Positions 1 to 36,179 of a DNA stretch of 36,179 nt are shown here, piece by piece. The DNA is from Chloroflexota bacterium (GTDB lineage Bacteria; Chloroflexota; Anaerolineae; Promineifilales; Promineifilaceae): positions 1 to 36,179 of the forward strand of contig JAGVTM010000587.1 in assembly GCA_019136785.1 (NCBI GenBank). The letters are read 5' to 3'. Position 1 is the stretch's first letter. Each line of letters begins with the position of its first letter. The translations under genes and the position numbers were made by a program. The notes under the pieces were generated by a model. It saw nothing but the letters and a program-made list of their open reading frames with translations, made no database searches and had not been told where the DNA came from.

Positions 1-3000
1 TATCTTCGATCATCGCATCAATCCGCTCTTCCAATGTGCCCAGACAGACGAACTTATGCACCAGCACATTCTTCGTCTGTCCAATACGAAAAGCGCGGTC
101 AGTAGCCTGATCTTCCACCGCCGGGTTCCACCAGCGGTCAAAGTGAAAAACGTGATTGGCGCGGGTCAGGTTCAGCCCCGTGCCGCCCGCCTTCAACGAC
201 AGCAAAAAGATCGTCGGGCCCCCATCGCTCTGAAACTGCGCCACCATCTCCGCCCGCTTTTTTGCCGGCACGCCCCCGTGCAAATACAACGTAGCCACGC
301 CAAACTGCTGCTGGATAAACGCCTTCAACAACCCGCCCATCTCCGCAAACTGGCTAAAAATAAGCAGCCGGTCCCCTTCCGCCAGAATCTCCTCCAACAG
401 GGCCGTCAGGCGGCTCAACTTGCCGGAACGCCCACTATCCGCCAGCGGGTCATACGTTTCCGTCTCATGTAAATATTGCGCCGGGTGGTTACACACCTGC
501 TTAAGCTGCGTCAACATGCTCAGCACCAACCCTTTGCGAGCAATACTCCCCTCCTGCTGCGCCTCAATAGCCGCCAGCGCATCGCGCACCACCGCTTCAT
601 ACAGCGTCGCCTGCTCTGGCGACAGGTGGCAGTACACCTTCACCTCTTGCTTATCCGGCAAATCCTGAATCACCGTCGGGTCCGTCTTCACCCGCCGCAG
701 GATAAAGGGCCGCGTCAACTTGCGCAGCCGCTGCGCCGCATCCTCATCCCCATACCGTTCAATCGGCAGCGTGAACTCGCGGCGGAACTTCTCCTGCCCA
801 CCCAAAAAGCCGGCATTCAAAAACTGCATAATAGACCACAACTCCGACAACCGGTTCTCCACCGGCGTCCCCGTCAACGCCAACCGAAAGTCAGCCGACA
901 ACTGCCGCACCACCTGCGTCTGCTGCGCGTTGGGGTTCTTAATGTTCTGCGCCTCATCCAGCACGACCCCAAACCAATCAAGATGATGCACAAAGTGAGC
1001 ATCCCGCCGCACCAGAGCGTAACTGGTCAACACCAGGTCTACCTGCCGCGCCGCCGCCTGAAACGCCTCATCCCGCAGCCGGTCGCTCCCCTGATGCACC
1101 AGCGCCGTCAACCCCGGCGTGAACTTCTGCCTCTCCTGCTCCCAGTTCGTCACCACCGAAGTGGGGCAAACCAGCAGCACAGGCGCGGGCAATCCGCCCA
1201 TCTCTTCCTTCAGCCGCTGCACCAGCGTCAACGTCTGGATCGTCTTCCCCAACCCCATATCGTCAGCCAGGATCACGCCCAACCCCCAACGGCGAGCAAA
1301 ATGCAGCCAGGAATAGCCATAAGCCTGATACGGGCGCAGCGTGGCCCGCAATCCCCCCGGCAGCGGCAGCATTTCCAACTTTTCATCCCCTTGCAGCCGG
1401 TTGAGCCAGCTTTGCAGCCCATGATCCATCTCCACGCGCTCGACCGGCAAGCCATGCCGCTGCTGATTCTCGTCATCCAGCCCCAACTTCATCGCCTCCG
1501 CCAGCGACACATCCCCTTCTATATCCTGCCGCTGCCAAAAACGAATAGCCGCCTCAATTTGCTCCGGATCAAGCTGTACCCACTGGCCGCGAATCTGCAC
1601 CAGTGGGGACTTCAAAGCGACCAGCGCGTCAAACTCCTCGCGGGTCAACTCCGTTTCCCCCAGCGATAGCTGCCAGCGGTAGCGCACCAGATTCTCCAGA
1701 TTCATGTGCCCCCCGGACACCGTAGCCTGTCCCCCCAGACTTGACGCGCTGTTCAGCTTCAAGCGAACGCCCAAACGTGTGCCCGGCTTATTCCACCAGG
1801 GCGGCGTCAACAAGCCAAAGCCGGCGCGCTGCAGCTGAGGCGCGCACTGGCGCAAAAAGGTGTAAGCTTCATCAGCAGTCAGGATGACGCTGCCGGGGCT
1901 GCGCTGCTGCAAACTGCGCTGAATCGGCGGCGAAAAGCGGGCGGCATACCCCAAACCCGTCAGCAGCCGTTCCTGAGGTCGCTCAAAGCGACGGCCCAGC
2001 GCTTGCAGCGCCGCCGCCTTGTTCTTCCACACGTCAGATGCCGGCAATATCAAACTGGGATCATCCCGCGCTTGCAACAGGTAATGAAGCTGCCAGGCGG
2101 CTTCCCCTTTTTTGGTGCGCTTCTCTTCCTGCTGCGCCGGCGCTTCCAGTCGCAGCGCCACCCGATAATGGCTGTCGCCCGCCACAGTCAGAGCGCGCTC
2201 CCAGGCGCGCAGGCTGCCGGCAAAATGCTGCATCTGCGCGGCGCTGACCTGCACAGCGGGATCAGGCGCAAACAACGCCCGCAGCCAGGTCTCGGCTGGC
2301 TCATTGCCGGCAGGTAAATAAAGCTCCTGCCTGACCGTCCATTGGCGCACCGCCGCGTCCGTCAAATAGTTCAAAAAGCTGTCCAAAATGACGCGCGGCG
2401 GAATGGTTTCTGCCGGGTCTTGCGTCGCGGCTCGGCAAATAGCCGGCATCGCCGCCGCCAATTGCGCCGTTCGCCGGGCTTCGCCTTCCCCATCCAACAT
2501 CGGCTGCCAGCGGGCTTCATACTGCCGTTCCCGCCGCGCAGACAGTTCCACCAGCGTGGGGCGATAAAGCTGCCGCGCCAACAGTTCCAGGACAAAAGCA
2601 TAAGCGGTGCGCCAGAAACGACCATCCGCGCCTAAACGGAGTGTGGCTGGCAAATCACGCAGGTGCAAATGGGCGAACAACGGCAACGCCTGCGCCGCCG
2701 TCAGCGTGACGCCCGGCACATGCCACGGCAGCAGTTCCAGGGGGTCCGCATCCGTTTCCCAACTGTGCCGCAAATCAGGCGAAGGCGCCGGGCCCCAACG
2801 GTTTGCCGGCAGCCAACACAGCAACGTTTCTGCCGGCAGCTTCCCCGGCTGCCCCAAATCGGCTAACATCCGCCGCACCTCCGGCGCCTCAGCCGCAAAA
2901 GGATGCGGCTGCGCCGTTTTCTTGCGCCGGTCCCGGCTGGGCTGCGCCGCCGCCGCCGTCTCCGCCCAAACGAACACGCCCCCCTTGTTGCCCGCCTGGA

Positions 3001-3034
3001 CGGGAATGAGCCAATGTAAATGCAAAACAACCAT
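1..3034 (-). CDS. SNF2-family DEAD/DEAH helicase, 3' end beyond left edge
   Basis: This is a Swi2/Snf2 ATP-dependent DNA translocase of the bacterial HepA-like type with a long N-terminal SNF2-associated region. The frame is open from ATG 3034 to the window edge, about 1011 residues. Visible ATPase motifs are the Walker A region DDMGLGKT near residue 590, the DEAQ box (VVLDEAQNIKNP) near 690, LTGTPVENRL, and the C-terminal helicase motifs LIFSQF, GGTGLNLT and ATDRAFRIGQ near 980. The last few dozen residues are missing because the gene leaves the window. The role is inferred to be remodelling of protein-DNA or RNA polymerase complexes, possibly in repair or phage defence; the sequence does not decide which. 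A TTGAAC-16-TATAAT promoter lies just upstream. No obvious partner gene is present on this side. Confidence 0.93.
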   Translation of the reverse strand, partial: MVVLHLHWLIPVQAGNKGGVFVWAETAAAAQPSRDRRKKTAQPHPFAAEAPEVRRMLADLGQPGKLPAETLLCWLPANRWGPAPSPDLRHSWETDADPLELLPWHVPGVTLTAAQALPLFAHLHLRDLPATLRLGADGRFWRTAYAFVLELLARQLYRPTLVELSARRERQYEARWQPMLDGEGEARRTAQLAAAMPAICRAATQDPAETIPPRVILDSFLNYLTDAAVRQWTVRQELYLPAGNEPAETWLRALFAPDPAVQVSAAQMQHFAGSLRAWERALTVAGDSHYRVALRLEAPAQQEEKRTKKGEAAWQLHYLLQARDDPSLILPASDVWKNKAAALQALGRRFERPQERLLTGLGYAARFSPPIQRSLQQRSPGSVILTADEAYTFLRQCAPQLQRAGFGLLTPPWWNKPGTRLGVRLKLNSASSLGGQATVSGGHMNLENLVRYRWQLSLGETELTREEFDALVALKSPLVQIRGQWVQLDPEQIEAAIRFWQRQDIEGDVSLAEAMKLGLDDENQQRHGLPVERVEMDHGLQSWLNRLQGDEKLEMLPLPGGLRATLRPYQAYGYSWLHFARRWGLGVILADDMGLGKTIQTLTLVQRLKEEMGGLPAPVLLVCPTSVVTNWEQERQKFTPGLTALVHQGSDRLRDEAFQAAARQVDLVLTSYALVRRDAHFVHHLDWFGVVLDEAQNIKNPNAQQTQVVRQLSADFRLALTGTPVENRLSELWSIMQFLNAGFLGGQEKFRREFTLPIERYGDEDAAQRLRKLTRPFILRRVKTDPTVIQDLPDKQEVKVYCHLSPEQATLYEAVVRDALAAIEAQQEGSIARKGLVLSMLTQLKQVCNHPAQYLHETETYDPLADSGRSGKLSRLTALLEEILAEGDRLLIFSQFAEMGGLLKAFIQQQFGVATLYLHGGVPAKKRAEMVAQFQSDGGPTIFLLSLKAGGTGLNLTRANHVFHFDRWWNPAVEDQATDRAFRIGQTKNVLVHKFVCLGTLEERIDAMIED

Positions 3035-3085
3035 AGAGGGAACGCCTCCCGTTACGACTTGCCAAAAAATTTACTTATGTCTACC

Positions 3086-3126
3086 ATTATACCGGGACAG
3101 CCAGGAGGTTCAAAAAATGTTATAAT
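3086..3126. promoter_or_regulatory. Divergent promoter pair
   Basis: On the minus strand, TTGAAC (3113-3108) and TATAAT (3091-3086) are separated by 16 bp and point at the SNF2 gene, giving a leader of about 45 nt. On the plus strand, an extended -10 element TGTTATAAT (3118-3126) points at the gene starting at 3363, with no clear -35. The plus transcript would have a leader of about 230 nt containing two strong hairpins. Confidence 0.5.
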
Positions 3127-3223
3127 TAGCCAGGTAACTGTCTGAGGTAACATTCCAGTAAATCGTGGCGATCTCTTTAACCGCCTATCGTCCCCGTAAA
3201 ATGGGCAAAAAGACATCGGCGCC

Positions 3224-3302
3224 GGGCAATTTTGGGCGCGTCTGCGCCCAAAATTGCCCATAAAAATGGGTGTCAGCCCCGCCTCCGGCGGGGCTGACAC
3301 CC
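3224..3302. repeat. Two tandem perfect 16-bp hairpins
   Basis: Arms 3224-3239 and 3244-3259 form a perfect inverted repeat with a 4-nt loop. Arms 3268-3283 and 3287-3302 form a second perfect 16-bp inverted repeat with a 3-nt loop. They are separated by 8 nt and are unrelated in sequence. Neither has a U tract directly after it on the plus strand, so simple intrinsic termination for that direction is not supported. They lie in the leader of the downstream plus gene and could be a mobile REP-like pair or a leader RNA structure. Confidence 0.75.
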
Positions 3303-3362
3303 ACCACGATTGAGTGCAGCGCTACCACAGCGTTTTGTCCCACAATTTTTGAGGGAAAAACT

Positions 3363-3773
3363 ATGCCATGGGTATTCGATCCAAACTCCGGCGGGACCAA
3401 GATTCCCGCCGCCAAACAGCAAGAAGTCAGGCAGCGCATTGAAAAATTTGCCGCCGAACATTATGCCGGCAAATACATCCGCCTGGAAATTCGTTTTCGC
3501 GCCCAATTCTGCTACATTGACGCCTACGTCGAACCAGACGTCCCCGCCAACTGGCCCCCCGCCGATTGGCCCCAAACGCGCGACCAACTGATTGAACAAC
3601 TGCGCCACACCCCCACCCACCTGTGCCGCCTGCGCTACTTCGGCGACGACGACTGGGGTTTCGCCTTCTACACCTACAGCAACGAAAAGTACGAACTGTC
3701 CGTCTTTCCCAACGGCAGCTTCACCGGCACACCCGAAGCCGCCTTCGCCGCCGCCGCCATGTACCTGGTTTAA
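3363..3773 (+). CDS. Conserved-looking hypothetical protein, 136 aa
   Basis: I do not recognise the family. The product is a soluble protein without signal peptide or membrane helix. It has an N-terminal charged helix (residues about 15-35), then alternating aromatic and charged stretches such as RLRYFGDDDWGFAFYTYSNEKY and an Ala-rich C-terminus. The length and pattern resemble small single-domain alpha/beta proteins. ATG 3363 was chosen because GAGGG stands 8 nt upstream and the longer in-frame GTG start at 3270 would have to encode one of the strong hairpins. A 33-bp piece of this gene (3458-3490) recurs at 4691-4723 beyond the HNH gene, suggesting recombination or duplication at the locus. 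Function unknown. Confidence 0.75.
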   Translation: MPWVFDPNSGGTKIPAAKQQEVRQRIEKFAAEHYAGKYIRLEIRFRAQFCYIDAYVEPDVPANWPPADWPQTRDQLIEQLRHTPTHLCRLRYFGDDDWGFAFYTYSNEKYELSVFPNGSFTGTPEAAFAAAAMYLV

Positions 3774-3843
3774 CCAGTGCGGCAGCCTGACAGTAGTAAC
3801 GGTCTAAAAACAACTTTTAACCAGACGCGCCAAAGGTAACCAG

Positions 3844-4149
3844 ATGATAGACAACGAAACAGAAAAGCAGCTTCACGAAAGATCAAGCCGCGGGGAATCA
3901 TTAACCAGTACGGAGCAAGCACAGTTGGCAGCCTGGTACGCCGCACAAGACCTGACCGAGGCAGACTTACTCCACCCACTGGTCATTGAAGTTGACCTGC
4001 CTCTACTTCAGCGCCAGGTAGATGTAGCCTCGACCCAGTTAATGGCTATCACAGAGCGCATTCAGCAAGTAGCAGCAGAAAATAATGCCCTCCGGCAAGA
4101 AATCACGCGCCTGCAGCAGCAATTAGCCAGCCAGAAGCAGCCAGCATGA
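3844..4149 (+). CDS. Small coiled-coil protein preceding HNH endonuclease
   Basis: The product is 101 residues, acidic in its N-terminal half. Residues about 52-95 form a heptad-like coiled coil (QRQVDVASTQLMAITERIQ through EITRLQQQLASQ). No enzyme motif is visible. The stop codon overlaps the start of the HNH gene in an ATGA (4146-4149), which implies translational coupling and a shared function. It may be an oligomerising partner, regulator or antitoxin-like companion of the nuclease; that is inference from gene order only. An unusual feature is the lack of any strong ribosome-binding site: the upstream sequence has only AAAGGTAACCAG, with AAAGG 8 nt before the ATG. Confidence 0.75.
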   Translation: MIDNETEKQLHERSSRGESLTSTEQAQLAAWYAAQDLTEADLLHPLVIEVDLPLLQRQVDVASTQLMAITERIQQVAAENNALRQEITRLQQQLASQKQPA

Positions 4150-4682
4150 GTATCACCCAGGATCAACGTAATCAAGTTTGCCAGCGCGCTAACTATGCTT
4201 GTGAATTCTGTGGCGTTACTGAAACTGATGCGGGTGGGCAATTGACCATAGACCATTTCCAGCCCCGCTCGAAGGGTGGGGACGACAGTCTGGACAATCT
4301 TCTTTATTCCTGCGTACGTTGTAACCTCTATAAACAGGATTATTGGCCCGCCAGCAATGACGCCCCCGTGCTATGGAATCCCCGTCACGAACCGGCTGCC
4401 CGACATTTTCTGACGTTGGATGACGGACAATTACTGCCACTAACAACTGTTGGCGAATTCACCATCCGGCGCCTACGTCTCAACCGCGCCCCATTGGTGA
4501 CTTATCGCCAATCCAGACGAAAACAGGCTGAAACCTCGCGTCTGCTAACGGAATACCGCGACCTGGTATCCCTATTAACTCAACTCAATGCGCAACTGGC
4601 GGTATTGACCAGACAACAACAACAACTTCTGGTCACGCAAAGGGAACTGCTTCGCCTGTTGCTCGGCATAAAAGAAGAGTAA
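4146..4682 (+). CDS. HNH endonuclease
   Basis: The 178-residue protein carries a canonical zinc-ribbon HNH nuclease in residues 15-63: CEFCG (C19, C22), the IDHFQPRSKGG core (D36, H37), the Asn of LDNLLYS (N51) and CVRCN (C56, C59, N60). This bba-metal fold cuts DNA at a phosphodiester bond using one divalent ion, with the two Cys pairs holding a structural zinc. The C-terminal half (about 105-178) is Leu/Gln-rich and predicted coiled coil, which could pair with the coiled coil of the overlapping upstream gene. Stand-alone HNH proteins of this kind occur in mobile elements and anti-phage systems; the exact role here is not set by the sequence. Confidence 0.9.
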   Translation: MSITQDQRNQVCQRANYACEFCGVTETDAGGQLTIDHFQPRSKGGDDSLDNLLYSCVRCNLYKQDYWPASNDAPVLWNPRHEPAARHFLTLDDGQLLPLTTVGEFTIRRLRLNRAPLVTYRQSRRKQAETSRLLTEYRDLVSLLTQLNAQLAVLTRQQQQLLVTQRELLRLLLGIKEE

Positions 4683-4690
4683 CAAGTAGC

Positions 4691-4723
4691 ACATTATGCC
4701 GGCAAATACACCCGCCTGGAAAT
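4691..4723 (+). repeat. 33-bp duplicate of part of the 3363-3773 gene
   Basis: This segment matches 3458-3490 at 32 of 33 positions, in the same orientation. The parent copy is coding; this copy is intergenic and directly follows the HNH stop codon. Together the copies bracket the last two thirds of the unknown gene and the coiled-coil/HNH pair. The shared segment includes a TGCCGGCA octamer. Confidence 0.85.
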
Positions 4724-5004
4724 AGGTCACGACGCTATCTCCCGTTCTTCAAACTCATCTTTCTCCGCGCCCTCCGCGTCTCCGCGTGAACCTGTTTTAA
4801 TCAAAAGATGCCCCCCACGCGCTTGCAACTGCAATGCCACACCCCCCATAACGACCGACCATTGAATCCCAAAAAAACACGATTCAATGGTCCCCTTCCA
4901 TCCGAAAATTCGCCGCGATGTCCCTACCCATTGCAATATTATCTGCATACCCAGGAAGCCCCAGGCGTTCCCATTAACCATTCACAAATTCACCCATTCA
5001 CCCA
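4724..5004. other. Intergenic stretch with repeats, convergent genes
   Basis: This lies between the HNH gene and the 3' end of the adaptor gene. It contains a CTCCGCGTCTCCGCGTG tract of a dispersed repeat type seen elsewhere in the window, an inverted repeat with 11-bp perfect arms (4858-4868 and 4881-4891, 12-nt loop), and an AT-rich 3' module. The hairpin lies where two convergent transcripts would end and may act as a weak terminator. No coding potential was seen. Confidence 0.6.
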
Positions 5005-5013
5005 TTAATTATT
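4971..5013. repeat. AT-rich 3'-flank repeat, copy 1 of 3
   Basis: On the plus strand this reads CCATTAACCATTCACAAATT followed by short CACCCATT units and ends in TTAATTATT. Near-identical modules occur at 21130-21172 and 31772-31814. In each case the module abuts or overlaps the stop codon of a minus-strand gene; here it contains the TAA of the adaptor gene (5005-5007). The copies differ in the number of 8-9 bp internal units. Confidence 0.8.
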
Positions 5014-6396
5014 CCTTCCTCCCACCTCAATATCCGCAAAAACCGTCATCCCCCAGCGCAACGGCAGCGCGCGGGCATCATCCAGCGCAATAGTTACCGC
5101 ATACGTAATGTCCCCCCGCGTCAACGTGGAAATGCCGGCAATATCCACCACCACGCCGGACAAAGTTTCATCGGGAAGGGCGTCAAAGCGCAGCGTAACC
5201 GGATCGCCCACCGCCACTGCCACCACATCGCTTTCCGTCAGGTCGCTGGTGACCACCTGCCAGCCGCCGTAATCCGCCAGCGTCATCACCGGCAAACCCG
5301 GTGAAACTATCTCCCCCACTTCCACGTCCACGCGGGCGATTGTGCCGGCAAACGGAGCCATCACCGTCATCTGATCCAACGCCGCCTGCGCCGCGTCCCG
5401 CGCCGCTTCCGCTTGCGCCACCGCCGCTGCCGCCTGCGCCGCCGCCGCTTCCGCCTGCGTCACGGCAGCCTGCGCCTGCGCCAGCCCAACTTCCGCCTGC
5501 GCCACCTGCGCCTGCGCCACCGCTATTTGCTGCGGGCGCGGCCCCGCCAGCAGCAAATCCAACTGCGCCTGCGCCGCCGCCTCTTGCGCCGCCGCCACGG
5601 GCACGGCCGCATTCGCCGCCTGCCGCTGTGCCGCCGTCGGGCCCGCCTGCAGTTCCGTTAAGCCCGCCTGCGCCGCCGCTACTCTGGCATTAGCCGCGTT
5701 TAAGGCGAAACGGGTCTGCTCCTCTAGCGTGCCGCCCACCTCGTTGCGAATCAACGCATCATATTGATCTTGCACCACCCGCGCATCCGCCTGCGCCGCC
5801 GCCACCTGCGCCTGGGCGTTTTGGATCTGGGCGGCGGTGGCGCTTTCCAGAGCCGCGTCCCGGCTCGCCGCCGCCTGGCTCACAGCAGCGGCAGCCACGT
5901 CCACGCTGCTCTGCAAGGCAGCGATTTCAGCGGGCAGCGGCGCCGATTGGGCCAGGGCCAACTGCGCCTCAGCCACGTTAACCGCCGTTTGCGCCGCCAG
6001 CACGCCCGCCTGGGCGGCGGACAGTTGGGCGGCGGCGGCGGCAATGCCGGCATTTGCCTGCGCCACGCCGGCCTCCGCCTGCGCCAGCGCCGCTGCCAGG
6101 TCCGCCGCTTCCAGGCGCAGCAGCGGCGCGCCCGCCGCCACTTCGTCCCCAGCCTGTACCAACAATTCCGCCACCCGCCCAGGGCGCAGCGCCGCCAGGT
6201 CAGCCCAACGCGCCGGCTCCAGACTGGCTTCTGCCGACACCACGTCCACGCCCGTATCTACCGCCAGCGTATTCACGTCAGGCGGCGCAGCGCTTTCCTC
6301 TGGCTGCGGCGCCAAAAAGCGCATATACCCCCAATAGCCGCCGGCTACCAGGACAATTAAAGCAAGTAAGCCGCCAATGGCTCGTTTCCAGTTCAT
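5005..6396 (-). CDS. HlyD/MacA-family periplasmic-adaptor-like protein
   Basis: This is a membrane-fusion adaptor for a MacB-type ABC exporter, joining the inner-membrane pump to the cell envelope. Residues about 5-28 are a membrane anchor. A biotinyl-lipoyl-like half motif (ALRPGRVAELLVQAGDEVAAG) follows near 80, then an extremely Ala/Gln-rich alpha-helical hairpin from about 100 to 345, the second lipoyl half (APFAGTIARVDVEVGEIV) and a beta-barrel/membrane-proximal domain to the end. ATG 6396 was chosen over a TTG at 6411 because GGGAGAAGG lies 4 nt upstream of 6396 and would be inside the longer version. The hairpin is long, and its low-complexity DNA may be prone to slippage. It is the last gene of the ATPase-permease-adaptor operon. 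At 463 residues it is somewhat longer than MacA because of the hairpin. Confidence 0.9.
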   Translation of the reverse strand: MNWKRAIGGLLALIVLVAGGYWGYMRFLAPQPEESAAPPDVNTLAVDTGVDVVSAEASLEPARWADLAALRPGRVAELLVQAGDEVAAGAPLLRLEAADLAAALAQAEAGVAQANAGIAAAAAQLSAAQAGVLAAQTAVNVAEAQLALAQSAPLPAEIAALQSSVDVAAAAVSQAAASRDAALESATAAQIQNAQAQVAAAQADARVVQDQYDALIRNEVGGTLEEQTRFALNAANARVAAAQAGLTELQAGPTAAQRQAANAAVPVAAAQEAAAQAQLDLLLAGPRPQQIAVAQAQVAQAEVGLAQAQAAVTQAEAAAAQAAAAVAQAEAARDAAQAALDQMTVMAPFAGTIARVDVEVGEIVSPGLPVMTLADYGGWQVVTSDLTESDVVAVAVGDPVTLRFDALPDETLSGVVVDIAGISTLTRGDITYAVTIALDDARALPLRWGMTVFADIEVGGRNN

Positions 6397-6571
6397 AAAT
6401 CCTTCTCCCAAACAAATCTACCAGCTTGCCGGCAAAGTTCGTAATAGCCCGCTGATGACGCCAATAAAGCGCAGATTGGACGGATTAATCACCGCTGAAT
6501 CAGCCCTTATCCGCGTCTGTCAGCGTCATCAGCGTGCCATTTCTTAACATCTCCAACCGGCTTGCCGGCGC
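6397..6571. other. Intra-operon spacer with repeat-like sequence
   Basis: The 175-bp gap between permease and adaptor has no ORF. It contains one TGCCGGCA octamer and a tract around 6465-6530 (GCGCAGATTGGACGGATTAA and following) of the kind that recurs as dispersed intergenic filler in related genomes; that comparison is from memory. It also provides the adaptor ribosome-binding site next to 6396. No terminator with a U run was seen, so the operon can be continuous. Confidence 0.45.
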
Positions 6572-9208
6572 TCACTCATTCTTGATAGCCGCAATAATGT
6601 TCACCTTGCCGGCACGCACCGCCGGATACCAGGCGGCAACCAGCGCCAGCAACAGCGCCAGACAGAACGCCACAACCATCGCCTGCGTCGGCGTCTGCGG
6701 CGTCAGGGCAAAACCGCCCAATTCGCGCAAACCCGTAATAAAGACGCCCACCAACACCACGCCAAAAGCCACGCCAAAAACAGCCCCAATCAATCCCATG
6801 GCGGCTGCTTCCGCCAGAATCATGCGCCGCACCTGCGTCTGCGTCATCCCCAGGCTGCGCAGCCCGCCTAGTTCGCGGGTGCGTTCCAGCACGTTCATGA
6901 GCATGGTGTTAATCACGCCCAGACCCGCCACCACCAACCCGATCAAGCTGAGCACGTCGAACAGGGCAAAGGCGCTTTCGCTAACTTCCAGCACTTTTGC
7001 CTGGAAGTCGGCCTGGCTTTCTACGGACAGGCTCATGCCGCGGCCCACCTGCGTCTTGATGCGTTCGCTCACGTCGCCGGCAGATGTGCCCGGAGCCAGC
7101 GTCACAGTGAAACGATCTACGCTGTTGACGCCGTAATAGCGGCGCAGATCGTCCCAGGAGCCGGTGACGACGGGCAGTTCGGCGCCGGTGAAGTCTACAA
7201 TGACGCCAGCCACGCGGAAGGTTTGCTGGCCGCGGCGCGTGTCCAGCGTCAGGCTGTCGCCTACGGTCAGATCGTATTGTTCGGCAATGGTAGCGCTAAT
7301 TAGCAAGGAACCGCCGGCGGCAAGCTGTTGTATGGCTGCGGCGGCGGGAGGCCCTTCTTCGATTTGAATGCCGGCAACCTGCAAATACGTCTCTGGATCA
7401 ATGGCGGCAAACAGGGTAAACAGGTCTTGGCCATCGGACAGAACAATGCGGGTGGCCACATAGCCGGCTTTGGTCACCGCCGCCACGCCGTCCAGCGCCA
7501 GCAGGCGGTTTTCCAGTTCGGGGCGCATGGTCATGGGAGAACGCACGTACAGGTCGCCGCCGACGGCGGTCTCCACCCAGTTGCCCAGGTCGGCCTTAAA
7601 GCTCTGCGTCAAGCCGCTGATGCCCACTACCATGCTGATGCCCACCATCAGGGCAGCGACGGTGAGGGTGGTGCGGCCTTTGGCGCGGTTAATGTTGCTG
7701 CTGCCCAGGCGACCTTCGCTGCCAAACAGGAAGATGATGAGGGGGCGGAACAGGCGCTCCAACAGGCTGGCGACAATGGGGATGCACAAGGTGGCGCCCA
7801 GCAGCAGCAGGAAGATCGTGTTGCTGCCTACCACATAAGCCACTTCGGGGCGAAAGGGGACGCGGTACAGGATAAGGAGGGAAAGCAGGACGGTGAGGGG
7901 ACCAAATTTGAGGCCGACTTGCAGCCAGCGGGCTTCGTTGACGCTGCCTTGCACGCGCAGGGCTTGCAGGGGGGAGATGCGGGCGGCTTGAAATGCGGGC
8001 ACAAACGCTGCCGCCAGCGTGACCAACACGCCCACACCCACCGCTTGCAGCAAATCCCCTGGCTGCGCGGCCACGATTTCAATGGCTTGCCGCGTAAAAG
8101 CAGCCATGAAGACGATCAAGCCGCGCGCCAGCAGCAGCCCGGCGCCCACGCCTAACAGCGAGCCTAGCACGCCGACAAGGGCAGCTTCGGACATCACCAG
8201 CCCCACAATCTGCCATTGGGTGGTGCCGATGGCGCGCATCATGCCTATTTCGCGGGTGCGCTCCACGATGGTCATGGCAAAGGCGTTGTAGATTAGAAAG
8301 CTGCCCACAAACAGGCTGACTACGCTGAAGAAGCCCAATCCCAGGCGGTAGTTTTGCAGGCTGTTTGCCACCAACTGCCCGCGCGAGGCAGGATACTTGA
8401 CTTGCACTTCAGGGCCCAGGCGGTCAGCCAACGTCTGGCGCAGGGCTTCCAGGTCGTCGCTGCTGCCGGCAATTTCGGTCTCGGCTACAATTTCAATCTG
8501 ACTCAGCGTATCCGCCGCCGCAAATAGCTCTTGAGCTGCCGGCAGGGGGGCAAAGCCAATCACGCCTTCGTTGGCCACGCCAATGCCTTCTTTGGCGATC
8601 AACCCCACCACCCGCAGCCGCGCCGCGCCGCCGGGGATGAGCAGTTCCAAATCCTCCCCCACCTCAATCCCTTTCTCCGCCGCGTAACTCTCCACCAGCA
8701 CGACGCGGTAGCCCGTTTCCCCAGGCGGCAGCAGTTCGCCCGCCGTCAGTTTGTATTCGTGCACCTGCGGATCCATTTCGGGATCGATCCCCATCAGCCA
8801 GAACTGGCTGCCGGGCACAATCTGCCCGCCGCCGCCAAACTGCACCTGCCAGTCCTGAGCTTCGGCGGACGGAATAGTCACGCCAATGTAAGCGGGGGCC
8901 AGGGCCACCACGCCGGGCGTGCGCCGCACCACATCCGCCAGCGCCTGGTCAAAACCGCCCGAGGTCTCCGACTCTACCAACAAGTCGCTCTGCCCGGCGG
9001 CTTCGTCAAAAAAACGGTTGATGGAGTTCAAGGTGCTGCCGTTGGTCACGTTTACGGAGACCATAGCCGCCACGCCCACCACAATGCCCAGCATGGTCAG
9101 CACGGTGCGCACCCAGCGGGTGGCCATGTTGCGCAGGGCCAGCAGCAGGGGCATAGCCACAGCCAGGCGGCTTAGACGAAAGAGCAGGGTTTCTTTAGAG
9201 GAGGACAT
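6572..9208 (-). CDS. ABC transporter permease with two FtsX/MacB modules
   Basis: The 878-residue inner-membrane permease has a duplicated MacB-like layout. TM1 is near residues 34-54, an extracytoplasmic MacB core domain covers about 55-280, and a first FtsX domain (FLIYNAFAMTIVERTREIGM) covers about 290-420 with three membrane helices. Two more helices lie about 435-490. A second N-terminal helix near 515-540, a second core domain and a second FtsX domain (about 745-870, NTMLMNVLERTRELGGLRSL) complete it. The ERTREIG/ERTRELG coupling motifs contact the ATPase. The fused, two-in-one form means a single chain could replace a homodimer. The substrate is unknown; lipoproteins, peptides and small toxic compounds are the family range. 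It starts 15 nt after the ATPase stop, so the genes are co-transcribed. Confidence 0.93.
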   Translation of the reverse strand: MSSSKETLLFRLSRLAVAMPLLLALRNMATRWVRTVLTMLGIVVGVAAMVSVNVTNGSTLNSINRFFDEAAGQSDLLVESETSGGFDQALADVVRRTPGVVALAPAYIGVTIPSAEAQDWQVQFGGGGQIVPGSQFWLMGIDPEMDPQVHEYKLTAGELLPPGETGYRVVLVESYAAEKGIEVGEDLELLIPGGAARLRVVGLIAKEGIGVANEGVIGFAPLPAAQELFAAADTLSQIEIVAETEIAGSSDDLEALRQTLADRLGPEVQVKYPASRGQLVANSLQNYRLGLGFFSVVSLFVGSFLIYNAFAMTIVERTREIGMMRAIGTTQWQIVGLVMSEAALVGVLGSLLGVGAGLLLARGLIVFMAAFTRQAIEIVAAQPGDLLQAVGVGVLVTLAAAFVPAFQAARISPLQALRVQGSVNEARWLQVGLKFGPLTVLLSLLILYRVPFRPEVAYVVGSNTIFLLLLGATLCIPIVASLLERLFRPLIIFLFGSEGRLGSSNINRAKGRTTLTVAALMVGISMVVGISGLTQSFKADLGNWVETAVGGDLYVRSPMTMRPELENRLLALDGVAAVTKAGYVATRIVLSDGQDLFTLFAAIDPETYLQVAGIQIEEGPPAAAAIQQLAAGGSLLISATIAEQYDLTVGDSLTLDTRRGQQTFRVAGVIVDFTGAELPVVTGSWDDLRRYYGVNSVDRFTVTLAPGTSAGDVSERIKTQVGRGMSLSVESQADFQAKVLEVSESAFALFDVLSLIGLVVAGLGVINTMLMNVLERTRELGGLRSLGMTQTQVRRMILAEAAAMGLIGAVFGVAFGVVLVGVFITGLRELGGFALTPQTPTQAMVVAFCLALLLALVAAWYPAVRAGKVNIIAAIKNE

Positions 9209-9223
9209 GGGATGCCGGCTTAA

Positions 9224-9973
9224 TTACAGTTCAAGCTGCTGCATCACAGCCAGAATACGCGCCATGTCTTCGCCATGCCCGCTGCGATACACAATGGGCA
9301 GCGATTGCACTACCTGACCATCCTTGAGGAAGATCACGCGGTCGGCGTAACTGGCGGCGCGCGGGTCATGGGTGACCATCACAATCGTCTGCTGCATCTC
9401 CTGGCTGGAACGGCGCAGCAACTGCAAGATGGCGGCTCCGGAGCGGGAGTCCAGGTTGCCGGTTGGCTCATCCGCCAGCACAATTTCCGGCTCATTCACA
9501 AAGGCGCGGGCAATGGCCACCCGCTGCTGCTGCCCGCCGCTCATCTGGTCGGGACGGTGTCCGCCGCGATCTGCCAGCCCGACCATATCGAGCAAGCCGT
9601 GTATCCGCTGCCGGTGGGGCGCCAGATGCTGCCCATCTATCAGCAGGGGCAGGGCTACATTTTCCTCGGCGGTCAGGGTGGGGAGCAGGTTGTAAAACTG
9701 GAAAATGAAGCCTACTTTGCGGCGGCGGGTGAGCGTGACCTGATTGTCGGATTGGTGCGATAGTTCACTGCCGGCCAGGACAATGCTGCCGGAGGTAGGC
9801 TCATCCAGCCCGCCTAGCAGGTGGAGCAGAGTGCTTTTGCCGGAGCCGGAGGGGCCCATCACGGCGACAAATTCGCCTCTGGCGACTTCCAGGCTGACGT
9901 CGTCCAGGGCACGCACAGTCACGGCGCCCATTTGATAATATTTGGATACGTTTCTGGCTTCTAGTACAGGCAT
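9224..9973 (-). CDS. ABC transporter ATP-binding protein, LolD/MacB type
   Basis: The 249-residue nucleotide-binding subunit energises the fused FtsX permease encoded next. Visible motifs are Walker [10 protein letters not shown] (residues 40-48), the Q-loop [10 protein letters not shown] (about 89-98), the signature MSGGQQQR (144-151), Walker [15 protein letters not shown] (about 163-176) and the switch His in VTHDP (H202). The trailing GNLDS form is typical of the LolD/MacB/FtsE group. ATG 9973 was chosen because the ABC fold begins directly ([16 protein letters not shown]). The upstream extension to 10057 looks like untranslated leader. Only a weak AGAAAGAAACA precedes the ATG. It is the first gene of the three-gene exporter operon; a TATAAT (10086-10081, minus) about 110 nt upstream may serve it. 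Confidence 0.95.
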
Positions 9974-10080
9974 TGTTTCTTTCTGTCGTCTTGCTTTGTA
10001 ACCGGGGCGCATCGCACGTCTGGCGGTTGGATAGATGCGCCAGATTTGCCCAGGCATGGTTGTTACCAGGCAGCGTATGA

Positions 10081-10086
10081 ATTATA
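10081..10086 (-). promoter_or_regulatory. Possible -10 element for the exporter operon
   Basis: TATAAT lies on the minus strand about 110 nt before the ATPase start. I find no convincing -35 hexamer at 16-18 bp, so this is a candidate only. Confidence 0.3.
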
Positions 10087-10143
10087 GCAAAAAAAAGCAG
10101 TTCGTGACTGATTTCACAAATGAGGCGCGTGCCCCCATCCCCC

Positions 10144-10211
10144 AGCCCCCTTCCCCCCAGAGGGGAAGGGGGCTTTCGGAGAGGGCGAGGGGCGCTGCGC
10201 GCCCCTCGCCC
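10144..10211. repeat. Two GC-rich intergenic hairpins
   Basis: Arms 10144-10156 and 10162-10174 are a perfect 13-bp inverted repeat with a 5-nt loop. Arms 10183-10195 and 10199-10211 are another perfect 13-bp repeat with a 3-nt loop. They sit between divergent transcription units (exporter operon leftward, translation genes rightward), in a C/G-homopolymer-rich stretch that looks like dispersed intergenic repeat material. A GGCGCTGCGCGCCC motif recurs just after (10224-10240). Confidence 0.75.
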
Positions 10212-10305
10212 TACATTACCCCTTCCCTGGCGGGGGCGCTGCGCGCCCTTGTCCACCATTACCCCTTCCGTGGCAATGGGACGGCAGCTTTTGGGTTTTT
10301 GCAAA

Positions 10306-10334
10306 TTGACAAAGCGCTCTCTGGCGGCTATAAT
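10306..10334 (+). promoter_or_regulatory. Near-ideal sigma70-type promoter
   Basis: TTGACA (10306-10311) and TATAAT (10329-10334) both match the bacterial consensus exactly and are separated by the optimal 17 bp. The predicted start is around 10340-10342. It is the strongest promoter visible in the window and does not directly abut a long gene; the next feature is a short structured transcript ending in a terminator. Confidence 0.85.
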
Positions 10335-10390
10335 TTCCAGGTTCCACTCTTTACCATGGGCGTTTTACAATTGCATAACGCAGGTTCAGA

Positions 10391-10513
10391 ATGGAAGAGC
10401 AACACGAGTACGCTCAAGTAACTGGCCTGGGATTGTTGTTTTCGTTAGCGAGCAGAAGTCATCTTGGTTGTCACGATACGGTAAGCAAAGTCTTCAAAAA
10501 AGTTACAGGATAA
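10391..10513 (+). CDS. Possible 40-residue small protein
   Basis: ATG 10391 opens 40 codons ending with TAA at 10511-10513, exactly between the consensus promoter and the terminator. The product would begin MEEQHEYAQVTGLG and end in KVFKKVTG, with a short hydrophobic stretch (GLGLLFSLA), two His, one Cys and a basic tail. A weak GCAGG stands 6 nt before the ATG. No family is recognised. An ORF this short can arise by chance, and the surrounding RNA may be non-coding. Confidence 0.25.
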   Translation: MEEQHEYAQVTGLGLLFSLASRSHLGCHDTVSKVFKKVTG

Positions 10514-10518
10514 GAGAG

Positions 10519-10556
10519 GCTCGGTGGTATGCTCAGGAAATACGCCGGGCTTTTTT
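10519..10556 (+). terminator. Intrinsic terminator
   Basis: Stem arms GCTCGGTG (10519-10526) and CGCCGGGC (10543-10550) pair over 8 bp with two G-U wobbles across a 16-nt loop, and TTTTTTGTTT follows at once. It ends the unit begun at 10306 and would separate it from rpsA, or attenuate transcription into rpsA. Confidence 0.65.
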
Positions 10557-10570
10557 GTTTGTAACTATTT

Positions 10571-10618
10571 ACCGCAAAGACGCAAAGAACGCAAAGATAA
10601 AGAGAAGAACTTTGCGGT
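10571..10618. repeat. Dispersed CGCAAAGACGCAAAG-type repeat
   Basis: This begins with ACCGCAAAG and closes with CTTTGCGGT (10610-10618), perfect 9-bp arms around a purine-rich loop of CGCAAAG-like units. Related tracts occur at 12677-12740 and 33561-33667, and a fragment lies near 4760-4790. All are intergenic. Origin unknown; the shared arms suggest one palindromic repeat family. Confidence 0.65.
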
Positions 10619-10690
10619 CGCCGGCTCCTTCGCGGTTAAATCCCAAAGGGATTGTATAGTTACAATTACAATAGGAAACACACTCTGTAG

Positions 10691-12304
10691 ATGGATAACG
10701 AAGGTTTTGACTACTCCCAAGCCGATATGAGTCAGCTCCTGGAAGAGCATGATTACGACATGCCCAAGGAAGGCGACATGCGCACGGGCGTCATCGTCAG
10801 CATGACGCCGCAGGGCATTATTCTGGACTTAGGCCTCAAGCGAGACGGTCTGGTTCCCCCTTCTGAAGTTAACAAATTGGCGGACGAGATAAAAGAGAAG
10901 CTAAAGGTTAACGAAGAAGTGCTGGTGTACATTGAAAACACCCGCGAACCAGATAGTTTGCACGTCTCCATCCAGAAGGCGCTGCTCTACCAGGATTGGA
11001 TTCAAGCCGAAGAGCTGATGCACAGCGGTCAGATTATTGAAGTGGAAATTGCCCAGTTCAATCGCGGCGGGGCCATTGCCCCGTTTGGCAATTTGCGCGG
11101 CTTCATTCCTGCTTCCCACCTGACCGACTTTAGCCGCAATATGAGCGACAAAGTGCGGCAGCAGCGCATTAACCGGCTGCGCGGCGAAAAGATTCCGGTG
11201 AAGATCATCGAAGTTGACCGGGACCGCCGCCGCCTGGTGATGTCGCAGCGGGATGCGCAAAAAGAGTGGGCTGAGGCGCGGCGGCAAGAGTTGATGCAAA
11301 AGCTCAACGTGGGCGACGTGGTCTCGGGCCGCGTTACGGGGATGCGCGACTTTGGCGCGTTCGTGGACATTGGCGGCGCAGATGGGTTGATTCACATTTC
11401 GGAACTGGCCTGGCACCGCGTCAAACACCCACGGGACGTGGTGAAGGTGGGCGACGAAGTCGAGGTGTATATCCTGAAGCTGGAACACGATTCGCAGCGC
11501 ATTGCCCTCAGCCGGCGGCGCGCCGTCCCCAGCCCCTGGGAACTGGCAGTGGAAAAGTATGCCACGGGCCAGTTGGTGGAAGGCACGGTGACGCGGCTGG
11601 TGGATTATGGCGCATTTGTGCAGGTGGAGCCCGGTATTGAGGGGCTGCTGCACATCTCCCAACTTTCCGCCTCCAATGTGGGGCATCCGCGCGAAGTGGT
11701 GCGTGAGGGCGAAGTGCATCTGCTGCGGGTGATCAGTTTTACACCGGAACGGCAGCGCATTGGCTTGAGCCTGAAAGCGGTCACCACCAGTGAGCAAATG
11801 GAATGGATGGCGCGCAAGAACGCCGAAGCGCAGGCTGAAGCGACCGCCAAAGCAGAGGCTAAGGCGAAAGCCGCCGCCAAAGCAGAAGCCGCTGCCACAG
11901 CGGAGGTCGCTGCCGCAGCGGAGGCTGCCCAAGCAGAAGGTGAAGCTGAGTCTGCTGCCGCAGCCGCTGCCGAAATGGAAGCCCCGGCTGAAGTAGAAGC
12001 CGCTGTGGAAATGGAAGCCCCGGTTGAAGTAGAAGCCGCCGTGGAAATGGAAGCCCTGGCTGAAGTAGAAGCTGCCGTGGAAATGGAAGCCCCTTCTGAA
12101 ACAGAAGCTGCTGCTGAAATGGAAGTCGCTGCCGCAGCAGAAGCTCCGGTTGAAACGGAAGTCGCTGCCGAAATGGAAACCCCGGAAATGGGCATTGACG
12201 AAGAAGCGATGGCTGCCGACAAACAGGCAGAAATGGCAGCCGAAATGGCAGATTTGCCCCCTATGGATGATATTGGGGATGCCGGCAGCGAAGAAGAAGA
12301 GTGA
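10691..12304 (+). CDS. rpsA: 30S ribosomal protein S1
   Basis: S1 binds mRNA on the 30S subunit and helps initiation on structured or weakly Shine-Dalgarno messages. Four S1 (OB-fold) repeats are visible: about residues 28-95 (VIVSMTPQGIILDLGLKRDG), 113-184 (a diverged repeat, LRGFIPASHLTD), 202-270 (GRVTGMRDFGAFVDIGGADG) and 289-357 (GTVTRLVDYGAFVQVEPGIEG). The last two are the most canonical. Residues about 375-537 are a low-complexity acidic Ala/Glu/Met tail that includes a 12-residue tandem repeat. A four-domain S1 is common outside Proteobacteria; the long tail is unusual. Start 10691 has only AGGA 14 nt away, a weak site, which fits the family's own translation style but leaves the start slightly open (an in-frame ATG lies at 10727). 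Confidence 0.95.
   Translation: MDNEGFDYSQADMSQLLEEHDYDMPKEGDMRTGVIVSMTPQGIILDLGLKRDGLVPPSEVNKLADEIKEKLKVNEEVLVYIENTREPDSLHVSIQKALLYQDWIQAEELMHSGQIIEVEIAQFNRGGAIAPFGNLRGFIPASHLTDFSRNMSDKVRQQRINRLRGEKIPVKIIEVDRDRRRLVMSQRDAQKEWAEARRQELMQKLNVGDVVSGRVTGMRDFGAFVDIGGADGLIHISELAWHRVKHPRDVVKVGDEVEVYILKLEHDSQRIALSRRRAVPSPWELAVEKYATGQLVEGTVTRLVDYGAFVQVEPGIEGLLHISQLSASNVGHPREVVREGEVHLLRVISFTPERQRIGLSLKAVTTSEQMEWMARKNAEAQAEATAKAEAKAKAAAKAEAAATAEVAAAAEAAQAEGEAESAAAAAAEMEAPAEVEAAVEMEAPVEVEAAVEMEALAEVEAAVEMEAPSETEAAAEMEVAAAAEAPVETEVAAEMETPEMGIDEEAMAADKQAEMAAEMADLPPMDDIGDAGSEEEE
11972..12115 (+). repeat. 36-bp in-frame tandem repeats in rpsA tail
   Basis: Four units begin at 11972, 12008, 12044 and 12080, each encoding a variant of the 12-residue unit EMEAPAEVEAAV. 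Diverged units continue to about 12180. Being a multiple of three, copy-number changes would keep the frame and only alter tail length. Confidence 0.85.
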
Positions 12305-12383
12305 CCCCAAAGTGCGCCGCGCTTTCGAAGCAGTGCGTCGCACTTGTGGAACTGCGGAATGGAACAGAAGGAGGTGAGAAGCA

Positions 12384-12581
12384 ATGGCCCACGTAAAACT
12401 AATGCCTAACGAAACGGACGAAAGCCTGCTCAAGCGTTTTCGCAAGAAAGTGGCTAAGTCCGGCACCATGAGCGTTATCCGGCGCAAGCGCTGGCACGTT
12501 TCGCGCAGCGAACTGCGCCGCATTCAAAAGAAAAAGGCTGTGCGCCGCATGAGACGGCGACAAACCTATCGCACGCCCTGA
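12384..12581 (+). CDS. rpsU: 30S ribosomal protein S21
   Basis: This 65-residue, strongly basic protein matches bS21: it has the ESLLKRFRKKV core and a C-terminal run of Arg/Lys (KKKAVRRMRRRQ). It binds the platform of the small subunit near the anti-Shine-Dalgarno and favours initiation. A textbook AAGGAGGTGAG lies 5-6 nt before ATG 12384, in contrast to the weak site of rpsA just upstream. It follows rpsA by 79 bp, a spacer containing a weak AAGTGCG/CGCACTT inverted repeat, so it is probably co-transcribed. Confidence 0.93.
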   Translation: MAHVKLMPNETDESLLKRFRKKVAKSGTMSVIRRKRWHVSRSELRRIQKKKAVRRMRRRQTYRTP

Positions 12582-12603
12582 GTGGCTGTCCAGAAATAAG
12601 TTC

Positions 12604-12647
12604 GTAGTAACGGCTTCAGCCGTCTCAACCGCTGAAGCGGTTACTAC
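12604..12647. repeat. Inverted repeat between rpsU and infA
   Basis: GTAGTAACGGCTTCAGC pairs with GCTGAAGCGGTTACTAC with one mismatch around a short loop. The sequence type (CGGCTTCAGCCG and GCTGAAGCGG) is a familiar dispersed intergenic palindrome in Chloroflexota and cyanobacteria, by recollection. It could terminate rpsA-rpsU transcripts, although no T run follows. Confidence 0.7.
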
Positions 12648-12676
12648 AAACCAAAGTCAAAAGGTTATAAGTATTT

Positions 12677-12740
12677 CACCACAAAGACGCAGAGAGCGCT
12701 AAGTAGATAACTGAGAATCTTTGCGTCTTAGCGGTAAACA
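12677..12740. repeat. Dispersed CGCAAAGACGC-type repeat upstream of infA
   Basis: ACCACAAAGACGCAGAGAGCG and CTTTGCGTCTTAGCGGT form imperfect inverted arms. It belongs to the same family as 10571-10618 and 33561-33667, and here lies 17 bp before the infA start. Confidence 0.6.
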
Positions 12741-12756
12741 CACAAAAAAGAGGCAT

Positions 12757-13011
12757 ATGGCTAAAAAAGAAGATAAGCTGCAAGTAGAGGGCACAATAGT
12801 CGAAGCCTTACCCAACACCCAGTTCCTGGTGGAACTGGATAATGGGCATAAGGTGTTGGCTTACCTGTCCGGCAAAATGCGTCGTTACTACATCCGAATT
12901 TTGGTGGGAGACCGTGTCCGCGTGGAAATGACCCCCTACGACCTGGAGCGAGGTCGCATCACCTACCGCTATCGCAACAGCGCCAGTTTCGTTCCCTCTG
13001 CCAATCGCTAA
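12757..13011 (+). CDS. infA: Translation initiation factor IF-1
   Basis: The 84-residue protein is a single S1/OB fold ([21 protein letters not shown], then [32 protein letters not shown]). IF-1 occupies the A site of the 30S subunit and assists IF-2 and IF-3. The typical length is 72, so about 10 extra C-terminal residues ([11 protein letters not shown]) are present. ATG 12757 was chosen because MAKKEDK is the normal IF-1 start and AAAAGAGG lies 3-4 nt upstream; the longer frame from 12721 lies within repeat DNA. Being next to rpsU and outside the usual ribosomal-protein operon is mildly unusual. Confidence 0.95.
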
Positions 13012-13022
13012 ACGTCCATCGT

Positions 13023-13131
13023 GGATCGGGCATCCCTGCTCGATCTGGCATAAACGGGCAAGATGCCCAGGTTATCGGGGATCAGGCATCCCTGTCCGAC
13101 CTGGCGTAAGCGGGCAAGATGCCCACGCTAC
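13023..13131. repeat. Two 53-bp imperfect direct repeats with GGGCAT/ATGCCC
   Basis: Copies 13023-13075 and 13079-13131 have a 56-bp period and differ at a few bases. Each holds GGCATCCCTG and GGGCAAGATGCCCA, so short hairpins form within each unit. The block sits between convergent infA and prmA, and the second copy covers the prmA stop codon. A related single unit is at 33501-33531. It may serve as a bidirectional terminator. Confidence 0.75.
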
Positions 13132-14030
13132 GTTGGTCGCGCTACGAAAGCAACCCAATCGCGCACGGTAAACGTCTGGGCAATCTCCCCCCCGCTGGCA
13201 GCCACCGCCGCCGCCACCCCCGCCGCCTGTTCCTCAATAATTCCGCTCAAAATAAGCCGCCCGCCAGGCGCTACGTAAGCCATTAGCTGCTCCTGGCGCA
13301 GCATGGCTTCAATCACCGGCGCCAGGATGTTGACCACGACCAGGGCCCAGGGGCCGCGCGGGGCGTCGGCGAGCGTGCCGGCATTCACCGTCACCACCTG
13401 CGCCACATCATTCAAGCGCACATTCTCCAGCGCCGCCTGTACCGCCAGCTTATCCGTATCCACCGCATACACTCGCCCCGCGCCCAGTTTAGCCGCCGCC
13501 GCTGCCAGGATGCCCGATCCCGTACCCACGTCCAGCACGCTGGCGCCGGGCGTCACCAACTGCTCCAACGCTTGCAAGCACATTTGCGTGGTGGGGTGCA
13601 GCCCTGTACCAAAAGCCATGCCTGGGTCCAGCGTCAACACAATGTCATCTGGGCTAACGCTTTCCGCCGGCTGCCAGCTTGGTTGAATCCACAACCGCTG
13701 GCCTATGCGGAACGGTTCGTAATGTTTCTTCCAGGCGTTGGCCCAGTCCTCTTCCGCCAGCGTCTGGAAGGCAGGCGCAGGAATGGGATACAACCTGCCT
13801 AAAAAGTAAACGGCGGTCTCAATGCGCTGCCGCGCCGCCGCCGCCTGTTCGTCATCAGGGATGTAGATTTTGACAGCTACCGCCGGCTCCAGGGCGTAGG
13901 GATCGGGGCTGCCGGCATCCCCCATCTGCACCAACGCCACGCTCTGATCATACGCATACGGGCGCAGCGCTTCAGCGACCGCCTCCGCCGCCTCCCCATC
14001 GGCGACCACGCTTACCTCGATCCAGTTCAT
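13128..14030 (-). CDS. prmA: Ribosomal protein L11 methyltransferase
   Basis: PrmA trimethylates lysines and the N-terminus of ribosomal protein L11 with SAM. The 300-residue product has the PrmA N-terminal domain (about 1-115), the family segment [16 protein letters not shown] (133-148) and SAM motif [11 protein letters not shown] (165-174), with VVNILAPVI near 226 as the post-motif NxL(A/V) element. It overlaps dnaJ by ATGA (14027-14030), so it is translationally coupled to the chaperone operon, an arrangement also found in Gram-positive bacteria. It is last in the heat-shock operon and converges with infA. Confidence 0.95.
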
Positions 14031-15160
14031 AGACCAAACACGTCGCCCAGGGCGTTCTTCAACTGGCTCAAAATCCCCCGTTCCCGCTGCGGAATTACTT
14101 CCTTGCCCAGCGTGCGCGCCAATTCCTTAAAAAGCTCCCTTTGCTTTTCGGTCAAATCGCGGGGAATGGCTACCTGGGCAATCACGTGCTGGTCGCCGCG
14201 ATCTGACCGCCCGTCGCGCCGCAACTGCGGCACGCCCCGTCCGCGCATGCGAAAAACTGAGCCGGATTGCGTGCCTGGCGGAATGATTAACTTTTCTTCG
14301 CCGTCAATGGTGGGAACGACGATTTCGTCGCCCAGCGCCGCCTGGGCTACGTTAATCTCCATATCGAGCAAAATGTCCGCGCCGCGCCGTTCAAAGAACT
14401 CATGTCTAAGCACTTGAATGACGACGTAGAGATGCCCGTGGGGCCCGCCATAGACGCCGGGCGCGCCTTCGTTGTTGAGGCGGATCTGGTTGTCGTTGTC
14501 TACGCCGGCGGGGATGCGCACGACGCGGCGGACGGTGCGCTGCACTTCCTTGCGCCCCTGGCAGACGGAACAGGGACGAGAGATGACTTCGCCCTGCCCC
14601 TGGCAGTTGGGGCAGGTGGTGACGTTCACGAAGAAGCCGCGTTCGCGGCGGATTTCGCCCAGACCCTTGCAGGTGGGGCAGGTTTCCGGCTGGGTGCCGG
14701 GTTCCGCGCCGCTGCCGGCACAATGGTCACAGGTTTCGGGACGGCGGAACTCTATTTCCTTCTCCACGCCATGCACGGCTTCGTCAAACGTCAGGGTCAA
14801 GTCGTAGCGAATATCCGCGCCGCGGCGGGGGCCACGGCGGCGGCGGCGCGTGCCGCCAAAGCCGCCCATGAACTGCTCCACGAAGTCAAAAACGTCATCA
14901 AATCCGGCGAAATCTTGAAAGCCCGCGCCGCCGCCCTGCACGCCCGCATGTCCATAGCGGTCATAGGCAGCGCGTTTGTCCGCGTCGGACAAAATTTCGT
15001 AAGCTTCGTTAATCTCCTTGAAAACGTCATCCGCCCCGGCGTCTTTATTCACGTCGGGGTGGTATTGCATAGCCAGCTTGCGGTAAGCTTTTTTGAGATC
15101 GTCTTTGCCGGCATTTCGCGGAACGCCCAGCACCTCGTAATAGTCGCGCTTTGTACTCAT
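14027..15160 (-). CDS. dnaJ: Chaperone DnaJ
   Basis: DnaJ delivers substrates to DnaK and stimulates its ATPase. The 377-residue product shows the J domain (residues 5-70) with HPD at 34-36, a Gly/Phe-rich linker (about 75-115, followed by an RRRRRG patch), four zinc Cys pairs beginning near C154, C171, C193 and C207 ([32 protein letters not shown]), and the C-terminal substrate domain. ATG 15160 ([12 protein letters not shown]) fits the family start; the longer start at 15184 lies within an inverted repeat. No clear Shine-Dalgarno precedes it. It is preceded by dnaK after an 87-bp spacer and overlaps prmA. Confidence 0.96.
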
Positions 15161-15172
15161 AAATTGTGCAGT

Positions 15173-15235
15173 GGTGCAAGGCACTGGCCTAATCGTTTGA
15201 GCCAGTTGGAAGTTTGGCGGCCAGTGCCTCGCACC
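15173..15235. repeat. Long inverted repeat between dnaK and dnaJ
   Basis: Arms 15173-15189 and 15219-15235 are 17 bp with one mismatch (GGTGCAAGGCACTGGCC against GGTGCGAGGCACTGGCC in complement), with a 29-nt loop. The RNA hairpin lies in the intercistronic spacer of the operon and could reduce or stabilise expression of dnaJ-prmA relative to dnaK. Confidence 0.65.
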
Positions 15236-15247
15236 TGGAGTGGGGTA

Positions 15248-17131
15248 TTACGTAAACTCCCCTTCAATCACATCTTCATCCCGCCCGGCAGAGCCGTCCG
15301 CGCCGCCGGCGGCCTGGTCGCCGCCTGGCTGCTGGTACATGCTCATGCCAATTTGCTGCAAGGTCGCTTGCAGCTTATCTGATTCACGCCGCGTCGCATC
15401 CAGGTTGCCGCTTTGCCGCGCCGCTTTCACGGCGTCTATGCCCGCTTGCAGCGACTGCTTCTGGCCCGCGCTGATTTTCTCCTCGTTCTCTTTCATGAAC
15501 TTCTCGGCGCTGTAAACCAGGTTTTCCGCCTGGTTCATCGTCTCCACCGTCGTCTTGCGCTCGGCATCTTCTGAAGCGTGCTGCTCGGCGTCCTTCACCA
15601 TGCGCTCGATTTCCCGCTCATCCAAACCGCTGGAAGGCAAAATCTGCATGGACTGCTGCCGCCCCGTCGCCTTATCTTTGGCGCCGACGTTCAAGATGCC
15701 GTCGGCGTTAATGTCAAAGGTGACTTCAATTTGCGGCACGCCGCGCGGGGCAGGCGGCAAGCCATCGAGAATGAAGCGGCCCAGGCTCTTGTTGTCGTGG
15801 GCCATGGGGCGTTCGCCCTGCACCACGTGAATCTCTACCTGCGTTTGGCCGTCGGCGGCGGTGGAGAAGACCTGGCTCTTCTTGGTGGGGATGGTGGTGT
15901 TGCGCTCAATCAGCGGCGTGGCTACGGCCCCCAGCGTTTCGATGCTCAGGGTCAGCGGGGTTACGTCCAGCAGCAGCACGTCCTTGACGTCGCCGCCCAA
16001 CACGCCTGCCTGAATGGCGGCGCCAATGCCCACCACTTCGTCGGGATTGACGCCCTTGTGCGGCTCGCGGCCAAAGAATTTACGCACGGCTTCTTGAATT
16101 GCCGGCATGCGCGTCATCCCGCCCACCAGCACCACGTCATGAATATCGGAGGCGCTCAAGCCGGCGTCCTTCAAGGCGCGGCGGCAGGGGTCAATGGAAC
16201 GCTGGATCAGGTCTTCGGTTAGCTGTTCCAGCTTAGCCCGCGTCAGGGTCAGATTGAGGTGTTTGGGCCCGGCGGCGTCTGCCGTAATGTAGGGCAGGTT
16301 GATCTCCGTCTGCATGGTGGTGGACAGTTCAATTTTGGCCTTTTCCGCCGCTTCGCGCAGCCGCTGCAAAGCCTGGCGATCCTGGCGCAGGTCAATGCCT
16401 TGATCCATCTTGAACTGATCCGCCGCCCAATCAATGATGCGCAGGTCGAAGTCGTCGCCGCCCAGGAAGGTGTCGCCATTGGTGGACTTCACTTCAAAGA
16501 CGCCGTCGCCCACTTCCAGGATAGAGATGTCAAACGTGCCGCCGCCCAGGTCGTAGACGGCAATGGTTTGCTCTTTGCTGCTGCCTAAGCCATATGCCAG
16601 GGAGGAGGCGGTCGGTTCGTTGACGATGCGCAGCACTTCCAGCCCGGCAATGCGGCCCGCGTCTTTGGTGGCCTGGCGCTGGCTGTCGTTGAAATATGCC
16701 GGCACAGTAATCACCGCCTGCGTCACCGGCTGCCCCAGGTAAGCCTCGGCGTCGGTCTTGATCTTCTGCAAAATCATGGCCGAAATTTCCGGCGGGGAAT
16801 ATTCGCGTTCGTTCATGACCACGCGCAGGTCGCCGTTGGGGGCGCGGCGCACGTCGTAGGGCACATATTCGCGCGCCCGCTTCACTTCGGGATCGTCATA
16901 TTTGCGCCCCATGAAGCGCTTCACGGAGAAAATGGTGTTGTGCGGGTTGACGACCGCCTGCCGCTTAGCCACCTGCCCCACCAGGCGCTCGCCCGTCTTG
17001 GCGTTGACCGCCACCACAGAGGGGAAAAGGCGGCTGCCTTCCGCGCTGGGGATGACGGTGGGTTCGCCGCCTTCCATGACGGCGGCTACTGAGTTTGTCG
17101 TTCCGAGGTCTATTCCAATTATTTTGCCCAT
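15248..17131 (-). CDS. dnaK: Molecular chaperone DnaK (Hsp70)
   Basis: The 627-residue ATP-driven chaperone has the actin-like ATPase domain from GIDLGTTNS (residues 5-13), through [17 protein letters not shown] and [12 protein letters not shown], to [11 protein letters not shown] hydrophobic linker ([10 protein letters not shown]) near 390 connects it to the substrate domain. The lid ends in DEDVIEGEF, close to the usual acidic tail. It works with GrpE and DnaJ encoded beside it. Start [10 protein letters not shown] is the normal one. A TGCCGGCA octamer lies inside the coding region near 16700. Everything is intact. Confidence 0.98.
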
Positions 17132-17189
17132 GTTCTTCTCTGTTTTGTAGATTTATGTTCAGGCAGGTTTGAAACCTGCCGCTACCGTA

Positions 17190-17738
17190 TCAATTGGCGA
17201 CAGCCACCATAGCCGGGCGGATGATGCGTTCGCCGCGGCGGTAGCCGGTCTGCAGTTCCTGCGCCACGGTGCCGCTTTCATACGCGGCGGCGTCCACCTG
17301 CATCACGGCTTCGTGCAAATTGGGATCAAATGGTTGTCCCACAGCCTGGATCGGTTCAATGTTCATGCCTTCCAGGATACCGTACAGTTTGCGCTGCACC
17401 AGTTCAATGCCGGCATACCAGCTATCCTGCGCCACCGCTGCCGGCACAGCCGTCATGGCCCGGTCAAAATCATCCAATGCCGGCAGCAGCTTCTTCACCA
17501 CATCCACCAGCGCATTGTTATAGGCGTCTAGCTGCTGCCTTTCCATGCGCTTGCGGGCATTGGCAAACTCCGCCCGCTCGCGCAGCCAGCCATCGCGGTA
17601 CTCCGCCGCTTCCGCCTGCGCCTGCGCCAACCGCTCTTCCAGCGACAACGCCCCATCGCCCGCCGCCGCGACTGCCGCCGCTTCCACCCCATTCCCAGAT
17701 TCCCCAACTACCGCTTCATTTTCCATATCCATTCCCAT
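17190..17738 (-). CDS. grpE: Nucleotide exchange factor GrpE
   Basis: GrpE exchanges ADP for ATP on DnaK. The 182-residue product has a disordered acidic N-terminus, a long helix (about 30-75, LAQAQAEAAEYRDGWLRERA) and the beta-wing domain with FDPNLHEAVMQV and a GYRRGERIIRPAMVAV end, all GrpE hallmarks. ATG 17738 is preceded by GAGGGGG 4 nt away. The Shine-Dalgarno is joined directly to a run of CCTCATA heptamers (TATGAGG on the coding strand). It lies 23 bp from hrcA and 58 bp from dnaK, in one operon. Confidence 0.95.
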   Translation of the reverse strand: MGMDMENEAVVGESGNGVEAAAVAAAGDGALSLEERLAQAQAEAAEYRDGWLRERAEFANARKRMERQQLDAYNNALVDVVKKLLPALDDFDRAMTAVPAAVAQDSWYAGIELVQRKLYGILEGMNIEPIQAVGQPFDPNLHEAVMQVDAAAYESGTVAQELQTGYRRGERIIRPAMVAVAN

Positions 17739-17745
17739 TACACCC

Positions 17746-17772
17746 CCTCATACCTCATACCTCATACCTCAT
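17746..17772. repeat. Heptanucleotide microsatellite, hrcA-grpE junction
   Basis: CCTCATA repeats about 3.9 times across the hrcA stop codon (17762-17764) and directly before the grpE ribosome-binding site. The same 7-mer array occurs at 21067-21100 (reverse orientation) and twice in 30066-30203. Because it is seven bases long, loss or gain of a unit shifts hrcA's end and the spacing to grpE. Confidence 0.8.
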
Positions 17773-18811
17773 CAATCACATTCCCCATTTCCTGGCGCGG
17801 CTTTGCCACGTAATAGTCGCTGAGCAAATTGCTCATCAACCCGGCCACGTAGCGCACGGCAGAAATGTTGCGGCTGTACGACATGCGCGTGGGGCCCAAG
17901 ACCGCCAGCGCCCCCGTCAACTCATCCGCCACGCCATAATGGGACAGAATGATGGTGCAATCTTTCAACTCTTCCCAGCGACCTTCGCCGCCAATCACCA
18001 CCTGCACGCCAGACGTGCCGGGCTTGAGCGTATCCGCCAGCAGCGACGCCAGAAACGTGCGCTCTTCCAGCACGCGCACCGCCTGCCGCGTGCCCTCGTC
18101 TTCCAGGATGTTCAGCAAGCCATCGCGGTACACCTCGCTGATTTCGCGCGAATCCGCCCGCCGCAAGATGCTCAGCAGCAGCGTCACCACGTCCCGTTCC
18201 AGGGCGTCTTCCAACTGGCTCAGACGGGCGGAAATCTCGTCAAAAGACATACCCTCAAACAACTGGTTAATGCGCATGGCGGCCATACTCAACCGGTTCT
18301 GCGACAGCGGCTCGGCCAGCGTTAACATCTGCTGCTTCACTTCGCCGCCAAACAGCACCAGGATCATGAGCACCAGCCGCCCTTGCGTGGAGATAAGCTG
18401 CACGTGCTTAAAGCGGTTCAACATGGGGCGCGGCGAGGTGACAAAACTGGCGCCATGCGAGGTGCGCGCCAGAATGGCTGCCGCCAGCCTGATCCACTGC
18501 TCCAGGTCCAGGCGCGCCTGGTGAAACTGGTGGCGGATCATGGAACGCTCGTCGGAGGGCAGCTCAAATTCGCCCAACAGCCGCTGCACAAAATAGCGGT
18601 AGCCCTTTTCCGTGGGAATGCGCCCCGCCGAGGTGTGCAACTGCGTCAGGAAACCCAGGCTGTCCAGCGCCGCCATCTCATTACGCACGGTGGCCGGGCT
18701 GACGTCCAGCCCATACGCTTCCACCAGGGTGCGCGAACCGACGGGCATGCCTGTTTCAATATAGGTGCGCGTGATCAGCGCCAAGACTTGCTGCTGTCGT
18801 TCCGTTAACAT
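17762..18811 (-). CDS. hrcA: Heat-inducible transcription repressor HrcA
   Basis: HrcA binds the CIRCE operator and represses the chaperone operon until unfolded proteins titrate it away. The 349-residue product has the winged-helix DNA-binding domain in residues 1-80 (LTERQQQVLALIT through SPATVRNEMAALDSLGFLTQLHTSAGRIPTEKGYRYF, recognisable by its SAGRIPT core), then the GAF-like HrcA core and dimerisation domain. It is first in the operon, with a perfect CIRCE at 18859-18885 and a promoter at 18900-18928. A strong hairpin (18823-18855) lies 12 nt before the ATG. AGGCAG is the only ribosome-binding candidate. Self-regulation is expected. Confidence 0.96.
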   Translation of the reverse strand: MLTERQQQVLALITRTYIETGMPVGSRTLVEAYGLDVSPATVRNEMAALDSLGFLTQLHTSAGRIPTEKGYRYFVQRLLGEFELPSDERSMIRHQFHQARLDLEQWIRLAAAILARTSHGASFVTSPRPMLNRFKHVQLISTQGRLVLMILVLFGGEVKQQMLTLAEPLSQNRLSMAAMRINQLFEGMSFDEISARLSQLEDALERDVVTLLLSILRRADSREISEVYRDGLLNILEDEGTRQAVRVLEERTFLASLLADTLKPGTSGVQVVIGGEGRWEELKDCTIILSHYGVADELTGALAVLGPTRMSYSRNISAVRYVAGLMSNLLSDYYVAKPRQEMGNVIDEV

Positions 18812-18822
18812 ACTGCCTGTTC

Positions 18823-18855
18823 AGAAACCGAGTTTTTTGAAAAAACTCGGTTTCT
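18823..18855. repeat. Hairpin between CIRCE and hrcA start (family copy 1)
   Basis: AGAAACCGAGTTTTTT and its exact complement stand back to back (16-bp arms, 1-nt loop). A second member with 14-bp arms is at 19840-19870, there also just before a ribosome-binding site. On the coding (minus) strand the hairpin follows CIRCE and precedes the start codon of hrcA by 12 nt, so it lies in the leader. Confidence 0.8.
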
Positions 18856-18858
18856 ATA

Positions 18859-18885
18859 TTAGCACTCCCCACCTGCGAGTGCTAA
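18859..18885. promoter_or_regulatory. CIRCE operator (HrcA binding site)
   Basis: TTAGCACTC (18859-18867), nine bases, GAGTGCTAA (18877-18885) is an exact match to the CIRCE consensus TTAGCACTC-N9-GAGTGCTAA. It lies between promoter and hrcA, overlapping or just downstream of the predicted start site. This supports HrcA repression of hrcA-grpE-dnaK-dnaJ-prmA. Confidence 0.97.
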
Positions 18886-18899
18886 AAATGCCAGGGAAT

Positions 18900-18928
18900 A
18901 TGTTATCATGCCCCCCAACAGGCGTCAA
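18900..18928 (-). promoter_or_regulatory. Promoter of the hrcA operon
   Basis: On the minus strand TTGACG (18928-18923) and TAACAT (18905-18900) are separated by 17 bp. The start site would be near 18893, a few bases upstream of CIRCE, the expected geometry for repression. Confidence 0.75.
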
Positions 18929-18978
18929 ATAAAAATTATGTTAGATTACGCCTGTGGCGGCGGCTCCCCGCCCTCCCC

Positions 18979-19389
18979 CTACATGCCCTCCCGCGACACA
19001 ATACGCTGCCAGGCATGGCCGGCAAAAAGGGCCACCGCGACGGCTTCCGCCACCCGCCCGGCAAATAGAACCCAACGCCCGCCGCCAAACGTTGTGCCGG
19101 CAACTACCAGCCAGATGCCCAGGTTCAGCAGCCCAAAAGCGACTTGAGCGTATCGCGCTTTGGGCCGGGCGGGTTTCTCCCAGTAACGGGGCAAAATCCA
19201 GAATGCCACCCCCATCGTCAACTGCACCACCCAACCCACCAGCAAGAACTCAATGTGTGCCGGCAGCCAGCCCCACAGAGCCGGATGCAGCGGTACGCCC
19301 TTGTGCGTTAGCAGCAGCGCCCCCACGGTGAACCCCAACAGGAGGTAGATAAAAGCAGCGCGAATAATCCACCGGCTGAAACGAGGCAT
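18979..19389 (-). CDS. Four-helix membrane protein, heme-copper oxidase subunit I-like
   Basis: The 136-residue protein has four hydrophobic helices (about 11-29, 40-63, 80-100, 107-125). Helix two carries HIEFLLVGWVVQLTMGVAFWILP, with a His at 45 and the GW...P pattern of a CcoN/NorB-type helix, suggesting one heme ligand. Full subunit I has 12 or more helices, so this is a fragment-like mini-protein or a distinct small family. It is a paralogue of the gene 3 bp upstream (MPRxxRWxIRxAFxYL start, same helix pattern). GGAGAG lies 7 nt before the start. Function is not demonstrated; a small membrane heme protein is the best guess. Confidence 0.75.
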   Translation of the reverse strand: MPRFSRWIIRAAFIYLLLGFTVGALLLTHKGVPLHPALWGWLPAHIEFLLVGWVVQLTMGVAFWILPRYWEKPARPKARYAQVAFGLLNLGIWLVVAGTTFGGGRWVLFAGRVAEAVAVALFAGHAWQRIVSREGM

Positions 19390-19392
19390 CCC

Positions 19393-19824
19393 CTACTCTC
19401 CGCGATACTTTTCTTTGATGCGGGGCCAGGAGAGGGTCACGAAAATGACCGCCGCCAGCCATTGCAGCAGCGCCGCCGCCGCCAACAGCCAGCCAAACCC
19501 GCCATCCGGCTTGACGCTGTGCAGGGGTTCGCCCACCACGCGCAGCAGCAGCCCGCCATTCAACAAGCCGTAGCTGATCCAACCCAGGCGCACGTTGCCG
19601 CGCGGGCGGCTGCGGCTGATGATGGGAAACATCCAGTAAATGACGCCAAAGATCATCTGCGTCACCCACCCCACCAGGAACAGATGGAAGTAAGCCGGGG
19701 TCATGGTGCGGAGGAAATAGGGCAGATTTACGTCATTGGGCAGCGCCAGCGCCGCCGCCAGCAGCAAAGCCGCCGCCAGGTAAACGAAAGCCGAACGGAT
19801 ATACCAGCGCGTCAAACGGGGCAT
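19393..19824 (-). CDS. Four-helix membrane protein, paralogue of its neighbour
   Basis: The 143-residue integral protein has helices at about 11-29, 43-67, 80-98 and 110-132. Segment FHLFLVGWVTQMIFGVIYWMFP has His at 47 aligned with His 45 of the next gene. It is probably a product of tandem duplication and resembles heme-copper oxidase subunit I helices. ATG 19824 was chosen over the longer frame from 19881 because AAGGGAA stands 6 nt before it and the extended part would be the hairpin region. The two genes form an operon with only 3 bp between them. One heme-like His per subunit hints at a heteromeric complex; this is inference. Confidence 0.75.
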   Translation of the reverse strand: MPRLTRWYIRSAFVYLAAALLLAAALALPNDVNLPYFLRTMTPAYFHLFLVGWVTQMIFGVIYWMFPIISRSRPRGNVRLGWISYGLLNGGLLLRVVGEPLHSVKPDGGFGWLLAAAALLQWLAAVIFVTLSWPRIKEKYRGE

Positions 19825-19839
19825 AATGATTTCCCTTCG

Positions 19840-19870
19840 GAAACCGAGTTTTTGGGAAAAACTCGGTTTC
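19840..19870. repeat. Hairpin upstream of the 19824 gene (family copy 2)
   Basis: GAAACCGAGTTTTT and AAAAACTCGGTTTC are perfect 14-bp arms around GGG. It stands directly before the ribosome-binding site of the four-helix operon, the same relative place as copy 1 before hrcA. The shared position suggests either a leader regulatory element or a preferred insertion site. Confidence 0.8.
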
Positions 19871-19906
19871 TCTGTCTTCATTGCGCTTGCTATTCTACCA
19901 GAAATC

Positions 19907-19969
19907 AGAAACCATAGATTGGTTCAATCTTCCAGATTGAACCAATCTAATCCAAAGAACGCGGTTTCT
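19907..19969. repeat. Nested palindrome
   Basis: The core arms 19916-19930 and 19934-19948 (AGATTGGTTCAATCT with its complement) are perfect over 15 bp with a TCC loop. Outer 7-bp arms AGAAACC (19907-19913) and GGTTTCT (19963-19969) resemble the ends of the GAAACCGAG hairpins, suggesting an insertion of one repeat into another. Confidence 0.7.
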
Positions 19970-20149
19970 ATGCGCCAGGGTTGCCGCTGCCGGCATTTTC
20001 CATTATCATTTTCCCCATCAACCACAGCCATAAGTTTAACAGGAGGAGAACGCCAGCCTGCCATTTTCACTAAAAACTTGCTCCCAACCCTTCGGAATTT
20101 GCTGCCACAAAACAGCATCCAACTGCCTCTGCACACATTCGGAAAAATA

Positions 20150-20233
20150 TGGGCGTCGTGGCAGCCCGAATGGGCGTCGTGGCAGCCTGAATGGGCGTCG
20201 TGGCAGCCCAGATGGATATTCCCGCAGCCCCAA
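20150..20233. repeat. 21-bp tandem repeats
   Basis: Three units of ATGGGCGTCGTGGCAGCCYR type start at 20150, 20171 and 20192, with a decayed fourth to about 20233. They lie within the 5' region of the following gene, about 70-155 bp before its start. Translated, either strand would encode seven-residue repeats, but no coding evidence exists. Confidence 0.75.
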
Positions 20234-20305
20234 CGGGTATCTCCATCCTTTAATCAACCGCTTACGTCGGGGCAACCCATACCCTTTACCTCGGAGGAAA
20301 TTATC

Positions 20306-21019
20306 ATGGCTTTTTCACAATCGCAACTGCAACGAAAAATGGAAATCTTTACGCGCAATGGACTGACGGTGGAAGCGCAGGCGGTCCTTGCCGGCATTGG
20401 CTACACGCCGGCAGAGTTGACCAACGGCAGTACGCTGCTGCAAACGTGGATCACGGCGCGCACCGAAATAAAGGCACAGAGCGCCGCCCAAAAATTAGCC
20501 ACCAATACGGAAGCGTTGGCGCAAAAAGCGGCGGAACTGGAAGCCGTCAACTTTGCCGGCACAGTGCGCACCCTTTACGGCGACGATGAAGTTGTCCTCA
20601 CTGCCCTGGGGCTGCAAACTCAATATGAAACCATCATTGACCCCGAAACGGGCGAACCCGTGCAGCAAGCCGTCCGCCCGCCGCGAGACACCGCTTCGCA
20701 AATTGCCCGCTGGAGTCTGCTCTTTACCAACGCCGGCGGGCTGGAGCAGTCCGTTCAGGATGCCCTGACTGCCGCCGGTTGGGACGCCGCCCGCATTGCC
20801 GCCGCCCTGGCCCTGGTACAGGCATACGCCGCCGCCGATAACGCGCAGCAGCAAGCTATCCAGGCGCACCAGGCGCAATCCGCCGCCGCCCAGGCTGCCC
20901 ACGCCGCCGCCTACCAGTGGTACAGCCAGGCGGCCCGCCTCAGTAAACTGGCAATCAAACGCGCCGACCCGGCCAACGCCGCCCAACTGCGCGAACTCCT
21001 GGGCTTCCCTCCCCAATAA
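20306..21019 (+). CDS. Unrecognised Ala-rich helical protein, 237 aa
   Basis: I do not recognise the family. The protein is predicted almost fully alpha-helical: a helical N-terminus (QLQRKMEIFTRNGLT), a coiled segment with AQKAAELEAV, a less helical middle (TALGLQTQYETIIDPETGEPV), and an Ala/Gln-rich C-terminal helical bundle (SAAAQAAHAAAYQWYS). There is no signal or membrane helix. GGAGG lies about 11 nt upstream of ATG 20306; the longer frame from 19826 would have to code through the tandem repeat and palindromes, so it was rejected. It ends just before a strong terminator (21022-21066), suggesting a single-gene transcript. The bundle is reminiscent of structural or vesicle-like helical proteins, but no function is claimed. 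Confidence 0.75.
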   Translation: MAFSQSQLQRKMEIFTRNGLTVEAQAVLAGIGYTPAELTNGSTLLQTWITARTEIKAQSAAQKLATNTEALAQKAAELEAVNFAGTVRTLYGDDEVVLTALGLQTQYETIIDPETGEPVQQAVRPPRDTASQIARWSLLFTNAGGLEQSVQDALTAAGWDAARIAAALALVQAYAAADNAQQQAIQAHQAQSAAAQAAHAAAYQWYSQAARLSKLAIKRADPANAAQLRELLGFPPQ

Positions 21020-21021
21020 CG

Positions 21022-21066
21022 CCCAAAAGACCTGCCAGGTCTACCAGACCTGGCAGGTCTTTTGGG
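21022..21066. terminator. Perfect 21-bp hairpin, probable bidirectional terminator
   Basis: CCCAAAAGACCTGCCAGGTCT (21022-21042) and its exact complement (21046-21066) have a 3-nt loop, with TTTT on the 3' side inside the stem. It lies between the convergent genes at 21019 and 21171. Its AGACCTGCCAGGTCT core is of a known dispersed palindrome type. Confidence 0.75.
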
Positions 21067-21100
21067 TATGAGGTATGAGGTATGAGGTATGAGGTATGAG
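21067..21100. repeat. TATGAGG heptamer array, 4.9 copies
   Basis: Five near-perfect TATGAGG units follow the terminator. Related arrays are at 17746-17772 and 30106-30198. Confidence 0.85.
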
Positions 21101-21129
21101 TGTGCCTGGCGGGTGTGGCATGTGCCCCC

Positions 21130-21172
21130 CCATTAACCATTCACAAATTCACAAATTCACCCATTAATTATT
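21130..21172. repeat. AT-rich 3'-flank repeat, copy 2 of 3
   Basis: Same module as 4971-5013, with two ACAAATTC units instead of one. It abuts the stop of the restriction-modification gene (21171-21173). Confidence 0.8.
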
Positions 21173-24100
21173 AACTCCCTCCCTCCACCACCGCAATCTC
21201 TGCTGCCGTCAACCCATACAACTTATAGACTGTCTGATCAATCAACCAATCCGTCCCCGCCAGCCGCCCGTTCAACGCCGCCACGCCCGCCGCGTGCGCC
21301 CGATATGCCTGCACCAGCTTGCTCAGCCCACTGACGCTGCCCGCCAACGCCTTCACAAACCCCTTAAACGCTTCTTCATTCCAATCCAGGCTGGCGTCCA
21401 GGGTGATACTGCTGCGGCTGTCCGCGTTCACAAACGGACGCGCCGCCGGAATGTCCTTGTACAGCGATTGCGCCTGCTTCCCTTTGCGCAGCAGGGCAAA
21501 TGTCCTGGCGTCCGCCGCCGCCCCTTCCACGTCCAGCCAGAACGCTTCCAGCGCCGCCTGCCTTGCCCTGTTCATCTCAATCATGCGCTCTGCCAGAAAC
21601 GCCAGCCAATCATGCACCGTATCATTCCGCCCCGCCGCCAACTCCCCATCCACCCACGCCAGCAGCGCCCCCACCGCCGCCTGATTACAAAAGTCTGGCA
21701 GACTTTTGTAATCTTCAACCGCCTGCTGGTAGTAAGACTGAACCACAGTAAGAGCGGCCTCACGCTCAACTTGAGATGATGCAAAGTCAATTTTGCGTAT
21801 AGGAAGGTTTTTTGCATCCTTAATCAGGATCTTTTGAAATCTTTGTAGACTTACGTCCAAATAAACAGCTCGATGGAAGTAACTGATCAGCTTAGAAGCC
21901 AAGATTGCCAACACAAATTTTAGATTTGTTTCTCCCTTAGCTACCAAGTTGAATTGGTTTTGCGTATTGTAGAGTTCTTCATCTGTCCAACCCACAAAAA
22001 TACGCATTGAACTCCAATCTATGATCTGTTGAACTAAGATACGCTCTTGTCTAAAAAATCTCGGCTCTCTAGGGGCAGCAAGCCATTCTCCATATTTGAT
22101 CCACTCTTTTCCATTCCAAAGAACTAGATATCGACCAACGTCACCACTAACCAACAGTTTTTTATATGTTGAATCCAATTGAGAATCAGCATGAAATACC
22201 TTATTCGTTATCTGTTCTTCGGTATGTCCTCGATATTTATCATACGGAGTAAGCCCGAGACAGAATTCACAAAGACTTTCAAGAGGCTGACTATTGCTTC
22301 TTACTGTTTTGATAATCTCCAACTCTAAAGTGTCAACCAAATTGATCGTGTATTCGGCATTGGCTTGCCAAACCTCTTGGCGTACATGAAATCCTCTATC
22401 AGCAGTTTCTGGAGAGACTTCAGTAACTCGTTCAAATGAATCATAAACCAATACTAATGTATTGCTAGAACTATTGGGTTGTGTCTTTCTAATAAGTACA
22501 ACACACGTATCAACTTTTACTTCTCCGGCTACTCCACCAAATAGTTCATTTGGCAAACGTACTACATGCTCTAATTGACACTTTTCCAGGACAATCTTAC
22601 GTAACTTTGAGTACGACACCTGTGTAAGAAAAGCTGAAGGAATAATAAGGCTCACACTCCCTACGACATCTTTGGTTAACAAGAGCGCATTCTCTAAGAA
22701 GGCTGCAAAAACGTTGATACGTAACATCATTGAGGAATAAGTTGTAAACAAATAATATACAAGTGGTTTATTAAGCCCTTTGATATCAACATATGGGGGG
22801 TTGCCAATCACCGCATCAAAGCCGGCATTTTCGCCCAACGACCGCCCGTACTCGTCAAAAAACACCTCCGGGAAAGCCAACTGCCAGTGGAAATAATCCA
22901 GGGCGGGGTTGGTCTGGCGGCTGGCGGCGGGGTGGTTCAAGAATGCCGCCGCCTGCGCCTCGCTCAACAGACTTTCCCCCCCTTGCAGCCGCGCCGCCAG
23001 CGCCCGGTACGCCGCCGGCGTCATCTCGTTGCCAAAGTAGCCGCTAACCCACAAATCCGCCAGCCGCTGCCAGCGCGCCAGGTGCGCCCGCTGCACGTCC
23101 CGCCAGGCGTCCTCTTTGGCGTGCACGTCGGCAATGTCCTCCGTGGGCAGCCGTTCAATCACAGCTACGCCATGAACCGCCAGCCCAATGTCGCGGCTAA
23201 AAGCGGAATCGTCAAACAACGCCTCCTGCGCCGCAGTCGCGGACGCCGCCGCCCGCGCCGCCGCCGCCGGCGGGCGCTCCAGGTCTGCCAGCCAGGCGCC
23301 AATCAGGCTGTCCCCATGCCGCAAATGGTGATCCAGAAAAGTGAGCGGCTTATCCGCCGCCGCCGTCTTCAACCAGAGGGACAGCTTCGCCAGTTCCACG
23401 GCCATGGGGTTCTTGTCCACGCCATAAATGCACGCTTCGACGACGCGGCGTTTCCAGTAGAGGAGGTCTGTGTCGGGTGTGTCGGGGGCGGGCGTGCCTG
23501 GCACGGGTGCGCCGGGCACGGTGACGCGCTCATCCGTAGCCAGCGCCCGCGCCAGGTAGTTGGTGGCTTCCACCAGGAAATGCCCCGACCCCATAGCCGG
23601 GTCCAACACGTTCAGGCGCAAAATCTCCGCCACAAACCGCGCCGCCGTCTCGTTGGCGGGGCCCGCCTGCGCCCGTTCCCGCGCCGCCGCCACCAGGGGG
23701 CCCAACGTGTGCGCCACAATGTATTCCACAATGTAATCGGGCGTGTAGTAAGAACCGGTGGCTTTGCGCTCCCCCTTGTCGTTGGTCAGGTACAGGTCGC
23801 CCGGCTGGCGGCGCTCCGCCAGCGTCTTTGCCTTGCCTTTTTGGGCCAATGGCAGCCACGTCTCCACGCCGCCTCTGCTGACGGTGACCATTTCCGTTTC
23901 GGCGACGGTCACTTTGTACTCCAACATGCCCTCATAAATGGAACCCAACTGGCGCACGTCCAGGGTGCGATAATCTACGGCTTGAAATGCCGGCAGCCCG
24001 CCGTCTTTGACGATGCGGCGGAAAGCCAGGTAATCTATAGCCCGCGCCAGATAACGGTCGCCCACGAAATGTTGTTCCAAGAACGGGTGCTGCTGCGGGT

Positions 24101-25241
24101 CAAACAAGCCGCCATTGTAACGGGGCACGCCCAGGTCGGCGTTTAACTGCGGGTCGCTGCCGGCAATGACGCGGCACAACTCCCGCAGCCGCGCCCAGAG
24201 GCGGCGGCCCGTGGCCGGGCGGCTGTCCAGCGTGTTGCGCGTCTGGTCAATGGTGCGCGTAAGCTGCCACAAGCTGTATTCCTCTTTATAGGTGGCATTG
24301 CGCATGGGCAGCAAAGCGCGGCTTTCGCCGTAGAAAAGAAAGAGCAAACGGTAGAGCAAATACAGGCTGTTCTGGTACACCTGAGCGCGGTCGTTCTCGT
24401 TCGTTTTGTCCAGAGTGGCGTCGCCGGCGAAAAAGCCGATGATCAACTGCTCCAGGGCGCGGTAAGCGTTATCCCGCAAATCCGCTTCCAGAGCCACAGC
24501 GTAAGCGCGGCTTTGCTCCAGGGCGTCCGCCAGAAAGACGCGCCCCTGCGCATCCGGTTGGAAGGAAGCCTGGCTGAAAAAACGCCAGAAGTAGGCGGCT
24601 GCCGCCAGCGCCGCGGTGTCATTGGCGGCGTGCAGCGCCGCCAGCAAGTCCATCTCAAAATAGATTTCCAGCGTGCGCGACGTGTCTCGATGCACCAGCC
24701 GCCACAGCCGCCCATTGCTCACTATGCCCCAAGCCAGCCCGCTCAGGCTCAAATAGGTATCAATCTGGAACATGGGGTTCTGGTCGTCAAAGAGAGGCTG
24801 GCTGCCCGTCTTTTTGCTCAGGTTCACGTCCCACTTCTTCACCTCCGCCGCCGCCAGCGCCGCCTGCACATAAGCAGGTGTGTTCTGGTGGGCGGCGGCG
24901 GCTTTACGCGCCGCCTCACCGGTGAAGAAAACATAGTCCGGCTTCTTGATGTTCCCTTTTAAGCCGGGGATAGACGCCTGCCCTTCCCACACGTGTCCCA
25001 GGCGGTGGAAGATGGGTCTGAACCAATGCTCTTCCAGTTGCGACTCGTTATAGCTGTCCAGGTGCGCCTGCTCCTGAGCGTAGAGTTGGCGCAACCAGGT
25101 CAGGAAGTCGGCGGCTGCCGGCAAACTCTCCTGCCACCCCGGCATCCAGCGCAAAATCTCGTCCAGATAATGGTCGGAAAAAAGGGATTGGTTATTGTAA
25201 GACGCCAACGCCAGTTGAGGCTGAACGGGGAAATTGGTCAT
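21171..25241 (-). CDS. Type IIG-like restriction-modification enzyme (Eco57I-type methylase fused to nuclease)
   Basis: The 1356-residue single-chain enzyme both cuts and methylates adenine. N-terminal nuclease signs are PDYVFF (about residue 98) and EVKKWD (about 134), a PD-(D/E)xK pattern. A helical connector follows, then the gamma-class N6-adenine methyltransferase: TGSYYTPDYIVEYIV near 500, motif I DPAMGSGHF near 547 and the catalytic NPPY near 812. Residues about 815-1175 are the target-recognition region, and the rest is a helical C-terminus. DNA coding for residues about 815-1160 is AT-rich (22141-22200 has 20 G+C of 60) while the N-terminal half is very GC-rich (23221-23280 has 54 of 60), a sign of swapping of specificity DNA. 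A 31-bp palindrome is in frame at 21683-21713. No separate S subunit or BREX genes are near. It begins 6 bp after the GT4 stop. Confidence 0.9.
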   Translation of the reverse strand: MTNFPVQPQLALASYNNQSLFSDHYLDEILRWMPGWQESLPAAADFLTWLRQLYAQEQAHLDSYNESQLEEHWFRPIFHRLGHVWEGQASIPGLKGNIKKPDYVFFTGEAARKAAAAHQNTPAYVQAALAAAEVKKWDVNLSKKTGSQPLFDDQNPMFQIDTYLSLSGLAWGIVSNGRLWRLVHRDTSRTLEIYFEMDLLAALHAANDTAALAAAAYFWRFFSQASFQPDAQGRVFLADALEQSRAYAVALEADLRDNAYRALEQLIIGFFAGDATLDKTNENDRAQVYQNSLYLLYRLLFLFYGESRALLPMRNATYKEEYSLWQLTRTIDQTRNTLDSRPATGRRLWARLRELCRVIAGSDPQLNADLGVPRYNGGLFDPQQHPFLEQHFVGDRYLARAIDYLAFRRIVKDGGLPAFQAVDYRTLDVRQLGSIYEGMLEYKVTVAETEMVTVSRGGVETWLPLAQKGKAKTLAERRQPGDLYLTNDKGERKATGSYYTPDYIVEYIVAHTLGPLVAAARERAQAGPANETAARFVAEILRLNVLDPAMGSGHFLVEATNYLARALATDERVTVPGAPVPGTPAPDTPDTDLLYWKRRVVEACIYGVDKNPMAVELAKLSLWLKTAAADKPLTFLDHHLRHGDSLIGAWLADLERPPAAAARAAASATAAQEALFDDSAFSRDIGLAVHGVAVIERLPTEDIADVHAKEDAWRDVQRAHLARWQRLADLWVSGYFGNEMTPAAYRALAARLQGGESLLSEAQAAAFLNHPAASRQTNPALDYFHWQLAFPEVFFDEYGRSLGENAGFDAVIGNPPYVDIKGLNKPLVYYLFTTYSSMMLRINVFAAFLENALLLTKDVVGSVSLIIPSAFLTQVSYSKLRKIVLEKCQLEHVVRLPNELFGGVAGEVKVDTCVVLIRKTQPNSSSNTLVLVYDSFERVTEVSPETADRGFHVRQEVWQANAEYTINLVDTLELEIIKTVRSNSQPLESLCEFCLGLTPYDKYRGHTEEQITNKVFHADSQLDSTYKKLLVSGDVGRYLVLWNGKEWIKYGEWLAAPREPRFFRQERILVQQIIDWSSMRIFVGWTDEELYNTQNQFNLVAKGETNLKFVLAILASKLISYFHRAVYLDVSLQRFQKILIKDAKNLPIRKIDFASSQVEREAALTVVQSYYQQAVEDYKSLPDFCNQAAVGALLAWVDGELAAGRNDTVHDWLAFLAERMIEMNRARQAALEAFWLDVEGAAADARTFALLRKGKQAQSLYKDIPAARPFVNADSRSSITLDASLDWNEEAFKGFVKALAGSVSGLSKLVQAYRAHAAGVAALNGRLAGTDWLIDQTVYKLYGLTAAEIAVVEGGS
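21683..21713. repeat. Perfect palindrome inside the R-M coding region
   Basis: GATTACAAAAGTCT (21683-21696) and its exact complement (21700-21713) flank GGC. In the coding frame it reads DYKSLPDFCNQ, so it does not break the protein. Its design (AAAAG..CTG core) resembles the intergenic hairpin at 21022-21066. It sits at the edge of the AT-rich segment. Confidence 0.8.
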
Positions 25242-25247
25242 AAAATC

Positions 25248-26363
25248 CTATCCCAATAACAAGCTGCGGTAGAGGGCTTCGGTCTTTTGTACGGTCTGTT
25301 CCAGCGTAAACTGAGTGGCAACCCGTTCGCGGGCCGTCTGGCCCAACCGCTGCGCCAGGGACGGGTCTTGCAGCAGGCGGATAATGCCGGCAGCCAGCGC
25401 CGCCGCGTCCGCCGGCGGAACCAGCAAGCCAGAGACGCCATCTTCAATGACTTCGCGCGTGCCATCCACGCCTGTGGCGACCACCGGCAAGGCGGCGGCC
25501 ATTGCTTCGAGGGCGGCGTTGGGCATCCCTTCCCATAAGGACGGCAGCGCAAACAAGTCTAGTCCAGCCAGCAGCATGGGCACGTCGTCCCGCTGCCCCA
25601 GCCAATGCACCTGCCGCGCTGCGCCCAACTGCTGCGCCTCTTGCGCCAGCGCCGGGCGCAGTTCGCCGTCGCCAATCATGAGGAAGTGGGCGGCGGGCGT
25701 CTCCGCCAGAATGGCGGGGATCGCTTGCAGCAAGGTGGTGTGTCCCTTCTGTGGATGCAGCCGCCCCACCACGCCGATGAGCCGGGCGTCTGCCGGCAAA
25801 TGCAGCACCCGCCGCAGCCGCGCCCCCGCCGCCGCATTTGCCGGCGGAAACTCGGACAGGTCTACGCCGTTGTAAATGGTGGTCACCTTCTCCGGCGCGG
25901 CATGTCCCCGCGCCATCTCCGCCTGCCGCGCTGCTTCGCACACGGCAATGACGGCGTGATCCAGCGGCAGGGTCAGGCGGTTCAGCCGTTCCCGCTGGGA
26001 GCCGCCAATGTTCACGTTTCGCCGCGCCGAAATCAAAATGGGAATGCCCGCCGCCCGCCCCACCAGCCGCCCGGTCAGGGTGGCATGAAACATCCAGCTA
26101 TGCAAAATGGTGGGCCGCTCCCGCCGCCAATGGGCATACAACCGCGCCAACGCATCCACCCGCCATTTGCGCGTCATTTGTAGATCGAGGATGGGAATGC
26201 CGGCAGCCCGCAGCTTCCGCCCCACCGCCCCCTCTCCACCGCGCAAACAGACCACCCGCGCCGTAAACGCCGCCTTGTCCAGCCGCGTCGCCAGCCGCCA
26301 CAACGCCACCTGCGCCCCCCCACTCTGCAAATCCGTAATAAAATGATCAACCAGCACAGGCAT
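25248..26363 (-). CDS. Glycosyltransferase family 4
   Basis: The GT-B enzyme transfers a sugar from an activated nucleotide donor to a lipid- or glycan-linked acceptor. The 371-residue product has the N-terminal acceptor domain (SGGAQVALWRLATRLD, near 15-30) and the C-terminal donor domain with GVVGRLHPQKGHTTLL near 205 and the LPSLWEGMPNAALEAMAAALPVVAT block near 290, containing the conserved E-x7-E region. ATG 26363 is chosen; a GTG three codons earlier (26372) is possible. No strong ribosome-binding site was seen. It is the leftmost member of the glycan cluster and lies 6 bp before the R-M gene, so it could be co-transcribed with it. Confidence 0.9.
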   Translation of the reverse strand: MPVLVDHFITDLQSGGAQVALWRLATRLDKAAFTARVVCLRGGEGAVGRKLRAAGIPILDLQMTRKWRVDALARLYAHWRRERPTILHSWMFHATLTGRLVGRAAGIPILISARRNVNIGGSQRERLNRLTLPLDHAVIAVCEAARQAEMARGHAAPEKVTTIYNGVDLSEFPPANAAAGARLRRVLHLPADARLIGVVGRLHPQKGHTTLLQAIPAILAETPAAHFLMIGDGELRPALAQEAQQLGAARQVHWLGQRDDVPMLLAGLDLFALPSLWEGMPNAALEAMAAALPVVATGVDGTREVIEDGVSGLLVPPADAAALAAGIIRLLQDPSLAQRLGQTARERVATQFTLEQTVQKTEALYRSLLLG

Positions 26364-26507
26364 AGCTAACACGCTAACAGCTTCTCAATCCTTCGAAAAT
26401 AGATTCCCACAGAGACGTGGAGGGTGCGGAGAAAATGTAGGGCAAAAATCTGCGAAATTCAGGAAATCAACGCCAGAGGCCTCTGGCGTAATGAAAGAGA
26501 TACTCTT

Positions 26508-26756
26508 TTATCCAGTGCGCAGCAGAGTCGTCACCGCAATGTCTTCATCCGCAGCTTCCCAATGAATTCCGATCCCGCGCGCAATCAATCGCCAGTCCTG
26601 GCGCTGCTCTGGCGAAGCGTCACGCAAACGAGGGAACCATTCCAACGGTACAGAAATTTCTCGACCATCAGAGAGCCGCACCGTTAGTGCGTCATCAGAA
26701 AAACGAACATCTATTGCCAGAACCGATGTTGGACTAATGGGAGCTAAAGTATTCAT
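26508..26756 (-). CDS. DUF2442 protein
   Basis: The 82-residue protein matches the DUF2442 pattern: VRFSDDALTVRLSDGREISVPLEWFPRLRDASPEQR, then WRLIARGIGIHWEAADEDI. The family is frequently next to DUF4160 and the pair has been proposed to act as toxin-antitoxin or phage-related modules; neither role is certain. Start MNTLAPISPTS at 26756 was chosen; a longer start at 26792 would overlap DUF4160 by 59 bp instead of 23. It is part of an insert between two glycosyltransferase genes. Confidence 0.9.
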   Translation of the reverse strand: MNTLAPISPTSVLAIDVRFSDDALTVRLSDGREISVPLEWFPRLRDASPEQRQDWRLIARGIGIHWEAADEDIAVTTLLRTG

Positions 26757-26973
26757 ACCACCTCTCCAAAAAGAAAGCTGCGTTTTCTTCAACCAGTTTC
26801 CTCAACTGCCGGATTTCTCTCGAATTGTATCCAACCGCCCACACCAACGAAACTGGGGACAGCCAAAATTTAGCAGCATTCTCTGCCGTTTCAACGTGGA
26901 TGTGGGGCGGTTCCTGACCTTCTCTGCTAAAGAAGAAAAACCGATGTGGGCCAATGTTCAACACAGTGGGCAT
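26734..26973 (-). CDS. DUF4160 protein
   Basis: The 79-residue protein matches DUF4160 almost throughout: MPTVLNIGPHRFFFFSREG, PPHIHVE, AKFWLSPVSLVWAVGYNSREI and the LEEN-like C-terminal helix ending in WYEYF. ATG 26973 has GAGAGGTG 3-5 nt before it, and the family starts at MPTVL. It overlaps DUF2442 by 23 bp, so the two are likely co-translated. Function: putative toxin-antitoxin partner, inferred from frequent pairing. Confidence 0.93.
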   Translation of the reverse strand: MPTVLNIGPHRFFFFSREGQEPPHIHVETAENAAKFWLSPVSLVWAVGYNSREIRQLRKLVEENAAFFLERWYEYFSSH

Positions 26974-27151
26974 AAGCACCTCTCAGCCGCTTGACTTCTA
27001 ATGGCAAATAAGGCAATTCCAAATGGCTACGTTCATGTCGCAGACCCTTTTAACCGACATGCTTTTACGTGTTCGCCATCAATTATAGCAGAGTAACAGG
27101 CGCAGCAGCACGAAGGCGTTAGACGGTAAGGGCGTATGACATACGCCCAAT

Positions 27152-27625
27152 TCAAGCAGAGAGAGAGCAGTTCTTGCCCAGAAAGTAAAACAAGTGGATG
27201 GCAAACAGCATAGCGGCATTGGCTTCCACGCCATCCGTCGGCGCCACGTAAGCAGCGCAGCCGCCGCCCAAAAAGGCATTCGCCAGCGCTTCCGCTCCCG
27301 TCGCACATCCCAGACTGAGCACCACGTGACCCGGCAGGCGCACAGTCTGCGCCAGTTCGTCCGCCAGCAAAGGATTCTGGTAAGGGATGACAAACCCTCC
27401 CATATCGCCATGACAGGAGAGAATCACGTAACGAAAGGTGGGAATATTCCCCCGCAATATCTCCAGAAATTGCGGGCGGGAACCCACCCGATGCATCTCC
27501 ACCCGATAGTTGAAGCATTCCAACACGTTCCGCAACGTCATCGCTTCGACATCTGTATAAGATACCAGCACAATGGATACCGGCTCCTGCAATACGAGAG
27601 GAAAGTCTTCCCTTACTTCTTCCAT
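27152..27625 (-). CDS. Small caspase/CHAT-like protein
   Basis: This 157-residue protein looks like a minimal caspase-fold protease. Strand-like VSIVLVSYTD (16-25) is followed by VILSCHGDMGG with His 72, then HVVLSLGCATGAEALANAFLGGG with Cys 107, and the AYVAPTDGVEANAAMLFAIHLFYFL helix. This is the order in CHAT/caspase proteins: a His after one strand and a Cys after the next, then a G...V..T.. turn. The identification rests on pattern, not on a search. It lacks the large repeats or sensors seen with many CHAT proteins. AGGAGG lies 6 nt before the ATG. It is divergent from the HigB-HigA fusion across 98 bp, a typical place for stress or abortive-infection genes. Confidence 0.6.
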   Translation of the reverse strand: MEEVREDFPLVLQEPVSIVLVSYTDVEAMTLRNVLECFNYRVEMHRVGSRPQFLEILRGNIPTFRYVILSCHGDMGGFVIPYQNPLLADELAQTVRLPGHVVLSLGCATGAEALANAFLGGGCAAYVAPTDGVEANAAMLFAIHLFYFLGKNCSLSA

Positions 27626-27723
27626 GCCAGCCTCCTGATTGGTATGTCAGGTCTGTTCTTTGGCTCGTTAACGACAATAAATATCCCTTTTGCGTTTAAC
27701 GGGTCACGTTATACAATTTACCA

Positions 27724-28071
27724 ATGATCAGAAGCTTCCGCAATACGGAAACTCACAAAATCTTCGAGCGTCAACGTTCACGCAAGTTGCCTCACGTTCA
27801 CCCCGGCGAAATTCTACTGGAAGAGTTCCTGAAGCCCATGAACCTGAGCCAGAATCAGTTGGCGCTGGATATTTGCGTGCCCGCCAGGCGCATCAACGAG
27901 ATTATTCAGGGCAAGCGCCGTATCACGCCAGACACGGCGCTGCGGCTGGCTCGCTATTTTGATATGTCTGCCCAGTTCTGGTTGGGGCTGCAAATGGACT
28001 ATGACCTGGATGTGGCTGCCGATGAATTGGCTGCCAGAATCCAGCAGGAAGTCATCGTTCACAGTCGCTGA
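27724..28071 (+). CDS. HigB-HigA fusion remnant: antitoxin with truncated toxin N-terminus
   Basis: Residues 1-23 (MIRSFRNTETHKIFERQRSR and the next three residues KLP) match the start of a HigB/RelE-type toxin. The rest (HVHPGEILLEEFLKPMNLSQNQLA) is a HigA antitoxin with its full HTH_3 domain (about residues 32-90: LSQNQLALDICVPARRINEI). Normally higB and higA are separate, higB first. Here the toxin is cut to its first residues and joined in frame to HigA near KLP, which occurs in both proteins, suggesting deletion by short homology. The fused protein should keep DNA binding and may still repress its promoter, but no HigB is left to neutralise. AT-rich DNA upstream holds a weak TATACA-like -10. 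It differs from a standard antitoxin in lacking a partner. Confidence 0.8.
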   Translation: MIRSFRNTETHKIFERQRSRKLPHVHPGEILLEEFLKPMNLSQNQLALDICVPARRINEIIQGKRRITPDTALRLARYFDMSAQFWLGLQMDYDLDVAADELAARIQQEVIVHSR

Positions 28072-28107
28072 TGCGCCGCCCACCGCGCCAGGCGCAATGT
28101 GGCGTAG

Positions 28108-28135
28108 CAGGGTTGCGACTGCTGAGAACCCTTTT
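28108..28135 (+). terminator. Weak terminator after the HigB-HigA fusion
   Basis: AGGGTT and AACCCT pair over 6 bp across a 12-nt loop and TTTT follows. It lies just before the stop of the convergent methyltransferase. Confidence 0.35.
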
Positions 28136-29017
28136 TCAGGCTTTCTCAAATATCAACACGTCCTGAAAAAATATGCCCGGGACTTCTTTCCAGTTTCCTT
28201 GATGATGTTCAATCAGCCTTAATCCTGCGCTTGAAGTAAGAAGATTAAGACCAGCAGTAGTAACACCCATTGCATTTTCGGGAATTCTTGCCCATGCAGG
28301 ATGTAGCCAGGCATCCGATCCATAAGATGGATGATCAAAAATCCACTGATCCTGGAATGTCCTATGGTATCTACCTTCTGCATGTGATCGCAAAGCAATA
28401 CTATTTTCATACATTTCATCCAACAAAAAGAACGTCACGATTGCTTTAGCGTCTGGTTTGAGAACACGCTGTATTTCTTTGAAATAGAATAAGGCATCCT
28501 CTTGGTTCAGGTGAGTCCAAACAGACAAGGCTGTCATCAGGTCAATACTCTCGCTTTCGATGGGCCATTTCACTTTAACGTTTTTCTGTGCAGGAGCATA
28601 AGCTGGATTGCTGACATCGAAATGTATAAATTCGAAATTTGCCGGCGAAAAGTGCCGACGACAAAAGTCAATGTCATCCTTCATCACGTCAATCCCGAAA
28701 TATTTCCCACCTTGTCCTAAGAACGGTTCGCAGGCTATGCCCAACAGCCCGGTGCCACAACCTACATCAAGTATCGTATTGCTCTCTTTGTTTCGCAGAT
28801 GACTGTACATTAAGGTCTGGAATATACCTATGACATATGCCCATTCAGCATAGGAATGCTTCCCCCCCCTTCGATTACTTTCATCTGGAATAAGCCGTAT
28901 ATTCTTTGTCCTGCGAATATATCTCTGATCTAAAGGCCTGAATAAGCTATCAAGTAAATGGTAGGAATAAAGCCCCATTCGCCTCAACCCCTTGCTGATA
29001 AACTTCTTCATGTCCAT
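28136..29017 (-). CDS. Class I SAM-dependent methyltransferase
   Basis: The 293-residue enzyme transfers methyl from SAM to an unknown acceptor, probably a sugar or lipid of the adjacent glycan pathway. Motif I ILDVGCGTGLLG is at residues 82-93, GIDVMKDDIDFC follows as motif II, and IDLMTALSVWTHL is the motif IV/post region. ATG 29017 is supported by AGGAG 5 nt upstream. Base composition is markedly lower in GC than the neighbours (28381-28440 has 21 G+C of 60) and no TGCCGGCA is present, suggesting recent acquisition. It stands between the HigB-HigA fusion and the GT2 gene. Confidence 0.9.
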   Translation of the reverse strand: MDMKKFISKGLRRMGLYSYHLLDSLFRPLDQRYIRRTKNIRLIPDESNRRGGKHSYAEWAYVIGIFQTLMYSHLRNKESNTILDVGCGTGLLGIACEPFLGQGGKYFGIDVMKDDIDFCRRHFSPANFEFIHFDVSNPAYAPAQKNVKVKWPIESESIDLMTALSVWTHLNQEDALFYFKEIQRVLKPDAKAIVTFFLLDEMYENSIALRSHAEGRYHRTFQDQWIFDHPSYGSDAWLHPAWARIPENAMGVTTAGLNLLTSSAGLRLIEHHQGNWKEVPGIFFQDVLIFEKA

Positions 29018-29102
29018 TTAAACTCCTATACGTGGTGAATGTCAGATGGTAACCTTATGCAAAGGTCCCATCCTTTATTTGGGCGTTCTTTTGCGAAGGC
29101 TT

Positions 29103-30068
29103 TTACAGGAATTGTTGGAAGACCCGGCGAGCCAGTCGCAACAGAGGAGATTGCAGGGGCCCTGACAAGGAAAGAGCCCAAAAGAGCCAGCCTACACGGT
29201 GACCCAAAGCAATATACTGGCCTATCTGTGGACGCGCCTGCTGCCCCTGGCCAGCCGTCAATCGGGTGAGAATATCGTCGCGCAGGAGGTGGGATTGGCG
29301 TGCCGGCATTTCCGCCACCAACCAGGGAAACTGCGCCGCCATCATCTCCATCCCGCGCCACAACCCCTGATTCCGTTCCAATCGCTGTCGAGCGGACACA
29401 TTCTCCCCATGCAGCCGCCGATCCACCAGCGGCTCTGGCAAATGCGCCACGCCAAACCCCGCCGCCGCCAGCCGCACCCACAACCCCCAATCCTCTGCCC
29501 CAAAAGGCAATCCTGCAAAGCCCCCCACCTGGACAAATGCTTCCCGCCGCACCACTGCCGACACCAGCCGGATAGAGTTACGCAAAAATAACTGCCGCGT
29601 TAACGCCTCCCGATCCAGCGCGTCGTAGAGAATGCCGGCGCGAACCGCATTCTCCCGCCGCGCCGATCCCCCCATCTCCCGCCCGTCGTCATCAATATGC
29701 CGCACGTCTGTATGCGCCACCGCCGCTCCGGGCCTGGCTTGCAGGCAAGCCACCTGCCGCGCCAGCTTCTCTGGATGCCACACGTCATCCTGATCCAGAA
29801 AGGCAATCAGGTCGCCCACCCCGCCCGCCAGCGCCGCCATGCGCGCCCCCGGCGCCCGCCGCCCCACCTCCAACCGCAAAAAGCGAATGCGCTCATCTCG
29901 CTGTCCATACAACGCCTGCGCGTAAGCCAGCGTATCGTCCGGCGAGGCGTCGTCCACAATCGTCAGCCGCCAATGCAGGTACGTTTGCGCCAGTACCGAA
30001 TCCACTGCTGCCGGCAGCCATCGTTTCCCTTGATAAACCGGCAGCACAATATCAACTAGCAAACCCAT
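29103..30068 (-). CDS. Glycosyltransferase family 2
   Basis: This inverting GT-A enzyme has the N-terminal pattern VDIVLPVYQGKRWLPAAVDSVLAQTY, LTIVDDASPDDT and the FLDQDDVWHPEKL acceptor/DxD-like stretch near residue 90. At 321 residues it is normal for the family. ATG 30068 is used; a GTG at 30086 with the same frame is possible. Both lie within a 69-bp tandem repeat (30066-30234), so the 5' end is rearranged. Immediately upstream lies the MurJ-like gene. Confidence 0.9.
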   Translation of the reverse strand: MGLLVDIVLPVYQGKRWLPAAVDSVLAQTYLHWRLTIVDDASPDDTLAYAQALYGQRDERIRFLRLEVGRRAPGARMAALAGGVGDLIAFLDQDDVWHPEKLARQVACLQARPGAAVAHTDVRHIDDDGREMGGSARRENAVRAGILYDALDREALTRQLFLRNSIRLVSAVVRREAFVQVGGFAGLPFGAEDWGLWVRLAAAGFGVAHLPEPLVDRRLHGENVSARQRLERNQGLWRGMEMMAAQFPWLVAEMPARQSHLLRDDILTRLTAGQGQQARPQIGQYIALGHRVGWLFWALSLSGPLQSPLLRLARRVFQQFL

Positions 30069-30234
30069 TCCCCCAACCACGCACACGCCGCCACATTGCC
30101 TCCTACCTCATACCTCATACCTCATACCTCCTACCATTCCCCCAACCACGCACGCGCCGCCACATTGCCTCCTACCTCATACCTCATACCTCATACCTCC
30201 TACCATTCCCCCAACCACGCACGCGCCGCCACAC
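30066..30234. repeat. 69-bp tandem repeat, 2.45 copies
   Basis: Units start at 30066, 30135 and 30204 (last one partial to about 30234). Copies 1 and 2 differ at one base. Each full unit holds CCTCATA heptamers and an AGGAGG-like tract on the minus strand. Copy 1 contains the GT2 start codon, and the copy 2/3 junction contains the last codons and stop of the MurJ-like gene. No spacers exist, so it is not a CRISPR array. Confidence 0.9.
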
Positions 30235-31746
30235 CAGCGCCATTTCTGGGAACCGCAGCAGCGCGCTGCCGCCGCCATACACCAACACGCCCACCAGAAC
30301 CGTCGCCGCCAGCAGCAGCCAATCCTGCGTCACGCCCCACTGCTGCAAGAGCCATTGGCTGCCATAGGCGCAGCCTGCCATAAAAGCCGACAGCAGCGTA
30401 TAGCGAGCAAACGCTTTAGCCAGGCTGACCAATCCCAGCGGCCCCAACCGGTAGCGCAAATACAACAAATGCCAGGGCCAGGTGAAATTGAGCGAATCCG
30501 CCAGGGCAATACCCAGGTAACCAAAACGAGGCATGAACAGGCGCGCCAGCAGCAGCAGTCCGCCAATGTTCACCAGCGACAGAAATGCCAGGAACCACAC
30601 CGCCTTCAGCGAGTACAACGCCTTTGACGTCACCACACCCACCATGGAGTTCAACAGCAAACCGCTGGAAAATAGCAGCGCCAGCGACACCTGCGCCGTA
30701 TTCTCCGGCGAAAACGCCCCCCGCTGCAACAGCAGGCGCACCACCGGTTCCCGCGCCACGGCAATGCCAAACACCATGGGAATCACCACAAAAGCGTTCA
30801 GCCGCACCGCCAGCATCAGGCTGGCCTTAGCGCTGTCGCGGTCGCCCACAGAAATATCCCGCGCCATAGCGGGAAACAACACCGTCGCCACGCTGTTCAA
30901 CAGCAGTTGATCAATCGCCCGCACCATCTGGCTGCCATAAGACAGGTAAGCCACGCTGCCCACACCCAGCGGGGACGCCAGCGCCCGCTGCACCGCCGGG
31001 TTGAGACGGCGGAAGATGCTGGTGGAAAAAATGACGCCCCACAGCCCCACCAGGCGGCGGAAACGAGCATGACCAAACCCCAAACGCAGCCGCCAGTAGC
31101 GCAGCTTATCGCGCAGCCCAAACAGCACCCCCAGGCAAATAAACAGGTGGTTGAGAACCAGCGCCGCCGCCAACCCGTCAATCCCATATTGCCGCGCCAG
31201 CAGCCACAGCGCCAGCAGATAAACGCCGTTGCCAAAAGCCAGCCCCGCCGCCGCCGCGCGGAAGCGCCCCAACGCTTGCAGCAAACTGGCGCCAATCGTC
31301 CAGACGGCGTTAAACAAAATCATGGGCGTCAAAAGTTGGTTCAGGCGGGCGGCCATCGCCTGCGTGGGCGCGTCATACCCATACCCCACCAGCCGCATAA
31401 TGGCCGGCGAAAAGACGTACAGCGCCAGTGAAACCAACAGCAGCAGGGCAATCAGGTTGGTGGAAAGGTAACTCACCATCAACCAGGCTTCCTCTTCGCC
31501 GTACTGCTCTTTGGCGTCAATAAAAACGGGGATAAAGATCAGGTTCAGGCTGACCAGGAAAATGCTGACCAGCGTCGTGGGCACAACCAACGCTGTAAAA
31601 TAGGCGTCCACTGCCGCCCCTGCCCCAAACTGCGCCGCGATCACCGCCTGCGCCGCCAGTCCCACGGCCAGGTTCGTCAAAGACCCCAGACTCACCGCCA
31701 GGGCCGATTGCAGCTTACTCGGTTCCTTACTCTGTCCACTTTTCAC
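30184..31746 (-). CDS. MurJ/MviN-like lipid flippase
   Basis: The 520-residue integral membrane protein of the MOP superfamily flips lipid-linked glycan precursors such as lipid II or repeat units. It has about 14 helices and typical MurJ features: an N-terminal helix pair with AAQFGAGAAVDAYFTA (about 35-50), and blocks YGSQMVRAIDQLLLNSVATVLFPAMAR and REPVVRLLLQRGAFSPENTAQVSLAL. A Wzx-type role for the surface polymer of this cluster, not peptidoglycan, is possible. The annotated GTG start (31746) lies inside a 17-bp direct repeat (31735-31751 and 31756-31772) and has no ribosome-binding site, so the start is uncertain. The C-terminus RRYEV is encoded by the 69-bp repeat. Confidence 0.85.
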   Translation of the reverse strand: MKSGQSKEPSKLQSALAVSLGSLTNLAVGLAAQAVIAAQFGAGAAVDAYFTALVVPTTLVSIFLVSLNLIFIPVFIDAKEQYGEEEAWLMVSYLSTNLIALLLLVSLALYVFSPAIMRLVGYGYDAPTQAMAARLNQLLTPMILFNAVWTIGASLLQALGRFRAAAAGLAFGNGVYLLALWLLARQYGIDGLAAALVLNHLFICLGVLFGLRDKLRYWRLRLGFGHARFRRLVGLWGVIFSTSIFRRLNPAVQRALASPLGVGSVAYLSYGSQMVRAIDQLLLNSVATVLFPAMARDISVGDRDSAKASLMLAVRLNAFVVIPMVFGIAVAREPVVRLLLQRGAFSPENTAQVSLALLFSSGLLLNSMVGVVTSKALYSLKAVWFLAFLSLVNIGGLLLLARLFMPRFGYLGIALADSLNFTWPWHLLYLRYRLGPLGLVSLAKAFARYTLLSAFMAGCAYGSQWLLQQWGVTQDWLLLAATVLVGVLVYGGGSALLRFPEMALVWRRVRGWGNGRRYEV

Positions 31747-31772
31747 TGACCACTATCCACTTTTCACTGACC
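31735..31772. repeat. 17-bp direct repeat at the flippase start
   Basis: TCCACTTTTCACTGACC occurs at 31735-31751 and again at 31756-31772, 21 bp apart. The GTG start of the flippase lies in the first copy, so the true start may be downstream. Confidence 0.75.
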
Positions 31773-31814
31773 CAATTAACCATTCACAAATTCACCAATT
31801 CACCAATTAATTAT
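31772..31814. repeat. AT-rich 3'-flank repeat, copy 3 of 3
   Basis: Same module as 4971-5013 and 21130-21172. It lies 14 bp beyond the stop of the sulfotransferase gene (31829, minus). Confidence 0.75.
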
Positions 31815-31828
31815 TTCTCTCCCCACTT

Positions 31829-32683
31829 CTACCAGCCCGGATCATACCCCAGCCAATCCACCAACGCCTGGTTCGGCGCGGCAAAATAAGCCTCAAGCTG
31901 GCGGCGCAATGGCAGCGAAATCCCTTCATATGGGCCATGATAATTCCGTTTCTCGAAGCGCGGCGGCTGCCAGTTCGTATCTTGCACGCCTAGAAAAGCC
32001 AGACATTTCGCCAACGCCTGCCCTGGCTGCGCAAAAAAGGCTTCGCTGATAATAATCATCATTTGCGATCTGGCAAAATGTCGCTCCCACGTTCGCAGTT
32101 GCTGCACATACACCCCTCGGCTCAGGTAACTGAAATGCTGGTGCGCCGGGTCATACGTCCCCGCTGGCTGAAGCTCCCCTGGCGTCGTGCGCACGCGTTC
32201 AGCTTCCCGTGCGACAGCTTCAGCAAACGGCGCCGTTTCGTTCCCCAGACGCACTTCGTACAGATAGTGGGAGTAAGCCCGATCAATCGGGTTACGCAGC
32301 ATGACGATCAAGTGGGCTGCCGGCACGTCCGCCGCCAGTCGCGCCGCCGCGTGCGGGTGGAACAAATAGTAAGGCGTGGCTTCGCCGGTCAGGCAAGGCG
32401 AAAATAAACGGCGCACAGAGGCGCGGTAAAAAAAAGCGCGATACCAGGCGGGCCCGCGATCATAGTGGTTATCGAAGTAATGAATTTCTTTGCGCGCCGC
32501 GGGCGCGATTTCTGGGTGCTGCGTCAAATAATCATATAACGACGTCGTGCCGCAGCGCTGTCCCCCAATAATCACAAAATCGGGCCACGCCCCCACCCGC
32601 AGCGCCGCCGCCGTCCGCTGCGGCAGCAGCCCCGCCTGCGTTCGCAGGCCCGTCTGCGCCGGCAACCACGACCGCCTGCTCAT
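31829..32683 (-). CDS. Sulfotransferase (PAPS-dependent)
   Basis: The 284-residue protein transfers sulfate from PAPS to a carbohydrate or lipid. Loop GGQRCGTTSLY (40-50) binds the 5'-phosphosulfate and RNPIDRAYSHY (130-140) binds the 3'-phosphate. The EIHYFDNHYDRG and GEATPYYLFHP segments between them are as in heparan-type N-deacetylase/N-sulfotransferase-like enzymes. Start MSRRSWLP at 32683 overlaps the preceding sulfotransferase stop in ATGA. The longer start at 32728 would lie inside the neighbour. Confidence 0.9.
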   Translation of the reverse strand: MSRRSWLPAQTGLRTQAGLLPQRTAAALRVGAWPDFVIIGGQRCGTTSLYDYLTQHPEIAPAARKEIHYFDNHYDRGPAWYRAFFYRASVRRLFSPCLTGEATPYYLFHPHAAARLAADVPAAHLIVMLRNPIDRAYSHYLYEVRLGNETAPFAEAVAREAERVRTTPGELQPAGTYDPAHQHFSYLSRGVYVQQLRTWERHFARSQMMIIISEAFFAQPGQALAKCLAFLGVQDTNWQPPRFEKRNYHGPYEGISLPLRRQLEAYFAAPNQALVDWLGYDPGW

Positions 32684-33483
32684 AGCTGGTCGTACCCATA
32701 CTGTTGCAGCAAAGGATGGCGGCGACAACCCTCATAAAATTCCAGCAAATGGTCGTGCCGCCGGAAAGCAAACGCCCGCTGCGGATTCACCGCCGCCGCC
32801 GCCCGTTCGGCTGTCCCTGGCGCAAACGTCACGCCCAGGAACTGCTGCAACTCTGCCAGGTAATGCGCCGGTTGCTGCACCAGGTCTTCGTAACGCAGCG
32901 CATACACCTGCGCCGGCGGTACAGCCTGGGTTACTTGCCGGCTCATCGTCTCGTACTCCACCCACAACGAAAATGCCCCTTCCAGGCTGAGGCAGCGCGC
33001 CGAAAAGAGGGGGTTATGCAGCGGGTCGCGCCGGTTTTGCTCCCGTTTTTGCAGGCTGTGGGCTACGTCCAGGGGATGCCGGCACAACCGCACTACCCGC
33101 GCCTGTGGAAACAGTTCCCACCAGATGGGCAGCGTGAATACCGTGCGCGGGTCCTTCCAGCCCCATGTGCCTGCCGCCCGCCGCCAACCCCAAAACGACC
33201 GCGCCCGCCACGACGCCACCGCCCGCCGCAGCGCCGCCGCCGCCTCAATCCGCAAAGCGTCATCTTGCGCCAGGTACGTCACCCCCGCCGGCTGGTCCCA
33301 GGCGGCGTGCGCCAGCCGGAACAACCGCTCATTCAGCCCCAGGAAAAAGAGCGCCTCGTCATGCGAGTTGCGCCGCCAGCCCATAAACACGCCGCCCTCA
33401 TGCAGCAGGCGCGCCAGCAGGCTCGTGCCTGAGCGGTGCATACCGAGAAGGATAACGGGAGGAGAACAGTTAACAGAAAACAT
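32680..33483 (-). CDS. Second sulfotransferase
   Basis: The 267-residue protein has the 5'-phosphosulfate loop GMHRSGTSLL (14-23), and RLCRHPLDVAHSLQKRE as the 3'-phosphate region. The two sulfotransferases are only distantly similar to each other, so substrates may differ. ATG 33483 was chosen: MFSVNCSPPVILLGMHRSG begins the fold directly. The 22 extra upstream residues look like repeat DNA. Coupled by ATGA to the next gene. Three sulfotransferases in one cluster suggest multiple sulfation of the glycan. Confidence 0.9.
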   Translation of the reverse strand: MFSVNCSPPVILLGMHRSGTSLLARLLHEGGVFMGWRRNSHDEALFFLGLNERLFRLAHAAWDQPAGVTYLAQDDALRIEAAAALRRAVASWRARSFWGWRRAAGTWGWKDPRTVFTLPIWWELFPQARVVRLCRHPLDVAHSLQKREQNRRDPLHNPLFSARCLSLEGAFSLWVEYETMSRQVTQAVPPAQVYALRYEDLVQQPAHYLAELQQFLGVTFAPGTAERAAAAVNPQRAFAFRRHDHLLEFYEGCRRHPLLQQYGYDQL

Positions 33484-33672
33484 GAAACAGAAAACAGGTG
33501 CGTGGGTCGGGTATCCTTGCCCGACTTGCATAACCCTTCCCACCAACAAACTACCTTAAAATCTTCGCGCCCTTTGCGCCTTGGCGGTGAAAAGAAAGTA
33601 TCTTACCGCAAAGCGCGCTAAGAACGCGAAGGAAAACAAAGACGACCCTTTGCGTCCTGGCGGTGAAATCCT
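33484..33672. repeat. Intergenic block with two repeat families
   Basis: CGTGGGTCGGGTATCCTTGC at 33501-33520 resembles the 13023-13131 repeats. From about 33561 to 33667, CGCCCTTTGCGCCTTGGCGG, TACCGCAAAGCGCGC and CTTTGCGTCCTGGCGG form a CGCAAAG-type inverted repeat as at 10571 and 12677. No gene or clear promoter was seen. Confidence 0.6.
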
Positions 33673-34926
33673 TTACTCCGGTCGCCGCCGGAAACGCAGC
33701 CTTGCCCACCGGTCACTGGCCTGAGCCGCGTAGAGAAACAGCAGGGGAGTGAAGGGTAAGGTGTAGCGGGGCAAGGGGCGGCGCAGGAAGAGTCCAATCA
33801 GGGTGATGTAAAGGAGGCAAAGGGTGAGGAGGGCCATGCCGGCATCCCGCCGCGGCAGCAGCCGCACCATCTGGAAAGTCGCCAGTCCCACCAGCAGCGC
33901 GTGGAAGGCGATATAGCCTGCTCGCAGCAGTAAGTTCTCTGGCAGTGACTCCAACCCCACCGGATGCAGCCAGAACTCTACTAGCCGCCGCCCCAAAAAC
34001 GTCACGTACTGCCCCGGCTGCGCCAGCAAGAAAGCGGGGTCGCGCATATCCACCGCCCGTCCATAATACCGCAAATATTCGTAATGGCGCTGCTCCTCCG
34101 TCAGCGGCGCCTCATTGGTCTGCACCCATTCCTCAAACTCCGATGACAGATACCCCTCCCCCGTCCATTCGTAGCGCAAGGCGTCCGTCCGTTCCGTGAA
34201 AAAGAAAGCGTCAAACGTCAGCGCGTTACGCGCCAACCAGGGGGCCACAAACAGCAGCGCCGCGCCGCCAAAAAACAGCAAAAAGCGCCCCCCTTCCCGC
34301 CAGTTCAGCCGCCCCCACCAGAACAACAGAGGAAAAGCGAGCGGCAAAAGTACCAGCGTCTCCCGCGTCAACAGCGCCAGGGCAAAACCCGCCGCGCTCA
34401 GGACGGCATAGCGCGCCTGCGGCGCAGCCTGCCAGCGGGCAAAGCCATAGACAAACAGCAGGGCAAAAAAAGTGTACAGCGTCTCTGTCAGGTAGAAAGT
34501 GACGTACAACGCCAGCGGTGGATACACTGCCGCCAGCCCCGCCGCCCATACCCCCGCCCGCTCAGAAAAAAGCTGGCGACCAATGGCGTATACCAGCCAC
34601 ACCGTCGCCGCGCCCAACGCCGCCTGCGCCAGTCGCGCCGCCAGCAGGCTGCCGCCGCTCACGCCAAAAATAAGCGCCAGGAAGGCAGGATATGCCGGGG
34701 GGATGACGGCGTAGGGAATGCCGGCATTCTCCCCAAACACCCCCGTCTGCAGCCAGTTCCGCGCCACCCCAATATACTCTTCCGCATCCGCCCTCATGCC
34801 AAAGCTGTCCGGCACAGCCAGCGCCAGCCCCAGCCGCAGCCCCGCCGCCAGCAGCAGAATACCCGACAACATCCGCTCTTGCCTGCCGGCTTCTTTCCAC
34901 CTGCCCCACTGTGCCAGACCCATCAT
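33673..34926 (-). CDS. GT39/ArnT-like membrane glycosyltransferase
   Basis: The 417-residue polytopic protein resembles the PMT/ArnT group that transfers sugars from lipid-phosphate donors at the outer face of the membrane. Helices begin at about residue 20, and the first extracytoplasmic loop carries the Asp-rich FGMRADAEEYIGVARNW (D47, E49, E50), the expected catalytic Asp region. Many Trp/Leu-rich helices follow, with a soluble loop at about 235-310. Two ATGs, 34926 and 34923, are possible. It starts one base after the stop of the upstream UPF0104 gene, implying coupled expression. Substrate unknown; surface glycan or protein modification is plausible. Confidence 0.85.
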   Translation of the reverse strand: MMGLAQWGRWKEAGRQERMLSGILLLAAGLRLGLALAVPDSFGMRADAEEYIGVARNWLQTGVFGENAGIPYAVIPPAYPAFLALIFGVSGGSLLAARLAQAALGAATVWLVYAIGRQLFSERAGVWAAGLAAVYPPLALYVTFYLTETLYTFFALLFVYGFARWQAAPQARYAVLSAAGFALALLTRETLVLLPLAFPLLFWWGRLNWREGGRFLLFFGGAALLFVAPWLARNALTFDAFFFTERTDALRYEWTGEGYLSSEFEEWVQTNEAPLTEEQRHYEYLRYYGRAVDMRDPAFLLAQPGQYVTFLGRRLVEFWLHPVGLESLPENLLLRAGYIAFHALLVGLATFQMVRLLPRRDAGMALLTLCLLYITLIGLFLRRPLPRYTLPFTPLLFLYAAQASDRWARLRFRRRPE

Positions 34927-34927
34927 C

Positions 34928-35857
34928 CTACTCCATTCCCTCCCGCGCCAGATTGCGGCTCATGGTATAGCTGTATCCCGCGCCGATCACCATCACTACC
35001 AGGGTGGAAACCAGCCGCTCAAGACCGACAGCGACGACGCTGGCGGCAACGTCAAAACCCAACACAGCAGCCATAGCCCCCACAATCCCCTCGCGCACTC
35101 CCAGCCCGCCCGGCGCAATACTCACCAACCGGCTGAGAACGGTAGCCGCCGCAAACAGCAGACAGTCGGAAAAAGAAACAGGTTGCGACAACATGCCAAA
35201 AGCCAGCCAGAAACGCGCCGCAAACAGCGCCGTCAAGCCAATTTGCAGCCCCGTCAATTGCAACACCAGGAGCCAGTTTTGCCCCAGGATATGCCAGCCT
35301 TCCGCTAACTGCGCCGCCCGCCGCTGCCAACGGAGCGGAAGCCAGCCTGGTCGAACAGGCAGCCAGAGCGCCGCCAATGCCGTCGTCATCAAGGCGAAGC
35401 CAAGCCAGAGGATGGCCGGCGCTGCTGCGCCGCGCCACTGTGCATACGCCAGCACAGCCAGACCAAGCACGCCGTTGGCGGCTACAAAACAGATATACAG
35501 AGCAGCCGTGGCGCTGAGATAGCGGGAATAGGTAAGGCGATATCGCTGCTTTAGATAAACCCCTTTTGCTACCAGCCCGCCCGCAAATGGTAGTTGATTC
35601 GCCAGCGTATTCACCGCCGCCAGCCCTAGCCCTTCGTGTAATGTCACCGGAGTATCCAGGCCACGGTAAAAAACAGTATTGATCACGCCGTTAACAACCC
35701 AAAACAGTAGCGACAGGAGCAACAGCCAGCCAATCGTCAGGGCAGACAAATCCAAAAGTTGGCGGTAGCGGTCGGCATTGGCGCTCAGGTAGACGCCAAA
35801 AATGACGAGGGCAATTAGCAAAAACAGGTAGGGCCAGAACCGCTTCACCCTATGCAC
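34928..35857 (-). CDS. UPF0104/flippase-like membrane protein
   Basis: The 309-residue membrane protein of the lysylphosphatidylglycerol-synthase-like TM family has about eight helices, the GLGLAAVNTLANQLPFAGG segment near 80 and the conserved SIAPGGLGVREG motif near 245. Relatives help translocate lipid-linked sugars or phospholipids. Start is GTG at 35857 in an 8-bp overlap with the sulfotransferase stop. It belongs to the glycan cluster as a probable lipid-carrier handling protein. Confidence 0.85.
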   Translation of the reverse strand: MHRVKRFWPYLFLLIALVIFGVYLSANADRYRQLLDLSALTIGWLLLLSLLFWVVNGVINTVFYRGLDTPVTLHEGLGLAAVNTLANQLPFAGGLVAKGVYLKQRYRLTYSRYLSATAALYICFVAANGVLGLAVLAYAQWRGAAAPAILWLGFALMTTALAALWLPVRPGWLPLRWQRRAAQLAEGWHILGQNWLLVLQLTGLQIGLTALFAARFWLAFGMLSQPVSFSDCLLFAAATVLSRLVSIAPGGLGVREGIVGAMAAVLGFDVAASVVAVGLERLVSTLVVMVIGAGYSYTMSRNLAREGME

Positions 35858-36179
35858 GCCGCCTCTCCATCTCGTACCCTAATTCCGTCATAAGAGGCCC
35901 ACAAATTTGCTGAAACTGGGCTTGCTGCCCGGCGGCCCAATCTTCCCAGACTGGGAAAGACCCGGCGCCGGCATGAATAGGGCGCTCCAGCCAGCCGTCA
36001 AAAGATGCCGCCGGGTGCACCCCAGGCAGTTCGGACGTGAAAGCCACCAGTTCAGCCAGCGTATCGTAGCGGTCAGACGCCTGAAAAATCTGCTCGAAGC
36101 GAAACAGACGGGCGCACGGGTTAGCAGCCAGCGTACGCAGCGCATACGCATTCAGGCAGCGCCAGGCCCAGCAAACACG
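35850..36179 (-). CDS. Sulfotransferase-like protein, 5' end beyond right edge
   Basis: The frame is open from the right edge to the stop at 35850 (about 109 residues). Visible text is CWAWRCLNAYALRTLAANPC, RLFRFEQIFQ, ASDRYDTLAELVAFTSEL and FPVWEDWAAGQQAQFQQICG, which matches the C-terminal third of sulfotransferases (the RFEQIF segment and the terminal helix that contacts substrate). The N-terminal PAPS loop is outside the window. A third sulfotransferase in this cluster is therefore likely but cannot be confirmed here. It overlaps the UPF0104 gene by 8 bp. Confidence 0.6.
   Translation of the reverse strand, partial: RVCWAWRCLNAYALRTLAANPCARLFRFEQIFQASDRYDTLAELVAFTSELPGVHPAASFDGWLERPIHAGAGSFPVWEDWAAGQQAQFQQICGPLMTELGYEMERRRA

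Follow-up and report, generated by a model that had tools for sequence, protein, structure and literature searches.

Ribosomal protein S1 binds RNA, and the S1 of Escherichia coli represses its own mRNA at the level of translation; S1 feedback in gamma-proteobacteria is likewise described as translational repression (PMC10931766). The leaders of rplJL (L10(L12)4) and L20 in Bacillus subtilis are presented in the same source as acting by attenuation, the rplJL leader through alternative antiterminator and terminator structures and with a defined protein-binding motif (PMC10931766). The rimP-leader is described as an attenuator whose conservation lies in a short terminator stem, no larger element having been found (PMC2965389).

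Here, we describe a unit upstream of rpsA in a window of 36,179 nucleotides (the whole stretch of DNA analysed) from a Chloroflexota bacterium of the order Promineifilales. Comparative sequence evidence makes it probable, in our judgment, that this unit, rather than being a free-standing gene, forms the 5' leader of the transcript encoding S1 (rpsA) and is built as a transcription attenuator. Like the B. subtilis rplJL and L20 leaders, it places r-protein genes behind an attenuation-type leader, and the alternative structures described for rplJL resemble those proposed below (PMC10931766). The proteins concerned are different, however, no counterpart of the rplJL protein-binding motif is recognised in the rpsA leader, and the constant parts of the latter are its promoter and terminator stem. 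With the autoregulation of E. coli rpsA by bS1, as outlined in PMC10931766, it would share both the gene and control through the gene's own 5' region, but the E. coli system acts on translation via the initiation region, whereas the anatomy here is that of transcription termination. The rimP-leader precedes another gene and has the stem GGGc..gCCC rather than CUCGG..CCGAG, and the main text of the paper describing it has no match to "rpsA" (PMC2965389). No title or abstract opening in the open-access literature searched, a scope outside which most subscription papers fall, has an rpsA attenuator as its subject.

Anatomy of the unit and its surroundings

The unit opens with an exact consensus promoter on the plus strand (TTGACA-17-TATAAT, 10306-10334; 12/12 positions, spacer of 17 nt), which had been claimed from the sequence alone and was borne out by a consensus scan. 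Genome G000, which holds this promoter, has in its 3.99 Mb 12 exact sites with a spacer of 16 or 17 and none of the pattern read backwards, so the exact-consensus site is a real promoter type in G000, though not unique to the rpsA locus. Together with the 11 other sites, the promoter makes up the set L157-L168, in which 11 of the 12 are minus-strand sites on their contigs; no tRNA or Rfam matches were found in these 12 loci (1.7-3 kb each). With the transcript start placed 7 nt after the -10 box, here as in every other leader, the rpsA leader RNA would run from 10341 to 10556 on the plus strand, between the positions of promoter and terminator; its position is conserved, its sequence poorly so.

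The hairpin and U run said to close the unit are likewise found, as an intrinsic terminator at 10513-10556 with the U-run in the hairpin base (-19.6 kcal/mol, z -3.98, 0/200 shuffles as good). On the plus strand, the 5' arm spans 10513-10530, with its CUCGG core at 10520-10524, and the 3' arm with the U-run spans 10540-10556 (U-run 10551-10556). This terminator is not listed by the consensus scan, presumably because of its bulge and 9-nt loop. The fold of the whole 218-nt unit is no better than that of shuffles (z -1.03, 34/200 as good).

On its upstream side, the leader is flanked by an ABC transporter gene that is transcribed divergently from the minus strand (9224-10057), and the intergenic stretch before the promoter is dense in G+C-rich inverted repeats of the CCCCTTCCCC/GGGGAAGGGG and GCGCCCCTCGCCC types (10130-10245). 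The next gene downstream is rpsA (10691-12304, plus strand), as the sequence-only reading had named it: its product has four S1 domains (four stretches of Pfam PF00575) and an Ala/Glu-rich tail, and its best NCBIfam models are those of 30S S1, with scores below the cut-offs of those models. Two further plus-strand ORFs follow, which by their sequences we take to be rpsU (bS21; 12384-12581) and infA (IF-1; 12757-13011); tblastn matched rpsU in 9 and infA in 40 of 46 loci, a set that includes the window's own and differs from the 46 leaders treated below, with the infA matches outside the window being 70-88% identical. Inserted between the terminator and rpsA is a repeat of the GCAAAGA/CTTTGCG type (10570-10655, limits approximate and set by eye); a similar CGCAAAGA/CTTTGCG repeat occurs within the leader of L231 (family f33).

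The window's gap from the terminator to the rpsA start is 134 nt, and since the scan listed no promoter in it, rpsA transcription most likely passes through the terminator. The terminator would thus most likely lie within the rpsA 5' UTR, which makes the earlier description of the unit as self-contained misleading.

Conservation of the leader within the order and the class

A DNA search of 59 genomes with the unit gave no match above noise other than the unit's own (the next best had E 0.0275), and the comparison was therefore made via the rpsA gene; all leaders were located through it, and their linkage to rpsA is thus given by construction. This yielded 46 readable leaders, 44 from the window's family (window included) and two from its sister family. 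Omitted from the set were L062 (contig ending 12 nt before the match), L121 (at a contig end, with a terminator present but a sequence not reaching the promoter) and L122 (a second S1 copy with no match to the query); also outside it are a leader at G010:C304, with both promoter and terminator seen, and G027:C461 and G033:C408, where a terminator and an rpsA start were seen by eye.

Both ends of the unit are conserved. The promoter is exact (12/12) in 45 of the 46 leaders and matches at 11/12 positions in the remaining one, always with a spacer of 16 or 17, and leader length varies from 172 to 244 nt. The CUCGG arm of the terminator, whose ends were set by a script picking the best hairpin before a T-run, is near-invariant; over the 46 leaders, 95.3% of cells in the terminator helix are paired, and the helix covaries beyond chance (0.270 vs 0.193 in shuffles, 0/500 of which reach it). 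A candidate in-frame rpsA start, one of several per gene in some rows, stands 27-69 nt after the U-run in 42/46 leaders, compared with the window's 134 nt; the exceptions are L041 (134), L046 (163 or more), L059 (none found) and L117 (14). A gap of 27-69 nt leaves little room for another promoter, which suggests that rpsA is made by read-through.

Other parts vary. The neighbour on the upstream side is not constant: in a crude test on the 44 loci with enough sequence, the longest ORF there points away in 21 loci and towards the leader in 23. The leader interior is hardly conserved in sequence over the 46, and no common interior structure could be aligned: a mixed set of 15 leaders failed, and within clades mainly local helices were found. 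Three features had been named whose loss in related genomes would tell against the sequence-only reading; promoter and hairpin are kept, and the 40-codon ORF alone is not. Moreover, an intrinsic terminator lies between promoter and first gene in the 46 leaders, as in attenuation leaders, and in many species (the 46 leaders and further families) the leader stands before the gene of the r-protein proposed to regulate it. It is the spacing, together with this conservation within the order, that makes the case for an attenuator; an rpsA attenuator leader had been among the identities offered from the sequence, and it is the one that the conserved promoter, the conserved terminator and the terminator-to-start distance support.

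The leader is real and conserved in the order, and many families of the class have it too, although beyond the order it is not found universally. The same succession of promoter, leader and terminator precedes rpsA in f15 and f19. For the wider class, 59 of 160 genomes gave an rpsA match at E <= 1e-99; they supplied 40 rpsA regions, of which 39 were usable (L229, of 79 nt, was too short). Outside the order, a promoter of at least 11/12 was present in 28/39 (15 exact) and absent from 11/39, counted at any position in the available sequence, which extends at most 700 nt upstream and, in L234, no more than 125 nt ahead of the match. A hairpin of the CUCGG/CCCGG type folds in 19/20 units from ten further families, a figure that confirms hairpins and not their frequency, the 20 having been selected by visual inspection because they showed a stem of the CUCGG, CCCGG or a similar kind; L245 showed no hairpin by the folding script, though the scan of the class regions had flagged one. 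L210 (f30) has the promoter, and inspection revealed no terminator there. A promoter of at least 11/12 occurred in only 4/19 regions of a previous class sample (L125-L143), whose rpsA matches were weaker and of unsure orthology. By eye, the f43 leaders L215, L216, L219 and L235 share similar blocks, TTCGGCT.C..GGCCGGACT and TCTCTGATC(C/T)TGTGT, possibly a family-specific RNA domain.

A candidate antiterminator and competing explanations

In the window's leader, the stretch that best complements the terminator's 5' arm is UACCAUGGGC (10352-10361, plus strand), a candidate 5' antiterminator strand. Its pairing with 10519-10529 is predicted at -12.8 kcal/mol, with 16% of shuffled 5' ends as good, and has pair probabilities of 0.09-0.15, or 0.0 by the fold measure without the 3' arm. 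Among relatives, the best arm complement falls inside the first 45 nt in 36/46 leaders, against 31% in shuffles, and in 22/32 representatives, where 11.5 were expected (p = 1.6e-4). When the 3' arm is left out of the fold, the core arm pairs with the 5' end at a mean probability > 0.5 in 36/46, and in a MAFFT alignment made without structure the 5' strand GGCUGAG and the arm CUCGGCC pair in 86.8% of cells, a value that drops to 19-52% when the strand is slid. Covariation of this pairing is not seen beyond shuffles (86.8% paired vs 86.7%), only 15/46 leaders have a 5' end that does better than shuffled versions of itself at p <= 0.05, and a swap test was weak (p = 0.012 and 0.048 for the 46 leaders, 0.17 and 0.24 for the 32 representatives). 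Outside the order, the 5'-end position of the arm complement is not enriched (7/20 vs 6.6 expected). A 5'-end antiterminator is therefore a good but tentative proposal, for this order only. The closing stem suggested earlier, 10344-10355 with 10508-10519, fared poorly, at -7.2 kcal/mol with 27.8% of mononucleotide shuffles as good and pair probabilities of 0.002 or less.

The choice between terminator and antiterminator might instead be made by translation. In such a leader, 30S subunits or ribosomes on GGAGG would decide the outcome, and initiation capacity would control S1 and IF-1. GGAGG occurs in 17/46 leader interiors (6.9% expected), in some cases followed by ORFs of 2-7 codons, and an infA-type gene does follow rpsA. 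However, the strength of Shine-Dalgarno-plus-start signals in the leaders is not enriched overall (p = 0.15), L109 and L115 have GGAGG with no start codon behind it, and the window's own leader lacks GGAGG, and we regard a translation-sensing leader as unlikely.

Specificity for rpsA bears on the idea of an abundant trans-acting small RNA encoded beside it, whose 3' end would be the terminator and next to which rpsA would be expressed by leaky read-through or from another promoter. A route independent of rpsA was provided by the terminator pattern CTCGGC..GNCGAGTTTT, which was matched 45 times in the 51 family genomes, across 34 of them; a tally of rows puts 28 of these matches at rpsA and 17 at other places. 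The backward control gave 35 over the same genomes, so matches away from rpsA are no more than chance, and those at rpsA recur. The strict pattern misses 17/51 family genomes, the window's among them, and in three genomes (G010, G027 and G033) it uncovered leader stretches, ahead of an rpsA start, that are absent from the protein-search results. A scan of contigs for rpsA returned 10 S1-domain loci, none of the four looked at being informative. The second S1 paralogue, present in eight family genomes (L144-L151), has TTGCCA-16-TATAAT in 8/8, about 95-147 nt before the match; in its 8 regions no CUCGG terminator was flagged, and the one terminator-like site picked out (L145) is of another type. 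A strong promoter and a terminator about 200 nt apart would suit a small RNA gene, and the conserved CUCGG arm could serve as its seed; yet the concentration of pattern matches at rpsA, the short distance to that gene while the other neighbour varies, the hardly conserved interior and the window scan, with no promoter listed between terminator and rpsA, make such a gene improbable.

In several clades, the leaders adopt multibranched folds closed by a 5' element, as might a metabolite-binding riboswitch or another ligand-sensing leader that controls rpsA in place of S1 feedback. No conserved aptamer-like core extends across the family, though, and Rfam 15 gave no match at the gathering score in the window, in 20 family loci or in 20 class loci; at E up to 10, none of the 49 matches in the window falls inside 10341-10556. 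We accordingly give ligand sensing a small chance.

The 40-codon ORF of the sequence-only reading does exist (10391-10513, plus strand), but it is probably not a gene: a closed ATG ORF of at least 30 codons is found in only 3/46 leaders, and this lack of conservation, with the unenriched start signals, led us to reject both a small-protein gene and short upstream ORFs. A 6S-type RNA, prompted by a length near 200 nt and the proposed end pairing, is hardly credible, since RF00013 places the 6S RNA of G000 on another contig (C533:10148-10324, 64.6 bits, above the cut-off), and covariance searches with 6S and other families gave no match in the unit.

Proposed control of rpsA and its significance

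As an attenuator, the rpsA leader would work as follows. The consensus promoter would fire strongly, and the intrinsic terminator about 170-250 nt downstream, usually 27-69 nt before the rpsA start, would stop part of the transcripts; read-through would yield rpsA mRNA and, probably, that of the infA-type gene downstream as well. In the window's family, the 5' end of the transcript would pair with the CUCGG terminator arm and act as an antiterminator. Excess S1, a single-strand RNA binder, may then occupy the leader or the antiterminator strand, and termination would be favoured. S1 itself is the likeliest signal by analogy with the autorepression of S1 in E. coli and the L10 and L20 attenuation leaders of B. 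subtilis, and the enrichment of GGAGG in leader interiors leaves room for a mechanism based on 30S loading. More tentatively, and with doubts that outweigh our confidence, an attenuator dedicated to S1 and shared by many families of a single class can be envisaged, in which S1 or S1-dependent 30S loading would choose between the CUCGG terminator and the 5'-end antiterminator and so set S1, IF-1 and sometimes S21 together.

No Rfam family covers the rpsA leader, and Rfam-based annotation therefore misses it; its conserved terminator stem offers a testable handle. The arrangement may be an undescribed gene switch, and a transcription attenuator on rpsA, if true, would be a different solution to the problem of S1 feedback than translational repression.
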